Positions 1 to 64,000 of a stretch of 64,000 nt of DNA are shown here, in pieces. The position numbers and the translations under genes are program-made. The stretch covers positions 282,711 through 346,710 of the forward strand of contig NZ_JACOFZ010000002.1 in assembly GCF_014284155.1 (NCBI RefSeq). The letters are read 5' to 3'. The notes below the pieces were generated by a model, which was given only the letters and a program-made list of their open reading frames with translations, was not told the DNA's origin and did not search any database. The DNA is from Affinundibacterium nitidum (GTDB lineage: Bacteria; Pseudomonadota; Gammaproteobacteria; Burkholderiales; Burkholderiaceae_D). Numbering within the stretch: position 1 is the stretch's first letter; every line of letters starts with the position of its first letter.

Positions 1-1254
1 AGCATTTCATCCACCTTCGTCAAAGAGGGTCTCAAGGGCGTGGTTGCCGATCCTTTCGGTTCTTCATTGTGCCTGATCTTCGTCGGTTTATTCTTTGCAC
101 GGCCGCTGTATAAGATGAACTTATTGACGATTGGTGACTACTATCGCAATAAGTACGGTCGCACCGTCGAAATCTTAGTATCGCTTTGCATCGTCGTCTC
201 TTATCTCGGCTGGGTTGCTGCGCAAATAAAAGCGCTTGGCCTTGTCTTTAGTGTGGTTTCAGGCGGTGCCATCGATATGAATACTGGCATGCTCATTGGT
301 GCCGGTAGCGTTTTGATTTACACCTTGATGGGTGGCATGTGGTCGGTAGCGATTACAGATTTCCTGCAAATGATCATCATCATGATCGGCATGTTGTACA
401 TGGGTTGGGAAGTTTCTAACATGGTCGGCGGTGCGGCACATGTCGTTGATCATGCGGTACAAGCGGGCAAAATGGAGTTCTGGCCCGCGCCAACTTCACG
501 CGAGGTGCTATGGTTCTTTGCCGCTTGGATTACGATGATGCTCGGCTCCATTCCGCAACAAGACGTGTTTCAACGCGTTGCCTCTGCACACTCTGAAAAT
601 GCAGCGGCTAACTCTGCGGTCCTGGGAGGCAGCTTGTATTTCTTATTCGCGTTCATCCCTATGTTCTTGGCTTACTCAGCAACATTGATTGATCCAAAAA
701 TGGTGGAGAGTTTAATTGGTACAGATCCACAGATGATTTTGCCAACACTAATCATGACAAAAATGCCATTACTAGCACAAGTCATGTTCTTCGGCGCCCT
801 GCTTTCTGCGATCAAGAGCTGCGCCAGTGCGACCTTATTGGCACCTTCAGTCACTTTTTCTGAAAACATCTTGCGACCATTATTTAAAAATCAAAATGAT
901 CAACAGTTCTTATTCATGATGCGCGTCGTGGTTTTGGTGTTTACTGCGATCGTTACGTTATTTGCAATGAATACCGAAGCAAGTATCTACAAGATGGTCG
1001 AAAATGCTTACAAAGTCACCTTAGTTGCTGCGTTCGTGCCACTTGCTTTCGGTTTGTACTGGAAACGCGCGACCTCACAAGGTGCGCAACTTTCTATCGT
1101 TTTTGGCTTGGTATCGTGGATTGCACTTGAAGTGACAGCACCTGAAGGCTTCTGGCCACCGCAATTAGTTGGTGTCTTAATGAGTTTGACTGGTATGTTC
1201 TTGGGTTCATTGTTGCCACAGGTAATTGGTAGCAACCACAGAAAACATGCATAA
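1..1254 (+). CDS. Sodium:solute symporter family protein, 5' end missing
   Basis: The reading frame is open from base 1 with no stop upstream, so the gene starts before the window; 417 C-terminal residues are visible. It is a polytopic membrane protein with about ten hydrophobic segments and the SSS-family pattern of a transporter using a sodium gradient: a conserved TIGDYYRNKYGR segment near residue 43 and a long run of helices ending in a short basic tail. Substrate cannot be told from sequence; proline, pantothenate and acetate carriers belong to the same family. The GTG at base 40 is an internal codon, not a start. A hairpin follows the stop codon. Confidence 0.85.
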   Translation, partial: SISSTFVKEGLKGVVADPFGSSLCLIFVGLFFARPLYKMNLLTIGDYYRNKYGRTVEILVSLCIVVSYLGWVAAQIKALGLVFSVVSGGAIDMNTGMLIGAGSVLIYTLMGGMWSVAITDFLQMIIIMIGMLYMGWEVSNMVGGAAHVVDHAVQAGKMEFWPAPTSREVLWFFAAWITMMLGSIPQQDVFQRVASAHSENAAANSAVLGGSLYFLFAFIPMFLAYSATLIDPKMVESLIGTDPQMILPTLIMTKMPLLAQVMFFGALLSAIKSCASATLLAPSVTFSENILRPLFKNQNDQQFLFMMRVVVLVFTAIVTLFAMNTEASIYKMVENAYKVTLVAAFVPLAFGLYWKRATSQGAQLSIVFGLVSWIALEVTAPEGFWPPQLVGVLMSLTGMFLGSLLPQVIGSNHRKHA

Positions 1255-1278
1255 AATATCATTTTTCTGAATCTAATA

Positions 1279-1318
1279 CGGGCTTTTGCGAGTTTCCATG
1301 CAAATGTGCAAAAGCCCG
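1279..1318 (+). terminator. Hairpin after the symporter gene, possible terminator
   Basis: An 11-bp perfect stem (CGGGCTTTTGC at 1279-1289 with GCAAAAGCCCG at 1308-1318) encloses an 18-base loop. There is no clear T-run on the plus strand, so it may be a weak terminator or an mRNA-stabilising 3' structure. A TATAAT hexamer at 1330-1335 could serve as the -10 box of the next gene, though no good -35 is visible. Confidence 0.4.
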
Positions 1319-1368
1319 CAATAAGCCGTTATAATTCAGGGTTTTACGAGTTTTTGTCTGGAAAGAAA

Positions 1369-1689
1369 ATGCCTATCTACGCTTATCGCTGCGAAGCATG
1401 CGGCTTTGCCAAAGATGTGTTGCAAAAGATGTCGGATGACCCTTTGACGGTTTGTCCTGAATGTCAACAAGCAAGTTTCAAGAAACAAATTACGGCTGCT
1501 GGTTTCCAATTGAAAGGGTCTGGCTGGTACGTGACCGATTTCCGTGGTGGATCTGGTGGTACCGGAGCCGCTGGTGGAGCGACTGCAGGAAGTTCAAGCA
1601 GCGCGGAAACGAGCGCCACTACTTCCAGCGAGAGCACTCCAAGTAATACAGCAACCAGTAGTCCTTCCGCCGACACCAAAGCGGCCTGA
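1369..1689 (+). CDS. FmdB-family zinc ribbon protein
   Basis: The 106-residue protein begins MPIYAYRC and carries two CxxC pairs (CEAC and CPEC, residues 8-36) that form the small zinc ribbon typical of the FmdB/CxxC_CxxC_SSSS family. The second half (from about residue 60) is a low-complexity Gly/Ala/Ser/Thr tail with no fold expected. The ATG at 1369 is chosen over an upstream in-frame codon because the family starts exactly at MPxYxYRC and GGAAAG sits just ahead. It lies 22 bases before the DUF502 gene and aspS follows, an arrangement common in betaproteobacteria. Family members are called putative regulators, but no function is established. Confidence 0.85.
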   Translation: MPIYAYRCEACGFAKDVLQKMSDDPLTVCPECQQASFKKQITAAGFQLKGSGWYVTDFRGGSGGTGAAGGATAGSSSSAETSATTSSESTPSNTATSSPSADTKAA

Positions 1690-1711
1690 GTAAGAACACC
1701 AAGCGAGATCT

Positions 1712-2335
1712 ATGCGTAAATACTTTATTACCGGTTTGCTGATCTTAGTTCCTCTAGCAATTACGCTATGGGTGCTGCATGCGGTCATCAGCACCATGGA
1801 TCAGTCCTTGCTACTGTTGCCTGCACAATGGCGCCCCGAGGCCTTGGTCGGTTTCAAGATTCCTGGTTTGGGCGCTTTACTCACAGTTCTAATTATTTTT
1901 GTGACTGGCCTGCTGACAAAGAATTTCATCGGCAAGTACGTTGTGGGACTTTGGGAGACCGCACTCAACCATATCCCTATCGTTAGCTCAATTTACTCTA
2001 GCGTCAAACAAGTCTCGGATACTCTCTTTTCGTCAACCGGCAATGCATTTAGCAAAGCACTGTTGATTCAATATCCACGCGAAGGTTCTTGGACCATCGC
2101 GTTTTTAACTGGCAAACCAGGTGGTGATGTCGCCAAACATCTGAACGGTGACTATATCAGCGTGTACGTACCAACGACACCCAACCCTACTTCAGGTTAC
2201 TTCCTGATGATCCCCAAAAAGGATGCCATTGAACTCGATATGAGTGTTGACACTGCGCTCAAATATGTCGTGTCTATGGGCGTGGTAGCACCAGAGATGG
2301 CCGCGCAAGCGGAACAAAATAAGGCTTGTAATTGA
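1712..2335 (+). CDS. DUF502 family membrane protein
   Basis: This 207-residue protein has two hydrophobic segments, at residues 5-25 (ITGLLILVPLAITLWVLHAV) and about 50-70, followed by a soluble domain with the DUF502 signature of PIVSSIYSSVKQ and the later GYFLMIPKKD stretch. Family members are inner-membrane proteins of unknown biochemical role. It is 22 bases downstream of the FmdB-like gene and about 110 bases ahead of aspS, so the three are probably co-transcribed. The start MRKYFITG fits the family length of about 200 residues. Confidence 0.85.
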   Translation: MRKYFITGLLILVPLAITLWVLHAVISTMDQSLLLLPAQWRPEALVGFKIPGLGALLTVLIIFVTGLLTKNFIGKYVVGLWETALNHIPIVSSIYSSVKQVSDTLFSSTGNAFSKALLIQYPREGSWTIAFLTGKPGGDVAKHLNGDYISVYVPTTPNPTSGYFLMIPKKDAIELDMSVDTALKYVVSMGVVAPEMAAQAEQNKACN

Positions 2336-2447
2336 ACCACTGGCATCGTGCTGGTGAGTTAAGCCTCTTTCCCACGCTGCCCAAGCCTAGTAAATAAAAT
2401 AGACATTCAACACAGCATTTAACTTTCATATAGACAGGTAAGAAATT

Positions 2448-4250
2448 ATGTCCATGCGTACCAACTACTGCGGCCTTACAACTGAGGAATTATTAGGCCA
2501 AACCGTCAGCCTGTGTGGCTGGGTTCATCGTCGCCGCGATCACGGTGGTGTGATTTTCATCGATTTGCGTGACCGCGAAGGTTTGGTACAAGTCGTTTGC
2601 GATCCAGATCGTGCAGAGATGTTCAAAATCGCAGAGTCCGTGCGCAACGAATTCTGTTTACGCATCACGGGTATCGTACGTAATCGTCCAGATGGCACCA
2701 TCAATAACAATTTAAAGTCTGGCAAGATCGAAGTGCTGTGCCATGAATTGGAAGTATTGAACGCTTCTGTGACGCCACCGTTCCAATTGGATGATGAGAA
2801 CCTGTCTGAAACAACACGTTTGACACATCGCGTACTCGACTTGCGTCGCCCACAAATGCAAAACAATTTGCGTTTGCGTTATAAAGTCGCGATGGAAGTC
2901 CGTAAGTTTTTGGATGCGAATGGCTTCATCGACATCGAAACACCAATGTTGACGAAGTCGACACCAGAAGGCGCGCGCGATTACTTAGTGCCGTCTCGCG
3001 TAAATGCAGGTAACTTCTTTGCTTTGCCGCAGTCCCCACAATTATTCAAACAGTTGTTGATGGTGGCGAACTTTGATCGTTACTACCAAATTACCAAATG
3101 CTTCCGTGATGAAGATTTGCGTGCAGACCGTCAGCCAGAATTTACTCAAATCGACTGCGAAACGTCTTTCATGTCGGAACAAGAAATTCGCGACATGTTC
3201 GAAGGCATGATCCGTGGCGTATTTAAAAATACCTTAAACATCGATTTGCCTAACCCATTCCCAGTCATGGATTTCGCCGAAGCGATGGGTCTGTATGGTT
3301 CAGACAAACCAGATATGCGCGTGAAATTGCAGTTCACAGACCTGACGGATGTAATGAAAGATGTCGACTTTAAAGTCTTCTCCAATGCAGCGAATATGGC
3401 AAACGGGCGCGTGGTTGGTATGTTGGTTCCAGGCGGTGGCAGCATGCCACGCTCTGAAATTGACGCTTATGATCAATTCGTACGCATCTACGGTGCTAAA
3501 GGTTTGGCTTACATCAAGGTCAATGATAAGGCAGCTGGCCGTGATGGTTTACAAGCACCTATCGTTAAGAACTTGCATGATGCAGCACTGGCGCAAATTT
3601 TGGAGCGCACAGGGGCTAAAGATGGCGATTTGATTTTCTTCGGTGCAGATAAAGCCAAGGTCGTGAATGATGCGATCGGCGCACTGCGCGTAAAAATCGG
3701 CCATAGCGAATTCGGCAAAAACAACGGTTTATTTGAAGATGTATGGAAACCATTGTGGGTAGTTGATTTCCCAATGTTCGAACATGACGAAGAGAATAAT
3801 CGTTGGACAGCGGTTCACCATCCATTTACAGCGCCAAAAGATGGCCACGAAGACTTGATGGAAACGGATCCAGGTAAATGTATCGCCAAAGCCTATGACA
3901 TGGTCTTGAATGGCTGGGAACTCGGTGGTGGTTCAGTGCGTATTCACCGTGCAGATGTACAAAGCAAAGTCTTCCGCGCTTTGAATATCGGTGCAGAAGA
4001 AGCGCAATTGAAATTCGGATTCTTGCTCGACGCCTTGCAATACGGCGCGCCACCGCACGGTGGCTTGGCTTTCGGTCTCGATCGTATCGTGACGATGATG
4101 ACAGGTGCAGAATCCATCCGTGACGTGATCGCGTTCCCGAAAACACAACGCGCACAATGTTTATTGACGCAAGCGCCGTCCGAAGTCGATGAAAAGCAAT
4201 TGAAAGAATTGCACATTCGTCTGCGTGCGACGGAAGCTAAAGTCGTTTAA
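2448..4250 (+). CDS. aspS: Aspartate--tRNA ligase, probably non-discriminating (Asp/Asn)
   Basis: A 600-residue class IIb aminoacyl-tRNA synthetase that charges tRNA with aspartate. The N-terminal OB-fold anticodon domain (residues 1-105), motif 2 ([18 protein letters not shown]), the bacterial GAD insertion (about 285-420) and motif 3 (GLAFGLDR) are all visible. In the anticodon domain it has RRRDHGG (His32) and RPDGT (Gly83) where discriminating enzymes such as E. coli carry Leu and Lys. These are the known marks of enzymes that also load tRNA-Asn, feeding the GatCAB amidotransferase. AGG 9 bases upstream favours ATG 2448; ATG 2454 (MRTNYCG) is the alternative. A strong terminator follows at 4277. 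Confidence 0.97.
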
Positions 4251-4276
4251 GGCAAATTTTGCTCGCAAAGTAAGAC

Positions 4277-4307
4277 AAAATGGCAGACTTCGGTCTGCCA
4301 TTTTTTT
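4277..4307 (+). terminator. Rho-independent terminator of aspS
   Basis: A 12-bp perfect stem, AAAATGGCAGAC (4277-4288) with GTCTGCCATTTT (4293-4304), closes a TTCG tetraloop and runs into a T-tract. It separates aspS from nudB. An ATG inside the stem (4280) is in frame with nudB but is part of this hairpin. Confidence 0.93.
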
Positions 4308-4351
4308 ATGTTCAGGAATACCCGAAACGGCAGCACCGAAACAGGTATACT

Positions 4352-4831
4352 ATGAGGCACTTGAGCCACTCTCAATTGCGTATCGTGCCCTACAAAATTC
4401 CCGAATCCGTTCTCGTTGTCATTTACACGCCCGAGCTTGATGTACTTCTATTGGAGCGTGCTGACAGGCCTGGTTTTTGGCAGTCGGTGACGGGTTCTAA
4501 AGATAGTATCGAAGAAGCTTTGAGTTACACCGCGCAGCGCGAAGTAATGGAAGAGACAGGAATAGACACTACGCTCCATACACTGACCGACTGGCAGATC
4601 AGCAATTTGTACGAAATCTACCCAGTGTGGCGTCACCGTTATGCCCCTGGTGTGACACAAAACAAAGAACATGTATTTGGTTTGTGTGTGCCCCGCGACA
4701 CTTCAGTTACACTAGCTCCACGTGAACATCTGCGCTTTGAATGGCTTCCAATTAAGGAGGCAGCGGATCGATGTTTCTCAGCCTCCAACGCCGAAGCGAT
4801 ATTGCAGCTTAATCAGCGTGCAGCACAATGA
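4352..4831 (+). CDS. nudB: Dihydroneopterin triphosphate diphosphatase (Nudix)
   Basis: The 159-residue Nudix hydrolase matches NudB, which removes pyrophosphate from dihydroneopterin triphosphate in folate synthesis. The Nudix box lies around residues 47-71 (VTGSKDSIEE then QREVMEETGI), with the extra residue before the first Glu typical of betaproteobacterial NudB. The preceding FWQSVTGS stretch and the C-terminal FEWLPIKEA fit the subfamily. ATG 4352 (MRHLSHSQLR) is preferred because the longer frame would begin inside the aspS terminator and add 24 unrelated residues. It is 32 bases upstream of the EEP-family gene. Confidence 0.9.
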   Translation: MRHLSHSQLRIVPYKIPESVLVVIYTPELDVLLLERADRPGFWQSVTGSKDSIEEALSYTAQREVMEETGIDTTLHTLTDWQISNLYEIYPVWRHRYAPGVTQNKEHVFGLCVPRDTSVTLAPREHLRFEWLPIKEAADRCFSASNAEAILQLNQRAAQ

Positions 4832-4863
4832 GGGCTGATTCAACTCAATTTCAGGAAGCTTGA

Positions 4864-5679
4864 ATGAAACTTCGGATCGCGACCTACAATATTCATAAAG
4901 GAGTGACGGCGTTCGGACGCAAGACACGCATTCATGAATTAAAAGAAGCGATCAAAGCGCTTGATGCGGACATCATTTTTCTACAAGAAGTGCAAGGCCA
5001 ACACGATCATCATGCAAAGAAACATGAGGCTTGGCCGAGTCAAGGACAGCATGAGTTTCTGGCAGGCGATACTCATCAATCGGTCTATGGCATGAATGCC
5101 GTCTATGAGCATGGCCACCACGGCAATGCACTACTTAGTCGCTTACCGATCAAAACATCGATCAATCGAGACGTTTCAGACCATGCCTACGAACAGCGCG
5201 GCATTCTGCATGTAGTTGTACAACTCGCTGAATTTGAAGCTCATTGTTTTGTTGTCCATCTGGGGCTCTTCGCAGCTAGCCGACGACGTCAGATACAAGC
5301 ACTTATCCAGCAGATACAAGAACACGTGCCGCCCCAGGCTCCACTGATTATCGCTGGCGACTTCAACGATTGGAGTCAACGACTGAGTCATACCATGTAC
5401 AAAGAACTCAATGTCATCGAAGCATTTGACGGGCCATCACAACACACAAATTCACAAACACCACCACGTTTTAAATTACGTGGGCTTGGTCTAGGCCAAC
5501 CTCATCACGCGCGAACTTTCCCTGCTGGCCTACCGTGGCTTAGTCTCGATCGTATATATTTGCGTGGATTTAAAGTAGAAAATGCAGCAGTAATGCAAGG
5601 TGCGCCTTGGAAAAATTTATCCGATCACGTGCCACTCAGTGTCGAACTCAGCTTACACCGATTTGATTTACTGAGCTAA
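4864..5679 (+). CDS. Endonuclease/exonuclease/phosphatase family protein (YbhP-like)
   Basis: A 271-residue member of the EEP superfamily, which cuts phosphodiester or phosphomonoester bonds with Mg2+. Visible motifs are the N-terminal TYNIHKG (Asn metal ligand), IIFLQEVQG (Glu ligand), IIAGDFNDW (catalytic Asp-Asn) and the C-terminal LSDHVPL (catalytic His). There is no signal peptide. It stands 10 bases before clsB, the same order as ybhP-clsB in E. coli, where the pair is linked to membrane phospholipid metabolism. A lipid or phosphoinositide-like substrate is therefore a fair guess; a DNA repair role is less likely given the neighbour. Confidence 0.88.
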   Translation: MKLRIATYNIHKGVTAFGRKTRIHELKEAIKALDADIIFLQEVQGQHDHHAKKHEAWPSQGQHEFLAGDTHQSVYGMNAVYEHGHHGNALLSRLPIKTSINRDVSDHAYEQRGILHVVVQLAEFEAHCFVVHLGLFAASRRRQIQALIQQIQEHVPPQAPLIIAGDFNDWSQRLSHTMYKELNVIEAFDGPSQHTNSQTPPRFKLRGLGLGQPHHARTFPAGLPWLSLDRIYLRGFKVENAAVMQGAPWKNLSDHVPLSVELSLHRFDLLS

Positions 5680-5689
5680 ACCGCAAGCC

Positions 5690-6853
5690 ATGCCAAGAAT
5701 AGACTACCAAAGTGGGAATCAATTACAACTCTTACACACTGGTGAGATGTTCTTTCCTGCGCTGCTCAAAGCCATTGATCTCGCAACAGATGAAATTTAT
5801 CTTGAAACCTATATTTTCGCGAACGATCAAAGCTCGCAAGAAATTGAAGCTGCCTTGGGACGAGCTGCATCGCGTGGTGTGCGTGTCTACGTCATCGTAG
5901 ACTGGATTGGCAGTGGTCGAGAACAAAGTATCGAGCTTCAGCAAAGACTTATCCTACTCGGTGTCGAGTGCCGCATATTCAATGTATGGTTCAAACGTGG
6001 TTTAGTACGAACGCACCGTAAGCTTTGTGTAATCGACCAAGTCATCGGTTTTATCGGTGGAATCAACATTGTTGATGACTTACTGACGGACCATACACCT
6101 CCCCAGCAACTACCCTTTGCACGCTGGGACTTCGCTGTCGAGCTTGAAGGTAGTTGTGTTGCTACAATTTATAAAGAAATCACTGCACAATGGCTAAAGC
6201 TAGGCAAAATGCCCTTACTCAACCGCCTTTTACTCGCACGTGATCTACGGCGTCATGTTGTGCTCAAAAACGTGCAGGGAAGTTCCGCGGCCATCGTTTT
6301 CCGCGATAACCTTAGAAATCGTTTCACCATCCAACGAGCCTATTTAAAGGCTTTGGGTAAAGCCAGAACGACTGCCTATTTCGCCAACCCCTACTTTGCA
6401 CCAGGAAGACGGCTTCGCAACGGATTGATCAACGCAGCCAAACGTGGGGTCGATGTCCGATTGCTGTTAGGCGTGGGGGAATTCGATTTACAAGATCTAG
6501 TCGCTCAATCTTATTACTCAAAGCTTTTGAAGTATGGTGTCAAAATCTATGAGTACCATCGAACGCACATGCACGCCAAAGTTGCCGTGATCGATCAACA
6601 GTGGACAACCGTTGGCTCAAGCAATTTTGACGGTCTGAGTCTTTTTCTCAACCATGAAGCGAATATCTTAATCAACGACCCGGCTATCAGCCGTGAACTT
6701 GAAGCGCATCTGCAAGTCGGTTTTGAGCAGGCGATCGAGATCACTGCTGAAACAGTCGAACGTCAATCATGGATACAGAGATTAAAAAATCGCCTCGCCT
6801 ATACCTTGTATCGATGGGTATTACAATTACTGACTTTTGGTGAATATCGTTAA
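5690..6853 (+). CDS. clsB: Cardiolipin synthase B (phospholipase D family)
   Basis: This 387-residue protein contains two HKD phospholipase D motifs: HRKLCVID beginning at His109 and HAKVAVID beginning at His295, each followed by the expected GG(I/S)N or GSSNFD element. ClsB-type enzymes join phosphatidylglycerol with another lipid head group to form cardiolipin at the inner membrane. It lacks the two N-terminal membrane helices of ClsA, which fits ClsB/YbhO. Genes on both sides are within 10 bases, so it is translated from one message with the EEP gene and hslR. Confidence 0.92.
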   Translation: MPRIDYQSGNQLQLLHTGEMFFPALLKAIDLATDEIYLETYIFANDQSSQEIEAALGRAASRGVRVYVIVDWIGSGREQSIELQQRLILLGVECRIFNVWFKRGLVRTHRKLCVIDQVIGFIGGINIVDDLLTDHTPPQQLPFARWDFAVELEGSCVATIYKEITAQWLKLGKMPLLNRLLLARDLRRHVVLKNVQGSSAAIVFRDNLRNRFTIQRAYLKALGKARTTAYFANPYFAPGRRLRNGLINAAKRGVDVRLLLGVGEFDLQDLVAQSYYSKLLKYGVKIYEYHRTHMHAKVAVIDQQWTTVGSSNFDGLSLFLNHEANILINDPAISRELEAHLQVGFEQAIEITAETVERQSWIQRLKNRLAYTLYRWVLQLLTFGEYR

Positions 6854-6861
6854 TCTCATTT

Positions 6862-7260
6862 ATGAAATCTCTTTCTTTAGCCGCCAGCTCAGTCCGCATA
6901 GATAAGTGGCTATGGGCCGCGCGCTTTTTCAAGACGCGTAGCCTCGCCACAAATGCCGTGGAGCTGGGACGTGTGCTCCAAAATGAGCAACGCGTCAAAC
7001 CAGCACATGCGGTAAAGATCGGAGATCAACTCGAAATTCAACACGGAGAACAGACTTCGATAGTCATCGTACTTGGCCTTAGCGAGATACGAGGTCCTGC
7101 CCCTGTTGCGCAAGCCTTATACCAAGAAACAGGCGAAAGCATCGCTAAGCGACAGCAACGTGCGGAGAATAGACGTATGCAAGTGGAGCCAAGCATCCAT
7201 ATTCAAAGCCGTCCTACCAAGAAACAACGTAGACAATTAAATCACATTAATTTTGACTAG
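6862..7260 (+). CDS. hslR: Hsp15-like S4-domain RNA-binding protein
   Basis: The 132-residue protein has an S4 RNA-binding domain at residues 10-70 (RIDKWLWAARFFKTRSLA, then a VKIGDQLEI strand) followed by a basic tail ending KKQRRQLNH. HslR/Hsp15 rescues stalled 50S subunits still carrying a nascent chain-tRNA after heat shock. The length and the RIDKWLWAARFFKTRS signature are typical. It begins 8 bases after clsB and closes this small operon. No clear terminator is seen in the 198 bases before the chemoreceptor gene. Confidence 0.93.
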   Translation: MKSLSLAASSVRIDKWLWAARFFKTRSLATNAVELGRVLQNEQRVKPAHAVKIGDQLEIQHGEQTSIVIVLGLSEIRGPAPVAQALYQETGESIAKRQQRAENRRMQVEPSIHIQSRPTKKQRRQLNHINFD

Positions 7261-7458
7261 AATCCCGAAGCATTTCGTCTACTTACCCAACCTCGGTTCA
7301 AAATTCCTTCTTAAACATCGCGATGTTAACTAATTGCAACCTTTTGGAATCACCTTCGTTTACTTTCTTCTGAATCGGTATATATTGTCTGGATGAAATT
7401 TTTGTAAGCAAAATCGACCTTTCACTATGCACCTCTTGTTCGCTCCAAGGAGAAGTAA

Positions 7459-9150
7459 ATGCAAGCGTTTTACGATTTAAAAATTGCAACAAAACTCATC
7501 GTCGGCTTTGTCGGCGTTCTCCTGCTAACAGCCTTCCTCGGCTTGTTTTCAATGGCGCAGCTTGCCAAAGTTAACACCGCCGCTGACGAACTTGGCAATG
7601 ACTGGATGCCAAGCGCGATCGAAGCTATGGGCATGAAAGAAAGCGTCTCGCGTATGCGCTCACAAGAAGCGCAACTAGCAACTGCTGAATCTCCTGAAGA
7701 AGTCAAAAAATACCAAGAGCGCACAGACGAAGCGATCGCTCAATTTAAGAAACACCATACAGCATCCCTGAAATATGCAGACCAACCCGGTGAGAAAAAA
7801 GCCCTCGACGATACACTTGCTGCATTTAATGAATATGTGCAAATTTCAGCCAAGATTGGGAATTTTGCAAAAGAAGCCAATACACCGTCCGCTGTTGCGC
7901 TACTGCGCACTGATTCATCAAAAGCGAATAAAAAATTACGTGAAATGGTCGATAAGATTGTTGAGGACCATATTACTGGCGGCCAGAAAGCCTTCGCCGA
8001 GAGTGCGGCAACTTACAAGAGTGCCCAAACTTGGGTCGTCGGTGTCATCATCGCCGCGATTGTCGTTGGTCTCATGCTAGCAAGCTGGCTCGCTCGCATC
8101 GTTTCCGCACCACTGCAAGAAGCTGTCGAGCTAGCCGAGTCGATTGCACATGGCGATCTCACCAAAACCATTGTGTCAAGCAGCTCTTGTGAAACTGGAC
8201 AATTGATTCAAGCCCTATCGGATATGAACACTAGCTTGCTACAAGTCGTGTCTGAGGTAAGAACTGGCACAGATCAGATCCACGATGCAGCGACAGCGAT
8301 TGCCAATGGCAACATGGATTTATCACAACGCACTGAAGAGCAAGCAAGTTCACTCGAAGAAACTGCTTCGTCGATGGAAGAAATCACTTCCACTATTAAA
8401 CACAACAGCGATAACGCTCGCCAGGCAAATATCTTGTCGCAGTCTGCCACTGCTGTCGCCGAAAAAGGCGGTAGCGTGGTGTCAGAAGTAGTAGCAACCA
8501 TGACTTCGATTAACGAATCCTCACGCAAAATTGTCGACATCATCAGTGTCATCGATGGTATCGCTTTCCAAACCAATATCTTGGCACTCAATGCGGCTGT
8601 AGAAGCAGCGCGAGCAGGCGAACAAGGTCGTGGCTTTGCGGTGGTAGCCTCCGAAGTGCGCAGCCTCGCGCAACGTTCAGCGAGTGCGGCTAAAGAGATT
8701 AAAGAACTGATCAATGATTCAGTTGAAAAAGTCGGTCAAGGCAGCCGGCTGGTGGACACAGCTGGTAGCACCATGCAAGAAGTGGTCGAGAGCGTAAAGC
8801 GTGTGAGCGACATGATTAGTGAAATTACTGCTGCAGGCCAAGAGCAAAGCACAGGCGTTGACCAAATCAATAACGCCATCATGCAAATGGATAGCGTGAC
8901 CCAACAAAATGCTGCGCTGGTCGAAGAAGCTGCTGCCGCAGCTGCGACCATGCAAGAGCAGGCAGAGAATCTCGTTAAGGTGGTTAGCGTTTTCAAGCTA
9001 GATCAAAACAGCTACAGCGCACCCAAGCCCCGCCCCGCGACACGTTCTTCAGGCCCAGCAAAACGTGCGGCGCCCGTTGCCGCGCCACGAATCAAAGCGC
9101 AGCCTGCCAAATCCACTGCAGAAGCTGGTCAGGATTGGGAAGAATTCTGA
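7459..9150 (+). CDS. Methyl-accepting chemotaxis protein
   Basis: A 563-residue transmembrane chemoreceptor. Membrane helices lie at about residues 11-31 and 191-212, flanking a four-helix periplasmic ligand domain of about 160 residues; then come a HAMP domain (about 213-268) and the signalling coiled coil with the conserved tip IDGIAFQTNILALNAAVEAA. The tail is a Pro/Ala-rich linker ending in DWEEF, which matches the xWxxF-type pentapeptide that tethers CheR/CheB. The ligand is unknown. GGAG upstream of ATG 7459 gives the start. It is a single-gene unit with its own terminator. Confidence 0.95.
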   Translation: MQAFYDLKIATKLIVGFVGVLLLTAFLGLFSMAQLAKVNTAADELGNDWMPSAIEAMGMKESVSRMRSQEAQLATAESPEEVKKYQERTDEAIAQFKKHHTASLKYADQPGEKKALDDTLAAFNEYVQISAKIGNFAKEANTPSAVALLRTDSSKANKKLREMVDKIVEDHITGGQKAFAESAATYKSAQTWVVGVIIAAIVVGLMLASWLARIVSAPLQEAVELAESIAHGDLTKTIVSSSSCETGQLIQALSDMNTSLLQVVSEVRTGTDQIHDAATAIANGNMDLSQRTEEQASSLEETASSMEEITSTIKHNSDNARQANILSQSATAVAEKGGSVVSEVVATMTSINESSRKIVDIISVIDGIAFQTNILALNAAVEAARAGEQGRGFAVVASEVRSLAQRSASAAKEIKELINDSVEKVGQGSRLVDTAGSTMQEVVESVKRVSDMISEITAAGQEQSTGVDQINNAIMQMDSVTQQNAALVEEAAAAAATMQEQAENLVKVVSVFKLDQNSYSAPKPRPATRSSGPAKRAAPVAAPRIKAQPAKSTAEAGQDWEEF

Positions 9151-9167
9151 GTCACCCGTAACACCGT

Positions 9168-9200
9168 ACAAAGCCGAGCATGTCTCGGCTTTGTTGTCTT
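9168..9200 (+). terminator. Terminator of the chemoreceptor gene
   Basis: An 11-bp perfect stem, ACAAAGCCGAG (9168-9178) with CTCGGCTTTGT (9184-9194), has a 5-base loop and is followed by TGTCTT. Confidence 0.85.
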
Positions 9201-9500
9201 AGGAAACAAAAGATTGCATCAAACCGAGTCATTTGCTTGATCAAAAACGGGACAAATCTCAGGAATAAATTAGTAGTCTTTTTCTAAGTTTTAAGAGGCA
9301 AAAGCAGAACTGTCGTAATCACGCACAGACTTGTAGGTAATCCATTCTAATGGGAGTTTTGTGATTGACTTTTGATGTCGCCTGTTGAATAGTACGGTCG
9401 TTCGATTAATTTCTTATTCGCACTTTTGTGATATTAAAAATAACGACTCACAAAGCGTAATAAGATCAGAAAAACTGGCTATTCGATTCAAACGGAAACA
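9201..9500. other. Intergenic stretch upstream of the TetR gene
   Basis: About 300 AT-rich bases with no credible reading frame. The only structure found is an imperfect dyad at 9392-9403, listed separately as a possible operator. Confidence 0.6.
9392..9403. promoter_or_regulatory. Possible TetR-family operator
   Basis: GTACGGTCGTTC forms an imperfect palindrome of pattern GnACGnnCGTnC (8 of 12 positions symmetric) about 100 bases before the TetR start codon. ACGnnCGT cores are common in autoregulatory TetR-family operators. No second copy was found before the acyl-CoA dehydrogenase gene. Confidence 0.3.
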
Positions 9501-10118
9501 ATGAATATCACATCGAAGTTTTTGCGAAAAGGGGAGCTAACCCGCGCAGCGATCTTGGAGACAGCTTTGGATAGCGCCAGCCGTAATGGCTTGGAAGGCT
9601 TAACCATTGGTCTGTTGGCTGAGAAGATGAATATGAGTAAGTCCGGCGTTTTTGCGCATTTCGGTTCGCGCGAAGATTTACAGATTGAAGTATTACGGCT
9701 TTATCACCATACCTTCGAGCAGGAAGTGTTTTATCCCAGCATGAAGGAGTCACGCGGTTTGCCACGTTTGCGTTCGATGTTCGCATTGTGGATTCAACGA
9801 GTGACGAAAGAGATTGCTTCAGGTTGTATCTACATTAGTGGTGCAACCGAATACGATGATCGTCAGGGTGTGATTCGTGACGAATTAGTAGCGATGGTCG
9901 ATGCTTGGCAAGGTGCTTTACGTCGAGCCACAGTACAGGCGATGGAACTGAATCACTTACGTAACGATGTAGATCCCGACCAGATTGTCTACGAGATGTA
10001 CGGTTTAATTTTGGCGCTACATCACGATGCACGTTTCTTGAAGAAGTCGGGCAGTGTGCAAAGAGCGGAAATTGGTTTTGAGAGAGTTATCGAATCGTAT
10101 GCGCCGAATACAAAGTAA
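9501..10118 (+). CDS. TetR family transcriptional regulator
   Basis: A 205-residue repressor-type protein. Residues 14-60 form the TetR helix-turn-helix (LTRAAILETALDSASRNGLE, then the recognition segment MNMSKSGVFAHFGSREDL). The C-terminal ligand-binding half resembles the TetR_C domains of fatty-acid or acyl-CoA-sensing regulators, although the ligand cannot be read from sequence. It sits 131 bases upstream of the acyl-CoA dehydrogenase gene in the same direction, so control of the beta-oxidation genes by acyl-CoA is the natural inference. Confidence 0.92.
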   Translation: MNITSKFLRKGELTRAAILETALDSASRNGLEGLTIGLLAEKMNMSKSGVFAHFGSREDLQIEVLRLYHHTFEQEVFYPSMKESRGLPRLRSMFALWIQRVTKEIASGCIYISGATEYDDRQGVIRDELVAMVDAWQGALRRATVQAMELNHLRNDVDPDQIVYEMYGLILALHHDARFLKKSGSVQRAEIGFERVIESYAPNTK

Positions 10119-10249
10119 GCCAAACATGCGGTGTCGATTCAGTGTTAAGTAGTCCCAAATTATGAGTGCGTGAAACCGAACACGCCTAAGTTTGTTCAAA
10201 CGTTTTTGTCGATTTTTTGAAATTTTAAATTTGTTCTCAGGAGAATATT

Positions 10250-12040
10250 ATGGGTCAATACGTCGCTCCCCTACGTGATATGCAATTCGTGTTGCATGAA
10301 CTGTTAGCGGTTGAAAGTGAACTGAAACAGTTGCCAGCTTACGAGGAAATCGATGCTGACATCATTAATCAGGTGTTGGAAGAAGGCGGTAAATTCTGCT
10401 CTGAAGTGATCTTCCCTCTGAACCATTCTGGTGACCGCGAAGGCTGCCACCATGACAAGACAACGCATACAGTGACGACACCAAAAGGCTTTAAAGAAGC
10501 TTACAAGCAGTACGTCGAAGCTGGTTGGCCTGCACTTTCTTGCGATCCAGAATACGGCGGCCAAGGCTTGCCATTGGTTATGAATAACTCCATGTATGAA
10601 ATGCTGAACTCCGGCAATCAAGCGTGGACGATGTACCCAGGTTTGTCTCACGGTGCTTACGAGTGCTTGCACGAGCACGGCACTCCAGAACAAAAAGCGC
10701 AGTTCTTGCCGAAATTAACGTCCGGTGAATGGACTGGCACCATGTGTTTGACCGAACCACACTGCGGTACTGACCTCGGTATGTTGCGTTCGAAAGCGGA
10801 GCCACAAGGTGACGGCACTTATAAAATTACTGGCGCCAAGATCTTTATCTCTGCTGGTGAACATGATTGTGCAGAGAACATCATTCACTTAGTATTGGCT
10901 CGCTTGCCAGACGCACCAGAAGGTTCCAAGGGTATTTCTTTGTTCTTGGTACCAAAATTCTTGGTCAATGCAGATGGCAGCTTGGGCGCACGTAACCCAA
11001 TCTTCTGCGGCGCGATCGAAGAAAAAATGGGTATTCATGGCAACTCCACTTGCCAAATGAATTTAGATGGCGCGATCGGTACTTTGATCGGTCAACCACA
11101 CAAAGGTTTGAACGCGATGTTCGTGTTCATGAATGCAGCGCGCTTGGGCGTAGGTATGCAAGGTTTGGGCTTGACTGAAGTCGCTTACCAAAATGCTTTG
11201 ATCTACGCAAAAGATCGTATCCAAATGCGCAGTTTGTCTGGTCCTAAAGCACCGGACAAACCAGCTGACCCAATTATTGTTCACGCTGACGTACGTCGTA
11301 TGCTGTTCACAGCAAAAGCGTGGGCTGAAGGTGGTCGTGCATTCTGTTCTTACGTCGCTTTGCAATTGGACAAAGAATTAAATCATCCTGATGAACAAGT
11401 ACGTAAAGACTGCGCCGACGAAGTTGCTTTGTTGACGCCGATCATCAAAGCGTTCATCACTGACAACGCGTGGACAGCGACATCTGAATGTTTGCAAGTT
11501 TACGGTGGTCACGGTTACATCGCAGAATGGGGCATGGAACAATATGTTCGCGATGCACGTATCAACTTGATCTACGAAGGTACTAACACTGTTCAATCTT
11601 TGGACTTGTTGGGTCGTAAAATTTTGCAGGACAACGGCGCGAAATTGCGTAAATTCGGCGCTAAGGTACAAGCATTCGTCGAAGAAAACGGCACAGATGA
11701 AGCGATGTCTGAATTCATCACACCATTGGCTGAATTGGGCGACAAAGTCACTAAATTGACGATGGAAATCGGCATGAAAGCTTTCCAAAACCCAGACGAA
11801 GTTGGCGCTGCTGCGGTTCCTTATTTGCGCGTAGTTGGTCACTTGGTTTACAGCTACTTCTTCGCGCAAATGGCAAAAATCGCTCTTGCAAAACAAGATT
11901 CTGGCGATACGTTCTACAAAGCGAAATTGGCGACGATTCGTTTCTACTTCGCGCGTTTGTACCCAGAAACTGCAATGTGCATTCGCCAAGCACGTTCTGG
12001 CTCTGCGAATTTGTTGTCACTCGAAGCAGACTTATTCTAA
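10250..12040 (+). CDS. fadE: Acyl-CoA dehydrogenase (FadE-type, 596 residues)
   Basis: FAD-dependent first step of fatty-acid beta-oxidation. The 596-residue length, N-terminal helical extension, LTEPHCGTDLG FAD/substrate motif, LGVGMQGLG helix and extra C-terminal domain place it in the long acyl-CoA dehydrogenase group that also includes DmdC-like enzymes. The catalytic base is predicted to be Glu443 in LIYEGTNTVQ. AGGAG lies 7 bases before ATG 10250. It is first in the run with the FadN-type and thiolase genes. Codon use is markedly biased, suggesting high expression. Acting on 3-methylmercaptopropionyl-CoA is an alternative, but the neighbours favour long-chain fatty acids. Confidence 0.9.
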   Translation: MGQYVAPLRDMQFVLHELLAVESELKQLPAYEEIDADIINQVLEEGGKFCSEVIFPLNHSGDREGCHHDKTTHTVTTPKGFKEAYKQYVEAGWPALSCDPEYGGQGLPLVMNNSMYEMLNSGNQAWTMYPGLSHGAYECLHEHGTPEQKAQFLPKLTSGEWTGTMCLTEPHCGTDLGMLRSKAEPQGDGTYKITGAKIFISAGEHDCAENIIHLVLARLPDAPEGSKGISLFLVPKFLVNADGSLGARNPIFCGAIEEKMGIHGNSTCQMNLDGAIGTLIGQPHKGLNAMFVFMNAARLGVGMQGLGLTEVAYQNALIYAKDRIQMRSLSGPKAPDKPADPIIVHADVRRMLFTAKAWAEGGRAFCSYVALQLDKELNHPDEQVRKDCADEVALLTPIIKAFITDNAWTATSECLQVYGGHGYIAEWGMEQYVRDARINLIYEGTNTVQSLDLLGRKILQDNGAKLRKFGAKVQAFVEENGTDEAMSEFITPLAELGDKVTKLTMEIGMKAFQNPDEVGAAAVPYLRVVGHLVYSYFFAQMAKIALAKQDSGDTFYKAKLATIRFYFARLYPETAMCIRQARSGSANLLSLEADLF

Positions 12041-12105
12041 AAATGTTGGGTGGGAATTTCCCACCCTGCTCCAACCAAGTTTGAATTTCATGTAAAGGTT
12101 ATCCA

Positions 12106-14505
12106 ATGCCTAATTTCATCGTCAAAAAAGTCGCCGTCCTTGGCGCTGGTGTGATGGGAGCGCAAATTGCTGCGCACTGTGTCAATGCCAAAGTTCCTGT
12201 CGTATTGTTCGACTTGCCAGCTAAAGAAGGCCCGAAGAACGGCATCGTTCTCAAAGCGATTGAGAATCTGAAAAAACTCAATCCAGCACCACTCGGTGAC
12301 AAAGACGATGCAGCTTTGATCGAAGTCGCTAACTACGAAGATAACCTCGACGTTTTGGCTGGCTGCGATTTGATCATTGAAGCGATCGCAGAACGTATGG
12401 ATTGGAAACATGATCTGTACAAAAAAGTTGCGCCACATATCGCGCCAAATGCGATCTTCGCTTCTAACACATCCGGTTTATCAATCACAGCGTTGTCTGA
12501 AGGTTTCGACGCAGGTTTGAAAGAGCGTTTCTGTGGCGTTCACTTCTTTAACCCACCACGTTACATGCATTTGGTTGAGTTGATCCCAACTGCAGCAACG
12601 CGTTCTGACATCCTCGACCAACTTGAAGGTTTCTTGACGACGACTTTGGGCAAAGGCGTAGTTCATGCAAAAGACACACCGAACTTCATCGCGAATCGCG
12701 TTGGTATCTTTGGTATGCTGGCAACAATTTATCAAGCAGAACAATTCGGTTTGAGTGTTGATGTTGTCGATGATTTGACGGGTAAGAAATTAGGCCGCGC
12801 TTCTTCCGGCACTTTCCGTACTGCTGACGTGGTTGGTCTCGACACCATGGCACACGTCATCAAAACCATGCAAGACAACTTGCAAGATGATCCATTCTTC
12901 GCTGTTTATAAAACACCAGAAGTCTTGGCTAAATTGGTAGCAGCAGGCACGCTTGGATCCAAATCAGGTGCAGGCTTCTACAAAAAAGTAGGCAAAGATA
13001 TTCAACGTTTAGATTTCGCAAGCGGCACGTATGTTGCTGGCGGCGCGAAAGCAGATGATTTGGTCGCACGCATCTTGAAGGAAAAAGATCCAGTCAAGAA
13101 AATGAAATCTTTGCGTGAATCAACCAACAAGCAAGCGCAATTCTTGTGGTCAATTTTCCGTGATGCTTTCCATTACATCGCAATTCATGGCGCAACTATT
13201 GCTGACAATGCACGCGATATCGACTTTGCTATGCGTTGGGGCTTTGGCTGGAACGTCGGTCCATTCGAAACATGGCAAGCATCTGGCTGGCAGCAAGTCG
13301 CTACTTGGGTCAAAGAAGATATCGATGCAGGCAAAGCACTCTGTGCAGCACCATTGCCAGCTTGGGTATTCGAAGGCCCAGTTGCTGAAAAAGCTGGCGT
13401 ACATACCCCAGAAGGCTCTTGGTCTATCAGCCGTAATACGTTTGCACCACGTTCAAGTTTGTCTGTCTACGATCGTCAAGCATTCCGCGCGACTGTATTG
13501 GGTGAAGGCGCAGCAACGGGCGCTACCGCCGGTGTAACCTTCTTTGAAGATGATTCAGTACGCATCTGGCATCAGAATGATGATGTCTTGATCCTGTCTT
13601 TCAAAACAAAGATGCACGTGATTGGCCCAGGCGTTGTTGCTGGCATGGAAAAAGCCCTGGCAGAAGCAGAGAAAAACTTCAAAGGCTTGGTGATCTGGCA
13701 CTCAGACGCTGCTGAAGGCGGTGCCTTCTCTGCTGGTGCAGATTTGCAAGCAATGTTGCCATTGTTTATGTCTGGTGGCGTGAAAGCGATCGAACCAGCA
13801 ATCTCTCAATTGCAAAATGCACATCAAGCATTGAAATACGCAAACGTTCCAGTGGTGGCTGCGGTTGCTGGCTTGGCACTCGGCGGTGGTTGCGAATTGA
13901 TGATGCACGCTGCAAAACGCGTTGCCGCACTCGAATCCTACATCGGCTTAGTGGAAGTGGGTGTCGGCTTGGTGCCAGGCGGTGGTGGTTTGAAAGAAGC
14001 CGCAGTACGCGCTGCCAAAGATGCAAAAGGTACTGACTTGTTGCAGTTCTCAAAGAACTACTTCACGAATGCTGCTACAGCAAATGTGTCGAAGTCTGCC
14101 TTGGAAGCGCAAAAAATGGGTTACCTCGGCCAAGACGACGTTATCGTTTTCAATGCCTTCGAATTGTTACACGTAGCCAAAGTAGAAGCACGTGCCATGT
14201 TCGACGCAGGCTATCGTCCACCAATGCGCAAATTGGTACCAGTCACAGGCCGTCATGGCATTGCGACGATCGGCGCACAATTGATCAATATGCGTGACGG
14301 TGGTTTCATCTCTGCGCATGACTTCAAACTCGGCAAGATGATCGCTGAAGTGGTGTGCGGTGGCGACATCGACAATGGCAGTTTGGTCAGCGAACAATGG
14401 TTGCTCGACATGGAGCGCAAAGCGTTTATGGAATTGTTGAATCATCCAAAAACGCAAGAGCGCATCATGGGCATGATGCAAACCGGCAAACCAGTACGTA
14501 ACTAA
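12106..14505 (+). CDS. fadN: 3-hydroxyacyl-CoA dehydrogenase/enoyl-CoA hydratase (FadN-type fusion)
   Basis: A 799-residue bifunctional beta-oxidation enzyme. The NAD-binding domain comes first (GAGVMG at residues 13-18, catalytic His-Glu pair in CGVHFFNPPRYMHLVELI), followed by the C-terminal dehydrogenase domain, and the crotonase domain is last (about residues 480-700) with LALGGGCELMM and VEVGVGLVPGGGG carrying the two catalytic Glu residues. This order is reversed relative to E. coli FadB/FadJ and matches Bacillus FadN (YusL). It lies 65 bases after the dehydrogenase and 18 before the thiolase, the same three-gene set as Bacillus fadNAE in a different order. Confidence 0.92.
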   Translation: MPNFIVKKVAVLGAGVMGAQIAAHCVNAKVPVVLFDLPAKEGPKNGIVLKAIENLKKLNPAPLGDKDDAALIEVANYEDNLDVLAGCDLIIEAIAERMDWKHDLYKKVAPHIAPNAIFASNTSGLSITALSEGFDAGLKERFCGVHFFNPPRYMHLVELIPTAATRSDILDQLEGFLTTTLGKGVVHAKDTPNFIANRVGIFGMLATIYQAEQFGLSVDVVDDLTGKKLGRASSGTFRTADVVGLDTMAHVIKTMQDNLQDDPFFAVYKTPEVLAKLVAAGTLGSKSGAGFYKKVGKDIQRLDFASGTYVAGGAKADDLVARILKEKDPVKKMKSLRESTNKQAQFLWSIFRDAFHYIAIHGATIADNARDIDFAMRWGFGWNVGPFETWQASGWQQVATWVKEDIDAGKALCAAPLPAWVFEGPVAEKAGVHTPEGSWSISRNTFAPRSSLSVYDRQAFRATVLGEGAATGATAGVTFFEDDSVRIWHQNDDVLILSFKTKMHVIGPGVVAGMEKALAEAEKNFKGLVIWHSDAAEGGAFSAGADLQAMLPLFMSGGVKAIEPAISQLQNAHQALKYANVPVVAAVAGLALGGGCELMMHAAKRVAALESYIGLVEVGVGLVPGGGGLKEAAVRAAKDAKGTDLLQFSKNYFTNAATANVSKSALEAQKMGYLGQDDVIVFNAFELLHVAKVEARAMFDAGYRPPMRKLVPVTGRHGIATIGAQLINMRDGGFISAHDFKLGKMIAEVVCGGDIDNGSLVSEQWLLDMERKAFMELLNHPKTQERIMGMMQTGKPVRN

Positions 14506-14523
14506 TTCATCGAGGACTCGACA

Positions 14524-15720
14524 ATGACTACTCAATTACAAGACGCTTACATCGTCGCGGCAACTCGTTCCCCTATTGGTAAATCGGGCCGTGGTATGTT
14601 CCGCAACACACGCCCAGATGACTTGCTGGTCGGTGTATTGAAATCCGCTTTAGCACAAGTGCCAAATCTGGACCCTAAACTGATCGAAGATGCCATCGTT
14701 GGTTGTTCTTTCCCAGAAGGCGCACAAGGCTTGAACTTGGCACGTATGAGCGTGCTGTTGGCTGGCCTGCCAAACACGATTGGTGGTGTAACGATTAACC
14801 GTTACTGCGCTTCCGGTATCACGGCAGTGGCAATGGCAGCTGATCGTATTCGCGTTGGCCAAGCTGACGTCATGATCGCTGCCGGTGTGGAATCTATGTC
14901 TATGGTGCCAATGATGGGTAACAATCCATCAATGAACATGGCTATCTTGAAAGACGAGAATGCGGGTATCGCTTACGGCATGGGTTTGACTGCAGAAAAA
15001 GTTGCAGCACAATGGAAAATCAGCCGTGAAGCACAAGATGCTTTTGCTTTGCAATCGCACCAACGCGCATTGGCGGCACAAGCGGCTGGTTACTTCGATG
15101 CAGAAACAACGCCATTCGAAATTATCGACCGCGTGCCAAACTTGGCAACAGGCGAAATCGAGCTCAAAACACGTACGGTGAGTCGTGACGAAGGCGCGCG
15201 CCCAGATACATCACTCGAAGGTTTGGCGAAACTGAAAGCAGTCTTTGCTGCTAAAGGTTCCGTGACTGCGGGTAACAGCTCCCAAACTTCTGACGGTGCT
15301 GGTGCTTTGATCTTGGTCAGCGAAAAAATCTTGAAGCAATTCAACCTGACTCCATTAGCACGCTTCGCCTCTTTCGCAGTACGCGGTGTGCCACCAGAAA
15401 TCATGGGTATTGGTCCTAAAGAAGCGATTCCAGCGGCATGTAAAGCTGCGGGTATCACGCAAGACCAAATCGATTGGTTTGAATTGAACGAAGCGTTTGC
15501 AGCCCAGTCTTTGGCAGTGGTACAAGATCTGGGTCTCGACCCAGCTAAGGTTAACCCAATGGGCGGCGCGATTGCTCTCGGTCACCCACTGGGCGCGACA
15601 GGTGCGATTCGTTCCGCGACGACGATCCATGCTTTGCATCGTAATAATTTGAAGTACGGTATGGTGACGATGTGTGTGGGGACGGGTATGGGAGCAGCAG
15701 GAATCTTCGAACGCATGTAA
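14524..15720 (+). CDS. fadA: Acetyl-CoA C-acyltransferase (3-ketoacyl-CoA thiolase)
   Basis: A 398-residue type II thiolase that splits 3-ketoacyl-CoA to acetyl-CoA and a shortened acyl-CoA. The nucleophile is Cys95 in NRYCASG; the His of GHPLGATGA and the Cys of CVGTGMGA complete the active site, and NEAFAAQS is present. It is 18 bases after the FadN-type gene with GAGGA ahead of the ATG, so the two are clearly co-transcribed. Confidence 0.95.
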   Translation: MTTQLQDAYIVAATRSPIGKSGRGMFRNTRPDDLLVGVLKSALAQVPNLDPKLIEDAIVGCSFPEGAQGLNLARMSVLLAGLPNTIGGVTINRYCASGITAVAMAADRIRVGQADVMIAAGVESMSMVPMMGNNPSMNMAILKDENAGIAYGMGLTAEKVAAQWKISREAQDAFALQSHQRALAAQAAGYFDAETTPFEIIDRVPNLATGEIELKTRTVSRDEGARPDTSLEGLAKLKAVFAAKGSVTAGNSSQTSDGAGALILVSEKILKQFNLTPLARFASFAVRGVPPEIMGIGPKEAIPAACKAAGITQDQIDWFELNEAFAAQSLAVVQDLGLDPAKVNPMGGAIALGHPLGATGAIRSATTIHALHRNNLKYGMVTMCVGTGMGAAGIFERM

Positions 15721-15743
15721 ATCCCAATTCTGGGGCGCAGGGC

Positions 15744-15831
15744 GTTGTTGCAAATGCTCGCAATATGCTTATATTGCTGTGCTTTGCGCCTAGCCCTGCA
15801 TCCCCATAATTGAATTTAGCCGACCGTTCTC
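15744..15831 (+). repeat. 88-bp direct repeat, copy 1
   Basis: First of two near-identical 88-base units starting GTTGTTGC, with a period of 99 bases. Each unit holds a perfect 7-bp hairpin (GCAATAT at 15760-15766 with ATATTGC at 15771-15777, 4-base loop). The units differ at roughly ten positions by hand comparison. No open frame covers them. Confidence 0.85.
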
Positions 15832-15842
15832 GGATACTGGAA

Positions 15843-15930
15843 GTTGTTGCGAATGCTCGCAATATGTTTATATTGCTGTGCTTCGCGCCTCCTGCGGCAT
15901 CCCTATAATTGAATTTAGCCGCCCGTTCGA
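15843..15930 (+). repeat. 88-bp direct repeat, copy 2
   Basis: Second unit of the pair. The hairpin arms are preserved while one loop base differs (GTTT instead of GCTT), which suggests the structure or its recognition matters. It lies between the fadA stop codon and the terminator ahead of the hydrolase gene. Confidence 0.85.
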
Positions 15931-15954
15931 ACCAACGGAGATTCGAAATCTTTG

Positions 15955-15985
15955 AAACCGCACACTCACTCTGTGCGGTTTTTTT
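15955..15985 (+). terminator. Terminator of the fadE-fadN-fadA unit
   Basis: A 10-bp perfect stem, AAACCGCACA (15955-15964) with TGTGCGGTTT (15972-15981), has a 7-base loop and ends in a T-run. It implies that the next gene is transcribed separately or by read-through. Confidence 0.9.
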
Positions 15986-15996
15986 ACGGGGTTCTT

Positions 15997-16908
15997 ATGA
16001 CTACGATTGAGACCACTGAAGTGATTGCCAAAGACGGTAGTGTTCTTATCGGGCGTAAGTATTCGCCGTCGGAGGCGGTGCATGCTGTTGTCTTGATGCC
16101 TGCGGCGATGGGTGTAAAGCAGCAATTTTACGCGCCGTTTGCTGAGTTCTTGTGTGAGCACGGTTTTGCGGTATTGAGTTTTGACTACCGCGGCATGGGT
16201 GAATCGTTACCCCCACAATTCACACATTCTCTGCGTGGCTTTGATGCTGATATCAGCGATTGGGCAGAACTCGATTACAACGCTGCGCTGCTAGCAGCAC
16301 GCGCTTGGCATGCTGATGTTCCACTTTTAGTGATCGGCCATTCACTCGGCGGACAACTTGCAGGGTTGTTGCCTGACAATCATCTGATTGATGGTATGTT
16401 GACCGTCGGTTCAGGAACGGGGTATTGGCGACACAACGCGCCGCCAACCAAACGCTTGGTGTGGTTACTCTGGTATTTCTTGGTACCGTTCTATACCAGC
16501 ATCTGTGGCTATTTCCCAGGCAAGAAACTGCGTAAAGTCGGCAACCTTCCAAAGGGTGTGATCTATCAATGGTCACGTTGGTGCAAAGACCCTCGTTACT
16601 TTGTCGACGAGAAAGGCGATGCGCTGCCTACCTATCATCAGCAATTCACCGCACCTATTCTCAGCATGAGCTTCACCGACGACGAGATGATGGGACGTAG
16701 AAACATTGATGGCTTGCATGACTATTTCAGCCATGCCCCAGTGGAGCGCCGTTACATTCAGCCGCAAGATATACAAGCAAAACGAGTCGGCCATTTCGGC
16801 TTTTTTAGAACGGAATTTCGACACAGCTTATGGCAACAAGCTTTACAATGGCTGAAGAATCAAGAGAAACAGCAAGGAAAGCCTCACCCTTCTGCAAAAC
16901 CTAACTAA
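15997..16908 (+). CDS. Alpha/beta hydrolase family protein
   Basis: A 303-residue serine hydrolase with GHSLGG (nucleophile Ser116) and the oxyanion/turn segment SFDYRGMGES. There is no signal peptide, so it should be cytoplasmic. It resembles the COG4757-type predicted hydrolases, for which no substrate is established; acyl-CoA or ester cleavage would fit the location. ATG 15997 (MTTIETTEV) is chosen because the longer frame from a TTG at 15952 would start inside the preceding terminator. The catalytic Asp and His cannot be assigned with certainty; a late GHFGFF segment may supply the His. Confidence 0.85.
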   Translation: MTTIETTEVIAKDGSVLIGRKYSPSEAVHAVVLMPAAMGVKQQFYAPFAEFLCEHGFAVLSFDYRGMGESLPPQFTHSLRGFDADISDWAELDYNAALLAARAWHADVPLLVIGHSLGGQLAGLLPDNHLIDGMLTVGSGTGYWRHNAPPTKRLVWLLWYFLVPFYTSICGYFPGKKLRKVGNLPKGVIYQWSRWCKDPRYFVDEKGDALPTYHQQFTAPILSMSFTDDEMMGRRNIDGLHDYFSHAPVERRYIQPQDIQAKRVGHFGFFRTEFRHSLWQQALQWLKNQEKQQGKPHPSAKPN

Positions 16909-16929
16909 TCCAAGAGACCCAGAGACACC

Positions 16930-17703
16930 ATGGAAATTCTGACCCAAATCAACGACGGCATTTTGACTATCAATTTCAACCGTCCAGAAAAGAAAAACGC
17001 CATCACTTTCGGTATGTATCAAGCGATGGCGGATGCCTTAAATGCCTCGAACGACGACAAAAACGTGAGCGTGATTGTGATCACGGGTAAACCAGAAATT
17101 TTCACTGCTGGTAATGACCTCGAAGACTTCATGAAAAATGCAGCGAGCTTGGCTTCATCCGACATGCCGCCGGTATATCAATTTATGCATGCCTTGAACG
17201 ATGCACAAAAGCCGGTAATCGCTGCGGTATCGGGTAATGCAGTAGGTATTGGCACCACTTTATTGATGCACTGTGACCTAGTGTACGCCGCGGACAATGC
17301 GAAATTTTCTATGCCATTTACGCAATTAGGATTGTGCCCAGAGTTTGCATCGAGTATGGTGTTGCCGCAAATCGCTGGCTACCAACGCGCAGCCGAAAAG
17401 CTATTATTAGGCGAAGCCTTCAGCGCGCAAGAAGCGCATGAAATGGGCTTAGTGAATAAGGTCTTGCCGCTCGACGAATTGCTCGCTTACGCCGAAAAAC
17501 AAGCTGCCAAAATCGCGGCCTTGCCTGCAAAATCTATTCGACTGACCAAGTCTTTGATGAAGGCAAATCAGCCTCAGGCTATCCGCGACAAGATGAATGA
17601 AGAAAACGCCCACTTCGGGGCAATGTTGTCGCAGCCAGAAGCGCGTGAAGCGATGATGGCGTTCTTCCAGAAACGTAAGCCGGATTTTAAGCAATTTAAC
17701 TAA
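16930..17703 (+). CDS. Crotonase-family protein, likely enoyl-CoA delta-isomerase
   Basis: The 257-residue crotonase fold has the oxyanion-hole segment FTAGNDLEDF (residues 58-67) and AVSGNAVGIGTT. It has only one likely catalytic acid, Glu138 in LGLCPEFASS, at the position used by peroxisomal-type delta3,delta2-enoyl-CoA isomerases, and it lacks the paired Glu residues of a hydratase. An isomerase would let the pathway handle unsaturated fatty acids, complementing the FadN-type hydratase upstream. It is 21 bases after the hydrolase gene and probably shares its message. Annotation as enoyl-CoA hydratase is the conservative alternative. Confidence 0.85.
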   Translation: MEILTQINDGILTINFNRPEKKNAITFGMYQAMADALNASNDDKNVSVIVITGKPEIFTAGNDLEDFMKNAASLASSDMPPVYQFMHALNDAQKPVIAAVSGNAVGIGTTLLMHCDLVYAADNAKFSMPFTQLGLCPEFASSMVLPQIAGYQRAAEKLLLGEAFSAQEAHEMGLVNKVLPLDELLAYAEKQAAKIAALPAKSIRLTKSLMKANQPQAIRDKMNEENAHFGAMLSQPEAREAMMAFFQKRKPDFKQFN

Positions 17704-17944
17704 GCAGTTCAATTAATCAAAGCTTCGGGCGGTGCGCACAGGCCACTGCCCTACATTTTGGTCGAATTAACAAACAGCTAATTTGACCATTTCCCGCCTC
17801 CTGAAGATTGCCATCTCCCTGTCATATTTGACTGGCATCATATTGTCTCCTTTTCAGTATTGCTTTTGCATCGTCGATATCGCATTCATCTAGCTGGCTA
17901 TGCTAGAGTGCTGTCTCCACTTGATAACCTAACACCGACTCGCT

Positions 17945-19636
17945 ATGAAATCACTCTCCTTCAGACGCAGATTACTCACTGCCAGTATTGCGGCAAGCCT
18001 TTTTTCTGGATTTCTTTCAACACAAGCTTTCGCTGCCGAAATTAACAAAGAACTTCCGCCCTCCAAACCGAAGCTGGTCGTTGTCTTAGTTGTGGATGGC
18101 TTACCGCAAGAACAAATCCAACGCTACCGCGATCAATTTGGTGAAGGTGGTTTTAAGCGTCTGCTGACCCAGGGCGCTTGGTATAGCGATGCCCATCAAG
18201 CCCATGGCGTGACATTGACTGCGGTCGGCCACTCTGCGGTTCTCACTGGTGCTTACCCGTATCAGCATGGGATTATTTCGAACGGCTGGATTGACCCTGT
18301 CACCCTGGCGAACGTCTACTGCACCGAAGACAACAAACATACTTACCTCGGTGAGGATACTAAGCCAGGCGATGGCACCTCCCCTGCGAATCTCAAAGTG
18401 AACACCGTCGGCGACGAATTGCGCTATGCGACTGGCAATCAATCCAAAGTCATCACCATTTCAGGCAAAGATCGCGGTGCGATTTTGTTAGCAGGTAAGA
18501 CCGGTACCGCTTACATGATGATGAAAAAGACTGGCAATTTCGCTAGCAGCACATACTACATGCAAAGCTATCCAGCATGGCGTGAGCAATATGTCGCTGG
18601 CAAACCCCAAGACAAATATTATGGCCAACGTTGGAACTTGCTGCTCGATGAAAAAGCCTATGCTAACGATGCCAAGGATGAAGTCATCATTCCAGGCCCG
18701 AAGAGAGCCAACGACCGCTTACCTATGATTTACGCCAGCCAATCTGGCAACCCCGATGCAGAATATTATGAAAGTTTATTTACCGGTCCTTATGTCGATG
18801 AAATGACATTGGAGTTTGCCAAGGCCGCCGTCGATGGTGAAAAACTCGGCAACAATGCTGCCGGAGTTCCCGATGTTTTAGGTGTGAGTTTATCTAGCCA
18901 TGATTATGTTAACCATCGCTGGGGACCAGAGAGCCGCATGTCGCATGATCATCTACAAAGACTTGATCGTATGCTCGCGAAATTCTTTGCGCATCTCGAC
19001 AAGAAAGTGGGCATGGACAATACCTTGGTGTTGCTAACTGCGGATCACGGCTTCCCCAACACGCCTGAGTTTGCACGCGACAATCACCTTGATGCTGCGC
19101 GTATCGATGGTAAAGAAATGATGAATGCACTCAACCAACATCTGCAAAGCAAATTTGGTTTAGAAAAATTGGCGACCAAGCTATCATCACCGACGATCTT
19201 ACTCGACTACAAAAAGTTCGAGAGCAAAGGATTGAAACGTGAAGAACTAGAAAACGCCGTCGCTGAATTCTCGATTAAATATCCTGGAATCGCTGACGCT
19301 TTTACTCGTACTCAGCTCGAGAGCGGCAACATTCCAAAGAATCAAATAGGTAAGTTAATGCAGCGTGCTTGGAACCGCCAAGTCTCTGGTGACGTGATGT
19401 TAGTCATCAAACCGTATTGGTATTTCGGTACTGATGATCATGGCACCTCTCATGGCTCACCATATCGTTACGATACCAACGTTCCCTTGATGATTATGGG
19501 CAAGCAATGGATTAAACCAGGTGCTTACGGTCAAGAGGCGGCGGTCGTGGATATTGCACCTACATTGGCGCATATTTTGCGGGTACGACCTCCAGCTGGT
19601 TCAGAAGGTCGCATCTTGGTGGAAGCTCTGAAGTAA
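17945..19636 (+). CDS. PafA-like alkaline phosphatase, secreted
   Basis: A 563-residue alkaline phosphatase superfamily enzyme with a signal peptide (cleavage near AFAAE, residue 31). The nucleophile is Thr92 (VTLTAVGHS); metal ligands lie in VVDGL, TADHGF and DDHGTSHGS. Asn113 plus the Lys175-Asp-Arg177 triplet in SGKDRGAIL line up, at a constant offset of 13, with Asn100, Lys162 and Arg164 that define the phosphomonoesterase PafA of Elizabethkingia. It should release phosphate from organic monoesters in the periplasm. One perfect PHO half-site (CTGTCAT, 17819-17825) lies upstream without a correctly spaced partner. A shared terminator separates it from the converging RND genes. Confidence 0.9.
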   Translation: MKSLSFRRRLLTASIAASLFSGFLSTQAFAAEINKELPPSKPKLVVVLVVDGLPQEQIQRYRDQFGEGGFKRLLTQGAWYSDAHQAHGVTLTAVGHSAVLTGAYPYQHGIISNGWIDPVTLANVYCTEDNKHTYLGEDTKPGDGTSPANLKVNTVGDELRYATGNQSKVITISGKDRGAILLAGKTGTAYMMMKKTGNFASSTYYMQSYPAWREQYVAGKPQDKYYGQRWNLLLDEKAYANDAKDEVIIPGPKRANDRLPMIYASQSGNPDAEYYESLFTGPYVDEMTLEFAKAAVDGEKLGNNAAGVPDVLGVSLSSHDYVNHRWGPESRMSHDHLQRLDRMLAKFFAHLDKKVGMDNTLVLLTADHGFPNTPEFARDNHLDAARIDGKEMMNALNQHLQSKFGLEKLATKLSSPTILLDYKKFESKGLKREELENAVAEFSIKYPGIADAFTRTQLESGNIPKNQIGKLMQRAWNRQVSGDVMLVIKPYWYFGTDDHGTSHGSPYRYDTNVPLMIMGKQWIKPGAYGQEAAVVDIAPTLAHILRVRPPAGSEGRILVEALK

Positions 19637-19674
19637 GCTGTGGGTAAGCCAACAACTTTAAAATCGCTACAAAG

Positions 19675-19712
19675 AAAAAGCCGGAAGTGAGTCAAATCAC
19701 TTCCGGCTTTTT
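19675..19712. terminator. Bidirectional terminator
   Basis: A 16-bp stem, AAAAAGCCGGAAGTGA (19675-19690) with TCACTTCCGGCTTTTT (19697-19712), has a 6-base loop and an A-run on one side and a T-run on the other. It serves both the phosphatase gene and the converging RND permease gene. Confidence 0.93.
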
Positions 19713-19729
19713 CCGATCTTAATCGAACT

Positions 19730-22700
19730 TTAATATCCAAATAGCGCCGATATTGCAGCGAAAATAAAATATACTGTTGTAGAAACGATAGAAACTGCGA
19801 GTAAAACCAGCAACACTCTAACTATGCAATCGATCAATGTGAGAGTGAATCCAAAAAAGGGATTCCAGTTCTCGCTACGGCGACGGTATGTTTGAATCAT
19901 TTCGTCTTTGTATATTTCAATACTGTCATAAAAACTCGGTACCACAAGCAAAGTAAGTAACGTCGAAGTAATCGTTCCCCCAATAATCGCGATCGCCAAA
20001 GGCCGATAGAACTCACCACCTTCGCCGACTCCAATTGCGACTGGCAACATACCAGCGATCAACGCGAATGTGGTCATCAGGATTGGTCGCAGCCGCAAAC
20101 GCCCAGCTTGCATCAACGCTTCTTCGCGACTTACTTGATCACGTTCAAAACCCCGAGCACAATCGAGCAAGAGAATCGCATTCTTCGCGACCAAACCCAT
20201 CAACATGATGATTCCAATGAAGCTCATCAAATTGAGTGTTCCTCCAGTTATCTTGAGTGCCAACACGACGCCAATCAAACTCATCGGGAGTGAAATCATA
20301 ATTGGGATAGGTGCTGTGAAAGAGCCGAACTGCATAACTAGAATCAAATACATCAATAACACACCCATTACTAATGCAATCGTCATCTCAGTAAAAAGTT
20401 CACTTTGATTTTTGGCAGATCCTGCAAGTTCAATCCCATATCCCGCGGGAAAGTTAATAGCTTTAGCAATTTTTAATGCATCAGTAGTGACTTCACCAGG
20501 CGAACGACCCTGTACGTTTGCGGAAACCGCAATCATACGTTTACCGTCAGCATGTTCAATACGTGAAGGCCCTTTGCCCATCGTGATGGAAGCGATCTGC
20601 TCGAGCGGAACCATTTTATCGGTGCCTGAAACAGCAATTGGCAAAGTTTCGATATTGTCGGCACTGACACGATCAGCAGGATCAAGGCGAACCGATACGT
20701 CGCGTGTTTCACCTGTTGGGTCAACCCAGTCGCCCACTTCGACGCCCGCAAAGGCAACACGCAAGGCTTGCGCTGCATCGCTGGCAGAAATCCCTAACGA
20801 GTTCGCTAAGCCACGATTCAACTCAATTTGTAATTCATCTTTAGGATCTTGCTCAGACAAACCAACATCGACTGCACCTGGTACTTTGCGCAATTTCTCC
20901 ATAAAGTCGCTGGTGATTTCCATCAGCTTGCGAGAGTCTTCGCCGGAGAATCGAATTTGCACTGGCTTACCGCCGCCATTATTTAAATCATCTTGCACCA
21001 CGTATTCAGCACCGACTAAGGTGCCGACCAAAGCACGCAAGCTCACAGCGACCTCTGCCGCTGAACGCTTACGTTCGGTACTCTTGCCGATGTCCACGTA
21101 CACACGACCACCTGTAATATTCACACTACTATTGGTCGCTACGGTTTCTGGCAAGGTACGCGCTAACTCGGCAGCTTTCTCCACTTTTAAGCGTGAGTAT
21201 TCTAGGCTAGAACTTGATGGTGTACGGATATTGATCATCAAGTTACCACTGTCCGATGCGGGCAAGAAGCTCGTACCACCAAATTTTGCTTGAATTGCGA
21301 TCGCTATCGAGAAACTAACGACTGCAATCACTGCCATCCAACGACGGTGATGTAGCGCCCATGCGATCACATTGCCGTAGCTCTCAGCTTTACTATCAAA
21401 CCATTTATTGAACTTCTCTAACTTCAAACTAATACCAGTCTTAGGCTGGAGGTGATGTCCCACAGGATCACCCCAGAACGCTGACAACATAGGATCGAGA
21501 GTGAAAGAGATGAACAAACTCACCATCACCGAACTCGTCACCGTTAAAGCAAAGGGACGGAACCATTCACCCGACACGCCAGGCATAAAAGCGACTGGGA
21601 TAAATACGGCCATGATAGAGAAGGTTGTCGCGGCAACTGCTAAGCCAATCTCTGCAGTACCGTTCAACGCTGCGGTGCGACGATCTGAACCGTTTTCCAT
21701 GTGACGCACAATATTTTCACGGACCACAATCGCATCATCAATCAAAACACCGATCGCCAATGACAAACCAAGCAAGGTCATGAAGTTGAGTGTAAAGCCA
21801 CATAGCCACACTGCAATAAATGCCGCGATGACTGAGGTCGGCAAACTCAAGGCGGTAATCAAAGTCGAGCGCCATGAATTCAAGAACACATAGACCACAA
21901 AAATCGTCAACACCGCACCGAAGATCAAAGACTCAATCACGTTGTTCAAATTCTTTTGCGCATTTTTACCACCATCTTGGGTAATCTCAAGCTTTGTACC
22001 CTCAGGCAGAATTTTATTGATTTCATCGACTTGCTTACGGACGCGATTGGCCACCGTCACGGTACTCGCGTCACGAGACTTCATGACCATCAACCCAACG
22101 TTAGGATTACCGTTGCGTACACTGAAACCATTGATTTCAGCAAACCCATCTTTAATCGTCGCCACTTGCGCCAAACGAATCACTTCGGTGCCTCGACGCT
22201 TGACTACGATTTGTTCAAACTCGGCTGGCGATTCTAAGCGACCGACCAAACGAATACTCTTCTCGTCCATGGTGCCGCGCACTTTACCGACAGGTGCAGT
22301 CGCATTTTGTGTGCGCAGTGCATTGACAACTTCAGACACCGAAACATTGAACTCACGTAATTTTTGCGCTTTTAATAGCACACTCAATTCGCGTTTAAGA
22401 GAACCATTTACAGATACAGTCGCTACACCATCGATGCCGCGGAAGCGATCTGACAAATCATCTTCTGCTAAACGAGAAATTTCAGCATGTGTTTTTGTCT
22501 TCGAAGACAAGGCCATCTGCATGATAGGTTGATCATTCGGATCGCGGCGTTCGATAATCGGTTCCCGCATCTCAGTCGGCAACTTGTAACGCACTGAGGC
22601 AATCGCATTACGCACGTCGTCCGATGCTTCGATCATATTGCGATCAAAGTTAAAACGAAGCTGGAAGTAGGCGCTGCCTTCACTTGCCGTTGCGTTCAAT

Positions 22701-22936
22701 TGCGTCACGCCAGAAATACTCTGTAGTGATTTTTCGATGCGATTCACGATCTCGCGTTCTACCGTTTCAGGTGAGGCACCTGGATAAGGCACAGAAACAC
22801 CGAGCACAGGTTCTTGCACATTCGGGATTTCATTGACGCGCAATTTTGAGAGCGCCAACAAACCCACGCACATCAGTGCGATGATAATAACAATCGTCGC
22901 TACTGGTCTTTTAATACTAAAGTCAGATAGAAACAT
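19730..22936 (-). CDS. RND efflux transporter permease (HAE1 family)
   Basis: A 1068-residue inner-membrane pump with twelve membrane helices and two large periplasmic loops. The proton-relay aspartates are in [13 protein letters not shown] on the fourth helix. The N-terminus [14 protein letters not shown] is typical of the MdtB/MdtC/MexF-like group that exports drugs or solvents together with an adaptor and an outer-membrane channel. It starts one base after the adaptor stop codon. No outer-membrane factor is encoded here, so a shared TolC-type channel must be used. The last 40 residues form an extra hydrophobic helix and are a lineage variation. Confidence 0.93.
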
Positions 22937-22937
22937 T

Positions 22938-24110
22938 TTATTTTCCTGTCACAGCAGTAGAAGCTGGTGCAGCCGCGGGTACTACGGGAGCGGCGGTTGG
23001 CGCAGCGGCACCTGCAGATGCTGTCAACACCACTTTAGAGCCTTCTTTAAATGTCGACATTGGTTGGCGTAATACTTTGTCGCCTATTTTCAAACCAGAT
23101 GCCACAGCATAATCGCCACGACGTACGTCACGTTCCCCCACAATAATCGCGGCGCGTTTCAACAAACCATCTTGAATGGCCCAGACAAAAGTCTTGTCGC
23201 CATCACGAATCAAGGCCGAGCTCAATACTGTTAAGGCTTGAGTACTTCCAGCTTCGATACGCCCTTCTGCATACAAGCCTGATACGCGAGGTTGATTGCT
23301 GCCGACGAAGTCGACCAAGACTTCAACCTGACGTGTAGTGGCGTTTGCCGCTGGGTCAACACGACGTACCTTACCAATGAACTGTTGATCGTAGCCATTG
23401 ATACGGAAGCTCACAGACTGGCCTGCTTTCAACACGCTCACTGATTCAGCGGACACTAGACCTTGGAAACGTAGGCTGCTTGGGTCGATCACTTTCATGA
23501 TCTCTTTACCGATTTGAGCGGTGTCGCCATTCGACACTTTGCGTTCGCTCACGATGCCATCAAACGGCGCGCGAATTTCTGTACGTTGCAATTGCTGACG
23601 CGCAGCGACATTACGTGCTTTGGCAGCCACTAACTCACTTTGCGCATTATTTCGACGAATCTCTGCATCTTCCAAAGCCTGCATTGACGTCATTCCGGAA
23701 GCTCGCAAAGTCTTCAAGCGTTCCAACTGACGTTCAGCTTGGTCTAAGGTTTGCTGGGCTGCACGAGCCGCTTGTTCGCTAGAACCGAGCTGATCACGGA
23801 AACTGGTGTCATCAAGGCGTGCCAACAAATCACCTTTACGCACGGCTTCGCCATTCTCTTTCAACACTTGCATCACGATCGCTGATACCTCTGCGCGCAA
23901 ATCGGCTTTACGTTCAGGTTGTATCGAACCGGTAATCACAGGACCAGAGGCTAAGGCATTATTTTCAACGACGAAATAATCTTCCTGCGTCACTTGCAGG
24001 GTAGCCTGCGCTGATGCGCTAGCACTTGCAGTCTTGGACTCTTTTCCGCCCTTCTGGCATGCCGTCAAACTGAGACTCAATGCGAGAATGAGTAGACTGG
24101 GTCGCAACAT
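22938..24110 (-). CDS. RND efflux periplasmic adaptor (MFP), lipoprotein
   Basis: A 390-residue membrane fusion protein linking an RND pump to its outer channel. The lipobox LTAC (MLRPSLLILALSLSLTAC) makes it a lipoprotein. A biotinyl-lipoyl half-motif, a coiled-coil hairpin rich in Ala/Gln/Glu (about residues 115-175) and a beta-barrel domain follow. The start at 24110 is supported by GGAGG seven bases upstream; a longer frame to 24179 would place 23 unrelated residues before the signal peptide. The C-terminal tail is Ala/Pro-rich. Confidence 0.92.
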   Translation of the reverse strand: MLRPSLLILALSLSLTACQKGGKESKTASASASAQATLQVTQEDYFVVENNALASGPVITGSIQPERKADLRAEVSAIVMQVLKENGEAVRKGDLLARLDDTSFRDQLGSSEQAARAAQQTLDQAERQLERLKTLRASGMTSMQALEDAEIRRNNAQSELVAAKARNVAARQQLQRTEIRAPFDGIVSERKVSNGDTAQIGKEIMKVIDPSSLRFQGLVSAESVSVLKAGQSVSFRINGYDQQFIGKVRRVDPAANATTRQVEVLVDFVGSNQPRVSGLYAEGRIEAGSTQALTVLSSALIRDGDKTFVWAIQDGLLKRAAIIVGERDVRRGDYAVASGLKIGDKVLRQPMSTFKEGSKVVLTASAGAAAPTAAPVVPAAAPASTAVTGK

Positions 24111-24282
24111 AATAAAACCTCCATGAGTAGAATCTTCCTTTGAACCCGTTACCATACGTAAAGTTCCTGTGTTTGTCACGAGAAGGTGACGAATCTCCAG
24201 AGCAAGGCAACGAAGTTACGGAAAAAGGGTTCGAATTGAGTCCAATTTCAGAGGAAAAACACGTCGTTTCCCGCTCATTTTT

Positions 24283-24357
24283 AGTATATTTTTAACATGT
24301 AATTTGACTAAAAATACCGTTCTGAAAGTTGAATTTACCCCCACTTCGCCTTATACT
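24283..24357. promoter_or_regulatory. Divergent promoter region (dehydrogenase / RND operon)
   Basis: On the plus strand TTGAAT (24329-24334), a 17-base spacer and TATACT (24352-24357) form a good sigma70 promoter for the amino-acid dehydrogenase, leaving a leader of about 160 bases. On the minus strand TATACT (24288-24283) is a likely -10 box for the RND operon with a poor -35. The rest of the 415-base gap between the two genes shows nothing else. Confidence 0.5.
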
Positions 24358-24525
24358 GCGACGCGCGTGACACAATCACCGATTTTTTGTTCGCTACCCG
24401 CGCAACAAAAGCCAGTAACACAAAGCATCAAAAAACCGAATTCCCCTTTCATCCATTTATTTTTGCGGTATGGGCGCAAGTGACACATAAGTCATCTTGA
24501 ACTAGATCCGCGCGGAGCCATAAGC

Positions 24526-25557
24526 ATGACCGCCTTTGTATTTAACGAAGTCAATTTTGACAACCACGAACAAGTCGTTTTCGCCTCTGAAGCCAAATCT
24601 GGCTTAAAAGCAATCATCGCCGTCCACAATACCAACCTAGGTCCTGCTATGGGTGGTTGCCGTATGTGGAATTACGCTACCGAAGCGGAAGCAGTACGCG
24701 ACGTATTGCGTCTCTCACGAGGTATGACCTATAAGAATGCTGTTGCTGGCTTGCCTATCGGCGGCGGTAAGAGCGTCATCATCGGCAATCCAAAAACAGA
24801 TAAAACACCTGCTTTGTTTGAAGCACTTGGTGAAGCGTTGGGACGCCTCGGTGGTCGTTACATCACAGCGGAAGACGTCGGTACTAGCCCTGCAGACATG
24901 GCGAACGTAGCCGGCAAAACCAAATATGTTGCAGGTTTAGGCGATCGTGGTGATCCATCCCCATTTACAGCATTAGGTTGCTTCGTCGGTGCACAGGCTG
25001 CGGTTAAACATCATTTCAAACGCGATAGCTTCGACGGCTTGACCGTGGCGTTACAAGGCTTAGGCCACGTCGGTTACGACTACGCACGCCGCTTGCACGA
25101 AGCTGGTGCTAAATTGGTGGTGGCTGATATCGACCAAAATTCCTTGAAACGCGCGCAAGAAGAATTCGGCGCGACTGTAGTTGACGTTAATGCCATCTAC
25201 GACGTTGAAGCTGATATCTATGCACCATGCGCACTCGGTGCGACCTTGAACCCAGACACCATGAATCGCTTAAAAGTGAAGATCGTGGCAGGCGGTGCTA
25301 ACAACCAGCTGGCAACACCTGAAATCGGTGAAGTATGCCGTCAAAAAGGTATCTTGTACGCGCCAGACTTCGTTATCAATGCCGGTGGCATCATCAAGGT
25401 TTGCTACGAGTATATGAATACACCGGAAGATGGCATGGATGCTCATGTACGTCGTATCGGTGAAACTTTGGCAGAAGTATTTGCTCGTGCTGATGCGGAA
25501 GGCGTACCAACTAGCGTCATCGCTGATCGCTTGGCGGAAGAACGCTTTAAGAAATAA
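24526..25557 (+). CDS. Leucine/valine/phenylalanine-type amino-acid dehydrogenase
   Basis: A 343-residue NAD-dependent dehydrogenase that deaminates branched-chain or aromatic amino acids to 2-oxo acids. Catalytic Lys70 and Lys82 (MTYKNAVAGLPIGGGKS) and Asp117 (YITAEDVGT) match leucine dehydrogenase spacing. The Rossmann motif GLGHVG and the acidic end of strand two (VADID) indicate NAD rather than NADP. Which amino acid is preferred cannot be read with confidence. It stands alone, with its own promoter and terminator. Confidence 0.9.
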   Translation: MTAFVFNEVNFDNHEQVVFASEAKSGLKAIIAVHNTNLGPAMGGCRMWNYATEAEAVRDVLRLSRGMTYKNAVAGLPIGGGKSVIIGNPKTDKTPALFEALGEALGRLGGRYITAEDVGTSPADMANVAGKTKYVAGLGDRGDPSPFTALGCFVGAQAAVKHHFKRDSFDGLTVALQGLGHVGYDYARRLHEAGAKLVVADIDQNSLKRAQEEFGATVVDVNAIYDVEADIYAPCALGATLNPDTMNRLKVKIVAGGANNQLATPEIGEVCRQKGILYAPDFVINAGGIIKVCYEYMNTPEDGMDAHVRRIGETLAEVFARADAEGVPTSVIADRLAEERFKK

Positions 25558-25604
25558 TCGTTCGAGAACGTTACGCTTTCAATCGTAAGCCTTACTCTCA
25601 AAAT

Positions 25605-25643
25605 AAAAATCCCGAATCATCGTAAATGATTCGGGATTTTTTT
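25605..25643 (+). terminator. Terminator of the dehydrogenase gene
   Basis: A 16-bp perfect stem, AAAAATCCCGAATCAT (25605-25620) with ATGATTCGGGATTTTT (25626-25641), has a 5-base loop and a T-run. It can also act for the converging small binding-protein gene. Confidence 0.93.
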
Positions 25644-25691
25644 ATTCAACTAAGCTGCGGCGATCAACCGTCACAACTTAGCACCGAGCTC

Positions 25692-26111
25692 TTATGGCGT
25701 GAATACGACTTTCACACTCGAGTTGACAGCACTCTTTTCAATCACACCGATGCAGTTAGGATTGGCCGCGATCATCTTGAGCGTTTCAGCGGAATCAGCC
25801 ACATCGCGCGGCGCACTACCCTTACCACTGAAAACTAAACGAGACCATATCGCTTTTGCTTGCGCTTCATTCTTCCCGAGAACTTTATCAAAAAATTCTG
25901 CACGAACGCCACCGGAAGTCGGCAACAAAGGAGAAGCCTGTCCGCCACCGGGTAGCTCTTTAGTATTGCCTAAATAAATATCCGCGACCTGATCCTTCGT
26001 CATGCTAGAAACGGAACTCTTGGATGAAACAACGATGACGTTTTCTGCCTGTGCCACACTAGTCAATGTAAATAAGGCCGTCACTAACAAGGCTTTCATA
26101 GTTATCTTCAT
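25692..26111 (-). CDS. Single-lobe PstS-like periplasmic protein, copy A
   Basis: A 139-residue secreted protein: signal peptide to about residue 22 (SVAQAEN), then one domain resembling half of a phosphate-type (PBP_like_2) binding protein. Conserved parts are ENVIVVSSKSS, DQVADIYLGNTKELPGG, FFDKVLGKNEAQAKAIW and GVIEKSAV. Full PstS proteins are about twice as long with two lobes, so this cannot close around a ligand in the usual way. No ABC permease gene is near. It lies 12 bases after a porin gene, and the pair is duplicated in the next 2 kb. GAGG precedes the ATG. By hand alignment, about 97 of 117 mature residues match copy B. Confidence 0.85.
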   Translation of the reverse strand: MKITMKALLVTALFTLTSVAQAENVIVVSSKSSVSSMTKDQVADIYLGNTKELPGGGQASPLLPTSGGVRAEFFDKVLGKNEAQAKAIWSRLVFSGKGSAPRDVADSAETLKMIAANPNCIGVIEKSAVNSSVKVVFTP

Positions 26112-26123
26112 GGTAGACCTCGC

Positions 26124-27395
26124 TTAGAATACAAAATCAAGATTGACAGTAAACATCGACACTTTGCCATCAAATCCACTTGGCTTGCCTAGCATCGACG
26201 TTTCATAGCTATAAAAGCCATTCGAAGCACCGACACTCGGATACTTCATTTTCGCCATCTCTAATTGCGTTTTAAGAGCAAGATTTTTCGCGAAGTCCCA
26301 ACGCACACCGATAGAGTTCACCGTACGGCTGGAGTCGCCTGTACCAAGATAAGACTGATTCAAATAATTAAGTTGAGCTCGAAGTGCTGGTGGCGCAAAA
26401 GCACCAGGACTGAAAGTTGGTTTATCTCCAGTCATATCAAACTTACCTGTGCCAATAAAAGGAGTGAAATCACCGATACGTCGCGCGAATAAGGCGTTCC
26501 ATCCAGTCACACCAACAATGACCACAGAATTTGTTTCGCGCTTCGACCATTCTGCTTGTCCTATCCATTCACCATCATCATAAGTTGCACCAATCGTGGA
26601 GATCGTTGCGGTAATACCTTTTGTTGGCGCAACCGCATTCAGAACAGAAATGCAGTTTGTGCACGCGACAGATGGAATCGCTTTCAATGCTGCAATATTG
26701 CCCTCGACTGTCGGAGCATTAATCGAAGCGTTATACCAAGAATATCCGCCACGCACGCTCCAAGAATCTTGTCCCCATTTGAGAGACAAACCTTTAACGC
26801 GATTTAAATCAACATCCCCCCCAGCAACACTGACCTTAGTCTTGCCAAAGAATCCTTCGAGCTGTAGGTTTCCAGAACCAATTTTTTTATCCCAACGAGC
26901 CGTAGCGCCATCTTGGAAAGTAATCGGATTGACCTGATACATTTCAGATTGCGGACGCGCGGTTGTCTGGGCGTAGCTCAAATTGCGATAATCTGACATG
27001 ATGAAAATTGGAGCAACCGTGCGTCCCAATTTAAAATCGATTTCCGAAGTAATTGGATAAGAAACATAAGCCCACTCGACGGTTGGCTTATTGCTTCCGT
27101 TGACATCTTTTTTCGAAATGAGTTGCACCACACCTTTAAAGTTACCTTGCGGGTTCACCGTCATCTGAATCGAAGCCTGGCTATCGCCATCGAACTTCCA
27201 GTCCTTGAATGACAAAGTACGCTGACGCTGTTCAGTTCGAACCCCAGCAATACTACTATTTCCTTTATATGCACCGACAGTACCAAAACCATCGACTTTA
27301 AACCAATCACTAAATTCATCGGCGTGTGCAACTGAGCTCAATGCAAGTGCCGAAATGCCAGCCAAAACAAGTGGGTAAATTTGACGCGCTTTCAT
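26124..27395 (-). CDS. Outer-membrane porin-like protein, copy A
   Basis: A 423-residue outer-membrane beta-barrel. The signal peptide ends near SSVAHADE; the mature protein is rich in alternating amphipathic strands, has a conserved FKLGRTVAPIFIMSDYRN stretch and ends in Phe (NLDFVF), the outer-membrane assembly signal. A Cys pair (CTNC, near residue 256) could bridge a loop. It resembles the gammaproteobacterial and betaproteobacterial porins found next to small PstS-like proteins; substrate is unknown. ATG 27395 (MKARQIYP) has AAAGGA ahead, whereas the 19 residues upstream in frame are not porin-like. Confidence 0.85.
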   Translation of the reverse strand: MKARQIYPLVLAGISALALSSVAHADEFSDWFKVDGFGTVGAYKGNSSIAGVRTEQRQRTLSFKDWKFDGDSQASIQMTVNPQGNFKGVVQLISKKDVNGSNKPTVEWAYVSYPITSEIDFKLGRTVAPIFIMSDYRNLSYAQTTARPQSEMYQVNPITFQDGATARWDKKIGSGNLQLEGFFGKTKVSVAGGDVDLNRVKGLSLKWGQDSWSVRGGYSWYNASINAPTVEGNIAALKAIPSVACTNCISVLNAVAPTKGITATISTIGATYDDGEWIGQAEWSKRETNSVVIVGVTGWNALFARRIGDFTPFIGTGKFDMTGDKPTFSPGAFAPPALRAQLNYLNQSYLGTGDSSRTVNSIGVRWDFAKNLALKTQLEMAKMKYPSVGASNGFYSYETSMLGKPSGFDGKVSMFTVNLDFVF

Positions 27396-27513
27396 ATCGC
27401 TTTCCTTTATTTTTTCAGACAAAACATGAAACACATGGTAGAGGTGAGACAAAATAAGACTGCTTATATACTTTGAACAAACGCTCTTTATTTGTGAGTT
27501 ATTTCAAAGTTAT

Positions 27514-27613
27514 ATGATCCCTGAATAAGGAATAATTCATACTAGCAACATTTTGCGACAGGTCAAACTTCTTTCCATAAAAAAACTATTTTGCTCTTTT
27601 TTTACAACATTGT
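27514..27613 (-). repeat. Duplicated porin control region, copy A
   Basis: About 100 bases upstream of porin A are repeated 2.06 kb away upstream of porin B (29578-29674). Conserved blocks are an A/T tract, the promoter hexamers, GAATTATTCC and a short dyad. Between them the spacer has diverged, which points to selection on the conserved elements. Confidence 0.85.
27539..27566 (-). promoter_or_regulatory. Promoter of porin A
   Basis: On the minus strand TTGACC (27566-27561), a 16-base spacer and TAGTAT (27544-27539) form a sigma70-like promoter; an A/T tract just upstream could act as an UP element. Both hexamers are kept in the duplicated copy at 29602-29629. Confidence 0.55.
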
Positions 27614-27715
27614 TTTGGCTTTTCGATAACAACATTTGCATAAAAATCACTAAAATGTCCTTATTTTGCAAGTACTTACGGCAATATTCGGTGTTCTTAA
27701 GATAGATACCAGTGC

Positions 27716-27747
27716 AAAAAAAATCCCAAGCCTAAACTTGGGATTTT
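27716..27747 (-). terminator. Terminator of the binding-protein B gene
   Basis: On the minus strand AAATCCCAAG pairs with CTTGGGATTT across a 6-base loop and runs into eight T residues, 20 bases after the stop codon of the upstream copy B gene. Confidence 0.9.
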
Positions 27748-27766
27748 GTGATCAACAGAGGCAGTA

Positions 27767-28186
27767 CTACGGTGCAAACACCACTTTAACACTCGCATTT
27801 ACAGCGCTTTTCTCAATCACGCCAATACAACTTGGGTTCGCCGCGATGAGTTTTACTGCTTCAGCCGAATCGGCCACATCACGCGGTGCACTACCCTTGC
27901 CACTGAATACCAAGCGTGACCAAATCGCTTTTGCCTGCGCTTCGTTCTTGCCTAAAACCTTATCGAAAAACTCGGTTCGTGTTGCCCCCGAACTTGGTAA
28001 CAATGGCAGGGCAATACCACCACCAGGAAATTCTTTGGTATTTCCTAAATACAAATCTGCTACCTGTTCTTTACTCAAGGAACCAACCGCGCTCTTTGCT
28101 GACACAACAATCACGTTCTCTGCAGATGCAAAAGCCGAACAAGCCAGCAAACACGTTGTTAACACCAATTTGGAAAATGTTTTCAT
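27767..28186 (-). CDS. Single-lobe PstS-like periplasmic protein, copy B
   Basis: A 139-residue paralogue of the protein at 25692, with its own signal peptide (ending AFASAEN) and the same single domain; the segment from FFDKVLGKNEAQAKAIWSRL onward is nearly unchanged. Differences cluster in the first half (for example PLLPSSGATRTE for PLLPTSGGVRAE), the part likely to form the ligand edge. It lies 12 bases after porin B and has a terminator of its own. Confidence 0.85.
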   Translation of the reverse strand: MKTFSKLVLTTCLLACSAFASAENVIVVSAKSAVGSLSKEQVADLYLGNTKEFPGGGIALPLLPSSGATRTEFFDKVLGKNEAQAKAIWSRLVFSGKGSAPRDVADSAEAVKLIAANPSCIGVIEKSAVNASVKVVFAP

Positions 28187-28198
28187 GTTAGACCTCGC

Positions 28199-29467
28199 TT
28201 AGAATACAAAATCAAGATTGACGGTGAACAGAGAAACGCGACCATCAAATCCATTGGGTTTTCCAAGCAACGAGGTTGGATAACTGACGTAACTTGATGC
28301 ACCCACAGTTGGATATGCCATCTTGATTTTCTCGTATTGCACTTTGAGGGCGACGTTCTTCGCAAAATCCCAACGCGAACCCAAGGTGAGCGTATCGTGA
28401 TCAGCACGACCTACGCCAATGAACGATGCGTTCAAATAATTCAATTGCACCTTAAGCGCTGCAGGCGCGAATGGTCCAGCCTGAAGTCCAGGATTTGCAG
28501 CATCGGTCGTGTATTTACCAGCGCCGATGTAGGGAGTGAAATCACCAAATCGACGTGCACCCAATACATTCCAACCAGAGACTGCAGCAATAATCACTGA
28601 GTTACCTGTACGCTTAGCCCACTCAGCCTGAGCAATCCACTCGCCATCATCATAGCTGCCGCCTAGGGTCGTAATCGCGGCGGTCATGTCGTTAATGTTG
28701 GCAACGGCTGGCACTACTGTACTACAATTCGTGCACACTACTGCCGGCAAAGCTGTCAGGCTCTTGATGGTCGCGGCTACTGTTGGTGCATTGAATGCAG
28801 CATTGTATTTGGAATAGCCCGTACGAACTGCCCAAGATCCATCAGCGTACTTCACTGAGAATCCCTTTACACGATCTAACTTCACCTCACCGACAGCATT
28901 ACTGACCGTAGTCTTCCCAAAAAAACCCTCGACTTGGAGATTGCCGCTACCGACCTTCTTATCCCAACGACCAGTCACACCGTCTTGATAGGTAATCGCA
29001 TTAATGTTGTACACCTCAGACTGAGGGCGCACCGTGGTTTGCGCATACGCTAAGTTGCGATAGTCTGACATCAAGAACACTGGCGCAACTGTTCGACCGA
29101 GTTTGAAATCAAAATCGGAGGCAATTGGATAAGAAACATATGCCCACTCAACAGTTGGCTTAGTACTGCTCTTGATATCTTTCTTCGAGATTAATTGCAG
29201 TACGGCCTTCAGTTTGCCTTGCGGATTGAAAGTAGCTTGAAGCGAGGCTTGAGTATCGCCATCGAATCGCCATTCATTTTGTGATGCAGTACTTTGGCGA
29301 GAATCGACGCGCACACCTGCATTCGCGTTATTCCCTTTAAATGCACCGATGGTACCGAAGCCATCGAACTTGACCCAATCACCGAGATCATCAGCGAGGG
29401 CTGCCGAATTAAAAGCCAGTATCGAAATACCGGCGAATACTAGTGGATAGATTTGACGCGCTTTCAT
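28199..29467 (-). CDS. Outer-membrane porin-like protein, copy B
   Basis: A 422-residue paralogue of the porin at 26124: the same signal peptide start (MKARQIYPLVFAGIS), the KLGRTVAPVFLMSDYRNLAY stretch, the CTNC cysteine pair and the identical C-terminal NLDFVF. Strands are well conserved while putative loops differ, as expected for paralogous porins with different pores. The start at 29467 has AAAGGA upstream. Together with its small partner and control region it forms the second unit of a tandem duplication of about 2.07 kb. Confidence 0.85.
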   Translation of the reverse strand: MKARQIYPLVFAGISILAFNSAALADDLGDWVKFDGFGTIGAFKGNNANAGVRVDSRQSTASQNEWRFDGDTQASLQATFNPQGKLKAVLQLISKKDIKSSTKPTVEWAYVSYPIASDFDFKLGRTVAPVFLMSDYRNLAYAQTTVRPQSEVYNINAITYQDGVTGRWDKKVGSGNLQVEGFFGKTTVSNAVGEVKLDRVKGFSVKYADGSWAVRTGYSKYNAAFNAPTVAATIKSLTALPAVVCTNCSTVVPAVANINDMTAAITTLGGSYDDGEWIAQAEWAKRTGNSVIIAAVSGWNVLGARRFGDFTPYIGAGKYTTDAANPGLQAGPFAPAALKVQLNYLNASFIGVGRADHDTLTLGSRWDFAKNVALKVQYEKIKMAYPTVGASSYVSYPTSLLGKPNGFDGRVSLFTVNLDFVF

Positions 29468-29577
29468 ATTGCTTTCCTTTATTTTCAAACGAAACATGGG
29501 AACACATGGAAGGGGTGAAACTAAATCAATCTAGAGGTAGGACTACATTATTCGATTGCTTTACTTTTGCTGAATGC

Positions 29578-29674
29578 ATGATTCCTGAGAAGGAATAATT
29601 CATACTAGCAACATTCACCAACACGTCAAACTTCTTTCCACCAAAAAACTATTTTGCTATTTTTTTACAACATT
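29578..29674 (-). repeat. Duplicated porin control region, copy B
   Basis: Second copy of the porin upstream region. Here the dyad near the expected transcription start is better formed: ATTCCT (29581-29586) and AGGAAT (29591-29596) with a 4-base gap, a possible operator. Confidence 0.85.
29602..29629 (-). promoter_or_regulatory. Promoter of porin B
   Basis: On the minus strand TTGACG (29629-29624), 16 bases and TAGTAT (29607-29602), matching the copy A promoter in hexamers and spacing while the spacer sequence differs. Confidence 0.55.
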
Positions 29675-29729
29675 TCTTTAATATTTCGCCAACGCAACTT
29701 AAATACCAGTGAAAACATGCGTTGCACAA

Positions 29730-29762
29730 AAAACAAAACCACCAGTGCTCAGTGGTGGTTTT
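29730..29762 (-). terminator. Terminator of the TonB receptor gene
   Basis: A 10-bp perfect stem, AAAACCACCA (29735-29744) with TGGTGGTTTT (29753-29762), is followed on the minus strand by TTTTGTTTTTT. Confidence 0.85.
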
Positions 29763-29809
29763 GCTCTCATATCAATCTCTTGTATTGCTAGCTCATAGTT
29801 TAAAGCGCA

Positions 29810-32080
29810 TCAAAAATCTATGCTGGTAGACAATGACCATCCGCGTTTAGGCATAAATGTGTATTGGTCAAATTGCACGCCCTTACTACTCGCAGAAATT
29901 GAAGTGGCCGACTCTTTATTGAATAGGTTATCGATCCCTAACTGCACCTTGAGATTCTTCACGAATCGACCTGGATTTTTCCATCGATATCCCATGGTCA
30001 AATCTGTTGAAGTGTACGCAGCTATTTTATATGCCGCAGGTTCACCGTCTTTGGCGAATTGATCACCCACCGTCTTTGCAATGATCGATCCATACCATGC
30101 ACCATCTTTATATAAGAAACCAAAAGCATCGGTTGATTTCGGTGCTTTTGCTACTTGCAAGTTTGTTCCTTTAGTTCTAGCTTGATTGATCGAACCATTC
30201 ACATGCGCTGAAAAACCTGCGCCAAGGTAATAAGTTACCGATGCCTCGACACCTTTATAAACCACACCACCTTGGTTGTAATAGATCAGATCATTTCCTG
30301 TGCCAGTAGAAGCGATCTTATTATTGAAATCAATGTAGTAAATATCCGCATCAAAAACCAAGTTAGACGCTTGGTGCACCACGCCAACTTGATAATTCGT
30401 CGACGTTTGCGGTTCAGGCTTACTCAAGTTCGGGTTATTGACATAGAACATGGACAAATCAGGCACCAGAAAACCTTTTGCCACTTGCGCATACGTCGAA
30501 GTCTCTTTGTTGATGGAATAATTCGCAGTCAAGAAAGGTAAAGTCGCTTGATAAGTTTGGTCAGCCTTTGTGGGAATACGTGTACCTTGATTCACTTCAG
30601 CATCTAAGGAACGTTCAAAGTGCATGTACTTTACCCCTGGCGTGATCGTCAATTCACTTGTCGCAGCCCATTCAAATTCAACGAATGGTTGATACTGCTT
30701 CCATGAAGACTTCTGTTCGTACGCAACATCTTTCGGCGCAGTCGCCTCTTTTGGATTACGTACACCTAAGGTCCAATCAAGATCATAAGTATGGCGATCT
30801 GTATCGGAGGTTTCTAACCACACCCCAACGCGCAGCAAGCCAGCATCAGTTTTATCGCTCAGTTTAAGAATATCGCCTTTGACGCGATAGGAATTTAACT
30901 TGTTATAACCGGGAACATTTTTATTGCCAGCTGGCGCGGCTTTAGTTCCATTCGCTGTAGCACCGCTTGCGTCTTGGCCAGAATAGGTATCATTGTTGTA
31001 GGCGTAGGTATACAAAGTATTATCTACCGACCAGCTACCTAACTTAGTTTGCACGCTCAAATATTCGAAGTCAGTCTTCTTGTTATTGAAGTTGTAGCCA
31101 GAATAATTTTGACTGTTTGGGTCAGGATTCAAAGCATAATTTTTTCCATACAAAGCAACCTGCGCCAAAGTCACGCCGCCTTTATCTGCGACGTTACTAA
31201 AGATCTTGTTGTATGTTGAAAAGAAAGTGATCGTCGTATCAGTGCCGATATTTTTCTGTACTTTGATCTGGTAATTGTCTTCACGTACTGCACTTTGGCT
31301 CAAGTAACCATCGGTCGACAAACGTGAGCCGTTAAACATCCAGTTAAGGCCATCGTACTTATCTAAAATACCGCTATCAATTTGCACGCCATACATCTTA
31401 GTGTTCCACGATGCAACTGTGAAGTAAGGACTAAAGTTAGCATCGGCTGACAACTCTTTTGAGAACAAATTGATCGAACCGCCAAAGGTTGCTTGACCTA
31501 AATTACTAGCGTTGCCTGGTCCGCGCTCTACTACCATACCGCCGATAATGCGAGCAGGGAAATAGGAAGTCGAATGATGCGTAGGATTATTAGTATCGCC
31601 AAATGGGATACCATCATAAGTCATGTTGTATTCACCGTCTTGGAAGCCACGCAACGTGACTTTCGTTTCAGCCAAACCTGCACCGTTAGCAGACACGCCA
31701 GAACCAACGCTTGGAGCGATGCGCGCTACTGCGTTAAAGTCAGCCAACGGCGTAACTGCTTGCTCAATAAAGGTCGCGGTGATAATCGATTGTGGTTGCG
31801 TTGCTTTCAATGAAGCTTGGACTGGCGCGCGATTCGCAACCGTGTTGCCGGTGATAACGACTTTGGTGGTAATCGCTTTCGCGTCGAGGGCTTGATCCGC
31901 ATCCGCCTTGGCACCATCGGCGTTCGTGTCTTTTGCGTTGCTAGGTTGTGCGCTCGGCACAACACCATCGACACTCATATTTTGAGCATAAACCATCGAA
32001 GAACCTGCCATCAGAGCAAGTGCGAAGAGAACTTGCGATGCAAGATAGTTCGGTTGAAAATCAATGTTCGTGCGTTTCAT
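29810..32080 (-). CDS. TonB-dependent outer-membrane receptor
   Basis: A 756-residue outer-membrane active transporter. A signal peptide (cleavage near MVYAQN) is followed by a TonB-box-like stretch around TTKVVITGN, the plug (about residues 85-210, with KVTLRGFQDGEYNMTYDGIP and GNASNLGQATFGGSINLFSK) and a 22-strand barrel ending in Phe (TSIDF). It is not accompanied by SusD, sigma or anti-sigma genes. A direct-repeat array resembling a PHO box lies upstream and a secreted metallophosphoesterase gene precedes it in the same direction, so uptake of a phosphorylated compound or phosphate complex is suspected. Siderophore or glycan uptake remain possible. Confidence 0.92.
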   Translation of the reverse strand: MKRTNIDFQPNYLASQVLFALALMAGSSMVYAQNMSVDGVVPSAQPSNAKDTNADGAKADADQALDAKAITTKVVITGNTVANRAPVQASLKATQPQSIITATFIEQAVTPLADFNAVARIAPSVGSGVSANGAGLAETKVTLRGFQDGEYNMTYDGIPFGDTNNPTHHSTSYFPARIIGGMVVERGPGNASNLGQATFGGSINLFSKELSADANFSPYFTVASWNTKMYGVQIDSGILDKYDGLNWMFNGSRLSTDGYLSQSAVREDNYQIKVQKNIGTDTTITFFSTYNKIFSNVADKGGVTLAQVALYGKNYALNPDPNSQNYSGYNFNNKKTDFEYLSVQTKLGSWSVDNTLYTYAYNNDTYSGQDASGATANGTKAAPAGNKNVPGYNKLNSYRVKGDILKLSDKTDAGLLRVGVWLETSDTDRHTYDLDWTLGVRNPKEATAPKDVAYEQKSSWKQYQPFVEFEWAATSELTITPGVKYMHFERSLDAEVNQGTRIPTKADQTYQATLPFLTANYSINKETSTYAQVAKGFLVPDLSMFYVNNPNLSKPEPQTSTNYQVGVVHQASNLVFDADIYYIDFNNKIASTGTGNDLIYYNQGGVVYKGVEASVTYYLGAGFSAHVNGSINQARTKGTNLQVAKAPKSTDAFGFLYKDGAWYGSIIAKTVGDQFAKDGEPAAYKIAAYTSTDLTMGYRWKNPGRFVKNLKVQLGIDNLFNKESATSISASSKGVQFDQYTFMPKRGWSLSTSIDF

Positions 32081-32132
32081 AATCTTCTTTCGATTTCAGG
32101 ATGAATAAAACCCTAAAGTGTAGAAAGTGTTT

Positions 32133-32172
32133 ATGACGCGCCGATTAAGCCTTCATGACGAGCGCATGACTT
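32133..32172 (-). promoter_or_regulatory. PHO-box-like direct repeats upstream of the TonB receptor
   Basis: On the minus strand GTCAT occurs at 32170-32166, 32159-32155 and 32137-32133, spaced 11 and 22 bases, that is, on an 11-base period. The first two form AAGTCAT-GCGC-TCGTCAT. The known PhoB box is CTGTCAT repeated with an 11-base period, so the core and spacing match while the two leading bases of each half-site do not. It lies 53-92 bases before the receptor start codon. Confidence 0.45.
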
Positions 32173-32197
32173 GACAACACATCTCCATGCGCAAAAA

Positions 32198-33676
32198 TTA
32201 TTTATTGAGGACGCTACATTTACTCTCAGTGCCGCTCATCAAGCACTGTGTCATCGCTTTGCCGGCGATATCGTAGGCTGTCATCTGCCATTGGTTCGCT
32301 TTTCGCTCCAACAGGAGAAAGCCGTCACGATTACTATTACTAAAATGGTCCACGACGGCATTTGGAAAAGGTGTAGTGCCAGCAGGCAATTCATCAGGCA
32401 ATGCGCTATCCATCGCCGTTCCACCGTTGCCTGAACCAAATTGTGTTGGATGATCTGTCGTATAAGTGACCGCCTGAAATAGATGCACATGTCCAGACAG
32501 TACGGCTTTAATCCCAGCGGGGAACAAACGTTGTGGCTGACGTTCTTGCATAATCGCCTGTAGCACCTGATTTCCCGGCTTAAACTCGACGCTACCATCT
32601 TCTTTATGCGACGCCGCAAAACCTAGAATCGGGTGATGATTCATGAAGATATTAAAATCTGCATTTTGAGAGAACTGTTCTACCTGAGCGAATTGTTGTG
32701 CATAGATCACCCGTGCAGGGTCGTCTTTAGAGACCTTCTTACCGGGCACTTTCGCGGTATCGAAGACAATAAGTTGACTCGACGTGCCACCGCTCTTACC
32801 AAGGGGAATAGCATATGGCGAACTATAGTCGCCAATCATATCGAATTTTTCTTGATTGCAATCGCGCCCCTTGACGTAAGGACGAGGATCTAAAAACCGC
32901 CAATACCCCTGACCAGCACGTACACAAGATTCATGATTGCCACGAACCATCACCCAAGGTGCAGCCAGTAACAATGGTTTAGCGGGCTCGAAGAAATCGG
33001 CATACCAAACATCGTACCCATATCCCCAAGGACTACCTTTACAGCCCATGTTCCCTTCGGGACAAGGGTTTTCACGATAGTGATAATCACCAACATGAAT
33101 CACCAGGTCGGGATGAAGACTGACAGCTTTTTTGATGACTTCGGCAAAAGCCCACTTTTGTGCATCGTTACAAGCTTGGAAGGCGTCATCCGCCTTCTTC
33201 ATACGACAACCTGTATCGCCCAGCACGACGATGCGTTGAGGAATTGCTTTCGGAATTGGAATCACAACACCATCGACATCGGCTTTCTTAGTATTCGCTG
33301 ATAAAGCTGCCTCACACGTCAGCACCGCAAAGTCACTTGCCTTTGAATCTTTTTCATCGCTAGCGGTCGGTCGTTGAGCAACTGTCTCTGGCTTTGCTCG
33401 CACCCGCATCGGTGCTGATTTCCCATCTTGCTTTAACAATGGACAGTGCCCCTCGTAGGTCAGACTTCGAACCACAGCTTGACCTTGTTCGCCTAACACG
33501 ATCCAACTAACAACTGGCTTCTCAGTCGCAGCGACACTGACTGGCAAACCCAACATGCCGATCACGCAGGTAGCGAACACATAGAGCAATCGACAAAAAC
33601 GCGATAGCTCATTCGATACATCTAGCAATTGATGTAAGCCTAAGGATGCAGAAAAATTCATAAAGTCGCAATTCAA
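32198..33676 (-). CDS. Secreted metallophosphoesterase (purple acid phosphatase-like)
   Basis: A 492-residue calcineurin-type phosphoesterase. The metal-site motifs appear in order: VLGDTGC, HVGDYHYRENP, VRGNHESC, MNHHPIL and SGHVHLF, the set of the purple-acid-phosphatase branch. A hydrophobic segment at residues 30-49 ending SVAATEK is a signal peptide or anchor after an unusually long leader, so the real start may be internal. At least seven Cys residues fit a periplasmic, disulfide-bonded enzyme. The TonB receptor gene follows after 117 bases. Substrate could be nucleotides or phosphate monoesters. Confidence 0.88.
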   Translation of the reverse strand: MNCDFMNFSASLGLHQLLDVSNELSRFCRLLYVFATCVIGMLGLPVSVAATEKPVVSWIVLGEQGQAVVRSLTYEGHCPLLKQDGKSAPMRVRAKPETVAQRPTASDEKDSKASDFAVLTCEAALSANTKKADVDGVVIPIPKAIPQRIVVLGDTGCRMKKADDAFQACNDAQKWAFAEVIKKAVSLHPDLVIHVGDYHYRENPCPEGNMGCKGSPWGYGYDVWYADFFEPAKPLLLAAPWVMVRGNHESCVRAGQGYWRFLDPRPYVKGRDCNQEKFDMIGDYSSPYAIPLGKSGGTSSQLIVFDTAKVPGKKVSKDDPARVIYAQQFAQVEQFSQNADFNIFMNHHPILGFAASHKEDGSVEFKPGNQVLQAIMQERQPQRLFPAGIKAVLSGHVHLFQAVTYTTDHPTQFGSGNGGTAMDSALPDELPAGTTPFPNAVVDHFSNSNRDGFLLLERKANQWQMTAYDIAGKAMTQCLMSGTESKCSVLNK

Positions 33677-34059
33677 GTGGGCAAAATATGAAGGTAACTC
33701 TACCTTTAATTTATGTCGACTTGATGAATTTGCCGCTCTTAAACATCTATCACAAATAGTGTAGTTTATTTATCCTTTCTGAAGGATCGGTGATTGTCGT
33801 CTCCGTATGCAAAAACAAGGTGTTTAGCAAACATCATAAACAAATCAAAATTGCCACACTTGCATATACAAAAACCATCACTGCAGATACCATCTATCCG
33901 GCATTCTTCAGGAGATGGGAATGCATTAAAGTTCATTAGGTTGTAGAAACTACGTGAATATTTTTGTGAACACAACAGACCAATCGCCACGTGCACTAAA
34001 AACCGCAGCTTAAATGCGTGAAAGACGTGAGATTGGATACGATAAAGAATGTGAAAACA
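33677..34059. other. Divergent intergenic region before the sugar permease
   Basis: A 383-base AT-rich gap between divergently transcribed genes. A small hairpin GTAG-AAA-CTAC lies near 33942-33952. No clear LacI/ROK-type operator or promoter hexamers are convincing. A 145-residue frame on the minus strand overlapping the permease gene is not protein-like. Confidence 0.5.
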
Positions 34060-35499
34060 ATGACGACGACTAAACAAGCACAAACCCAATGGGCGCAATT
34101 TATGCCATTGGTCACAGTATTCTTTTTTTGGGGATTCGTGGCTGCCAGTAATGACATTCTGATTCCAGTATTCAAGCAAGCCTTTCATTTGACTCAAATG
34201 CAAAGTCAGCTTGTGTCCTTAGCGTTCTATGTTGCCTATACGGTCGGCTCTATTTTGTATCTGATCGTATCCGCACTCCTCAAAGAGGATCTTATCAATC
34301 GTATCGGCTACAAAAATGGACTTGCGCTTGGTCTCGGGATCTCTGCTTTAGGCACTCTGTTATTTTATCCAGCAGCCAATATGGGCTCTTTCGAACTGAT
34401 GCTGGCCGGTTTATTTACAGTGGGCTTAGGGTTTTCATTGCAACAAACCGCAGCGAATCCCTTGGCGATTGCACTCGGTACCGCAAGCACAGGCTCACAA
34501 CGCTTAACCTTAGCCGGTGGCGTCAACAATTTTGGCACGACCATCGGCCCTTTGATTGTGAGCTTTGCGATCTTTGGTGCCCCTTCCGCAACCAATACAG
34601 CAATCAGCATTGAAAGTGTAAAAATCCCATATCTCGTGCTTGGTGCCGCATTTCTCATTGTTGCCGTGTTCTTAAAGTTCTCCGGGATTCCAGATCGTCC
34701 GCAAGTCGCCGATGCGGTCCAAGAAAACGAACAATCATCCCGCACTTCAGCCTTACAGTATCCACAGCTCGTATTAGGGATGATCGCCATCTTTTTGTAC
34801 GTCGGCGTTGAAGTGTCAACGGCGAGTAACTTACCAGCGTATATGGAAAGCAAGTTGGGCTTTCTGACCAAAGACATCGCGCCCTACATTTCACTGTACT
34901 GGGCAAGTTTAATGATCGGTCGCTGGACTGGCGCAGTCGAAGCCTTTGGTTTCGATGCGAGCGCCGCCAAGATTGCGAAATTTCTAGCCCCTTATTTAGC
35001 CTTCAGTGTATTCCTCGCTGTCAATGCGATTGCTCAACACGATCTCAGTCACTTCTACGTGTACGGCGCGATTGTTTTGGTCTTGATTGCTGCCGACATC
35101 GCGAGCAAGGGAAACCCTGCCAATATGCTGTTGATTTTCTCCGTCCTTGGCATACTCGGCTTGCTCATCGGCATGAGTACAGATGGCATGACCAGCATTT
35201 ATGCTTTCACCTCTATTGGTTTGTTTTGCAGCACTTTATGGCCTTGCATTTTCGCACTGGCGATTAATGGACTTGGCAAACATACTGGGCAAGGCTCGAA
35301 CTTCTTAATCATGATGATTATGGGTGGTGGTTTTGTGAGTTGGGCACAAGGTGCTTTGGCAGACAGAATCGGCATTCAATCCAGTTACATCGTCGGCGTC
35401 ATTTGCTTCGCCTACCTCGCTTTCTACGCTTGGCGCGTAAAAGGTCTACTCGCGGCACAAGGTATCGATCTCAATAAGAAAGTGGATTTGGCACACTAA
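34060..35499 (+). CDS. Sugar MFS transporter, FucP/GluP family
   Basis: A 479-residue major facilitator with twelve membrane helices, of the FucP/GluP group of proton- or sodium-coupled hexose and fucose symporters. Diagnostic parts are FFFWGFVAASNDILIPVFK in helix 1 and GFSLQQTAANPLAIALG in helix 4, where Asn and Gln line the sugar site. Within this locus mannose or a small mannoside is the likely cargo. ATG 34060 (MTTTKQAQ) is preferred, though the ribosome site is poor and GTG 34051 or 34018 cannot be excluded. It has its own terminator, so it is a separate unit from the isomerase genes. Confidence 0.9.
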   Translation: MTTTKQAQTQWAQFMPLVTVFFFWGFVAASNDILIPVFKQAFHLTQMQSQLVSLAFYVAYTVGSILYLIVSALLKEDLINRIGYKNGLALGLGISALGTLLFYPAANMGSFELMLAGLFTVGLGFSLQQTAANPLAIALGTASTGSQRLTLAGGVNNFGTTIGPLIVSFAIFGAPSATNTAISIESVKIPYLVLGAAFLIVAVFLKFSGIPDRPQVADAVQENEQSSRTSALQYPQLVLGMIAIFLYVGVEVSTASNLPAYMESKLGFLTKDIAPYISLYWASLMIGRWTGAVEAFGFDASAAKIAKFLAPYLAFSVFLAVNAIAQHDLSHFYVYGAIVLVLIAADIASKGNPANMLLIFSVLGILGLLIGMSTDGMTSIYAFTSIGLFCSTLWPCIFALAINGLGKHTGQGSNFLIMMIMGGGFVSWAQGALADRIGIQSSYIVGVICFAYLAFYAWRVKGLLAAQGIDLNKKVDLAH

Positions 35500-35523
35500 A
35501 TCAGTCGTCCGGCAATTTCATAG

Positions 35524-35556
35524 AAAAGCTACAGGCCGTTTTGCTGTAGCTTTTTT
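35524..35556 (+). terminator. Terminator of the sugar permease gene
   Basis: An 11-bp stem, AAAAGCTACAG (35524-35534) with CTGTAGCTTTT (35544-35554), has a 9-base loop and continues into T residues. Confidence 0.9.
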
Positions 35557-35577
35557 GTTTAGTAAACCCAATAAACT

Positions 35578-35608
35578 GTGGTGCAATTCACTGCCTTTCT
35601 TGTGGTGC
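35578..35608. repeat. Short direct repeat upstream of the isomerase operon
   Basis: TGTGGTGC occurs twice (GTGGTGC cores at 35578-35584 and 35602-35608), 24 bases apart, in the leader of the AGE-PfkB-GH47-GH92 unit. It could be a regulator-binding direct repeat; nothing else supports that. Confidence 0.25.
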
Positions 35609-35684
35609 TAAATCCCCTCCTGTACATTAGCTTTCATCCTCATTTTTTGATGGTTCATTCCTTTGCATTATTGATTAATTGCCC

Positions 35685-36914
35685 ATGAACACATTTCCTA
35701 ATTTCCGCTCGGCAAATACGCTGCATGATCACATCACTGCCACCATGGCGTTTTACCATCCGCGATGCATCGACGCTAGTGGCGGCTTCTATCACTACTT
35801 TAAAGACGATGGCAGTGTTTATGACAGTCACAGTCGGCATCTCGTCAGCAGCACTCGTTTTGTGTTCAACTACGCGATGGCCTATCGTCACTTTCAAGAT
35901 CCAGAGTACCTTGCTCAAGTAAAGCATGGCGTGCGATTTCTACGCGAAGTGCATCGCAATGCCAAGACGGGTGCTTATGCTTGGCAGTTGGATTGGAAGA
36001 ATGGAGAAAAACGCATCACCGACGGCAACAACCATTGCTATGGATTAGCTTTCGTGGTGCTCGCTTATGCCCATGCCTTAATGGCCGGTATCAGTGAAGC
36101 GCGTGAATACTTGTACGAAACCATCGCCCTGATGGAAGAAAAATTTTGGCAACCCGCCTTTCATTTGTATGCAGACCAAGCGAGTGAAGATTGGTCAGTT
36201 CTCGACCCATATCGTGGGCAAAACGCGAATATGCATTCGTGCGAGGCCATGATTGCTGCCTACCAAGCAACAGGCGATGTCACACTCTTGCATCGCGCCG
36301 AAACGATAGCGCGCTCGATTACCCAAACTCAAGCAGTGCAAGCCGATGGTTTGATTTGGGAACACTACGACCGGCAATGGAAAATCGATTGGAACTATAA
36401 CCTCGACGATAAAGCGAACCTCTTCCGCCCTTGGGGTTTTCAACCAGGGCATTTTACGGAATGGTCAAAACTCTTAATGCTTCTCGACGGCTATGCTGAG
36501 CATCTACAGAACGACAGCACATGGCTATTACCGACCGCAGAGAAATTGTTTGCGATTGCCATGGAGACGTCTTGGGACACACAACATGGCGGCATTTGTT
36601 ATGGTTTCGCACCTGACCGCAGCGTCTGCGATGGCGATAAATATTTCTGGGTGCAAGCGGAGTCTTTCGCTGCTGCCGCTTGCCTCGCCAAGCGAACAGG
36701 CAAAGAAGAGTATTGGCAATGGTACGACAAGATCTGGCACTACAGCTGGCAGCATATGGTTGATCATCAACATGGTGCTTGGTATCGAATCCTACGCAAT
36801 GACAATAGTAAAATCAGTGATGAAAAGAGCCCTGCTGGAAAAACCGACTATCACACCATGGGGGCGTGCTACGAAGTCTTAAATGTGCTCGGAGCCTTCG
36901 CACACCATGGCTAA
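35685..36914 (+). CDS. AGE-family isomerase/epimerase, likely D-mannose isomerase
   Basis: A 409-residue (alpha/alpha)6-barrel enzyme of the N-acylglucosamine 2-epimerase family. Active-site segments of the mannose isomerase/YihS branch are visible: STRFVFNYAMAY (Arg), DGNNHCYGLAFV (His), RPWGFQPGHFTEWSKLL (His) and KTDYHTMGACYE (His). The family covers GlcNAc epimerases, cellobiose epimerases and aldose-ketose isomerases. Next to a fructokinase-like gene and mannosidases, mannose to fructose is the best prediction. ATG 35685 is preferred over the TTG two codons earlier. Its last 8 bases overlap the kinase start, showing translational coupling. Confidence 0.88.
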   Translation: MNTFPNFRSANTLHDHITATMAFYHPRCIDASGGFYHYFKDDGSVYDSHSRHLVSSTRFVFNYAMAYRHFQDPEYLAQVKHGVRFLREVHRNAKTGAYAWQLDWKNGEKRITDGNNHCYGLAFVVLAYAHALMAGISEAREYLYETIALMEEKFWQPAFHLYADQASEDWSVLDPYRGQNANMHSCEAMIAAYQATGDVTLLHRAETIARSITQTQAVQADGLIWEHYDRQWKIDWNYNLDDKANLFRPWGFQPGHFTEWSKLLMLLDGYAEHLQNDSTWLLPTAEKLFAIAMETSWDTQHGGICYGFAPDRSVCDGDKYFWVQAESFAAAACLAKRTGKEEYWQWYDKIWHYSWQHMVDHQHGAWYRILRNDNSKISDEKSPAGKTDYHTMGACYEVLNVLGAFAHHG

Positions 36915-37845
36915 CGTTAATAACGAACCTAAGGCTTTCCCGCAATTCGTCTGTCCTGGCGAAGCACTGACCGACATGATACGCACGGGGCCAGACCAAT
37001 GGCAGAGCTTGGTTGGCGGCTCGACTTGGAACGTGGCGCGCAGTCTTGCCAAGCTCGGCTTAAGGACCAGTTTCGCTGGTGCGATCAGCCAATGTCTCTT
37101 TGGCGATGCGCTCTACCACGCGAGCAAGGAAGCTAATTTAGATCTGCGTCTCTTACAGCGTTACGCGAAGTCCCCTTTGTTGGCCATCGTTGGAGAAACT
37201 TCTCCTCCCGATTATTTTTTCATCGGCGATGACGCAGCGGATCTCTATTTTTCTCCTGACGATTTGCCCAACAAATGGGATAGTGAACTGCAGTGGGCGC
37301 ACTTTGGTGGCATCAGCTTGGCGCGTCCACGGCTCGCAGAAAAATTGATCGCCTTGGCGCAGCAATTGAAAGCACAAGGTATCAAGATTTCTTACGACCC
37401 CAATTTCCGTAAGCTGATGGATGCCAACTACGACCACACATTGCAGACCATGTGTGCGCTGGCAGATGTCATCAAAGTTTCCGACGATGATTTGATCGGG
37501 CTTTTCCGAAGCGTCGATCTAGACCAGCACTTCCAGACTTTACGTGGATTCAATCCAGAAGCCGTCGTTTTGTACACGCGTGGTGCGGCTGGCGCTTCTT
37601 TACATGTTGGCCAACAAGTCTGGCAGGCAGCTCCACCGCAAATTGAGGTAGTCGATACCGTAGGTGCGGGGGATGCCAGTATCGCTGGTTTGCTGTATAG
37701 CCTTTGCCAACATCCCGAACGTAGCTGGCAACAACATTTGTACTATTCGGTGGCAAGTGGTGCAGCGGCCTGCCTCGCAGCGGGTGCGCAAGCGCCGACG
37801 CTTGAGCAAATCATGCCGCTTTATCAAACACTGAATATGGACTAA
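36907..37845 (+). CDS. PfkB-family carbohydrate kinase, likely fructokinase
   Basis: A 312-residue ribokinase-fold sugar kinase. The substrate-side GGSTWNVARSLAKLG and the ATP-side signature VDTVGAGDAS (with catalytic Asp) are both present, and the length fits fructokinases and 2-keto-3-deoxygluconate kinases. Given the isomerase upstream, phosphorylation of fructose to fructose-6-phosphate is the natural role. The start codon ATG 36907 overlaps the isomerase stop by 8 bases. GH47 follows after 70 bases. Confidence 0.88.
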   Translation: MANVNNEPKAFPQFVCPGEALTDMIRTGPDQWQSLVGGSTWNVARSLAKLGLRTSFAGAISQCLFGDALYHASKEANLDLRLLQRYAKSPLLAIVGETSPPDYFFIGDDAADLYFSPDDLPNKWDSELQWAHFGGISLARPRLAEKLIALAQQLKAQGIKISYDPNFRKLMDANYDHTLQTMCALADVIKVSDDDLIGLFRSVDLDQHFQTLRGFNPEAVVLYTRGAAGASLHVGQQVWQAAPPQIEVVDTVGAGDASIAGLLYSLCQHPERSWQQHLYYSVASGAAACLAAGAQAPTLEQIMPLYQTLNMD

Positions 37846-37915
37846 AGCCCTTGCAACTCAAACCTCTTGCAACTTAACCCTATAGCAAACAACACTCAAA
37901 CAAAAGAGACGACAC

Positions 37916-39331
37916 ATGCGGAACTCATTCAAATTCATTTGCACTGCGATTGCCCTGTGCTACTGCTCGCAAGTCACTACTGCCAGCGCGACCCAAGCGC
38001 CAACAAATAAAAGTAAGCAGACAAAAGTTGCCAGCGCCGCTGTGAGCATGACAGAAGCGGATGCTGCGGTAATGGCAGAGAAAGTCAAAGCAGAGACACT
38101 TCACGCTTGGAACGCTTACAAACAATATGCATGGGGGCATGATGCACTTAAGCCGCTCAGTCAAAGCAGCCATGATTGGTATGGCAGTTCGCTATTGATG
38201 ACGCCCGTAGATGCGCTCGATACTTTGCTCATCATAGGTCTCGACAAAGAAGCGAAAGAAGCACAGGAATTAATCGCGACTAAACTCAATTTCGATCAAG
38301 ACCTCAATGTGCAAAATTTTGAGATCACGATTCGTTTATTGGGCGGCTTAATTTCCGGCTATCAAATGACGAAAGACCAACGTTTGCTCAATCTAGCAAA
38401 AGATTTGGGCGACCGCTTACTTCCCGTTTTCAATTCACCTACCGGCATGCCTTACACGCACGTCAATCTCAAAACCGGCAAGGTCGAAGGCAATGTGAGT
38501 AACCCTGCTGAGACCGGCACCTTGATTTTAGAATTTGGCATGCTCAGCAAACTCACGGGCAACCCTGTGTATTTCGAGAAAGCCAAGAAAGCACTGGTCG
38601 CGACCTTTGCACATCGCTCCAAGATTGGTTTGGTTGGCTCAGGAATTGATGTGGAAACAGGAACCTGGACCGATAACACATCGCATATTGGCGGTGGCAT
38701 CGACTCCTACTACGAATACCTCAACAAATGCTGGCGCTTATTCGGCGACAAAGATTGCAAGGCGATGTGGGACACCAGCATTCAAGCAGTCAACCAACAT
38801 CTAGCGGAAGAAGTGCGAGGCGAGTTTTGGTATGGTCAAGTCGATATGCATACGGGCAAGCGCACCGCCAGTGTGTATGGTGCCTTAGACGCGTTTATGC
38901 CAGCATTATTGGTACTTGGCGGCGATCTGGATCGTGCAAAACGTCTTCAAGATTCTGGACAAAAAATGTGGCGCTTACACGGCATAGAACCAGAGGCAAT
39001 CGACTACGTCAATATGAAAGTGGTCTCTGCTGCTTATCCTCTGCGACCTGAAATTGTAGAGTCAGCTTACTATCTCTACCGCGCAACTGGAGACGTGAAG
39101 TACCGGGTCATGGGCAAAGAATTTTTTACTGACTTCGTTCGCCGCTGTCGCGTTCCTCACGGCTATGCAGCACTGAAAGATGTGCGTACCGAACTCAAAT
39201 CCGATTCCATGGAAAGTTTCGTTTTCGCAGAAACATTCAAGTATTACTACCTCTTGTTCGCACCTAAATCCGCTTTAGATTTCGACAAGATGACCTTCAA
39301 TACTGAAGCGCATCCTTTCCATTTGGATTAA
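37916..39331 (+). CDS. GH47 alpha-1,2-mannosidase, secreted
   Basis: A 471-residue class I alpha-mannosidase. A signal peptide ends near TTASATQ; the (alpha/alpha)7 barrel follows. The three acidic active-site residues of the family are visible: Glu136 (NFEITIR), Asp263 (GIDSYYEYL) and Glu379 (LRPEIVES), and Thr463 in FNTEAHPF is the calcium ligand. GH47 is mainly a eukaryotic ER/Golgi family that trims Man9GlcNAc2; characterised bacterial examples such as the Caulobacter enzyme keep the alpha-1,2 specificity. Here it should act in the periplasm or outside the cell. It is followed by GH92 at 20 bases. Confidence 0.93.
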   Translation: MRNSFKFICTAIALCYCSQVTTASATQAPTNKSKQTKVASAAVSMTEADAAVMAEKVKAETLHAWNAYKQYAWGHDALKPLSQSSHDWYGSSLLMTPVDALDTLLIIGLDKEAKEAQELIATKLNFDQDLNVQNFEITIRLLGGLISGYQMTKDQRLLNLAKDLGDRLLPVFNSPTGMPYTHVNLKTGKVEGNVSNPAETGTLILEFGMLSKLTGNPVYFEKAKKALVATFAHRSKIGLVGSGIDVETGTWTDNTSHIGGGIDSYYEYLNKCWRLFGDKDCKAMWDTSIQAVNQHLAEEVRGEFWYGQVDMHTGKRTASVYGALDAFMPALLVLGGDLDRAKRLQDSGQKMWRLHGIEPEAIDYVNMKVVSAAYPLRPEIVESAYYLYRATGDVKYRVMGKEFFTDFVRRCRVPHGYAALKDVRTELKSDSMESFVFAETFKYYYLLFAPKSALDFDKMTFNTEAHPFHLD

Positions 39332-39350
39332 ACAACAAGGAGTTTGAAAC

Positions 39351-41822
39351 GTGTTCACTTCCGCCCTCTTCTCCATTGTGCAGCACAAAAAAATCATGGC
39401 CTTGAGCCTTGCATTGGTATGCTGCAGTACTTCACTACAAGCACAGACGACATCCACGAAGTTAGCGAACTTAGCCAACACGCCAGTCAATACGTTTATC
39501 GGTACTCAAGATGATGGCAATACTTTCCCAGGTGCCTCGGCACCGTTTGGCATGATACAAGTGAGCCCAATAGGGGAGCATTATTCTGGCTGGCGCTACA
39601 CCGATCCTAAGATTCGTGGCTTCGGTCATTTCTTCTTGTCGGGCGCAGGGTGTTGGGAACAAGGCGGCCAATTGTCGGTGTTACCGGTGACAGGCAAAAT
39701 TGGCCCTGGGGGTGATTTCGATACTAATAAAGCCGATAGTTTTGATCATAAAAAATATGCCTCCACTTACACCCACGAGGGTGAAGTTGGAGATGCTGGC
39801 TATTTCAAAATTCAACTCACCAGTTATGGTGGCATCACTGCAGAAAGCACGGCGCTGACGCGCGCCGCTGCAGAACGCTATCGCTTTGCCGACAATCAAA
39901 ACGAAGGCCATGTCTTAGTCAATGTTGGGCAAGCCAATGAGCGTCATTCGGTTGCTGGCAGCAGTCTACAAGTGATCGACGACCATACAATCGAAGGCAA
40001 AATCGTCACCTTAAGTTTTTGTGGCGGCACCAAATACACGACTTGGTTTCGCATGGAATTTGATCGCCCTTTCAAAACCCATGGCGTGTGGAATGAGGCA
40101 GGTGGCAAAGTCGGCGTGCGCAGCTTGAGCCAACAAGGCGAGGTTCGTCCACATGGCGCTTGGTTCACCTTCGACGTAAGTAAAGACAAAAGCGTGACTG
40201 CGGTGACTTCAATTTCCCATGTTGATATCCAAGGCGCACGCCGCAATCTCGGTGCCGAAGGAAAGATAGGAGAAACACTCATCAGCTTTGATGCCATGCG
40301 TGAACAAGCGCAAGCGGCATGGGCGAAAGAGCTCAATAGTCTACGTATTAGTGGCGGCAGCAAAGATGAACGCACCGTGTTCTATACCGCCTTGTATCAC
40401 TCCTTGTTGCAACCGCTCACCGGCAATGATGTCGACGGTCGCTATCGTGGCTGGGATAATCAAATCCACACCACAGATCGCCGCACAGGCGAAACCTATT
40501 ATGAATTCTTCTCCTTGTGGGATACCTATCGTGCGCAAAATCAATTGATCGCCTTGCTGCGACCACAACGTGCCAAAGATATTGCGAACTCTGTGCTTAA
40601 GATCCATGAGCAAAGTGGTTGGTTACCACGTTGGGGTTATGCCAGTTACGAAACCAATGTGATGACGGGAGACCCTGTCACGCCATTTTTGGTGGATCTC
40701 TGGCGCTATGGGGCATTAAAGGGTAAAGAGCAACAAGCCTATGCAGCGCTGCGCCAGAATGCCTTTGGCGTGCCGGATTTCAAAATCCGCGCCCAAGGTC
40801 GCGCTGGCAATCCAAGTTATTTGCAACTGGGTTTTGTGCAATATGATCGCGCCTTCCCCGCTAAAGGGATGGATGTCGATCCACACCATGGTGGTTCCGC
40901 CACGTTAGAATACGCCCAAGGCGACGCAGCTCTTGCGATGATGGCACAGGCGCTAGGCAAAAAAAGCGACACGGCTATCTTGAAAAAACGCGGCATGAAT
41001 TGGCGCCAAGTGTGGGACAACAGCGTGGTTGATCAAGAGCTCGGTTTCAAAGGCTTTCCACGAGCCCGTGTAGACGGTGGTGATTGGTATACAGAAATCG
41101 ATGGCAGCTATAGCCCTCGCTCGGAACATGGCTTTCACGAAGGCACGGCATGGCAATACCAATGGTTAGTGCAACAAGATGTGCCAGGCTTGGTCAGCGA
41201 AATGGGCGGCCGCGACATGGCAGGCAAACGCCTCGACGCTTTCTTCGCCCTCGATGCCTTACAAAAAGATGCACATCAAGCGGTACGCAAAGAATGGGTC
41301 GTTGGCCCGTACAGTTACTACAATCAATACCGCTACAACCCCAATAACGAACCTGATTTGCATGCGCCGTGGATTTACACTCACATTGGTCAACCATGGA
41401 AAACGGCTATCGTCGCCCGTGCTGCGGACATCTTGTTCAGCAATGCACCGAACGGTGTTACTGGCAACGATGACCTCGGCACCATGTCCGCGTGGTATTT
41501 ATTCAGCGCGCTCGGAATCTATCCATCGACACCGGGAACTGGGGATTTTCTTCTGCATGCGCCAAAATTTGCCAAGGCTGAAATTGACTTAGGGAATGGC
41601 AAAGTCTTGCAAATAAACACGCAAGGCCTACAAGCCACACAAGCCAACTTCATTGAAGCTGCCAGTTTGAACGGCAAACCACAAAGCAAGGTCTACCTCA
41701 CATGGGAGCAAATCCAAGCGGGCGGCTCAATCGAATACAAGCTCAGCAATCGTATCGATACGCGTGGTTGGGGGACGCAATCGAAAGACCTGCCAGTTGG
41801 GCTTTCTGGTCGGGTAAAGTAA
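39351..41822 (+). CDS. GH92 alpha-mannosidase, secreted
   Basis: An 823-residue calcium-dependent exo-alpha-mannosidase. A signal peptide ends near SLQAQT; the N-terminal beta-sandwich carries NTFIGTQDDGNTFPGASAPF and the catalytic barrel has the predicted acid Glu597 (GFHEGTAWQYQW) and the base pair Asp707/Asp708 (GNDDLGTMSAWY). Linkage preference among alpha-1,2, 1,3, 1,4 and 1,6 cannot be assigned safely. The GTG start is supported by AGGAG eight bases upstream and by the signal peptide. It is the last gene of the isomerase-kinase-mannosidase unit and ends in a terminator. Confidence 0.94.
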   Translation: MFTSALFSIVQHKKIMALSLALVCCSTSLQAQTTSTKLANLANTPVNTFIGTQDDGNTFPGASAPFGMIQVSPIGEHYSGWRYTDPKIRGFGHFFLSGAGCWEQGGQLSVLPVTGKIGPGGDFDTNKADSFDHKKYASTYTHEGEVGDAGYFKIQLTSYGGITAESTALTRAAAERYRFADNQNEGHVLVNVGQANERHSVAGSSLQVIDDHTIEGKIVTLSFCGGTKYTTWFRMEFDRPFKTHGVWNEAGGKVGVRSLSQQGEVRPHGAWFTFDVSKDKSVTAVTSISHVDIQGARRNLGAEGKIGETLISFDAMREQAQAAWAKELNSLRISGGSKDERTVFYTALYHSLLQPLTGNDVDGRYRGWDNQIHTTDRRTGETYYEFFSLWDTYRAQNQLIALLRPQRAKDIANSVLKIHEQSGWLPRWGYASYETNVMTGDPVTPFLVDLWRYGALKGKEQQAYAALRQNAFGVPDFKIRAQGRAGNPSYLQLGFVQYDRAFPAKGMDVDPHHGGSATLEYAQGDAALAMMAQALGKKSDTAILKKRGMNWRQVWDNSVVDQELGFKGFPRARVDGGDWYTEIDGSYSPRSEHGFHEGTAWQYQWLVQQDVPGLVSEMGGRDMAGKRLDAFFALDALQKDAHQAVRKEWVVGPYSYYNQYRYNPNNEPDLHAPWIYTHIGQPWKTAIVARAADILFSNAPNGVTGNDDLGTMSAWYLFSALGIYPSTPGTGDFLLHAPKFAKAEIDLGNGKVLQINTQGLQATQANFIEAASLNGKPQSKVYLTWEQIQAGGSIEYKLSNRIDTRGWGTQSKDLPVGLSGRVK

Positions 41823-41843
41823 GTCACAAAACAATCGTCTATC

Positions 41844-41875
41844 GCTCGGCACCTGAAGTGAGTGCCGAGCTTTCT
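41844..41875 (+). terminator. Terminator of the GH92 gene
   Basis: A 9-bp perfect stem, GCTCGGCAC (41844-41852) with GTGCCGAGC (41862-41870), is followed by TTTCTT. Confidence 0.85.
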
Positions 41876-41951
41876 TCCTCTTGAGTTTTCAAATATGCGC
41901 TAAAAAAGCAGATCATTGATTATTGATGGTTTTCGTTGGCATAATGCACAG

Positions 41952-42446
41952 ATGAATGCCAAACACTGCTTCCCTCCTGTAGTCGACAAACACACCGAAA
42001 TCCTCATCCTCGGTAGTCTACCTGGCGACGCATCGCTGGCGCAGCAGCAATACTATGCACATCCGCAAAATCGGTTTTGGCATTTATTGTCTGATGTTTT
42101 GCAGAACAAGCTAGTTGAACAAGCATATGAACAACGTTTGCAAACGCTACTAGAACATCGTATTGGTTTGTGGGATGTGGTGGCAAATGCCAAGCGTGAA
42201 GGTAGCCTCGATAGTCAGATCAAATCACGTCAAGATAATGATTTGTTAGCTCTGCTGACTCAACTGACGTCGCTCAAGACCATCGCTTTTAATGGTGGCA
42301 CTGCGAGTAAATTAGGCTTGAAAATACTAGGGTCGAATGCGAGCCGCTATCGCATTCTTCAACTACCCTCAAGTAGTCCAGCATTTACATTGGCCTACGC
42401 AGCAAAACTGGCGCAGTGGAAACAGCTCAGTCTACAAACGATTTAG
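41952..42446 (+). CDS. DNA-deoxyinosine glycosylase (UDG family 6)
   Basis: A 164-residue uracil-DNA-glycosylase-fold protein of the hypoxanthine-DNA glycosylase group, which removes deaminated adenine from DNA. The ILILGSLPGDASLAQQQYYA motif, the NRFWHLL segment, GLWDVV and the late LPSSSPA loop are diagnostic. ATG 41952 (MNAKHCFPP) gives the usual family length; an upstream TTG frame adds 12 residues without support. It is a single gene and not obviously part of the glycan locus. Confidence 0.88.
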   Translation: MNAKHCFPPVVDKHTEILILGSLPGDASLAQQQYYAHPQNRFWHLLSDVLQNKLVEQAYEQRLQTLLEHRIGLWDVVANAKREGSLDSQIKSRQDNDLLALLTQLTSLKTIAFNGGTASKLGLKILGSNASRYRILQLPSSSPAFTLAYAAKLAQWKQLSLQTI

Positions 42447-42456
42447 CAGTCAACAA

Positions 42457-42491
42457 AGAAAAAGCGACACCAGCCGGTACTAGTGTCGCTT
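42457..42491 (-). terminator. Terminator of the small Ala-rich gene
   Basis: AAGCGACAC (42462-42470) pairs with GTGTCGCTT (42483-42491); on the minus strand the stem runs into TTTTTCTTTG. It may also stop plus-strand transcription weakly. Confidence 0.8.
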
Positions 42492-42534
42492 CCTCAAAAC
42501 TCTAGAAACGATGCTCAAGCGAGCATCAATTTCA

Positions 42535-42822
42535 TTACTTCTTCGTTGCTGGTGCAGATGCAGCGGATGCGGAAGCTTCCACTTTTGGTGCATGCTGACG
42601 TTTACCAGACGCTTGACCTGTCGCTACATCGCGTGGGCTTGTTGCAGTTGCAGAGCTAGCGGCAGAGGCTGCAGCTTTTTCAGCTGGTTTAGCAACAGCA
42701 GCTTTCGATGCAGCGCTGGCGGCAGCGGCTTCGACTTTTGCTGCTGGCGCTTGTGCCATTGCAGAACCCATAGCGATCGTTGCAACAGCGGCAGACAACA
42801 TTAATTTGTTGATGAGTTTCAT
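42535..42822 (-). CDS. Small Ala-rich secreted protein of unknown function
   Basis: A 95-residue protein with a signal peptide (cleavage near GSAMAQAPA) and a mature part made almost only of Ala, Ser, Lys, Pro and Glu, ending in a Lys pair. It is low complexity with no fold expected; such proteins resemble histone-tail-like or surface peptides, but no family is recognised. AGGA lies six bases before ATG 42822 and directly abuts the ATG at 42828, so 42822 is the start. It has a terminator and is monocistronic. Confidence 0.65.
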   Translation of the reverse strand: MKLINKLMLSAAVATIAMGSAMAQAPAAKVEAAAASAASKAAVAKPAEKAAASAASSATATSPRDVATGQASGKRQHAPKVEASASAASAPATKK

Positions 42823-43090
42823 GATCATTCCTATTAAGTAAGATAAAAGTGAAGCAAACTTGGACTACATTTAGAGCTGAAATCCAATCGTAGAGAAGTA
42901 CTACGCCCTTCCACAACGCCATCACTGGAAAATCTGTTGACAGCATTCTTCAAATTTTTTTCGATTGCGGTTTAGTACTGCTCGGCAATACCGATGGTAG
43001 AGAGGTAAAATACCGACTACATCACCTGTAGGCTTCTCACCATTAGAGTCATTTCTACAGCAAAACAAACATTATTTCTTGAGGAACACT

Positions 43091-43411
43091 ATGCAATTTA
43101 GCGAAATCCTAGCGAGCTTGCCAAGCATCGACCACTTAGCAGCGATTGAGTTATATGCTTCGAACGCCGAAGTTAATGCTATCGCCCGCATTGAAAACAA
43201 ACCTGGCTCTGCAGGTAGTGTGCGTGTCTACCATGCCTTGCTGCAGGAGTTTTCAGGGATCACCGTTGATGCTGCAAATAAAGGTTTGGAACTGTATGCG
43301 GAACATACGGCTGATGCTTTGGCCTTTCCTGGTAAGCATCCAAATATTGATCGCTTGATTCAGGTGAAGGAGTCTGGGCAGGTGTTGAGTGCGAAGCTGA
43401 TTCCAATCTAA
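43091..43411 (+). CDS. DUF2322 family protein
   Basis: A 106-residue cytoplasmic protein beginning MQFSEILASLPSIDHLAAIE with ENKPGSAGSVRVYHAL in the middle, which I recognise as the DUF2322 pattern seen in betaproteobacteria. Its function is unknown. GAGGAA five bases ahead of ATG 43091 fixes the start and excludes the upstream in-frame codon at 43079. The next gene is in the same direction after 40 bases. Confidence 0.75.
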   Translation: MQFSEILASLPSIDHLAAIELYASNAEVNAIARIENKPGSAGSVRVYHALLQEFSGITVDAANKGLELYAEHTADALAFPGKHPNIDRLIQVKESGQVLSAKLIPI

Positions 43412-43451
43412 TGTTTGCCAATAGAAATTTTGATCTTGGGCAGCCTCAATC

Positions 43452-43883
43452 ATGGAAAAAGTGGTGTTCGCAATCAATATTGAAAATGGCTGGCCGCCAG
43501 TAAGTGCGGAAGGTGTATGGTGCGAACGCGTCGATGGAAACTATCGTGTTGTAAACGCTCCGTTTTTTGTCGAGGGGCTTGCGTTTGGTGATATTTTTTC
43601 CGCAGTACCTGATCCTGTTAACGATCAAATTTTCCAATTTGAAGTAATAGAAGAATCGGGTAACTCAGTGGTTTGGCTACTGAACAATGATCGCCTTGAT
43701 ATTTCAATATTCATCGAAGAACTTACATCTTTGAATTGCAGAATCGAAGGCTTTCCACAATTTTCACTTTATTCAATTGATGTTCCCTCTACCATCGACC
43801 TACCTGCGTTTGATCGCCTCGTAGCACATTGGGAAGTGACAGGCCTACATTTTGCGTATCCCACTTGGAGAATTAAGGAATGA
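43452..43883 (+). CDS. DUF4265 family protein
   Basis: A 143-residue protein with the DUF4265 pattern: GWPPVSAEGVWCERV, then NAPFFVEGLAFGDIF. It has no signal peptide or membrane segment. Family members are scattered accessory proteins of unknown function, sometimes near toxin-immunity genes, but no such partner is seen here. It converges on the APC permease gene with 18 bases between stop codons and no visible terminator. Confidence 0.75.
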   Translation: MEKVVFAINIENGWPPVSAEGVWCERVDGNYRVVNAPFFVEGLAFGDIFSAVPDPVNDQIFQFEVIEESGNSVVWLLNNDRLDISIFIEELTSLNCRIEGFPQFSLYSIDVPSTIDLPAFDRLVAHWEVTGLHFAYPTWRIKE

Positions 43884-43901
43884 AGCAACTAAAACAGTTA
43901 A

Positions 43902-45233
43902 TCAATCAACCCTAGTCTTCTTCCTAAACCAACGCGTCCGCCAATACACAGGCAAACCAACCGCACCAAGAACACTGACCCACAGTAAAGATTCACTGCC
44001 GATGCCAATGAAGGCCCAGACCACATAAACCGCGGCAAGCACGGCGCTGATTCGAAGCCAGAGGCTGCCGTTACCAACCGCCACTTGCTTACGCTTCCAC
44101 AGCAAAAAGAGACCGATTGCTCCCATCAAATACAAGGGCATGTTCGCGGCAGTGACCATCACGCTTAAGAAAGTAAAACCCTGCGCCAAGTTGCGACTAT
44201 AGTTCATGATGATCATGGCGCTGGCTAAAGCACCGGTTAACCATAGCGCTAAGGCTGGTGCAGCATGACGATTATGTTGTTCTAGTTTTGCGGGGAAGAC
44301 GCCATGCTTGGCGAGCGAAGCTGTCATTTCACCTGCCAGTAAGGTCCAGCCATTGAGTGCACCGAGACCACTAATGACCACAAACAAAGCTACCCAAACC
44401 CCGACATTGCCCGGCACATAACGCTGAAATAAATCAACAAAGGGCGCACTCGATTGCGCCAATTCTTTGGATGGCATCAACAATAATGGAATCGCCGAGA
44501 CACCAATGTAGATCGCTGCCGCTAACAGCGTACCGAAGATCGTCGCGCGGGGAATCGTACGTGCTGGGTTTTGCACTTTACCGGCTGGTACTGTCGCACT
44601 TTCCACACCGAGCATCGCAAACATGGCGATAGTCGCCGCTGCGGTCGTTCCTTCGATCGACAAAGCAACGGTGGGCAAATTCGCTTTAAACAATTGTGGA
44701 TCGAACAGTAAGACATAAACACCTAAGACCAAAACGCCGAGCATGGGCAGAAGTTTCAGGACGGTGGTTAACATCTGCACATGCCCAGAAGCACGCGCAC
44801 CACGTAAGCTAATGAAAACAAAGAACCAGATGAGCGCCAAAGCGGCGGCTGGTGCATACCACGCTTCTTGGTTCAATACCGGCAACAAACTACTCAAATA
44901 ACCGACGACACCGATCGCTACCGTGGCATTGGTGATCCAAATCGACACCCAATAACACCACATCACAAAAAAAGTAATGCCATTACCAAAAGCGCGCTTC
45001 ATGTAAGCGTAAGGGCCATCATCTTCTGGGAAAGCACGCGCCAAATTGGCGAATACTTGCGCGATCATCACGCAACCTACCAGCGTGATGCCCCACCCAA
45101 GAAATGCATTCCAGCCATAGGGAGCAAGCGAAGCCGGCAGCATGAAAATGCCCATGCCGATCACATTGCCGACGATGAGCGCAGTGCACATCCAAAAGCC
45201 TAAAGGTTTCGCTTGCGTTGAATCAGATGACAT
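43902..45233 (-). CDS. APC superfamily amino-acid/polyamine permease
   Basis: A 443-residue permease with twelve membrane helices; the first carries GNVIGMGIFMLPASLAPYG, the unwound substrate-binding helix of the APC family. A second conserved region is the AMLGVESATVPAGKVQNPAR loop on helix 6. It is closest to the arginine/agmatine (AdiC-like) and YjeH-like branches. It lies 62 bases after the Rieske oxygenase gene in the same direction, so it may import that enzyme's quaternary amine or amino-acid substrate. Confidence 0.88.
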   Translation of the reverse strand: MSSDSTQAKPLGFWMCTALIVGNVIGMGIFMLPASLAPYGWNAFLGWGITLVGCVMIAQVFANLARAFPEDDGPYAYMKRAFGNGITFFVMWCYWVSIWITNATVAIGVVGYLSSLLPVLNQEAWYAPAAALALIWFFVFISLRGARASGHVQMLTTVLKLLPMLGVLVLGVYVLLFDPQLFKANLPTVALSIEGTTAAATIAMFAMLGVESATVPAGKVQNPARTIPRATIFGTLLAAAIYIGVSAIPLLLMPSKELAQSSAPFVDLFQRYVPGNVGVWVALFVVISGLGALNGWTLLAGEMTASLAKHGVFPAKLEQHNRHAAPALALWLTGALASAMIIMNYSRNLAQGFTFLSVMVTAANMPLYLMGAIGLFLLWKRKQVAVGNGSLWLRISAVLAAVYVVWAFIGIGSESLLWVSVLGAVGLPVYWRTRWFRKKTRVD

Positions 45234-45295
45234 GTGCTTCCTTTAGTGTTGAACGTCTAGGTGCTAGGCGAGACCACGATGAGACTCAAGATAAA

Positions 45296-46396
45296 CTAGG
45301 GACGCAAAGCATAAGCGTGGCGCAAGAGATTATGGAAATGCCACACACCACTTTCCCGTTTTGGATTGAGACGACCTGCCGTGTAGACGCCTGAATTCAA
45401 GCCCTTCTGCACTTGCTCACAAATCCTAATGTCTTCGGCTTGAATCTCGTCGCTAAAGGCTTGCTCACTCTCGACTCGCGCTTGCACCTCAGGATCGTCG
45501 GTATAGTAATAATCAAACTCGACGATACAGCGATCATGACCTACAGGCAGAATACGATTGGTTTGCAAACGCCCCGGCGTGATATTGAGCATGATGTTGG
45601 GATACACAAAATAATAGAAGGCATGACCATCACCATAGATACCTTCATTATTGCGTAAAGGAGAATGTTGAAGCGAGTACCAAGGAAATAATTCGGTATC
45701 ATAAACACGATAATCGAGAACCTTAGACAAACCCGGATGCACGTAAGGTAAATGGTAGCCTTCTAAGAAGTTATCGACATAGACTTTCCAATTGCAGGCG
45801 AGCTCATAGGTGTTGCGCTTGGCGAAATGCATGGTCGATAAATCATGCGGCAGAATGCGCTCCGCGATGCCGCCATAGACATCTTCAAACGCTGGGACCT
45901 CGTCACTTAATGCGACAAACACTAAGCCGTTCCATTCTTTCACACGCACGGCGCTTAAGCGGATATCGGAAGTTTGAAAGCTCTGCGCGCCTTGCATCTC
46001 GGTGGTGCTACGTAATTGACCGTCTAAAGCATAAGTCCAACCGTGATAGGCACATTGTAGAGATTTAGCAGCACGCCCTTTGCAGGTCGCGATCGGACCA
46101 GCGCGATGTTTGCAGACATTATAGAAAGCACGTAACTCGTAATCAACTCCACGTACGATCAGTATCGGCTTAGAAGCGATCTCACACACGATATGATCAC
46201 CCACCGCTTGCAAGTCACCCGTATGTCCTGCCAATTGCCAACTTTTCGCGAACACCTGCGTTTGCTCTTGCACCAGAGTGTCTGGGTCTGAATAAAAACG
46301 CGCTGGCAATGCCAAGGCAAGTTCTAAAGGCAAAAGCCCCAGATCATCGTATTGATGCTGGCCTAAATTTTTTTGATTATTATCTAGCTGCGACAC
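45296..46396 (-). CDS. Rieske non-heme iron oxygenase, alpha subunit type
   Basis: A 366-residue oxygenase. The Rieske cluster ligands are Cys95-x-His97 and Cys115-x2-His118 (YNVCKHRAG, CAYHGW). The mononuclear iron site follows in NWKVYVDNFLEGYHLPYVH, with Glu212 as the bridging acid and His215/His220 as ligands. Its size and motifs fit the choline monooxygenase/GbcA/stachydrine demethylase branch that acts on quaternary amines, rather than the large ring-hydroxylating dioxygenases. No reductase gene is nearby. It is followed by the APC permease. Confidence 0.88.
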   Translation of the reverse strand: MSQLDNNQKNLGQHQYDDLGLLPLELALALPARFYSDPDTLVQEQTQVFAKSWQLAGHTGDLQAVGDHIVCEIASKPILIVRGVDYELRAFYNVCKHRAGPIATCKGRAAKSLQCAYHGWTYALDGQLRSTTEMQGAQSFQTSDIRLSAVRVKEWNGLVFVALSDEVPAFEDVYGGIAERILPHDLSTMHFAKRNTYELACNWKVYVDNFLEGYHLPYVHPGLSKVLDYRVYDTELFPWYSLQHSPLRNNEGIYGDGHAFYYFVYPNIMLNITPGRLQTNRILPVGHDRCIVEFDYYYTDDPEVQARVESEQAFSDEIQAEDIRICEQVQKGLNSGVYTAGRLNPKRESGVWHFHNLLRHAYALRP

Positions 46397-46534
46397 TACT
46401 TATCTCCGTCAAACCAATCGTCCCGCTTGATGCTACTAACTAATCGGATACCTGACTAGTCTGGCGAGAAGGAATGTGGTTTTCCGGAGTTATGGACTTA
46501 CTAATATCACTCAAAAATGACGATTGCTGAGCGC

Positions 46535-49210
46535 TTATTGCGGGTTTAAGGAACGGAAGTGCAATGCTTGTTTTAACTGCGACAAATCAGCTTTACTATC
46601 GACGCGAATTTCTATACTTTGTCCTGGAAGGAGCGTCACAAAATTATCTGAAAGCTTAGTCTCCAGTTTGCCGAAATCCAGTTCAAGCATACGAGTTAGT
46701 TCCTTGCTTTTCAAAATCAGCACGGCATGTTCACCGACTTTTTTCCATTGCTGTTGAATCTTCGGCGTGGATAAGGCTTGATCTTTCGCTGCTACAAAAT
46801 ACAGCTCTTCGTGTGATAAGACTTTTCCGTTTTTAATCAATTCGATGAGTACAAAGTGTTTGTTCACTGCATAGCCTTGCAAGAGCTCGTCGTTTTGATA
46901 CTGCTTAATCTTAGTTGCGGAATTCGGTTGCGTGGTGAACCCGATAGTCTCTTCTCGAATCGGCTTGCCGGAGAGATCCATGGTACGAATACGTAGTTGT
47001 GCTTGTTCCTGCTGCAGTCGTTCCGAGACTACAGAAAGTGTCGTCACGCCATCAAGATTCTCCGCGACAGCAATCATAGGCCCAAAGGCTTTACGTGCTT
47101 GGTAGTGGAGTGCCTTCCACTTGCCAAAGTAGTCTATGCTAGACCATGAAGCACCTGGCCACACATCATTGAGCTGCCAATACATCGAACCCATGGTGCG
47201 TGGCATGCTAGCGCGGTGGTGCTTGATTGCGAGCGTGATGCCTTCGGCCTGCATGACTTGGCTCAGATACACAAAGTGAGCGAAGTCTTGTGGCTCGCCG
47301 TAGTTGGCGCGAATGTAGTGGAGTAATCGTTGGTTACCCTCACCGGCCATAAACTTTTGATGCTGACGTATGACGGGGTGATCGATTTGTTGTTCGTTTT
47401 TGTTGGCGAAGGCGTCGACGGTGCTCAATGTAGGCCAAGATTGCAAACCAAACTCAGACATGAAACGTGGCGTTTCACGCAAATAATCCTCTACCGGCTT
47501 AGATCCTCCCCACACTTCCCAGTAGTGTTTATCACCGCGATCACTGTCATTCGCTTTTTCGTCTAAATCATTACTCGGTGAGCTCGACCAATACGGCACA
47601 CCAAGACCATGCTCTTGCACGACACGGCGCAGGTCTTCACCGAACAACTGACGATAGCCTTGCCATACTTGATTCGCGAATTCTGGATTCGCCTTCTGCA
47701 TCTCTTTGCCTATGCCCCAATCTTTCCAGGCTGTTTCTTCTTCATTGTTTCCGCACCAAAGTACGATACTAGGATGATGCCGCAAACGTTCCACTTGTTG
47801 CTGCGCTTCGATGGCAACGTTAGCGCGAAACTCAGGATCATAGGCAGGCACAACGCCACCGCCGAACATAAAGTCCTGCCAAATCATCAGACCCATTTCA
47901 TCTGCCATCTCGTATAGGGCGCGGTTCTCATAATAACCACCGCCCCAGATGCGCAACATATTCATGTTGGCGTCACGTGCTGCTTGCAGTATTTGCCTTT
48001 GCTTAGACAATGGCACGCGATTGGGAAACATATCGAAAGGAATTAAGTTCGCCCCTTTTGCAAAGACTGGGATGCCATTAATGACGAAAGTGAAGGCTTG
48101 CGCTTTCTTCCCATCGGCATTTTCAATTTGATCTTCATGTCTATCCAATTCCACTGTGCGCAAGCCTATGCGCTGTGTTTTTTCGGCGATGGTCTTCCCT
48201 CGCTCGAGTAGTCGTAATTTGATGGTGTAGAGATGTTGTTTGCCATATCCGTTTGGATACCAAAGTTGCGGATTCGGAATCTCCAACAAGATAGAGGGCT
48301 TATTGGCAATGTTATGAACTGTTTGCTTAGCTTTGAGGAGGAGATTGCCATCCGGAGCGTAAACATCAGCGGCGAGCTCACTATGGCGGCTACCGGCCAA
48401 ACTTTGGCTCACTTGCACATCGGCGCGAACCACTAAATTCGCTCGGTCTGCATTCACACTGAGTTGATTGACTTGCATGCGTTCGATACGCGCTTCATCA
48501 AAGGCAATCAGTTTCACCGGACGCCAAATGCCTGCCGTCACATAGCGTGGGCCCCAATCCCAACCGTAGTGATAACCTGGCTTACGCACGAAATTGCCGG
48601 TCATGGCATCTTTGGGCTCATCGCCATACGGTGATGGATAGTTGCCTGCCAGCTTGACGGGCATGCTCTGCACTTGCGGCAGCAGCTGTTGAATTGGAGA
48701 AGAAAAACGCACGAGCAGGTGATTATTCCGCGCACGTAGTTTGCCGACGACTTGCGCTTCGTAATGTCGAAACGCATTATTCGTTGTCAATAGCGGCTCG
48801 CCGTTAAGTGTCACTTCGGCAAAGGTGTCTAAGCCTTCGAACCGCAATCCCTGATGTTGGCGTCGCAGCGTCGTCGCATCGACGTCAAAGACCAATTGAT
48901 ATTCCCAACCAACCTTGCCTATCCACTGCAAGCCAGCTTCCGCCATACCGACATAAGGATCGGGGATCAAGCTATGCTGCAGCAAATCCATATGAACATG
49001 GCCGGGAACGGTCGCCGTGCGCCATTGTTTGAATTCTGGATGGGCATCAGCATCGGCAGTCGCGATTCGAAACTGCCATTGACCTGGCAAGACTTGTTCC
49101 GCTTGGGCTTTGGTCTTGGTCTTGTTCTCGGCATGAGAAAACGCCGAGAAAGACCACAAGCTGAAGACCACAGTCGCCAAGCACAGAAAATGCCTACGCC
49201 ATCCCAACAT
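46535..49210 (-). CDS. GH2 beta-mannosidase, secreted
   Basis: An 891-residue beta-mannosidase that cleaves Man-beta-1,4 links, in this context the core Man-beta-1,4-GlcNAc. A signal peptide ends near AFSHAEN. The jelly-roll domain, Ig-like domains and TIM barrel follow in order; the predicted acid/base is Glu490 (WCGNNEEE) and the nucleophile Glu586 (RFMSEFGLQ). WQDFMFGGG and YGWDWGPR are typical of GH2 mannosidases as opposed to galactosidases. ATG 49210 is chosen because GGAGG lies five bases ahead and it is 14 bases after the GH20 stop; the longer frame would overlap GH20. Confidence 0.94.
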   Translation of the reverse strand: MLGWRRHFLCLATVVFSLWSFSAFSHAENKTKTKAQAEQVLPGQWQFRIATADADAHPEFKQWRTATVPGHVHMDLLQHSLIPDPYVGMAEAGLQWIGKVGWEYQLVFDVDATTLRRQHQGLRFEGLDTFAEVTLNGEPLLTTNNAFRHYEAQVVGKLRARNNHLLVRFSSPIQQLLPQVQSMPVKLAGNYPSPYGDEPKDAMTGNFVRKPGYHYGWDWGPRYVTAGIWRPVKLIAFDEARIERMQVNQLSVNADRANLVVRADVQVSQSLAGSRHSELAADVYAPDGNLLLKAKQTVHNIANKPSILLEIPNPQLWYPNGYGKQHLYTIKLRLLERGKTIAEKTQRIGLRTVELDRHEDQIENADGKKAQAFTFVINGIPVFAKGANLIPFDMFPNRVPLSKQRQILQAARDANMNMLRIWGGGYYENRALYEMADEMGLMIWQDFMFGGGVVPAYDPEFRANVAIEAQQQVERLRHHPSIVLWCGNNEEETAWKDWGIGKEMQKANPEFANQVWQGYRQLFGEDLRRVVQEHGLGVPYWSSSPSNDLDEKANDSDRGDKHYWEVWGGSKPVEDYLRETPRFMSEFGLQSWPTLSTVDAFANKNEQQIDHPVIRQHQKFMAGEGNQRLLHYIRANYGEPQDFAHFVYLSQVMQAEGITLAIKHHRASMPRTMGSMYWQLNDVWPGASWSSIDYFGKWKALHYQARKAFGPMIAVAENLDGVTTLSVVSERLQQEQAQLRIRTMDLSGKPIREETIGFTTQPNSATKIKQYQNDELLQGYAVNKHFVLIELIKNGKVLSHEELYFVAAKDQALSTPKIQQQWKKVGEHAVLILKSKELTRMLELDFGKLETKLSDNFVTLLPGQSIEIRVDSKADLSQLKQALHFRSLNPQ

Positions 49211-49223
49211 TGCTGCCTCCACC

Positions 49224-51158
49224 TTATTGCACAGGCTTAGGCGTAGCAACTGCAGCAACGGCACTTCCTTTCATCAGCGCTTTTTGTACCGCACTTTGAC
49301 GTCCATCGGCCAATACCGTCAACACTTTGACCATCACAGTTTGGTCTTTTGCCACTTTCAGTTTGATTGGTGCGCCATAAGGTTTTGTCGAAGTGCTCGG
49401 CTCACTGCCATCCGTCGTCACAAACAATTTACTGCCAGCGACTGGCGCTTGTAAACGAATCAGCGCTTGATCCCCTTGCACTTGAATCTGGTCTAGCCCT
49501 TGCGGGCGTGGAATGCGATAGCCTATCTGTTGTTGGCTGAGACGAGGGTAATGACTGCCTAAGCGTTGTTCAAATTGTTTGAAATCACGCTGCGCTTGTA
49601 CGCTCCAACCAACCTCAGCCATCGCCAACAAACGCGGAAACACCATGTATTCGACTTTGTCTGAGGTACGTAAATATTCAGACCAGACGTTGGCTTGCAC
49701 ACCACGAATATGCTTTTGTTTTTCCGCATCGAGCACCGCAGGCACAGGATTGTAGGAGTAGACTTTTTCGATAGGAATTTCGCCGCCTAATTGCCATAAC
49801 TCCTGATCTTTCGGCCCCTGCCCTGCGTCAAAATAACACCATGAGGTTGGCGTCATCACCACGTCATGACCTTCCTTCGCTGCATGGATACCGCCTTCTT
49901 CCCCGCGCCACGACATCACCGTAGCGTTTGGTGCTAAACCGCCTTCCAAAATTTCATCCCAGCCGATTAAGCGTTTACCTTTGCTGTTAATGAATTTTTC
50001 GACGCGACGAATGAAGTAGCTTTGCAGCTCTTCTTCATTTTTCAAGCCTTCCCGCTTCATCACTTCTTGCGCCAAAGGGCTCGCTTTCCAACGGGTTTTC
50101 GGCGCTTCGTCACCGCCGATATGAATGTAGGGGCCTGGAAATAGCGCCGCCACTTCTGATAAAACGTTTTCTAAAAACTGAAAGGTCTGTTCGCTAGGGC
50201 AGTAGATATCATCAATCACGCCCCAGATCGTACCTACTTCGAATGGTCCTCGTGTGCAAGCGAGTTCAGGGTAAGCTGCCAATGCCGCTAATGAGTGGCC
50301 TGGCAATTCAATCTCAGGCACCACCATGATGTGTTTGCTTTGAGCGTAAGCCACGACATCTTTGATTTGTTCTTGGGTGTAAAAGCCTCCATAAGCTTGA
50401 CCATCACCGATATACGGTTGGAAGTGTCGGTCTTTAATCGTTTCTTTGCGGAAGCCGCCAACCGAGGTCAGTTTCGGATACTGCTTAATTTCAATGCGCC
50501 AGCCTTGATCTTCGGTCAGATGCCAATGAAAGGTGTTCATCTTATAGATCGCCATTTGATCTAACAGTTTCTTGATGAACTCGACTGAATACATATGCCG
50601 GCCGACATCCAAATGCAAACCGCGCCAAGCGAAACGCGGTTGGTCAAGAATCTCAGTCGAGGCTATCTTTATACTTGCCTGCTTTTGCATAGGGAAGAGT
50701 TGCACCAGGCTCTGCATTGCATAAAATTGCCCAGTACTGTTGCCACTCAAAACGATACGATTCGGCGTGACTTTCAACAAATAAGCTTCATCTTGAGGGT
50801 CACGCAATTGGTTAATGTCATCTTTACCGTTCACAACGCTGGCGAAGACGATGGCATTTTTCTCTAATGGGCTAGGGCTACCGACCTGCACAGGCATCAC
50901 CAAACCTGTGTTTGCGGAAATCATTTGGCTCAGCAAGTTGGCATTGATTTGCGAGCGCGCATCGCTGGCATAAATCTTGGTCTTGGAATTGAGTTCAAAA
51001 CGACCTGCGCTGACAGTAGAGTTGACCGGGAGAGGTATGATTGCTTGCGTGGTTTTAGAAGATGGCATCGCTGGTGACACTTTACCCTGTGCCATGACTG
51101 GTATCGTTACAGTGACAGCACTAGCAGCAAATACACTCAACATCAAAGCTCGTAACAT
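49224..51158 (-). CDS. GH20 beta-N-acetylhexosaminidase, secreted
   Basis: A 644-residue exo-beta-hexosaminidase that removes terminal GlcNAc or GalNAc. A signal peptide ends near VMAQGK; a GH20b-type N-terminal domain (about 40-170) is followed by the catalytic barrel with RGLHLDVGRH, FHWHLTEDQGWR and the catalytic Asp350-Glu351 pair (HIGGDEAPKTRW) for substrate-assisted cleavage. A C-terminal domain contains FVTTDGSEPSTSTKPY, a chitobiase/hexosaminidase C-terminal element. GAGGG precedes the ATG. It is the first gene of a two-gene unit with the GH2 mannosidase. Chitin-derived chitobiose is an alternative substrate. Confidence 0.94.
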   Translation of the reverse strand: MLRALMLSVFAASAVTVTIPVMAQGKVSPAMPSSKTTQAIIPLPVNSTVSAGRFELNSKTKIYASDARSQINANLLSQMISANTGLVMPVQVGSPSPLEKNAIVFASVVNGKDDINQLRDPQDEAYLLKVTPNRIVLSGNSTGQFYAMQSLVQLFPMQKQASIKIASTEILDQPRFAWRGLHLDVGRHMYSVEFIKKLLDQMAIYKMNTFHWHLTEDQGWRIEIKQYPKLTSVGGFRKETIKDRHFQPYIGDGQAYGGFYTQEQIKDVVAYAQSKHIMVVPEIELPGHSLAALAAYPELACTRGPFEVGTIWGVIDDIYCPSEQTFQFLENVLSEVAALFPGPYIHIGGDEAPKTRWKASPLAQEVMKREGLKNEEELQSYFIRRVEKFINSKGKRLIGWDEILEGGLAPNATVMSWRGEEGGIHAAKEGHDVVMTPTSWCYFDAGQGPKDQELWQLGGEIPIEKVYSYNPVPAVLDAEKQKHIRGVQANVWSEYLRTSDKVEYMVFPRLLAMAEVGWSVQAQRDFKQFEQRLGSHYPRLSQQQIGYRIPRPQGLDQIQVQGDQALIRLQAPVAGSKLFVTTDGSEPSTSTKPYGAPIKLKVAKDQTVMVKVLTVLADGRQSAVQKALMKGSAVAAVATPKPVQ

Positions 51159-51322
51159 AGTTTCCCTCTACACGTGAAATCAATATTGTCGAAACGCATA
51201 TACAACACGCAAAAACTTGCCATAAAATTTGCTCTACATTTTCACAAACAGGGTATATGCCGTTGCTCCATAGTAGCGCATATCATCTTATAACGAACTG
51301 CTATTTTTCTTGCAATCCTTTA

Positions 51323-51335
51323 AGGGAAAATCCCT
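51323..51335. promoter_or_regulatory. Small dyad upstream of the GH20-GH2 unit
   Basis: AGGGA-AAA-TCCCT is a perfect 5-bp inverted repeat 165 bases before the GH20 start codon. It could be an operator, but the position is distant and no second copy was found at the other glycan genes. Confidence 0.2.
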
Positions 51336-51375
51336 ATTGTTTAGTCTCAGCAGTAAACACCTAGTGTGCGAGGAA

Positions 51376-51411
51376 AATAAAAAAGCACGTCGACAAATCC
51401 TTCGACGTGCT
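51376..51411 (-). terminator. Terminator of the Spy/CpxP-like gene
   Basis: AGCACGTCGA (51384-51393) pairs with TCGACGTGCT (51402-51411) across an 8-base loop; on the minus strand the stem continues into TTTTTTATTTT. Confidence 0.9.
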
Positions 51412-51437
51412 TCCAGTTTGACACGGTAGCTTAGGTG

Positions 51438-52013
51438 CTAGAGCTGACTACCTCCATTATGGTTTCCCATGCCGCCTTGACCACCACGTCCTCCGCGTTG
51501 CCCACCAGGGCCACCTTTATTTCCATCCATGTTTGGTCTCGCGTCTTTAGGGCGGTCAGCCACGCGGAGCAATTGCTCGCTCAGCAGCGCTGCTACCGCA
51601 TCTCGCTGAGCGTCATTCAAAGCGTCATACAAGCCCATCCAAGCTTCACGCATTTCTTGATTTTCTTGCGCTGAGATTATGTCATCTTGATTCATTAAGG
51701 ACATCAAGTCACGTAACTCCGGCGCTTTTTCTTTGAGGCGTTTTTTTAAACTCTGCTGTATCTGCGCCCGACGCTCATCACGCACACGAGTGATCGACCT
51801 GGTCTTATTTTCTACTTGTACGAATAATGCTTGTTGATTCGAACTCAAATTGGCGTTCGCTTTCATTTCGCTCAGGATCGGCACCACATCTTGCAAGCGA
51901 AATTCATGAAGATCGATCGCTTGCACTTGAGTGCTCAACAAGCTACCGAGGGCAAAACTTAAAGCGGTCGCAATACGGCGTGCATTGGGAAAAACACATG
52001 AGGTCAGGTTCAT
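51438..52013 (-). CDS. Spy/CpxP-like periplasmic protein with Gly-rich tail
   Basis: A 191-residue secreted protein: signal peptide to about QVQAIDL, a helical domain (residues 35-150) with LSSNQQALFVQVENKTRSI and LNDAQRDAVAALLSEQL resembling LTxxQ-type Spy/CpxP helices, then a Gly/Gln/Asn/Arg-rich tail. Spy-like proteins chaperone or sense periplasmic stress. AAAGG is six bases before ATG 52013 and abuts the ATG at 52019, so 52013 is taken as the start. The dyad ATTGAC-TG-GTCAAT lies about 50 bases upstream and overlaps a possible -35 box. Confidence 0.7.
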   Translation of the reverse strand: MNLTSCVFPNARRIATALSFALGSLLSTQVQAIDLHEFRLQDVVPILSEMKANANLSSNQQALFVQVENKTRSITRVRDERRAQIQQSLKKRLKEKAPELRDLMSLMNQDDIISAQENQEMREAWMGLYDALNDAQRDAVAALLSEQLLRVADRPKDARPNMDGNKGGPGGQRGGRGGQGGMGNHNGGSQL

Positions 52014-52019
52014 ATACAT

Positions 52020-52887
52020 CCTTTGAAATAATCAACATCGCCCGATCTTACCTCAAGCTAAAATTGACTGGTCAATCGCACGAAGGAGTAAAAGCCTATT
52101 TGATACAGAGAGAAACAAAGTAGCAAATCTCGCTAAGCGCTTGAATTTTCTGCTGATTTCTTGGTGAAACATCGAGTCCTTCGTGTCTTTTCCTATTCCA
52201 CGACAGGTTTGTGCATACATTTCTTTACAAAAATTTGCGTCAATTAACCTGAAAGAGAACCGGTTTATGCAGAGTCGTCGCCAATTACTGAAGCCTGATA
52301 CCGCTGCGATCGCTCAGTCCTAAATCAAAGGACACTACGCTTGCTCAAAGCAGCACTGCCACCGATTAGCGGGCGCCGTGATCAAAGAATTTGAAGATGC
52401 CCCTCTGTTATATAGAGAGAAAGGTGTGGTCTCCACAACCTCAGGAAGAAATGGGCCCGATGCTTCCACCGTGGATGACAAGGCGAGATTATCGGGTGCA
52501 TTCGCTGGTCTCACGACCATCATAAAACTCACGATCGGTACGGGAACCTATGCTGATAATGACGATGCGGCAAGATCGCTTAATATTACGTCCCACCTGA
52601 AATACGCCAAGCTCAATCTTTCTGATACCTTAGATCGAAACATACAAGCTGAGGCGTGCCTTTCTTGGCCTATAAAATCGGTTCTGGTTCGTTACCCAAA
52701 AAACACGGAAAACTCAATCCGTTGCTTTTCAGGCACCCCTACCTCTGCCGCCCATTACTTTTGTTGTGAAAAATCAAAAAGCTTGATGTGCTTATTGAAA
52801 AGCAGTTTCAATTTCTTTCCATTCAACAACAAACATCGTATGCTTGGGTATTCATTTCTGTTCGACTTTCTTTGATAGGTCTCGCCT
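52020..52887. other. 868-base stretch without a convincing gene
   Basis: This gap upstream of the hybrid kinase gene carries no family I recognise. A tiny frame at 52267-52323 encodes MQSRRQLLKPDTAAIAQS, which looks like the start of a twin-arginine-signal protein that stops early. A 165-codon plus-strand frame (52378-52875) and a 65-codon minus-strand frame (52335-52532) overlap each other; neither has a ribosome site or a recognisable fold. A decayed gene remnant is the simplest reading. Confidence 0.5.
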
Positions 52888-55800
52888 ATGTTGTCGAAGT
52901 TAAAGCCTCAATCGAGCATATTCTTACCCGCATCGATTTTCATTGCGGGCGTTTTAATTTCGATCTCCACGGCTGTCTGGAGATACCAAATCGCCAAACA
53001 AAATGCAGAACTAGAGTATCAACGCTCCAAAGAACATATCGTTAACGAAATAAAGCAACGTTTTAATCTTCCGCTTTACGGCATTGTCGGATTGAAAGCC
53101 CAATTTCAAATCAACCCTAAGCTCACTCGCAAAGACTTCCGCACTGCCGTGAATAGCCGCGACTTAGCTAGCGAGTTTCCTGGCTTGCGCGGTTTCAGTT
53201 TGGTACAGCCTGTTTCGAAAAAGCATATCGACGAATTCGTTGCCCAACAACGACGAGATGGTGAATCCGATTTTTCTTTACGTCAGCTTTCCGATAAAAA
53301 CAACGATGATTTGTATGTCATCCGCTATATCGAACCACAACTAGGGAATGTGAAAGCGCTAGGCTTAGACTTAGGATCAGAAAAACGTCGCCGTGAGGCG
53401 CTGCAGAGAGCGATCGATACTGGTAGCCCACAAATGACTGCAGCACTGGAATTAGTGCAAGACAACCGGCAAAGCAGTGGTGTCATTATTTTTCTGCCGG
53501 TCTACCAGACCGGCGCCAACACCAATACTGTCGAAGAACGCCGTCAAGCGCTCATGTATTTGATCTCAACTCCAATCGTGGTCGATGAGTTGTTTCGAGG
53601 CATAGGACAACATCAATCGCAAAATATCGAATTTGAACTATTTGATGTGCAAAAAGACAGTAACTATGAAAACCTATTGTTTGATTCGGATAACCACAAT
53701 CTCTTGAAAGAAGCAGACACAGGATCCCAGCTCTTTCATAGCGAAGAAGAGATCAAAATTCATGGACGTGCACTGGGCTTATATGTTGCCAGTACCGATA
53801 AACTCGATGCTGAAGTCAATGGATTCGTTCCTTGGCTCATCTTCATTGGAGGCAGCTTCATTAGTCTTCTGATTGCACTGCTCTTGTTTCATCAGAATGA
53901 ACTCCGTTTGCGTGCCGAAATCATGGCGAATCAAATGACGGATGAACTGGAAAAACTTGCACAAGCAGTCAAGCACACCAGTGACGCAGTTGTTTTTACC
54001 GATCTCAATGGCAATATCACATGGGTGAATCCTAGCTTCGTAAGAATGACCCATTATGGGCCAAATGAAGTGCGCGGCCGCCCTATTTCGATTTACCTCA
54101 AATCTCCAAATCATGAGCAGCAAAGCTTTGATGATTTCCAAGCACGTTTTAATCACTTAACGATGAATCATATTGAAACCAAGAGTCAAGCCAAAAATGG
54201 GCGCTTGTATTGGTTAGAAATTGAAAAGCAAAATTTACTCAATGCTGAAGAAGAACTTGATGGCTATATGTTCGTCTGTAGTGAAATCACAGAAAGGCGA
54301 AACACCTTAGAACAATTGGAAATCGCGATCCGAGATAGCGAAGCACTTCGCACTACCCTCAATTTGCATGCGATCGTCTCAATTGCCGATCGTAGCGGAA
54401 ATATCATTTCGGTAAATGATGCGTTCTGCGAAATTAGTGGTTTCTCACGTGAAGAGCTTATTGGTGCGAATCATCGCATCGTGAATTCAGGCATTCACCC
54501 CGCCGAATTTTGGCAAGAAGTGTGGCAAATCATTGGTCATGGAAAATCCTGGAGAGGAGAAATCTGTAATCGTACTAGAAGTGGCTCGCTGTATTGGGTC
54601 GATACGATCATTACACCATTTCAAGACAAGCAAGGAAAAATAGAACGATTTGTCTCGATTCGAACCGATATCACCAATCGCAAGATGGCTGAATTCGAGC
54701 TGAAGAACAGCCAACGTCGCCTAGTTGAAGCGCAAAACGCAGCTCACATTGGTAACTATTTTTACGACATTACCAACGATGTCTGGACTTGTTCAAGTAC
54801 GCTCGACGATGTTTTTGGCATCAACTCGGGCACCATCAAAAATATGGGAACGTGGGTTGATTTGGTAGTTCCGAAACACCGTAATTTGGTGCAAAACCAT
54901 TTTACGCATGCCATTGCAGAACGTACGCGATTCAATCTAGATTACCAAATTCGTCGCAAATCTGATGGAGCAGTTCGCTGGGTATTAGGCTTGGGAATTT
55001 TGAATTTTAGCGATGACGGAAGACCTTTAAGTTTAGAAGGCGTAATCCAAGATATTACTGATCGAAAAGAAGCGGAAATAAGACTTAAGGAAAACGAAGA
55101 TCTCTTAAATGATGCACAAAGAACCGCGAGAATCGGCTCTTATGTCACCGATATCAAAGCAGGCACGTGGCGCGGATCGCCAATGATGAATGAGATATTC
55201 GGGATCCGTGAAGATGAAGCGAAAACCATAGAAACTTGGGGGCAGATCATTGCCCCGGAATATCGCCAACGTGTACTTGAACATTATCAGTCCGTCGTCA
55301 CCAGCGACGGTAACTTTCATTTCGATTATGAAGTAATCCGCCCTGTCGATGGTCGACGTTGCTGGGTCTCAGCCAGAGGTCATTTTAGCTACGACGAAAA
55401 TGGAAACCCCATTACTTTACAAGGCTCGATAAAAGACATCACAGAAGAAAAAGAACGCGAAATCGAACTGACCGAATATCGCGATAAGCTCGAACAGCTA
55501 GTCGAACAAAAAACCCAAGACTTACAAGAAAGTGTCGCCTCCACCGAGCGCGCGCTAACCGCCCTGCGTCAACAGAAATTTGTACTCGATGAACACGCAA
55601 TTGTCAGCATTTGCGATAACAAAGGTCGAATCACTTATGGAAACAAGCGTTTTGCCGAAATTAGTGGCTACAGCCGAGACGAGTTTCTCGGCAAAAATCA
55701 TCGCATCATTAATTCCGGCCACCATCCTGCGAGTTTTTTTCGAGAGATGTACGAGACCATTTTACGCGGCGATGCGTGGCATGGAGAGATTTGCAATCGC

Positions 55801-58800
55801 TCAAAAAACGGGAAATTATATTGGGTTGACTCCACCATTATTGCCTTCATGGATGAGCATGGAAAACCGCAAGAATTTATTGGGATACGTACCGATATCA
55901 CTGAACGTAAACAGCACGCCTTATACGAAGAATTTCGCAGTCAAATACTACAATTGATCACAGGCGATGTGTCAATCGACACTCTTACCAATACGATGGC
56001 GAAAGAACTCGAAGCGGTCGATAGCGAGATTTCGTGCAGTATTTTATTCGCCGACGAGAAACAGAAAACCCTACATCTCGCCGCCGCACCAAGTTTGCCC
56101 GACAGTTACAAATCGGCTCTCGAAGTTATCGATATCGCTGACGGCGTGCGCACGGGTGGCACGGCCGCATTTCGCGCGCAACGCGTGATCATCGAAGACA
56201 TCAATACTCATCCTTACTGGGAAGGACACCGAGAGCTAGCCCAAACTGTCGGCATTCATTCTTGCTGGGCACAACCTTTCTTTTCGAGTAATGGGCGAGT
56301 ACTTGGCGTCATTTCGATTTATCACAAAGCGCCCCACAACCCAACAGAGACAGAGTTACGCTTTGTAGAACAAGCTGCAAAATTGCTCGGTATTGCGGTC
56401 GATCGCAAACGTGATGCGGAAGCTTTAGCAAAGAGTGAGGAAAGGTTTGAGCTCGCCGTCGAAGGCGCAGATGAAGGGATTTGGGATCTTGACATCACAA
56501 CTGGGGCCCTGTATCACTCTCCCCGCATGTGGGAAATGTTAGGCTATACAGAAGAAGAATTACCTACCATTCGCGAATGCTGGAATGCAATTACCCATCC
56601 GGATGACATCGCCGAGTTTCTTCGCCAAATGGTTGACCATTTCAAAGATCCGACTAAAGAAGTTCGAGTCACCGTGCGTCTGAAACATAAAAATGGAACT
56701 TGGCGTTGGGTACAGAGCCAGGGACGTGCCACTCGCGATGCACAAGGTCGTGCAATTCGCGTCACTGGCACCAATACGGATGTTACCGATAGGAAGTTGG
56801 CAGAAGAGGCTGCCTTAGCGGCGAACCGCGCTAAGTCAGAATTCTTGGCGAACATGAGCCATGAAATCAGAACGCCGATGAATGGTGTGGTTGGCATGGT
56901 CGATATTCTGCAGCAGACAGCGCTGACGCCTGACCAACGTCATATGTTAGAAACGATACAAAGTTCCTCCGTCGCTTTACTCAGTATTCTCAATGATATT
57001 CTAGATTTTTCTAAAATCGAGGCAGGAAAACTCATCATCGAGACTATCCCAACGTCGGTACGTGATGTTGTAGAAGATGTCACTCGATTAATGCTGAATG
57101 TCGCACATCGCAAGAACATCAAAATTTCTCTCTTCGTGGATCCGCAATTGCCTGAATGGGTTTATCTAGACCCCACTCGCCTACGTCAAATTTTGTTTAA
57201 TTTAGTGGGCAATGCATTAAAGTTCACTCCTCAAAATGGTGGTGAGACCATGTTGCACGTGCACACATCCCATCATCCAGAGCAACAAGCATATTTGCAA
57301 TTCCGGGTCGTTGATCATGGGATTGGGATGTCAGACCAAATTTTATCGAAGCTGTTTCAACCATTCACCCAAGCCGATGCCAGTACCGCGCGACAGTTTG
57401 GTGGAACAGGTCTTGGTCTCTCCATTACCCAGCGTTTGGTGACTCTCATGCATGGGAAATTAAGTGCCAATAGCAGTGAAGGTATTGGTTCGGAATTTAT
57501 TATCGAATTCCCACTCCAAGAAGCACCGGCCCCCGCAGATCGCAAACCACTCGTTCTTCCGAATATCGAAGGGCAAGCCGTACTCTTGGTAACAGATCGC
57601 GTGAGTTGTTCGACCATTCTGCAAACCTACTTGGGTTCAGCCCAAGCGCAAGTCAGCGTCGTACGCAACATCGACGAAGCGAAAAATTACTTGCACGACC
57701 TCTCTTCTATGCCTGTACTCATCTATGACCAACTAAGTTTTGACAAGGCGTATTCGGCCTCAGAGCTACCGACCGGAATCCAGGTCATTGAAATCGGTGA
57801 GAACATCGACAATCGTTCTGATCAAGGACTTAAACTTAATGACTGGCCTTTGTTCTATTACGATCTAATTAGCATGGTTGCCGTCGCCAGCGGTAGACTG
57901 TCCGCGAGCAAACTCTTACAAAGACAGGATCAAGCTCGCATCGAAGCGGTCGATGCAATCACAACAGAGCAGGCCTTAGCACGTGGTCAATTAATTTTAC
58001 TGGCAGAAGATAACGAGACGAATCGCGAAGTACTTATGGAACAATTGAGGCTGCTAGGCTACGCTGCCGAGTCAGCTGAGGATGGCGAAGTCGCCTTGAG
58101 GATGTGGCGTAGCGGCCGTTATGCGTTATTACTGACTGATTGTCATATGCCGAACATGGATGGCTTCGAGCTCACGGCAGCTGTGAGAGAGATCGAAGGT
58201 GAAGAGAAACGATCACCTATCATCGCCATCACAGCCAATGCCATGCAGGGTGAAGCACAACGTTGCCGTGAACGCGGCATGGATGACTATTTATCTAAAC
58301 CATTGCGCTTAAATGAATTAAGAACCATGATGCAAAAATGGTTGCCGGTTGCAAATCTCAAAGGCGAAACTTCCACCAGCGAAGAAGCAACTGTGGATCA
58401 AGGCCCCGATCTGCCAACGAAGATGTCGAGTATCAGTGAGAGTCCTTCAATCAGCGACTTCCCAGTCTGGTCACAGGGAGCACTAGCGGAGCTCATTGGC
58501 AACAATATCAATTTACAAAAACGCTTACTCACCAAGTTCATTGCGAAAGGCGATGATGAAGTCGCCGCCATCAAAACTGCGATTGAGGCGAAAGATCCTG
58601 GGAAGGTAAAAATGTTGGCACATACGATGAAATCTGCCTCACGCTCCGTGGGTGCATTGGCACTCGGGGAAGCTTGTCAAGAAATGGAGGCCGCTGGACG
58701 CGAAGAACGTCTCGCAGACTGTGTTCTTATTCTTCCAAGTTTAATTGACGCGTATCAAGGTGCGAAATTACGCATTAGCGAATACTTAGCAACAGAAGCA

Positions 58801-58803
58801 TGA
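52888..58803 (+). CDS. Multi-PAS hybrid sensor histidine kinase (CHASE-PASx6-GAF-HK-REC-HPt)
   Basis: A 1971-residue membrane sensor. A helix at residues 13-30, a periplasmic CHASE-type domain (about 45-300) and a second helix (about 311-333) come first. Then follow PAS domains at about 350-470, 485-605, 606-735, 736-860 and 889-1010, a GAF domain (1012-1178) and a sixth PAS (1184-1304). The kinase core has phospho-acceptor His1325 (FLANMSHEIRTPMNG), an HATPase with GGTGLGLSI, a receiver-like region lacking the acidic pair (about 1555-1650), a true receiver with Asp1751 (TDCHMPNMDG) and an HPt domain with His1912 (LAHTMKSAS). Phosphotransfer via HPt to the adjacent receiver protein is likely. 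Confidence 0.92.
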   Translation: MLSKLKPQSSIFLPASIFIAGVLISISTAVWRYQIAKQNAELEYQRSKEHIVNEIKQRFNLPLYGIVGLKAQFQINPKLTRKDFRTAVNSRDLASEFPGLRGFSLVQPVSKKHIDEFVAQQRRDGESDFSLRQLSDKNNDDLYVIRYIEPQLGNVKALGLDLGSEKRRREALQRAIDTGSPQMTAALELVQDNRQSSGVIIFLPVYQTGANTNTVEERRQALMYLISTPIVVDELFRGIGQHQSQNIEFELFDVQKDSNYENLLFDSDNHNLLKEADTGSQLFHSEEEIKIHGRALGLYVASTDKLDAEVNGFVPWLIFIGGSFISLLIALLLFHQNELRLRAEIMANQMTDELEKLAQAVKHTSDAVVFTDLNGNITWVNPSFVRMTHYGPNEVRGRPISIYLKSPNHEQQSFDDFQARFNHLTMNHIETKSQAKNGRLYWLEIEKQNLLNAEEELDGYMFVCSEITERRNTLEQLEIAIRDSEALRTTLNLHAIVSIADRSGNIISVNDAFCEISGFSREELIGANHRIVNSGIHPAEFWQEVWQIIGHGKSWRGEICNRTRSGSLYWVDTIITPFQDKQGKIERFVSIRTDITNRKMAEFELKNSQRRLVEAQNAAHIGNYFYDITNDVWTCSSTLDDVFGINSGTIKNMGTWVDLVVPKHRNLVQNHFTHAIAERTRFNLDYQIRRKSDGAVRWVLGLGILNFSDDGRPLSLEGVIQDITDRKEAEIRLKENEDLLNDAQRTARIGSYVTDIKAGTWRGSPMMNEIFGIREDEAKTIETWGQIIAPEYRQRVLEHYQSVVTSDGNFHFDYEVIRPVDGRRCWVSARGHFSYDENGNPITLQGSIKDITEEKEREIELTEYRDKLEQLVEQKTQDLQESVASTERALTALRQQKFVLDEHAIVSICDNKGRITYGNKRFAEISGYSRDEFLGKNHRIINSGHHPASFFREMYETILRGDAWHGEICNRSKNGKLYWVDSTIIAFMDEHGKPQEFIGIRTDITERKQHALYEEFRSQILQLITGDVSIDTLTNTMAKELEAVDSEISCSILFADEKQKTLHLAAAPSLPDSYKSALEVIDIADGVRTGGTAAFRAQRVIIEDINTHPYWEGHRELAQTVGIHSCWAQPFFSSNGRVLGVISIYHKAPHNPTETELRFVEQAAKLLGIAVDRKRDAEALAKSEERFELAVEGADEGIWDLDITTGALYHSPRMWEMLGYTEEELPTIRECWNAITHPDDIAEFLRQMVDHFKDPTKEVRVTVRLKHKNGTWRWVQSQGRATRDAQGRAIRVTGTNTDVTDRKLAEEAALAANRAKSEFLANMSHEIRTPMNGVVGMVDILQQTALTPDQRHMLETIQSSSVALLSILNDILDFSKIEAGKLIIETIPTSVRDVVEDVTRLMLNVAHRKNIKISLFVDPQLPEWVYLDPTRLRQILFNLVGNALKFTPQNGGETMLHVHTSHHPEQQAYLQFRVVDHGIGMSDQILSKLFQPFTQADASTARQFGGTGLGLSITQRLVTLMHGKLSANSSEGIGSEFIIEFPLQEAPAPADRKPLVLPNIEGQAVLLVTDRVSCSTILQTYLGSAQAQVSVVRNIDEAKNYLHDLSSMPVLIYDQLSFDKAYSASELPTGIQVIEIGENIDNRSDQGLKLNDWPLFYYDLISMVAVASGRLSASKLLQRQDQARIEAVDAITTEQALARGQLILLAEDNETNREVLMEQLRLLGYAAESAEDGEVALRMWRSGRYALLLTDCHMPNMDGFELTAAVREIEGEEKRSPIIAITANAMQGEAQRCRERGMDDYLSKPLRLNELRTMMQKWLPVANLKGETSTSEEATVDQGPDLPTKMSSISESPSISDFPVWSQGALAELIGNNINLQKRLLTKFIAKGDDEVAAIKTAIEAKDPGKVKMLAHTMKSASRSVGALALGEACQEMEAAGREERLADCVLILPSLIDAYQGAKLRISEYLATEA

Positions 58804-58960
58804 GAAACAGTGTCAAATAAGCGGTTTTGGTGGATGCCAGACAGAAAACCGTTGATAAGAGGCAATAAAAGAGGCATCACAATTACAGATAATTGGCTAA
58901 CTTGACGGCATACTTGCATCTTGCAGGTCCACATCAGGCCACTTTGAGCAGGAGGAAAAG

Positions 58961-59371
58961 ATGAATACCAGTACGATGACTCCAACCGAACAGTCCGTTC
59001 TCATTCTTGATGATGACGAATTTGCTCAAGATATCTTGATTAGTATGCTTGAGGAGCTTGGCATTACTAAGGTCAGCACCGCCATTGATGGCAATGATGG
59101 TCTGCGCGTATTGGAAGAAATGGCCGTTGAGCCTGACATCTTAATTTGCGACATCTTGATGCCAGATATGGACGGCATGAGTTTTTTAACTGAGCTCGCA
59201 AAAACAAATTACAAAGGTAAAGTGGCACTGGTAAGCGGCATCGATGGAGATATCCTGAGTATCGCTGAGAAAGTCGTGCGCGATGACGGTCTCAATATTA
59301 TCGGCGCCTTCCTCAAACCGATCAAGCTCGATCATTTATCACAAATTATTGCGGCTCCTGTCAGTCATTAG
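58961..59371 (+). CDS. Single-domain response regulator (CheY-like)
   Basis: A 136-residue receiver protein with no output domain. The acidic pocket is LDDDE (residues 16-20), the phospho-acceptor Asp64 (LICDILMPDMDG) and the conserved Lys in FLKPIKL near residue 119. AGGAGG precedes the ATG. It lies 157 bases after the hybrid kinase and in the same direction, so it probably receives phosphate from the kinase's HPt domain and acts through protein contacts, not DNA binding. Confidence 0.92.
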   Translation: MNTSTMTPTEQSVLILDDDEFAQDILISMLEELGITKVSTAIDGNDGLRVLEEMAVEPDILICDILMPDMDGMSFLTELAKTNYKGKVALVSGIDGDILSIAEKVVRDDGLNIIGAFLKPIKLDHLSQIIAAPVSH

Positions 59372-59518
59372 ATGAACAATTTGTGTGATTGAGAAACCCA
59401 AAATCATTTCATATTTGAAGCGCATTAATTAAAAATAGCAAACAGCTAATTGATGAAAAATTAGGCAACGCAATTCACATTCGTTTGCATTTTCTGGACA
59501 ATTTCACGCATATTTCAC

Positions 59519-59546
59519 TTGAGTGATTACCGTATTTCAGTAGACT
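59519..59546 (+). promoter_or_regulatory. Possible promoter of the riboswitch transcript
   Basis: TTGAGT (59519-59524), 16 bases and TAGACT (59541-59546) place a transcription start just ahead of the aptamer. The hexamers are imperfect. Confidence 0.4.
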
Positions 59547-59557
59547 AGCTTCATTAT

Positions 59558-59656
59558 CTATTTTCAGTTCCAAGAGGGCAAACTCGTTGAAAGACGAGGA
59601 CGCAAAGCCACCGGCCTAAAGCACGCGAGTGCAATGGTAGCGGGGTTGCCAAATAG
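59558..59656 (+). promoter_or_regulatory. Cyclic di-GMP-I (GEMM) riboswitch aptamer
   Basis: The conserved core of the class I c-di-GMP riboswitch is present: GGGCAAAC (59577-59584), a P2 stem CTCGT/ACGAG capped by a GAAA tetraloop, GGACGCAAAGCC then ACCGGCCTAA (tetraloop receptor side), a P3 hairpin GCAC/GTGC and ATGGTAGCGGGGTTGCC closing the fold (to 59650). P1 is probably TCTATTT (59557-59563) with AAATAGA (59651-59657). It lies about 75 bases ahead of the sedolisin gene and is followed by a terminator-like hairpin, so it should control that gene in response to c-di-GMP. Confidence 0.93.
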
Positions 59657-59691
59657 AGAAATCGTGCCAGCCAGCGAAAATTTCTCTTTTT
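59655..59691 (+). terminator. Terminator-like hairpin of the riboswitch expression platform
   Basis: AGAGAAAT (59655-59662) pairs with ATTTCTCT (59680-59687), followed by TTTTG. Its 5' arm shares two or three bases with the 3' side of P1, so ligand-stabilised P1 could oppose termination. The stem is AT-rich and the loop large, so strength is uncertain. Confidence 0.55.
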
Positions 59692-59704
59692 GTTCAAGCG
59701 TTGC

Positions 59705-59724
59705 TCTCTCCTTTATTTGAGAGA
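59705..59724 (+). promoter_or_regulatory. Hairpin covering the ribosome-binding site of the sedolisin gene
   Basis: TCTCTC (59705-59710) is perfectly complementary to GAGAGA (59719-59724), the only Shine-Dalgarno-like sequence before ATG 59731. The hairpin could limit translation and be part of the riboswitch platform. Confidence 0.45.
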
Positions 59725-59730
59725 CGCACT

Positions 59731-62700
59731 ATGAAATCCAAGCCACCTGTCAGTCAAGCCAAGCGCATTGCCTTCCCTACCATGTTGGCGGCGTTAAGCT
59801 ACTCTGGTGTGTTACTCGCCAGTGCATTTCTCCTCGCTAATCTGAGTGCTTGTAGCTCGGGCGACACGACGACACAAAACAATTCAAGCTTAGCGCCTGC
59901 GCCAGCTCCGGTAGCAACCGCGAAGCTCGAGTTTCATCAAGAAGTGGCTAAATCTGAACTCGTTCAACAACAAGCCAGACCTTCGTTCCATTTAGCACCA
60001 GTTGTGTTGGAAGCACCAACGAGTGAAACGATCATCCGCTCTGAACATCGGCCTGCACATCAACAGGCAATCAGTGCAGATAGTTTAAGCCTGTCAACCC
60101 GTGGCACTCCAATTGCAGACATTCAAAAAGGCCTACAACGCCAACGAGATACATATGCAGCGATGGTGCAAGCAGGTGTATCACCGCCACCGACAGCGAC
60201 AGCAATGGTCGCGACATACACACCAGCGCAAATTCGCGCTGCTTACGGTTTGCCAGCGATTCCTGCTGGCACAAGCTATACCGCAGCTCAAGCGGCGGCG
60301 TTAGGCGCTAAACAAACAATCTACATCGTTGACGCGATGCATAACCCGAATATTGCTGCGGAACTAGCGGCCTTTAATCAACGATTTGCCTTACCCACAT
60401 GTACCACTAAAGCAGTCGCCAGCAACGCAACTTTGCCTCTCGCTGCGCCGAGCGCGACTTCATGTGATTTGTCGATCGTGTTTGCCAACACCGCTGGCGC
60501 GATGACCAGCACAGCGCCAGCCTATGATTCCGGCTGGGCTACAGAAATTGCTCTTGACGTTCAATGGGCTCACGCGATCGCCCCATTGGCGCGCATCGTC
60601 GTGATCGAAGCGCCTGATGCCAGCGTCAACAGCTTAACCAATGCCGTTAAATTAGCCAATGCCATGGGGCCTGGTGTAGTGTCGATGAGCTTTGGTGCGC
60701 CAGAAGGTAGCTGGGGCAGCAGTTTCGATTCCACTTTCACCACCACCGGAATGAGCTACTTAGCCGCAACCGGAGACGCAGGAATGGAAGTTGAATGGCC
60801 CTCTGCTTCAAGTAATGTGCTAGCTGTTGGTGGTACTTCCCTCACTTACAGCGGAACAGGCAACCGCAGCGAAGTGGCCTGGAGTCAAACGGGCGGTGGC
60901 ATCAGTGCGTATATCGCCACACCTAAATATCAAGCGAACACTGTGCCTGGTATGGGTACGGCTGTGCGTCGCACAGTAGCCGATGTCTCTTTCAATGCGA
61001 ATCCATCGACTGGTCAGTACGTCGCCTCTATTAATCCGGGCTCAAGCACGGCAAATTGGATTAGTGCCGGCGGTACGAGTCTTTCTACACCGCAATGGGC
61101 AGGTTTGATTGCTATCGTTAATGCACAACGCCTCGCTGCAGGCAAAGCACTACTAGGTGCCCCACATACAATGTTATATGGCAATGTCGCCAGCGTCTCT
61201 GGCAACTACGCGAGTGCCTTCCTCGATATCACCAGCGGCAGTCATGGCACTTGCGCCACATGTTCTGCGAAAACTGGCTATGATCAGGCCACAGGTCTTG
61301 GTACACCCAACGTTACCAACTTACTTTCGCAATTGAGTAATACCAGTGTCGCTGCGGCACCGCCAAGTATTTCTTCAGCTACGATCAGTGGCGAGACTGG
61401 TACAGCATTAACCTATACCGTCGCTGCCAGTGGTAGCAACCCATTGAGCTTTAGCTTATCTGGCGCACCCACTGGAATGAGCATTAGCTCGGCTGGGATC
61501 TTGACGTGGGCAACGCCAGTCGTTGGCACTTATTCTGTTACGGTCATCGCCAAAGACAGTGTCGCTAATCTCACCTCTCAGGCTGTCATCACGATCAAGA
61601 TTACCGCACCTGTACCACCGAGCATCACAGCTGCCAGCGTCAACGGCACAGTCGGCCAAGCACTTAGCTTTAATATCAGCGCAACCGGCAGCAATCCACT
61701 GACCTACAGTTTAACCGGCGCACCAACGGGCATGACAGTCAACACAAGTGGTGTCCTCAGCTGGGCAGCGCCAGTGCTCGGTAAATATTCCGTCACGGCA
61801 GTGGTGAAGGACAGTAAGTCTGGTTTAACCGCTCAGGCGATTTATACGGTCACTGTCGTCAATCCACCGGCTCCTAGTATTGCAGCTGGGGCGATTAGTG
61901 GCGCAGTCGGCAAAGCACTCACATTCAATGTCTGCGCAGTCGCTTCAAACCCTGTGACCTATAGCATGACTGGTGCGCCAAGTGGTATGACGATCAGCAC
62001 TGCAGGCGCTGTTAGCTGGCCGACACCAGTCTTGGGCAAATACACATTGACCATCACTGCAAAAGACACGCTTTCCGGCCTATCTGGTTCTGGTGTTTAT
62101 ACTGTCACGATTGTTAATCCACCAGCACCAATCGTAAGCGCACAAACTATTAACGGCAAAGTAGGAACTGCACTCAGCTTTACACCGAGTGTCGTTGCTT
62201 CTAACCCAGTAAGCTTTACCTTAACTGGGGCACCTTCCGGTATGAGTATCAGCAGCACTGGGGTGGTGAGCTGGGCGACGCCAATACTCGGCACTTACAA
62301 TGTCAGTGTTACCGCCAAAGACAATGCAACCGGACTCAGTGGGCAAGCAAATATTACGGTGACAATCACCAACCCACCAGCGCCCGTAGTCACAGCCCAA
62401 ACGATCAATGGCACCGTAGGCACGGCATTAAGTTTCACACCGCAAGTTACCGCTTCAAATCCAGTCAGCTATAGCATGACGGGCGCACCATCGGGCATGA
62501 ACATCGCAAGCGCTGGGGCTATTGCTTGGGCTTCGCCTGTTGCAGGAACCTATAACGTGACGATCATCGCGAAAGACATTAAGACTGGTCTGAGCGGCCA
62601 AGCAACAATCACTTTCGTCATTAGTGTTGCTGGTCCAGTCATTACAGCACCTGCACAGAATGGTGTCGCTGGTAAGCCATTGAGTGGCAGCATCACCATT

Positions 62701-62898
62701 ACAGATCCTGGTGTGAGCTATATTTCTGTATCAATCAGCGGCGTTCCTCTCGGCATGTCGATGGCGATGAATGGCATGAGCATTACCACGAATTGGGCGT
62801 CTCCAGTGACAGGCTCCTACACCATGAAGGTAACCGTGACAGATTCGGCCGGGCGCACTGCGACCGCAGATGTACCAATTACAATTGCAGCAAAATAG
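59731..62898 (+). CDS. Sedolisin (S53) family serine-carboxyl peptidase lipoprotein with Ig-like repeats
   Basis: A 1055-residue secreted protease. The lipobox LSAC (Cys41, followed by Ser) predicts an outer-membrane lipoprotein. After a linker and a short pro-region the S53 domain (about 160-535) shows the Glu272/Asp276 pair (GWATEIALD), oxyanion Asp349 (ATGDAG) and nucleophile Ser450 (GGTSLSTP), and a calcium-site end (SAFLDITSG, GYDQATGLGTPN). Six Ig-like (He_PIG type) repeats of about 84 residues follow, each with SxTGAPxGMxI and GxYxVTxxAKD. ATG 59731 is preferred over a TTG at 59701 because it has a Shine-Dalgarno and places the signal peptide properly. It has its own terminator. Confidence 0.93.
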   Translation: MKSKPPVSQAKRIAFPTMLAALSYSGVLLASAFLLANLSACSSGDTTTQNNSSLAPAPAPVATAKLEFHQEVAKSELVQQQARPSFHLAPVVLEAPTSETIIRSEHRPAHQQAISADSLSLSTRGTPIADIQKGLQRQRDTYAAMVQAGVSPPPTATAMVATYTPAQIRAAYGLPAIPAGTSYTAAQAAALGAKQTIYIVDAMHNPNIAAELAAFNQRFALPTCTTKAVASNATLPLAAPSATSCDLSIVFANTAGAMTSTAPAYDSGWATEIALDVQWAHAIAPLARIVVIEAPDASVNSLTNAVKLANAMGPGVVSMSFGAPEGSWGSSFDSTFTTTGMSYLAATGDAGMEVEWPSASSNVLAVGGTSLTYSGTGNRSEVAWSQTGGGISAYIATPKYQANTVPGMGTAVRRTVADVSFNANPSTGQYVASINPGSSTANWISAGGTSLSTPQWAGLIAIVNAQRLAAGKALLGAPHTMLYGNVASVSGNYASAFLDITSGSHGTCATCSAKTGYDQATGLGTPNVTNLLSQLSNTSVAAAPPSISSATISGETGTALTYTVAASGSNPLSFSLSGAPTGMSISSAGILTWATPVVGTYSVTVIAKDSVANLTSQAVITIKITAPVPPSITAASVNGTVGQALSFNISATGSNPLTYSLTGAPTGMTVNTSGVLSWAAPVLGKYSVTAVVKDSKSGLTAQAIYTVTVVNPPAPSIAAGAISGAVGKALTFNVCAVASNPVTYSMTGAPSGMTISTAGAVSWPTPVLGKYTLTITAKDTLSGLSGSGVYTVTIVNPPAPIVSAQTINGKVGTALSFTPSVVASNPVSFTLTGAPSGMSISSTGVVSWATPILGTYNVSVTAKDNATGLSGQANITVTITNPPAPVVTAQTINGTVGTALSFTPQVTASNPVSYSMTGAPSGMNIASAGAIAWASPVAGTYNVTIIAKDIKTGLSGQATITFVISVAGPVITAPAQNGVAGKPLSGSITITDPGVSYISVSISGVPLGMSMAMNGMSITTNWASPVTGSYTMKVTVTDSAGRTATADVPITIAAK
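61365..62896 (+). repeat. Six in-frame repeats coding Ig-like domains
   Basis: The 3' half of the sedolisin gene is built from six units of about 250-255 bases. Units 1-5 are close in sequence, with GTxGxALxF and SGAP(S/T)GM at fixed places; unit 6 is degenerate. Repeat number is likely to vary by recombination between strains. Confidence 0.8.
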
Positions 62899-62944
62899 TT
62901 TCTCCCCCCAAGGTAGTTGATGTAAGCAAGCAAAAGTGACTATG

Positions 62945-62980
62945 CGGCGTACACGTTCCAAGCGTGTACGCCGTTTTTTT
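62945..62980 (+). terminator. Terminator of the sedolisin gene
   Basis: An 11-bp perfect stem, CGGCGTACACG (62945-62955) with CGTGTACGCCG (62963-62973), has a 7-base loop and ends in seven T residues. Confidence 0.95.
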
Positions 62981-63074
62981 GTTTTCAGAAAAATGACGAG
63001 AAGTCCGGTTTTACCCTAAAATCTCGGCATTCATGCACATCTGTGCTGTTGTGAACTACATTTAGGAATACATT

Positions 63075-64000
63075 TTGGAACTCTTGCATATTGATTGTCT
63101 CGGTAAGCCATTGCGCTTGCGCGCCTCGATGGCTGGTTGGCAGCAACTAAGCTGGGACACCCACATCGTTGCTGAACAACCGGCAACTGGCTACAGCGAA
63201 GGTCATTTTAGTCACGCATTTGAGATTCAAATCGCGGCGCCGAGTAACACACCGAACGACAACGCAATCCCGAACGATGCAACGCCGGCACTACCGCAAC
63301 TCGCGCGAGTTCGTTTGGAAGTCGATCTACAATGGCAAGACTTCAAATGTAACTATCAGTTATTTGTGAACGATGAACTGGTATCGAGCGGTACTCGTAA
63401 CGCGACAGACATGCAGCAAAGTGCGCCGCAACCCGCGCCAGACAGTATTAAACTCAAAACACGCGGCAATAGCTTTGGCTTATTTGCAATGCTGCTCAAG
63501 CTTCTCCAAAGCGCCAAATTCGTCAAGGTAGCATTGGCTGGTCTCACTTTAGCAACCTATAGTGCGATCTTCTCGTTTCAGTTTGCACTTGCATTGATCG
63601 CGTGTCTCGTTGTACATGAATATGGGCACGTTCACGCCATGAAACATTTCGGCATCAAGACCAAGGGCTTTTATTTGATCCCATTTTTCGGTGGCATGGC
63701 GCTGACCGATGAGAAAATCAACACGCGCTGGCAAGATGTGGTGATCTCGATCATGGGACCAACCTTTGGCCTTATCCTATCCTTGATCTTGTGGGGAGTT
63801 TATCTTGTCACCGACAACATCTTCATCGCCAATCTCGCCAACTTCAATGCTTTCCTCAACCTGATCAATCTGATTCCAGTATTGCCGCTCGATGGTGGAC
63901 ATGTCGTCAAGAGCGTTTCCTTCTCCGCCAGTACCCGTATCGCGACAATTTTGCTATCTCTCGGTACCGTACTAGGAATTTTCATAAGCTATCAACTAGG
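63075..64000 (+). CDS. M50 family (site-2 protease type) metallopeptidase, 3' end missing
   Basis: The frame runs off the window end after about 308 residues. HEYGH (His181) is the zinc-binding HExxH motif and LPLDGGH (about residues 273-279) the second metal site of the M50 family; hydrophobic helices surround both, so it is an intramembrane protease-like protein. Residues 1-130 form a soluble N-terminal region unlike RseP PDZ domains. The start is TTG 63075: AGGA lies seven bases ahead, a stop codon stands 12 bases upstream, and the first ATG (63129) would cut 18 residues. Substrate and partners are unknown. Confidence 0.85.
   Translation, partial: MELLHIDCLGKPLRLRASMAGWQQLSWDTHIVAEQPATGYSEGHFSHAFEIQIAAPSNTPNDNAIPNDATPALPQLARVRLEVDLQWQDFKCNYQLFVNDELVSSGTRNATDMQQSAPQPAPDSIKLKTRGNSFGLFAMLLKLLQSAKFVKVALAGLTLATYSAIFSFQFALALIACLVVHEYGHVHAMKHFGIKTKGFYLIPFFGGMALTDEKINTRWQDVVISIMGPTFGLILSLILWGVYLVTDNIFIANLANFNAFLNLINLIPVLPLDGGHVVKSVSFSASTRIATILLSLGTVLGIFISYQL

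Follow-up and report, generated by a model that had tools for sequence, protein, structure and literature searches.

A c-di-GMP-I riboswitch conserved ahead of an S53 lipoprotein protease gene in Burkholderiales, most likely a translational OFF switch

Cyclic di-GMP is best known as a switch of matrix and motility genes. In the genome of Affinundibacterium nitidum we analyzed a stretch of 64,000 nucleotides (the window; positions are counted from its first letter), in which a c-di-GMP-I aptamer stands directly before the gene of a candidate surface protease. So we can ask: Does the riboswitch control the protease, and in which direction?

The aptamer and the lipoprotein gene

The locus combines the aptamer with one long reading frame:

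59567..59653, + strand: c-di-GMP-I (GEMM-I) riboswitch aptamer (cmscan, RF01051)
59731..62898, + strand: S53 (sedolisin) lipoprotein, 1055 aa, ATG start (reading frame, Pfam, S53 profile, lipobox)
60187..61350, + strand: S53 catalytic domain; Glu, Asp, Asp and Ser are invariant (alignment; match to kumamolisin-As)

The covariance-model search that the original prediction had proposed as a check gave a full-length match to RF01051 (model positions 1-87 of 87; 89.4 bits against a gathering score of 35; E 2.1e-16). This score is far above chance, cmscan marked no non-standard pairs, and the match is the only one in the whole genome, where 42 GGDEF matches were counted. The predicted span ended correctly at 62898, but its start at 59558 lies 9 nt before the modelled aptamer. 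Taken as a whole, the leader folds with no unusual stability (z -1.42; 17 of 200 shuffles were as stable or more). At the ligand-selecting position, presumably position 20 by Vc2 numbering, the window has G, as do 106 of the 107 family sites, and the aptamer would be expected to bind c-di-GMP. For cGAMP-selective variants, PMC6274999 names the change G20A. A search of a plasmid collection returned one record, from Aeromonas, with a 73-base match lying within the aptamer.

The encoded protein begins with a lipobox, continues through a linker or pro-region of about 115 aa into the catalytic domain, and ends in six Ig-like repeats, identified by Pfam as six He_PIG stretches. Neither Pfam nor NCBIfam names an S53 catalytic family for it, and its identity was therefore tested by a profile route. 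The profile of 36 orthologous domains matches kumamolisin-As (E 5.8e-28) and also tripeptidyl-peptidase 1 and sedolisin. Residues E120, D124, D197 and S298, invariant in all 36 domains, align with the catalytic residues of kumamolisin-As (Glu, Asp, the oxyanion Asp and Ser). Catalytic residues and homology to solved S53 structures thus place the protein, as judged from its sequence, in the S53 family. An N-terminal pro-kumamolisin activation domain is usual in S53, and membership does not require one; Pfam gave no match to it at E<=0.01, and the stretch from lipobox to catalytic domain spans approximately 115 residues. All 38 S53 proteins examined carry a lipobox-like pattern (LSAC in the window protein), from which export is predicted, and the protein may be sorted to the outer membrane. 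The original prediction had named an S53 protease directly downstream of the aptamer, its six Ig-like repeats and its lipoprotein nature, and all of these were borne out.

Linkage of aptamer and protease genes

Among 44 genomes of the same genus, probably Undibacterium, the aptamer is present upstream of all 21 S53 orthologues found, while none of the seven distant S53 paralogues has an aptamer listed nearby. In a family sample of 393 genomes at least 53 of 75 orthologues have it, a lower bound based on the 111 aptamer sites among the matches listed; the aptamer searches of both sets used stricter filters, by which weak matches were lost. Of 216 loci of named relatives, the best 80 include 64 with the aptamer upstream. 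The predicted pairing is therefore conserved well beyond the genome of the window, and the linkage spans several Burkholderiales genera. In the genus labelled g39 no aptamer is listed for 20 of 23 orthologues. When 44 other Undibacterium sites were searched, the neighbours of the window locus recurred only at the sites of its two closest genomes, which indicates that aptamer and S53 gene stay together while their neighbours change.

In many other Burkholderiales a c-di-GMP-I aptamer precedes related and also quite unrelated proteases. Peptidases follow at 71 of the 107 family sites (S53 at 38, S8 at 16, zinc metallopeptidase at 16, M11 at one), proportions that do not represent a random sample because the 62 sites outside Undibacterium come from the better-scoring part of the listed matches and genera g6, g18 and g39 were thinned. 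S53 and metallopeptidase occur together in none of the 44 Undibacterium genomes.

Leader pairing and the direction of control

The leader between aptamer and start codon contains elements that can exchange partners:

59573..59581, + strand: aptamer 5′ segment AGAGGGCAA, able to detach from the aptamer and form a 9-bp helix with 59701-59709
59655..59692, + strand: A/U-rich hairpin followed by U's, AGAGAAAU...AUUUCUCU-UUUU, a possible weak terminator (by eye; -8.9 kcal/mol)
59698..59727, + strand: Shine-Dalgarno-covering hairpin GCGUUGCUCUC...GAGAGACGC (leader fold)
59701..59709, + strand: anti-Shine-Dalgarno strand UUGCUCUCU, partner of either the Shine-Dalgarno (SD) or the aptamer 5′ segment (fold, helix scans)
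59719..59723, + strand: Shine-Dalgarno GAGAG, 7 nt before the ATG (sequence; start-codon scoring)

We consider it fairly probable that synthesis of the S53 lipoprotein protease is under a canonical c-di-GMP-I riboswitch, which most likely acts on translation and as an OFF switch. At low c-di-GMP the aptamer would not be held folded, and GAGGGC of its 5′ segment, which includes ligand-contacting positions by Vc2 numbering, would pair with a strand about 22 nt upstream of the start codon; this helix would leave the SD open and protease would be made. With c-di-GMP bound, the 5′ segment would be locked within the aptamer, the freed strand would fold back onto the SD, and translation would fall. 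Enforcing either state in the window gives energies about 1 kcal/mol apart.

How general is this pairing? Of 83 distinct S53 leaders, 71 could form a helix of at least 6 bp with the 5′ segment of the aptamer, at least four of the pairs being G-C; among 4150 dinucleotide shuffles 782 (19%) could do so. In 61 of the 71 the helix ends 21-26 nt before the start codon. Start codons were scored automatically and changed by hand for G360, G323, G320, G366, G038, G015a, G106, G304 and L181; automatic picking of anti-SD regions was dropped, as it gave doubtful regions in several leaders, and replaced by scans anchored on the aptamer GG. Paired changes between aptamer segment and leader strand were seen as CAGGGC/GUCCUG, GAAGGC/GCCUUC and CCUGGGC/GUCCAGG, and in the GAAGGC/GCCUUC leader the SD is altered as well, to GGAAG.

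The statistical tests of this complementarity were mixed. A swap test based on run length did not separate own from permuted aptamers (sum 66 against 62.4; p=0.19), and in it a GAGGGC aptamer gave the 22 leaders of non-GAGGGC type slightly better pairing (6.55) than their own aptamer did (6.14). When aptamer types were exchanged between leaders and scored by energy, our second attempt after this failure, the result was p=0.0019 for 10 types, of which four ranked their own aptamer first, two second, two third, one fifth and one last. The leader thus appears to tend to vary with the aptamer. Taken singly, only 16 of 83 S53 leaders have significant 5′ pairing in the energy test. Enforcing the alternative helix made the SD more open in 55 of the 63 leaders tested (20 of the 83 were omitted, 18 for aptamer length and two for having no helix). 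SD openness over the 63 was 0.44 unconstrained, 0.41 in the aptamer state and 0.57 in the alternative, and the unconstrained value, being nearer to the aptamer state, counts against the OFF-switch model. When S53 leaders were folded on their own, SD hiding did not exceed that of shuffled leaders (43 of 83 fell below the mean of the shuffles), and in the window the SD is already covered in the unconstrained fold with no ligand; these two results weigh against the model as well.

In S8 leaders the same logic would run through the 3′ strand of the aptamer (14 of 16 at p<=0.05; the 17th S8 site, G023b, was left out). Metallopeptidase leaders have a clear SD hairpin in 16 of 16, but connect it only weakly to the aptamer (3 of 16; shuffles 10%). 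With doubt slightly outweighing confidence, we suggest a c-di-GMP-I exoprotease OFF regulon of Burkholderiales, where exported peptidases of unrelated families (S53 lipoprotein, S8 subtilase, zinc metallopeptidase) would be interchangeable in one role, the riboswitch would have been acquired more than once, two leader architectures (anti-SD with the aptamer 5′ or 3′ strand) would serve the same logic, and S53 and metallopeptidase would replace each other in Undibacterium.

Could the same elements act in the opposite direction? An ON switch, by which bound c-di-GMP would increase protease production, as might serve sessile cells in remodelling their matrix, is in our opinion unlikely. Such switches exist in class I (Bc2; PMC6366702), and the SD of the window is already hidden in the unconstrained, ligand-free fold, as an OFF default would have it. 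Against this, we found no structure that would open the SD while the aptamer is folded. With the aptamer core enforced the SD is paired in the window, and the aptamer 3′ end shows no advantage over shuffles in pairing with the SD itself (-6.0 against -5.8 kcal/mol). Quite improbable, too, is control of the same gene by transcription termination, with the A/U-rich hairpin at 59655-59687 and its U's as an aptamer-governed terminator. Functional class-I switches of C. difficile work in this way according to excerpts of PMC6366702, and the hairpin is seen by eye in the window, with paired changes in G039 and less clearly in G006; yet the terminator scan found none, and the hairpin is limited by eye to these three genomes, whereas the SD-proximal helix is widely possible among the leaders.

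It is hardly credible, finally, that the aptamer is a bystander which has lost regulation of the gene. There is a precedent in Bc1 of Bacillus thuringiensis, whose downstream gene is unchanged with c-di-GMP in the cell (PMC11218506, as far as its excerpt goes), but linkage at all 21 Undibacterium orthologues found, its extension over several genera and the apparent covariation of leader and aptamer argue against it. For the preferred reading, translational control by helix exchange, the predicted direction is OFF at high c-di-GMP. The original prediction had proposed a switch between motile and attached states with no direction given; the sequence favours this one.

Known systems and biological meaning

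The closest published case is zmpI (PPEP-1, CD2830) of C. difficile, a secreted protease under the class-I riboswitch Cdi-1-12, OFF at high c-di-GMP, which releases surface adhesins (excerpts of PMC6366702 and PMC6200980). Both loci have a class-I aptamer directly before the gene of an exported protease, export in ours being predicted from the lipobox pattern. However, the zmpI product is a zinc metalloprotease of a Firmicute and ours an S53 lipoprotein of a betaproteobacterium; control there is by transcription termination and here predicted to be translational; and the adhesin substrates of C. difficile stand under class-II ON switches according to the same excerpts, whereas a search of the window's genome for class II (RF01786) gave no match, as in every control genome. 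In Bacillota, tandem c-di-GMP-I riboswitches precede yebA, a transglutaminase-like putative cysteine protease (excerpt of PMC12452182), similar to our locus in the order of elements and different in enzyme class, phylum and tandem aptamers.

With Vc2 of Vibrio cholerae (GEMM-I, RF01051) the window shares the aptamer family, a full-length match and G at position 20 by Vc2 numbering, and it differs in target gene and leader. Kumamolisin and sedolisin (MEROPS S53) have the alignable Glu, Asp, Asp and Ser, and the window protein differs from them in its lipobox, its C-terminal Ig-like repeats and the absence of a Pfam pro-kumamolisin match.

The original prediction held the pairing with S53 to be undescribed. 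Among the literature matches listed, with their partial coverage, no such pairing occurs, and this part was not contradicted; control of a secreted protease by c-di-GMP-I is nevertheless a known kind, as the excerpts on zmpI/PPEP-1 report, to which the Burkholderiales S53 case adds a member. PMC9144310 mentions c-di-GMP, riboswitch and sedolisin without pairing them, sedolisin appearing in its excerpt only in a table of transposon hits.

The lone class-I aptamer found in this genome of 42 GGDEF matches precedes a single protease, which carries a lipid-anchor signal. In the wider family the riboswitch has an unusually coherent target set, proteases of unrelated ancestry. The 83 distinct S53 leaders, with 16 of S8 and 16 of metallopeptidases, form a comparative set for the evolution of expression platforms. 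The enzyme may serve surface proteolysis or release of matrix or adhesins in motile or dispersing cells. If the OFF switch is true, surface proteolysis would be tied directly to the choice between sessile and motile life beyond C. difficile, a connection that can be tested in environmental bacteria amenable to culture; protease production would probably be turned off when cells settle down, in many bacteria of the order Burkholderiales.

The aptamer and the S53 gene

The original prediction placed a GEMM aptamer before an S53 protease gene with six Ig-like repeats. The covariance-model check found a full-length match to RF01051, the Rfam model of the c-di-GMP-I aptamer, and the S53 gene follows as the next gene:

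59567-59653, + strand: c-di-GMP-I aptamer (RF01051, 87 of 87 model positions, 89.4 bits against a gathering score of 35)
59731-62898, + strand: S53 lipoprotein gene (ATG start at 59731; alternative TTG start at 59701)

A whole-genome search detected no other RF01051 match; the genome, of 4.38 Mb, has 42 GGDEF matches, including one short fragment. Just upstream of the aptamer, on the same strand, lie genes for a 1971-aa CHASE/PAS/GAF hybrid histidine kinase (52888-58803) and a single-domain response regulator (58961-59371); of the genus sites searched, only those of the two closest genomes have the same neighbourhood.

The protein consists of a lipobox (LSAC), a linker or pro-region of about 115 residues, the catalytic domain and, as identified by Pfam, six Ig-like stretches of the He_PIG type. 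Neither Pfam nor NCBIfam gave an S53 catalytic family name for it. A profile built from 36 orthologous domains matched kumamolisin-As (E 5.8e-28); it also hit tripeptidyl-peptidase 1 and sedolisin. The positions aligned to the catalytic Glu, Asp, Asp and Ser of kumamolisin-As are invariant in all 36 domains. Export of the S53 proteins is supported by the lipobox, a lipobox-like pattern being present in 38 of the 38 proteins examined. Relatives of the S53 domain in GTDB include Undibacterium squillarum, U. terreum, U. umbellatum, U. rugosum, U. jejuense and U. aquatile.

Linkage in the genus and the family

At least one c-di-GMP-I match was present in 34 of the 44 genomes of the genus (probably Undibacterium), 45 sites in total. 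Twenty-one of these genomes have an S53 orthologue with 66-100% identity in the catalytic domain, and the aptamer is directly upstream in every case (21/21). Near 7 further, distant S53 loci of the genus (31-40% identity) no aptamer was listed. Among the 44 other genus sites, the genes neighbouring the window's site are common only to those of the two closest genomes; the aptamer and its gene thus stay together while their surroundings differ.

In the family sample RF01051 was carried by 150 of 393 genomes. With orthologues defined at E<=1e-120 and the aptamer scored within 1.5 kb upstream, at least 53 of 75 S53 orthologues have it; 20 of the 22 without it belong to one genus (g39), in genomes with no listed RF01051 match. 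The other two are those of genome G086, where the orthologue lies on a different contig from the RF01051 matches, and of genome G144, which also carries a match. By Rfam, the aptamer is upstream of 64 of the best 80 of 216 named loci (16, 18, 17 and 13 per 20), in genera including Undibacterium, Janthinobacterium, Rugamonas, Curvibacter, Rhodoferax, Roseateles, Paucibacter, Acidovorax and Rubrivivax. It was not placed at 16 of these 80: Duganella (7), Paracidovorax, Acidovorax and Rugamonas (2 each), two other metagenome bins, and locus L148, where the contig starts too near to judge.

Leader pairing and the proposed switch

In the window leader, AGAGGGCAA on the 5' side of the aptamer is able to form a helix with UUGCUCUCU, located immediately ahead of the Shine-Dalgarno sequence (SD); otherwise UUGCUCUCU lies in a hairpin covering GAGAG, the SD. 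With ligand energy not included, the fold with the aptamer core enforced has -54.0 kcal/mol and a paired SD, and that with the alternative helix enforced -54.8 kcal/mol and a largely open SD. Such a helix (>=6 bp, >=4 G-C) is possible in 71 of 83 distinct S53 leaders versus 782 of 4150 shuffles, and 61 of these 71 helices end 21-26 nt ahead of the start codon. GAGGGC is retained in 61 of the 83 leaders, and in some cases aptamer and leader have changed as a pair: CAGGGC with GUCCUG, CCUGGGC with GUCCAGG, and GAAGGC with GCCUUC, here with the SD altered to GGAAG. When 10 aptamer types were exchanged between leaders, own-leader pairing energy was better than permuted (p=0.0019). Of 63 leaders tested, 55 had a more open SD under the enforced alternative helix. 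The anti-SD strand of S8 leaders, GGCAGUCC, instead complements the aptamer 3' strand GGACUGCC (p<=0.05 in 14/16).

Bound ligand would free the anti-SD strand and turn translation off, a prediction shared by the S53 and S8 designs, and on such pairing patterns we regard a translational OFF switch as the probable function of the S53 leader. Several results count against it, however. Scored by run length, own and permuted pairing did not differ significantly (p=0.19); in the energy test the own aptamer came out on top for 4 of 10 types and at the bottom for one, and pairing was individually significant in 16 of 83 S53 leaders. Folded alone, S53 leaders hide the SD no more than shuffles do (43/83 below the shuffled mean). 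The unconstrained ligand-free fold of the window leader hides the SD, and over 63 leaders the SD openness of the unconstrained state (0.44) is near that of the aptamer state (0.41), not of the alternative (0.57). A clear SD hairpin is present in the metallopeptidase leaders (16/16), but its link to the aptamer is weak (3/16).

GGCACAC replaces GGCAAAC in seven S53 aptamers, from Curvibacter (L137, L147, L161, L173, L188), Acidovorax (L175) and an uncultured bacterium (L207); four of these loci (L137, L147, L161, L175) have a matching GUGCCU or GUGUGC in the leader. At L118 (genome G304), the SD hairpin seemingly covers the point where a short leader reading frame begins, ahead of the metallopeptidase gene, which suggests translational coupling.

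Other genes behind the riboswitch

Downstream genes were classed by similarity, with Pfam on examples, at the 45 genus sites and 62 further family sites, the latter a non-random selection. The genus sites precede S53 (21), zinc metallopeptidase (12) and response-regulator genes (8), and single genes for an S8 subtilase, an M11 peptidase and FliD; at one more site a decayed metallopeptidase gene is followed by an S8 gene 422 nt further on. The genus metallopeptidases, one of the 12 frame-broken, are M66/M12-like with PPC and/or PKD domains. Genes were assigned to the metallopeptidase class from sub-threshold Pfam matches together with an HExxH motif recognised by eye. The family sites comprise S53 (17), S8 (15), metallopeptidase (4), SLT lytic-transglycosylase lipoprotein (8), GGDEF-EAL (2), DUF4402 (2), probable peptidases truncated at contig ends (2), others (10) and no frame (2). 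In total, peptidases of unrelated families lie downstream at 71 of the 107 sites, the 62 non-randomly selected ones included; judged by eye from their N-termini, the S8 and metallopeptidase proteins also appear to be exported.

Some sites have features of their own. The eight response-regulator sites (L037-L044, in G010, G032, G043, G015, G026, G021, G022 and G029) have a distinct c-di-GMP-I subtype with the gene 38-39 nt downstream, and most have a short hairpin and U-run in between, terminator-like by eye. The SLT lipoprotein sites are L075, L082, L088, L100, L107, L108, L121 and L122 (Pfam on two, the others by similarity). At L097 and L104 the riboswitch precedes GGDEF-EAL proteins, and feedback of c-di-GMP onto its own metabolism is possible. 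Adjacent protease genes are duplicated, each copy with its own riboswitch, at L033 (metallopeptidase) and at L098 and L106 (subtilases). L123 (G116), before a DUF4402-like protein, is apparently the sole site of 107 with A, not G, at the ligand-selecting position, and its aptamer may prefer another cyclic dinucleotide.

Among the 44 Undibacterium genomes, 12 have the metallopeptidase, 21 an S53 orthologue and none both (hypergeometric 6e-5, relatedness of genomes ignored). The S53-bearing genome G004 retains an aptamer before a decayed metallopeptidase gene. The pattern suggests that the two proteases serve the same function, though it is no proof of this.

There are precedents in other bacteria. 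In Clostridioides difficile, zmpI (PPEP-1) has a class-I riboswitch and is repressed by c-di-GMP; class-II ON switches control the genes of the adhesins that its product cleaves (PMC6366702, PMC6200980). In Bacillota, tandem c-di-GMP-I riboswitches stand before a gene for a putative cysteine protease (PMC12452182). Among the literature matches listed, which lie mostly outside subscription journals, none by title or passage paired c-di-GMP-I with a sedolisin or described this target set; c-di-GMP, riboswitch and sedolisin co-occur in one listed publication, which draws no connection between them. The parts were already known; what appears to be new is their combination with S53 and a control shared by unrelated proteases.
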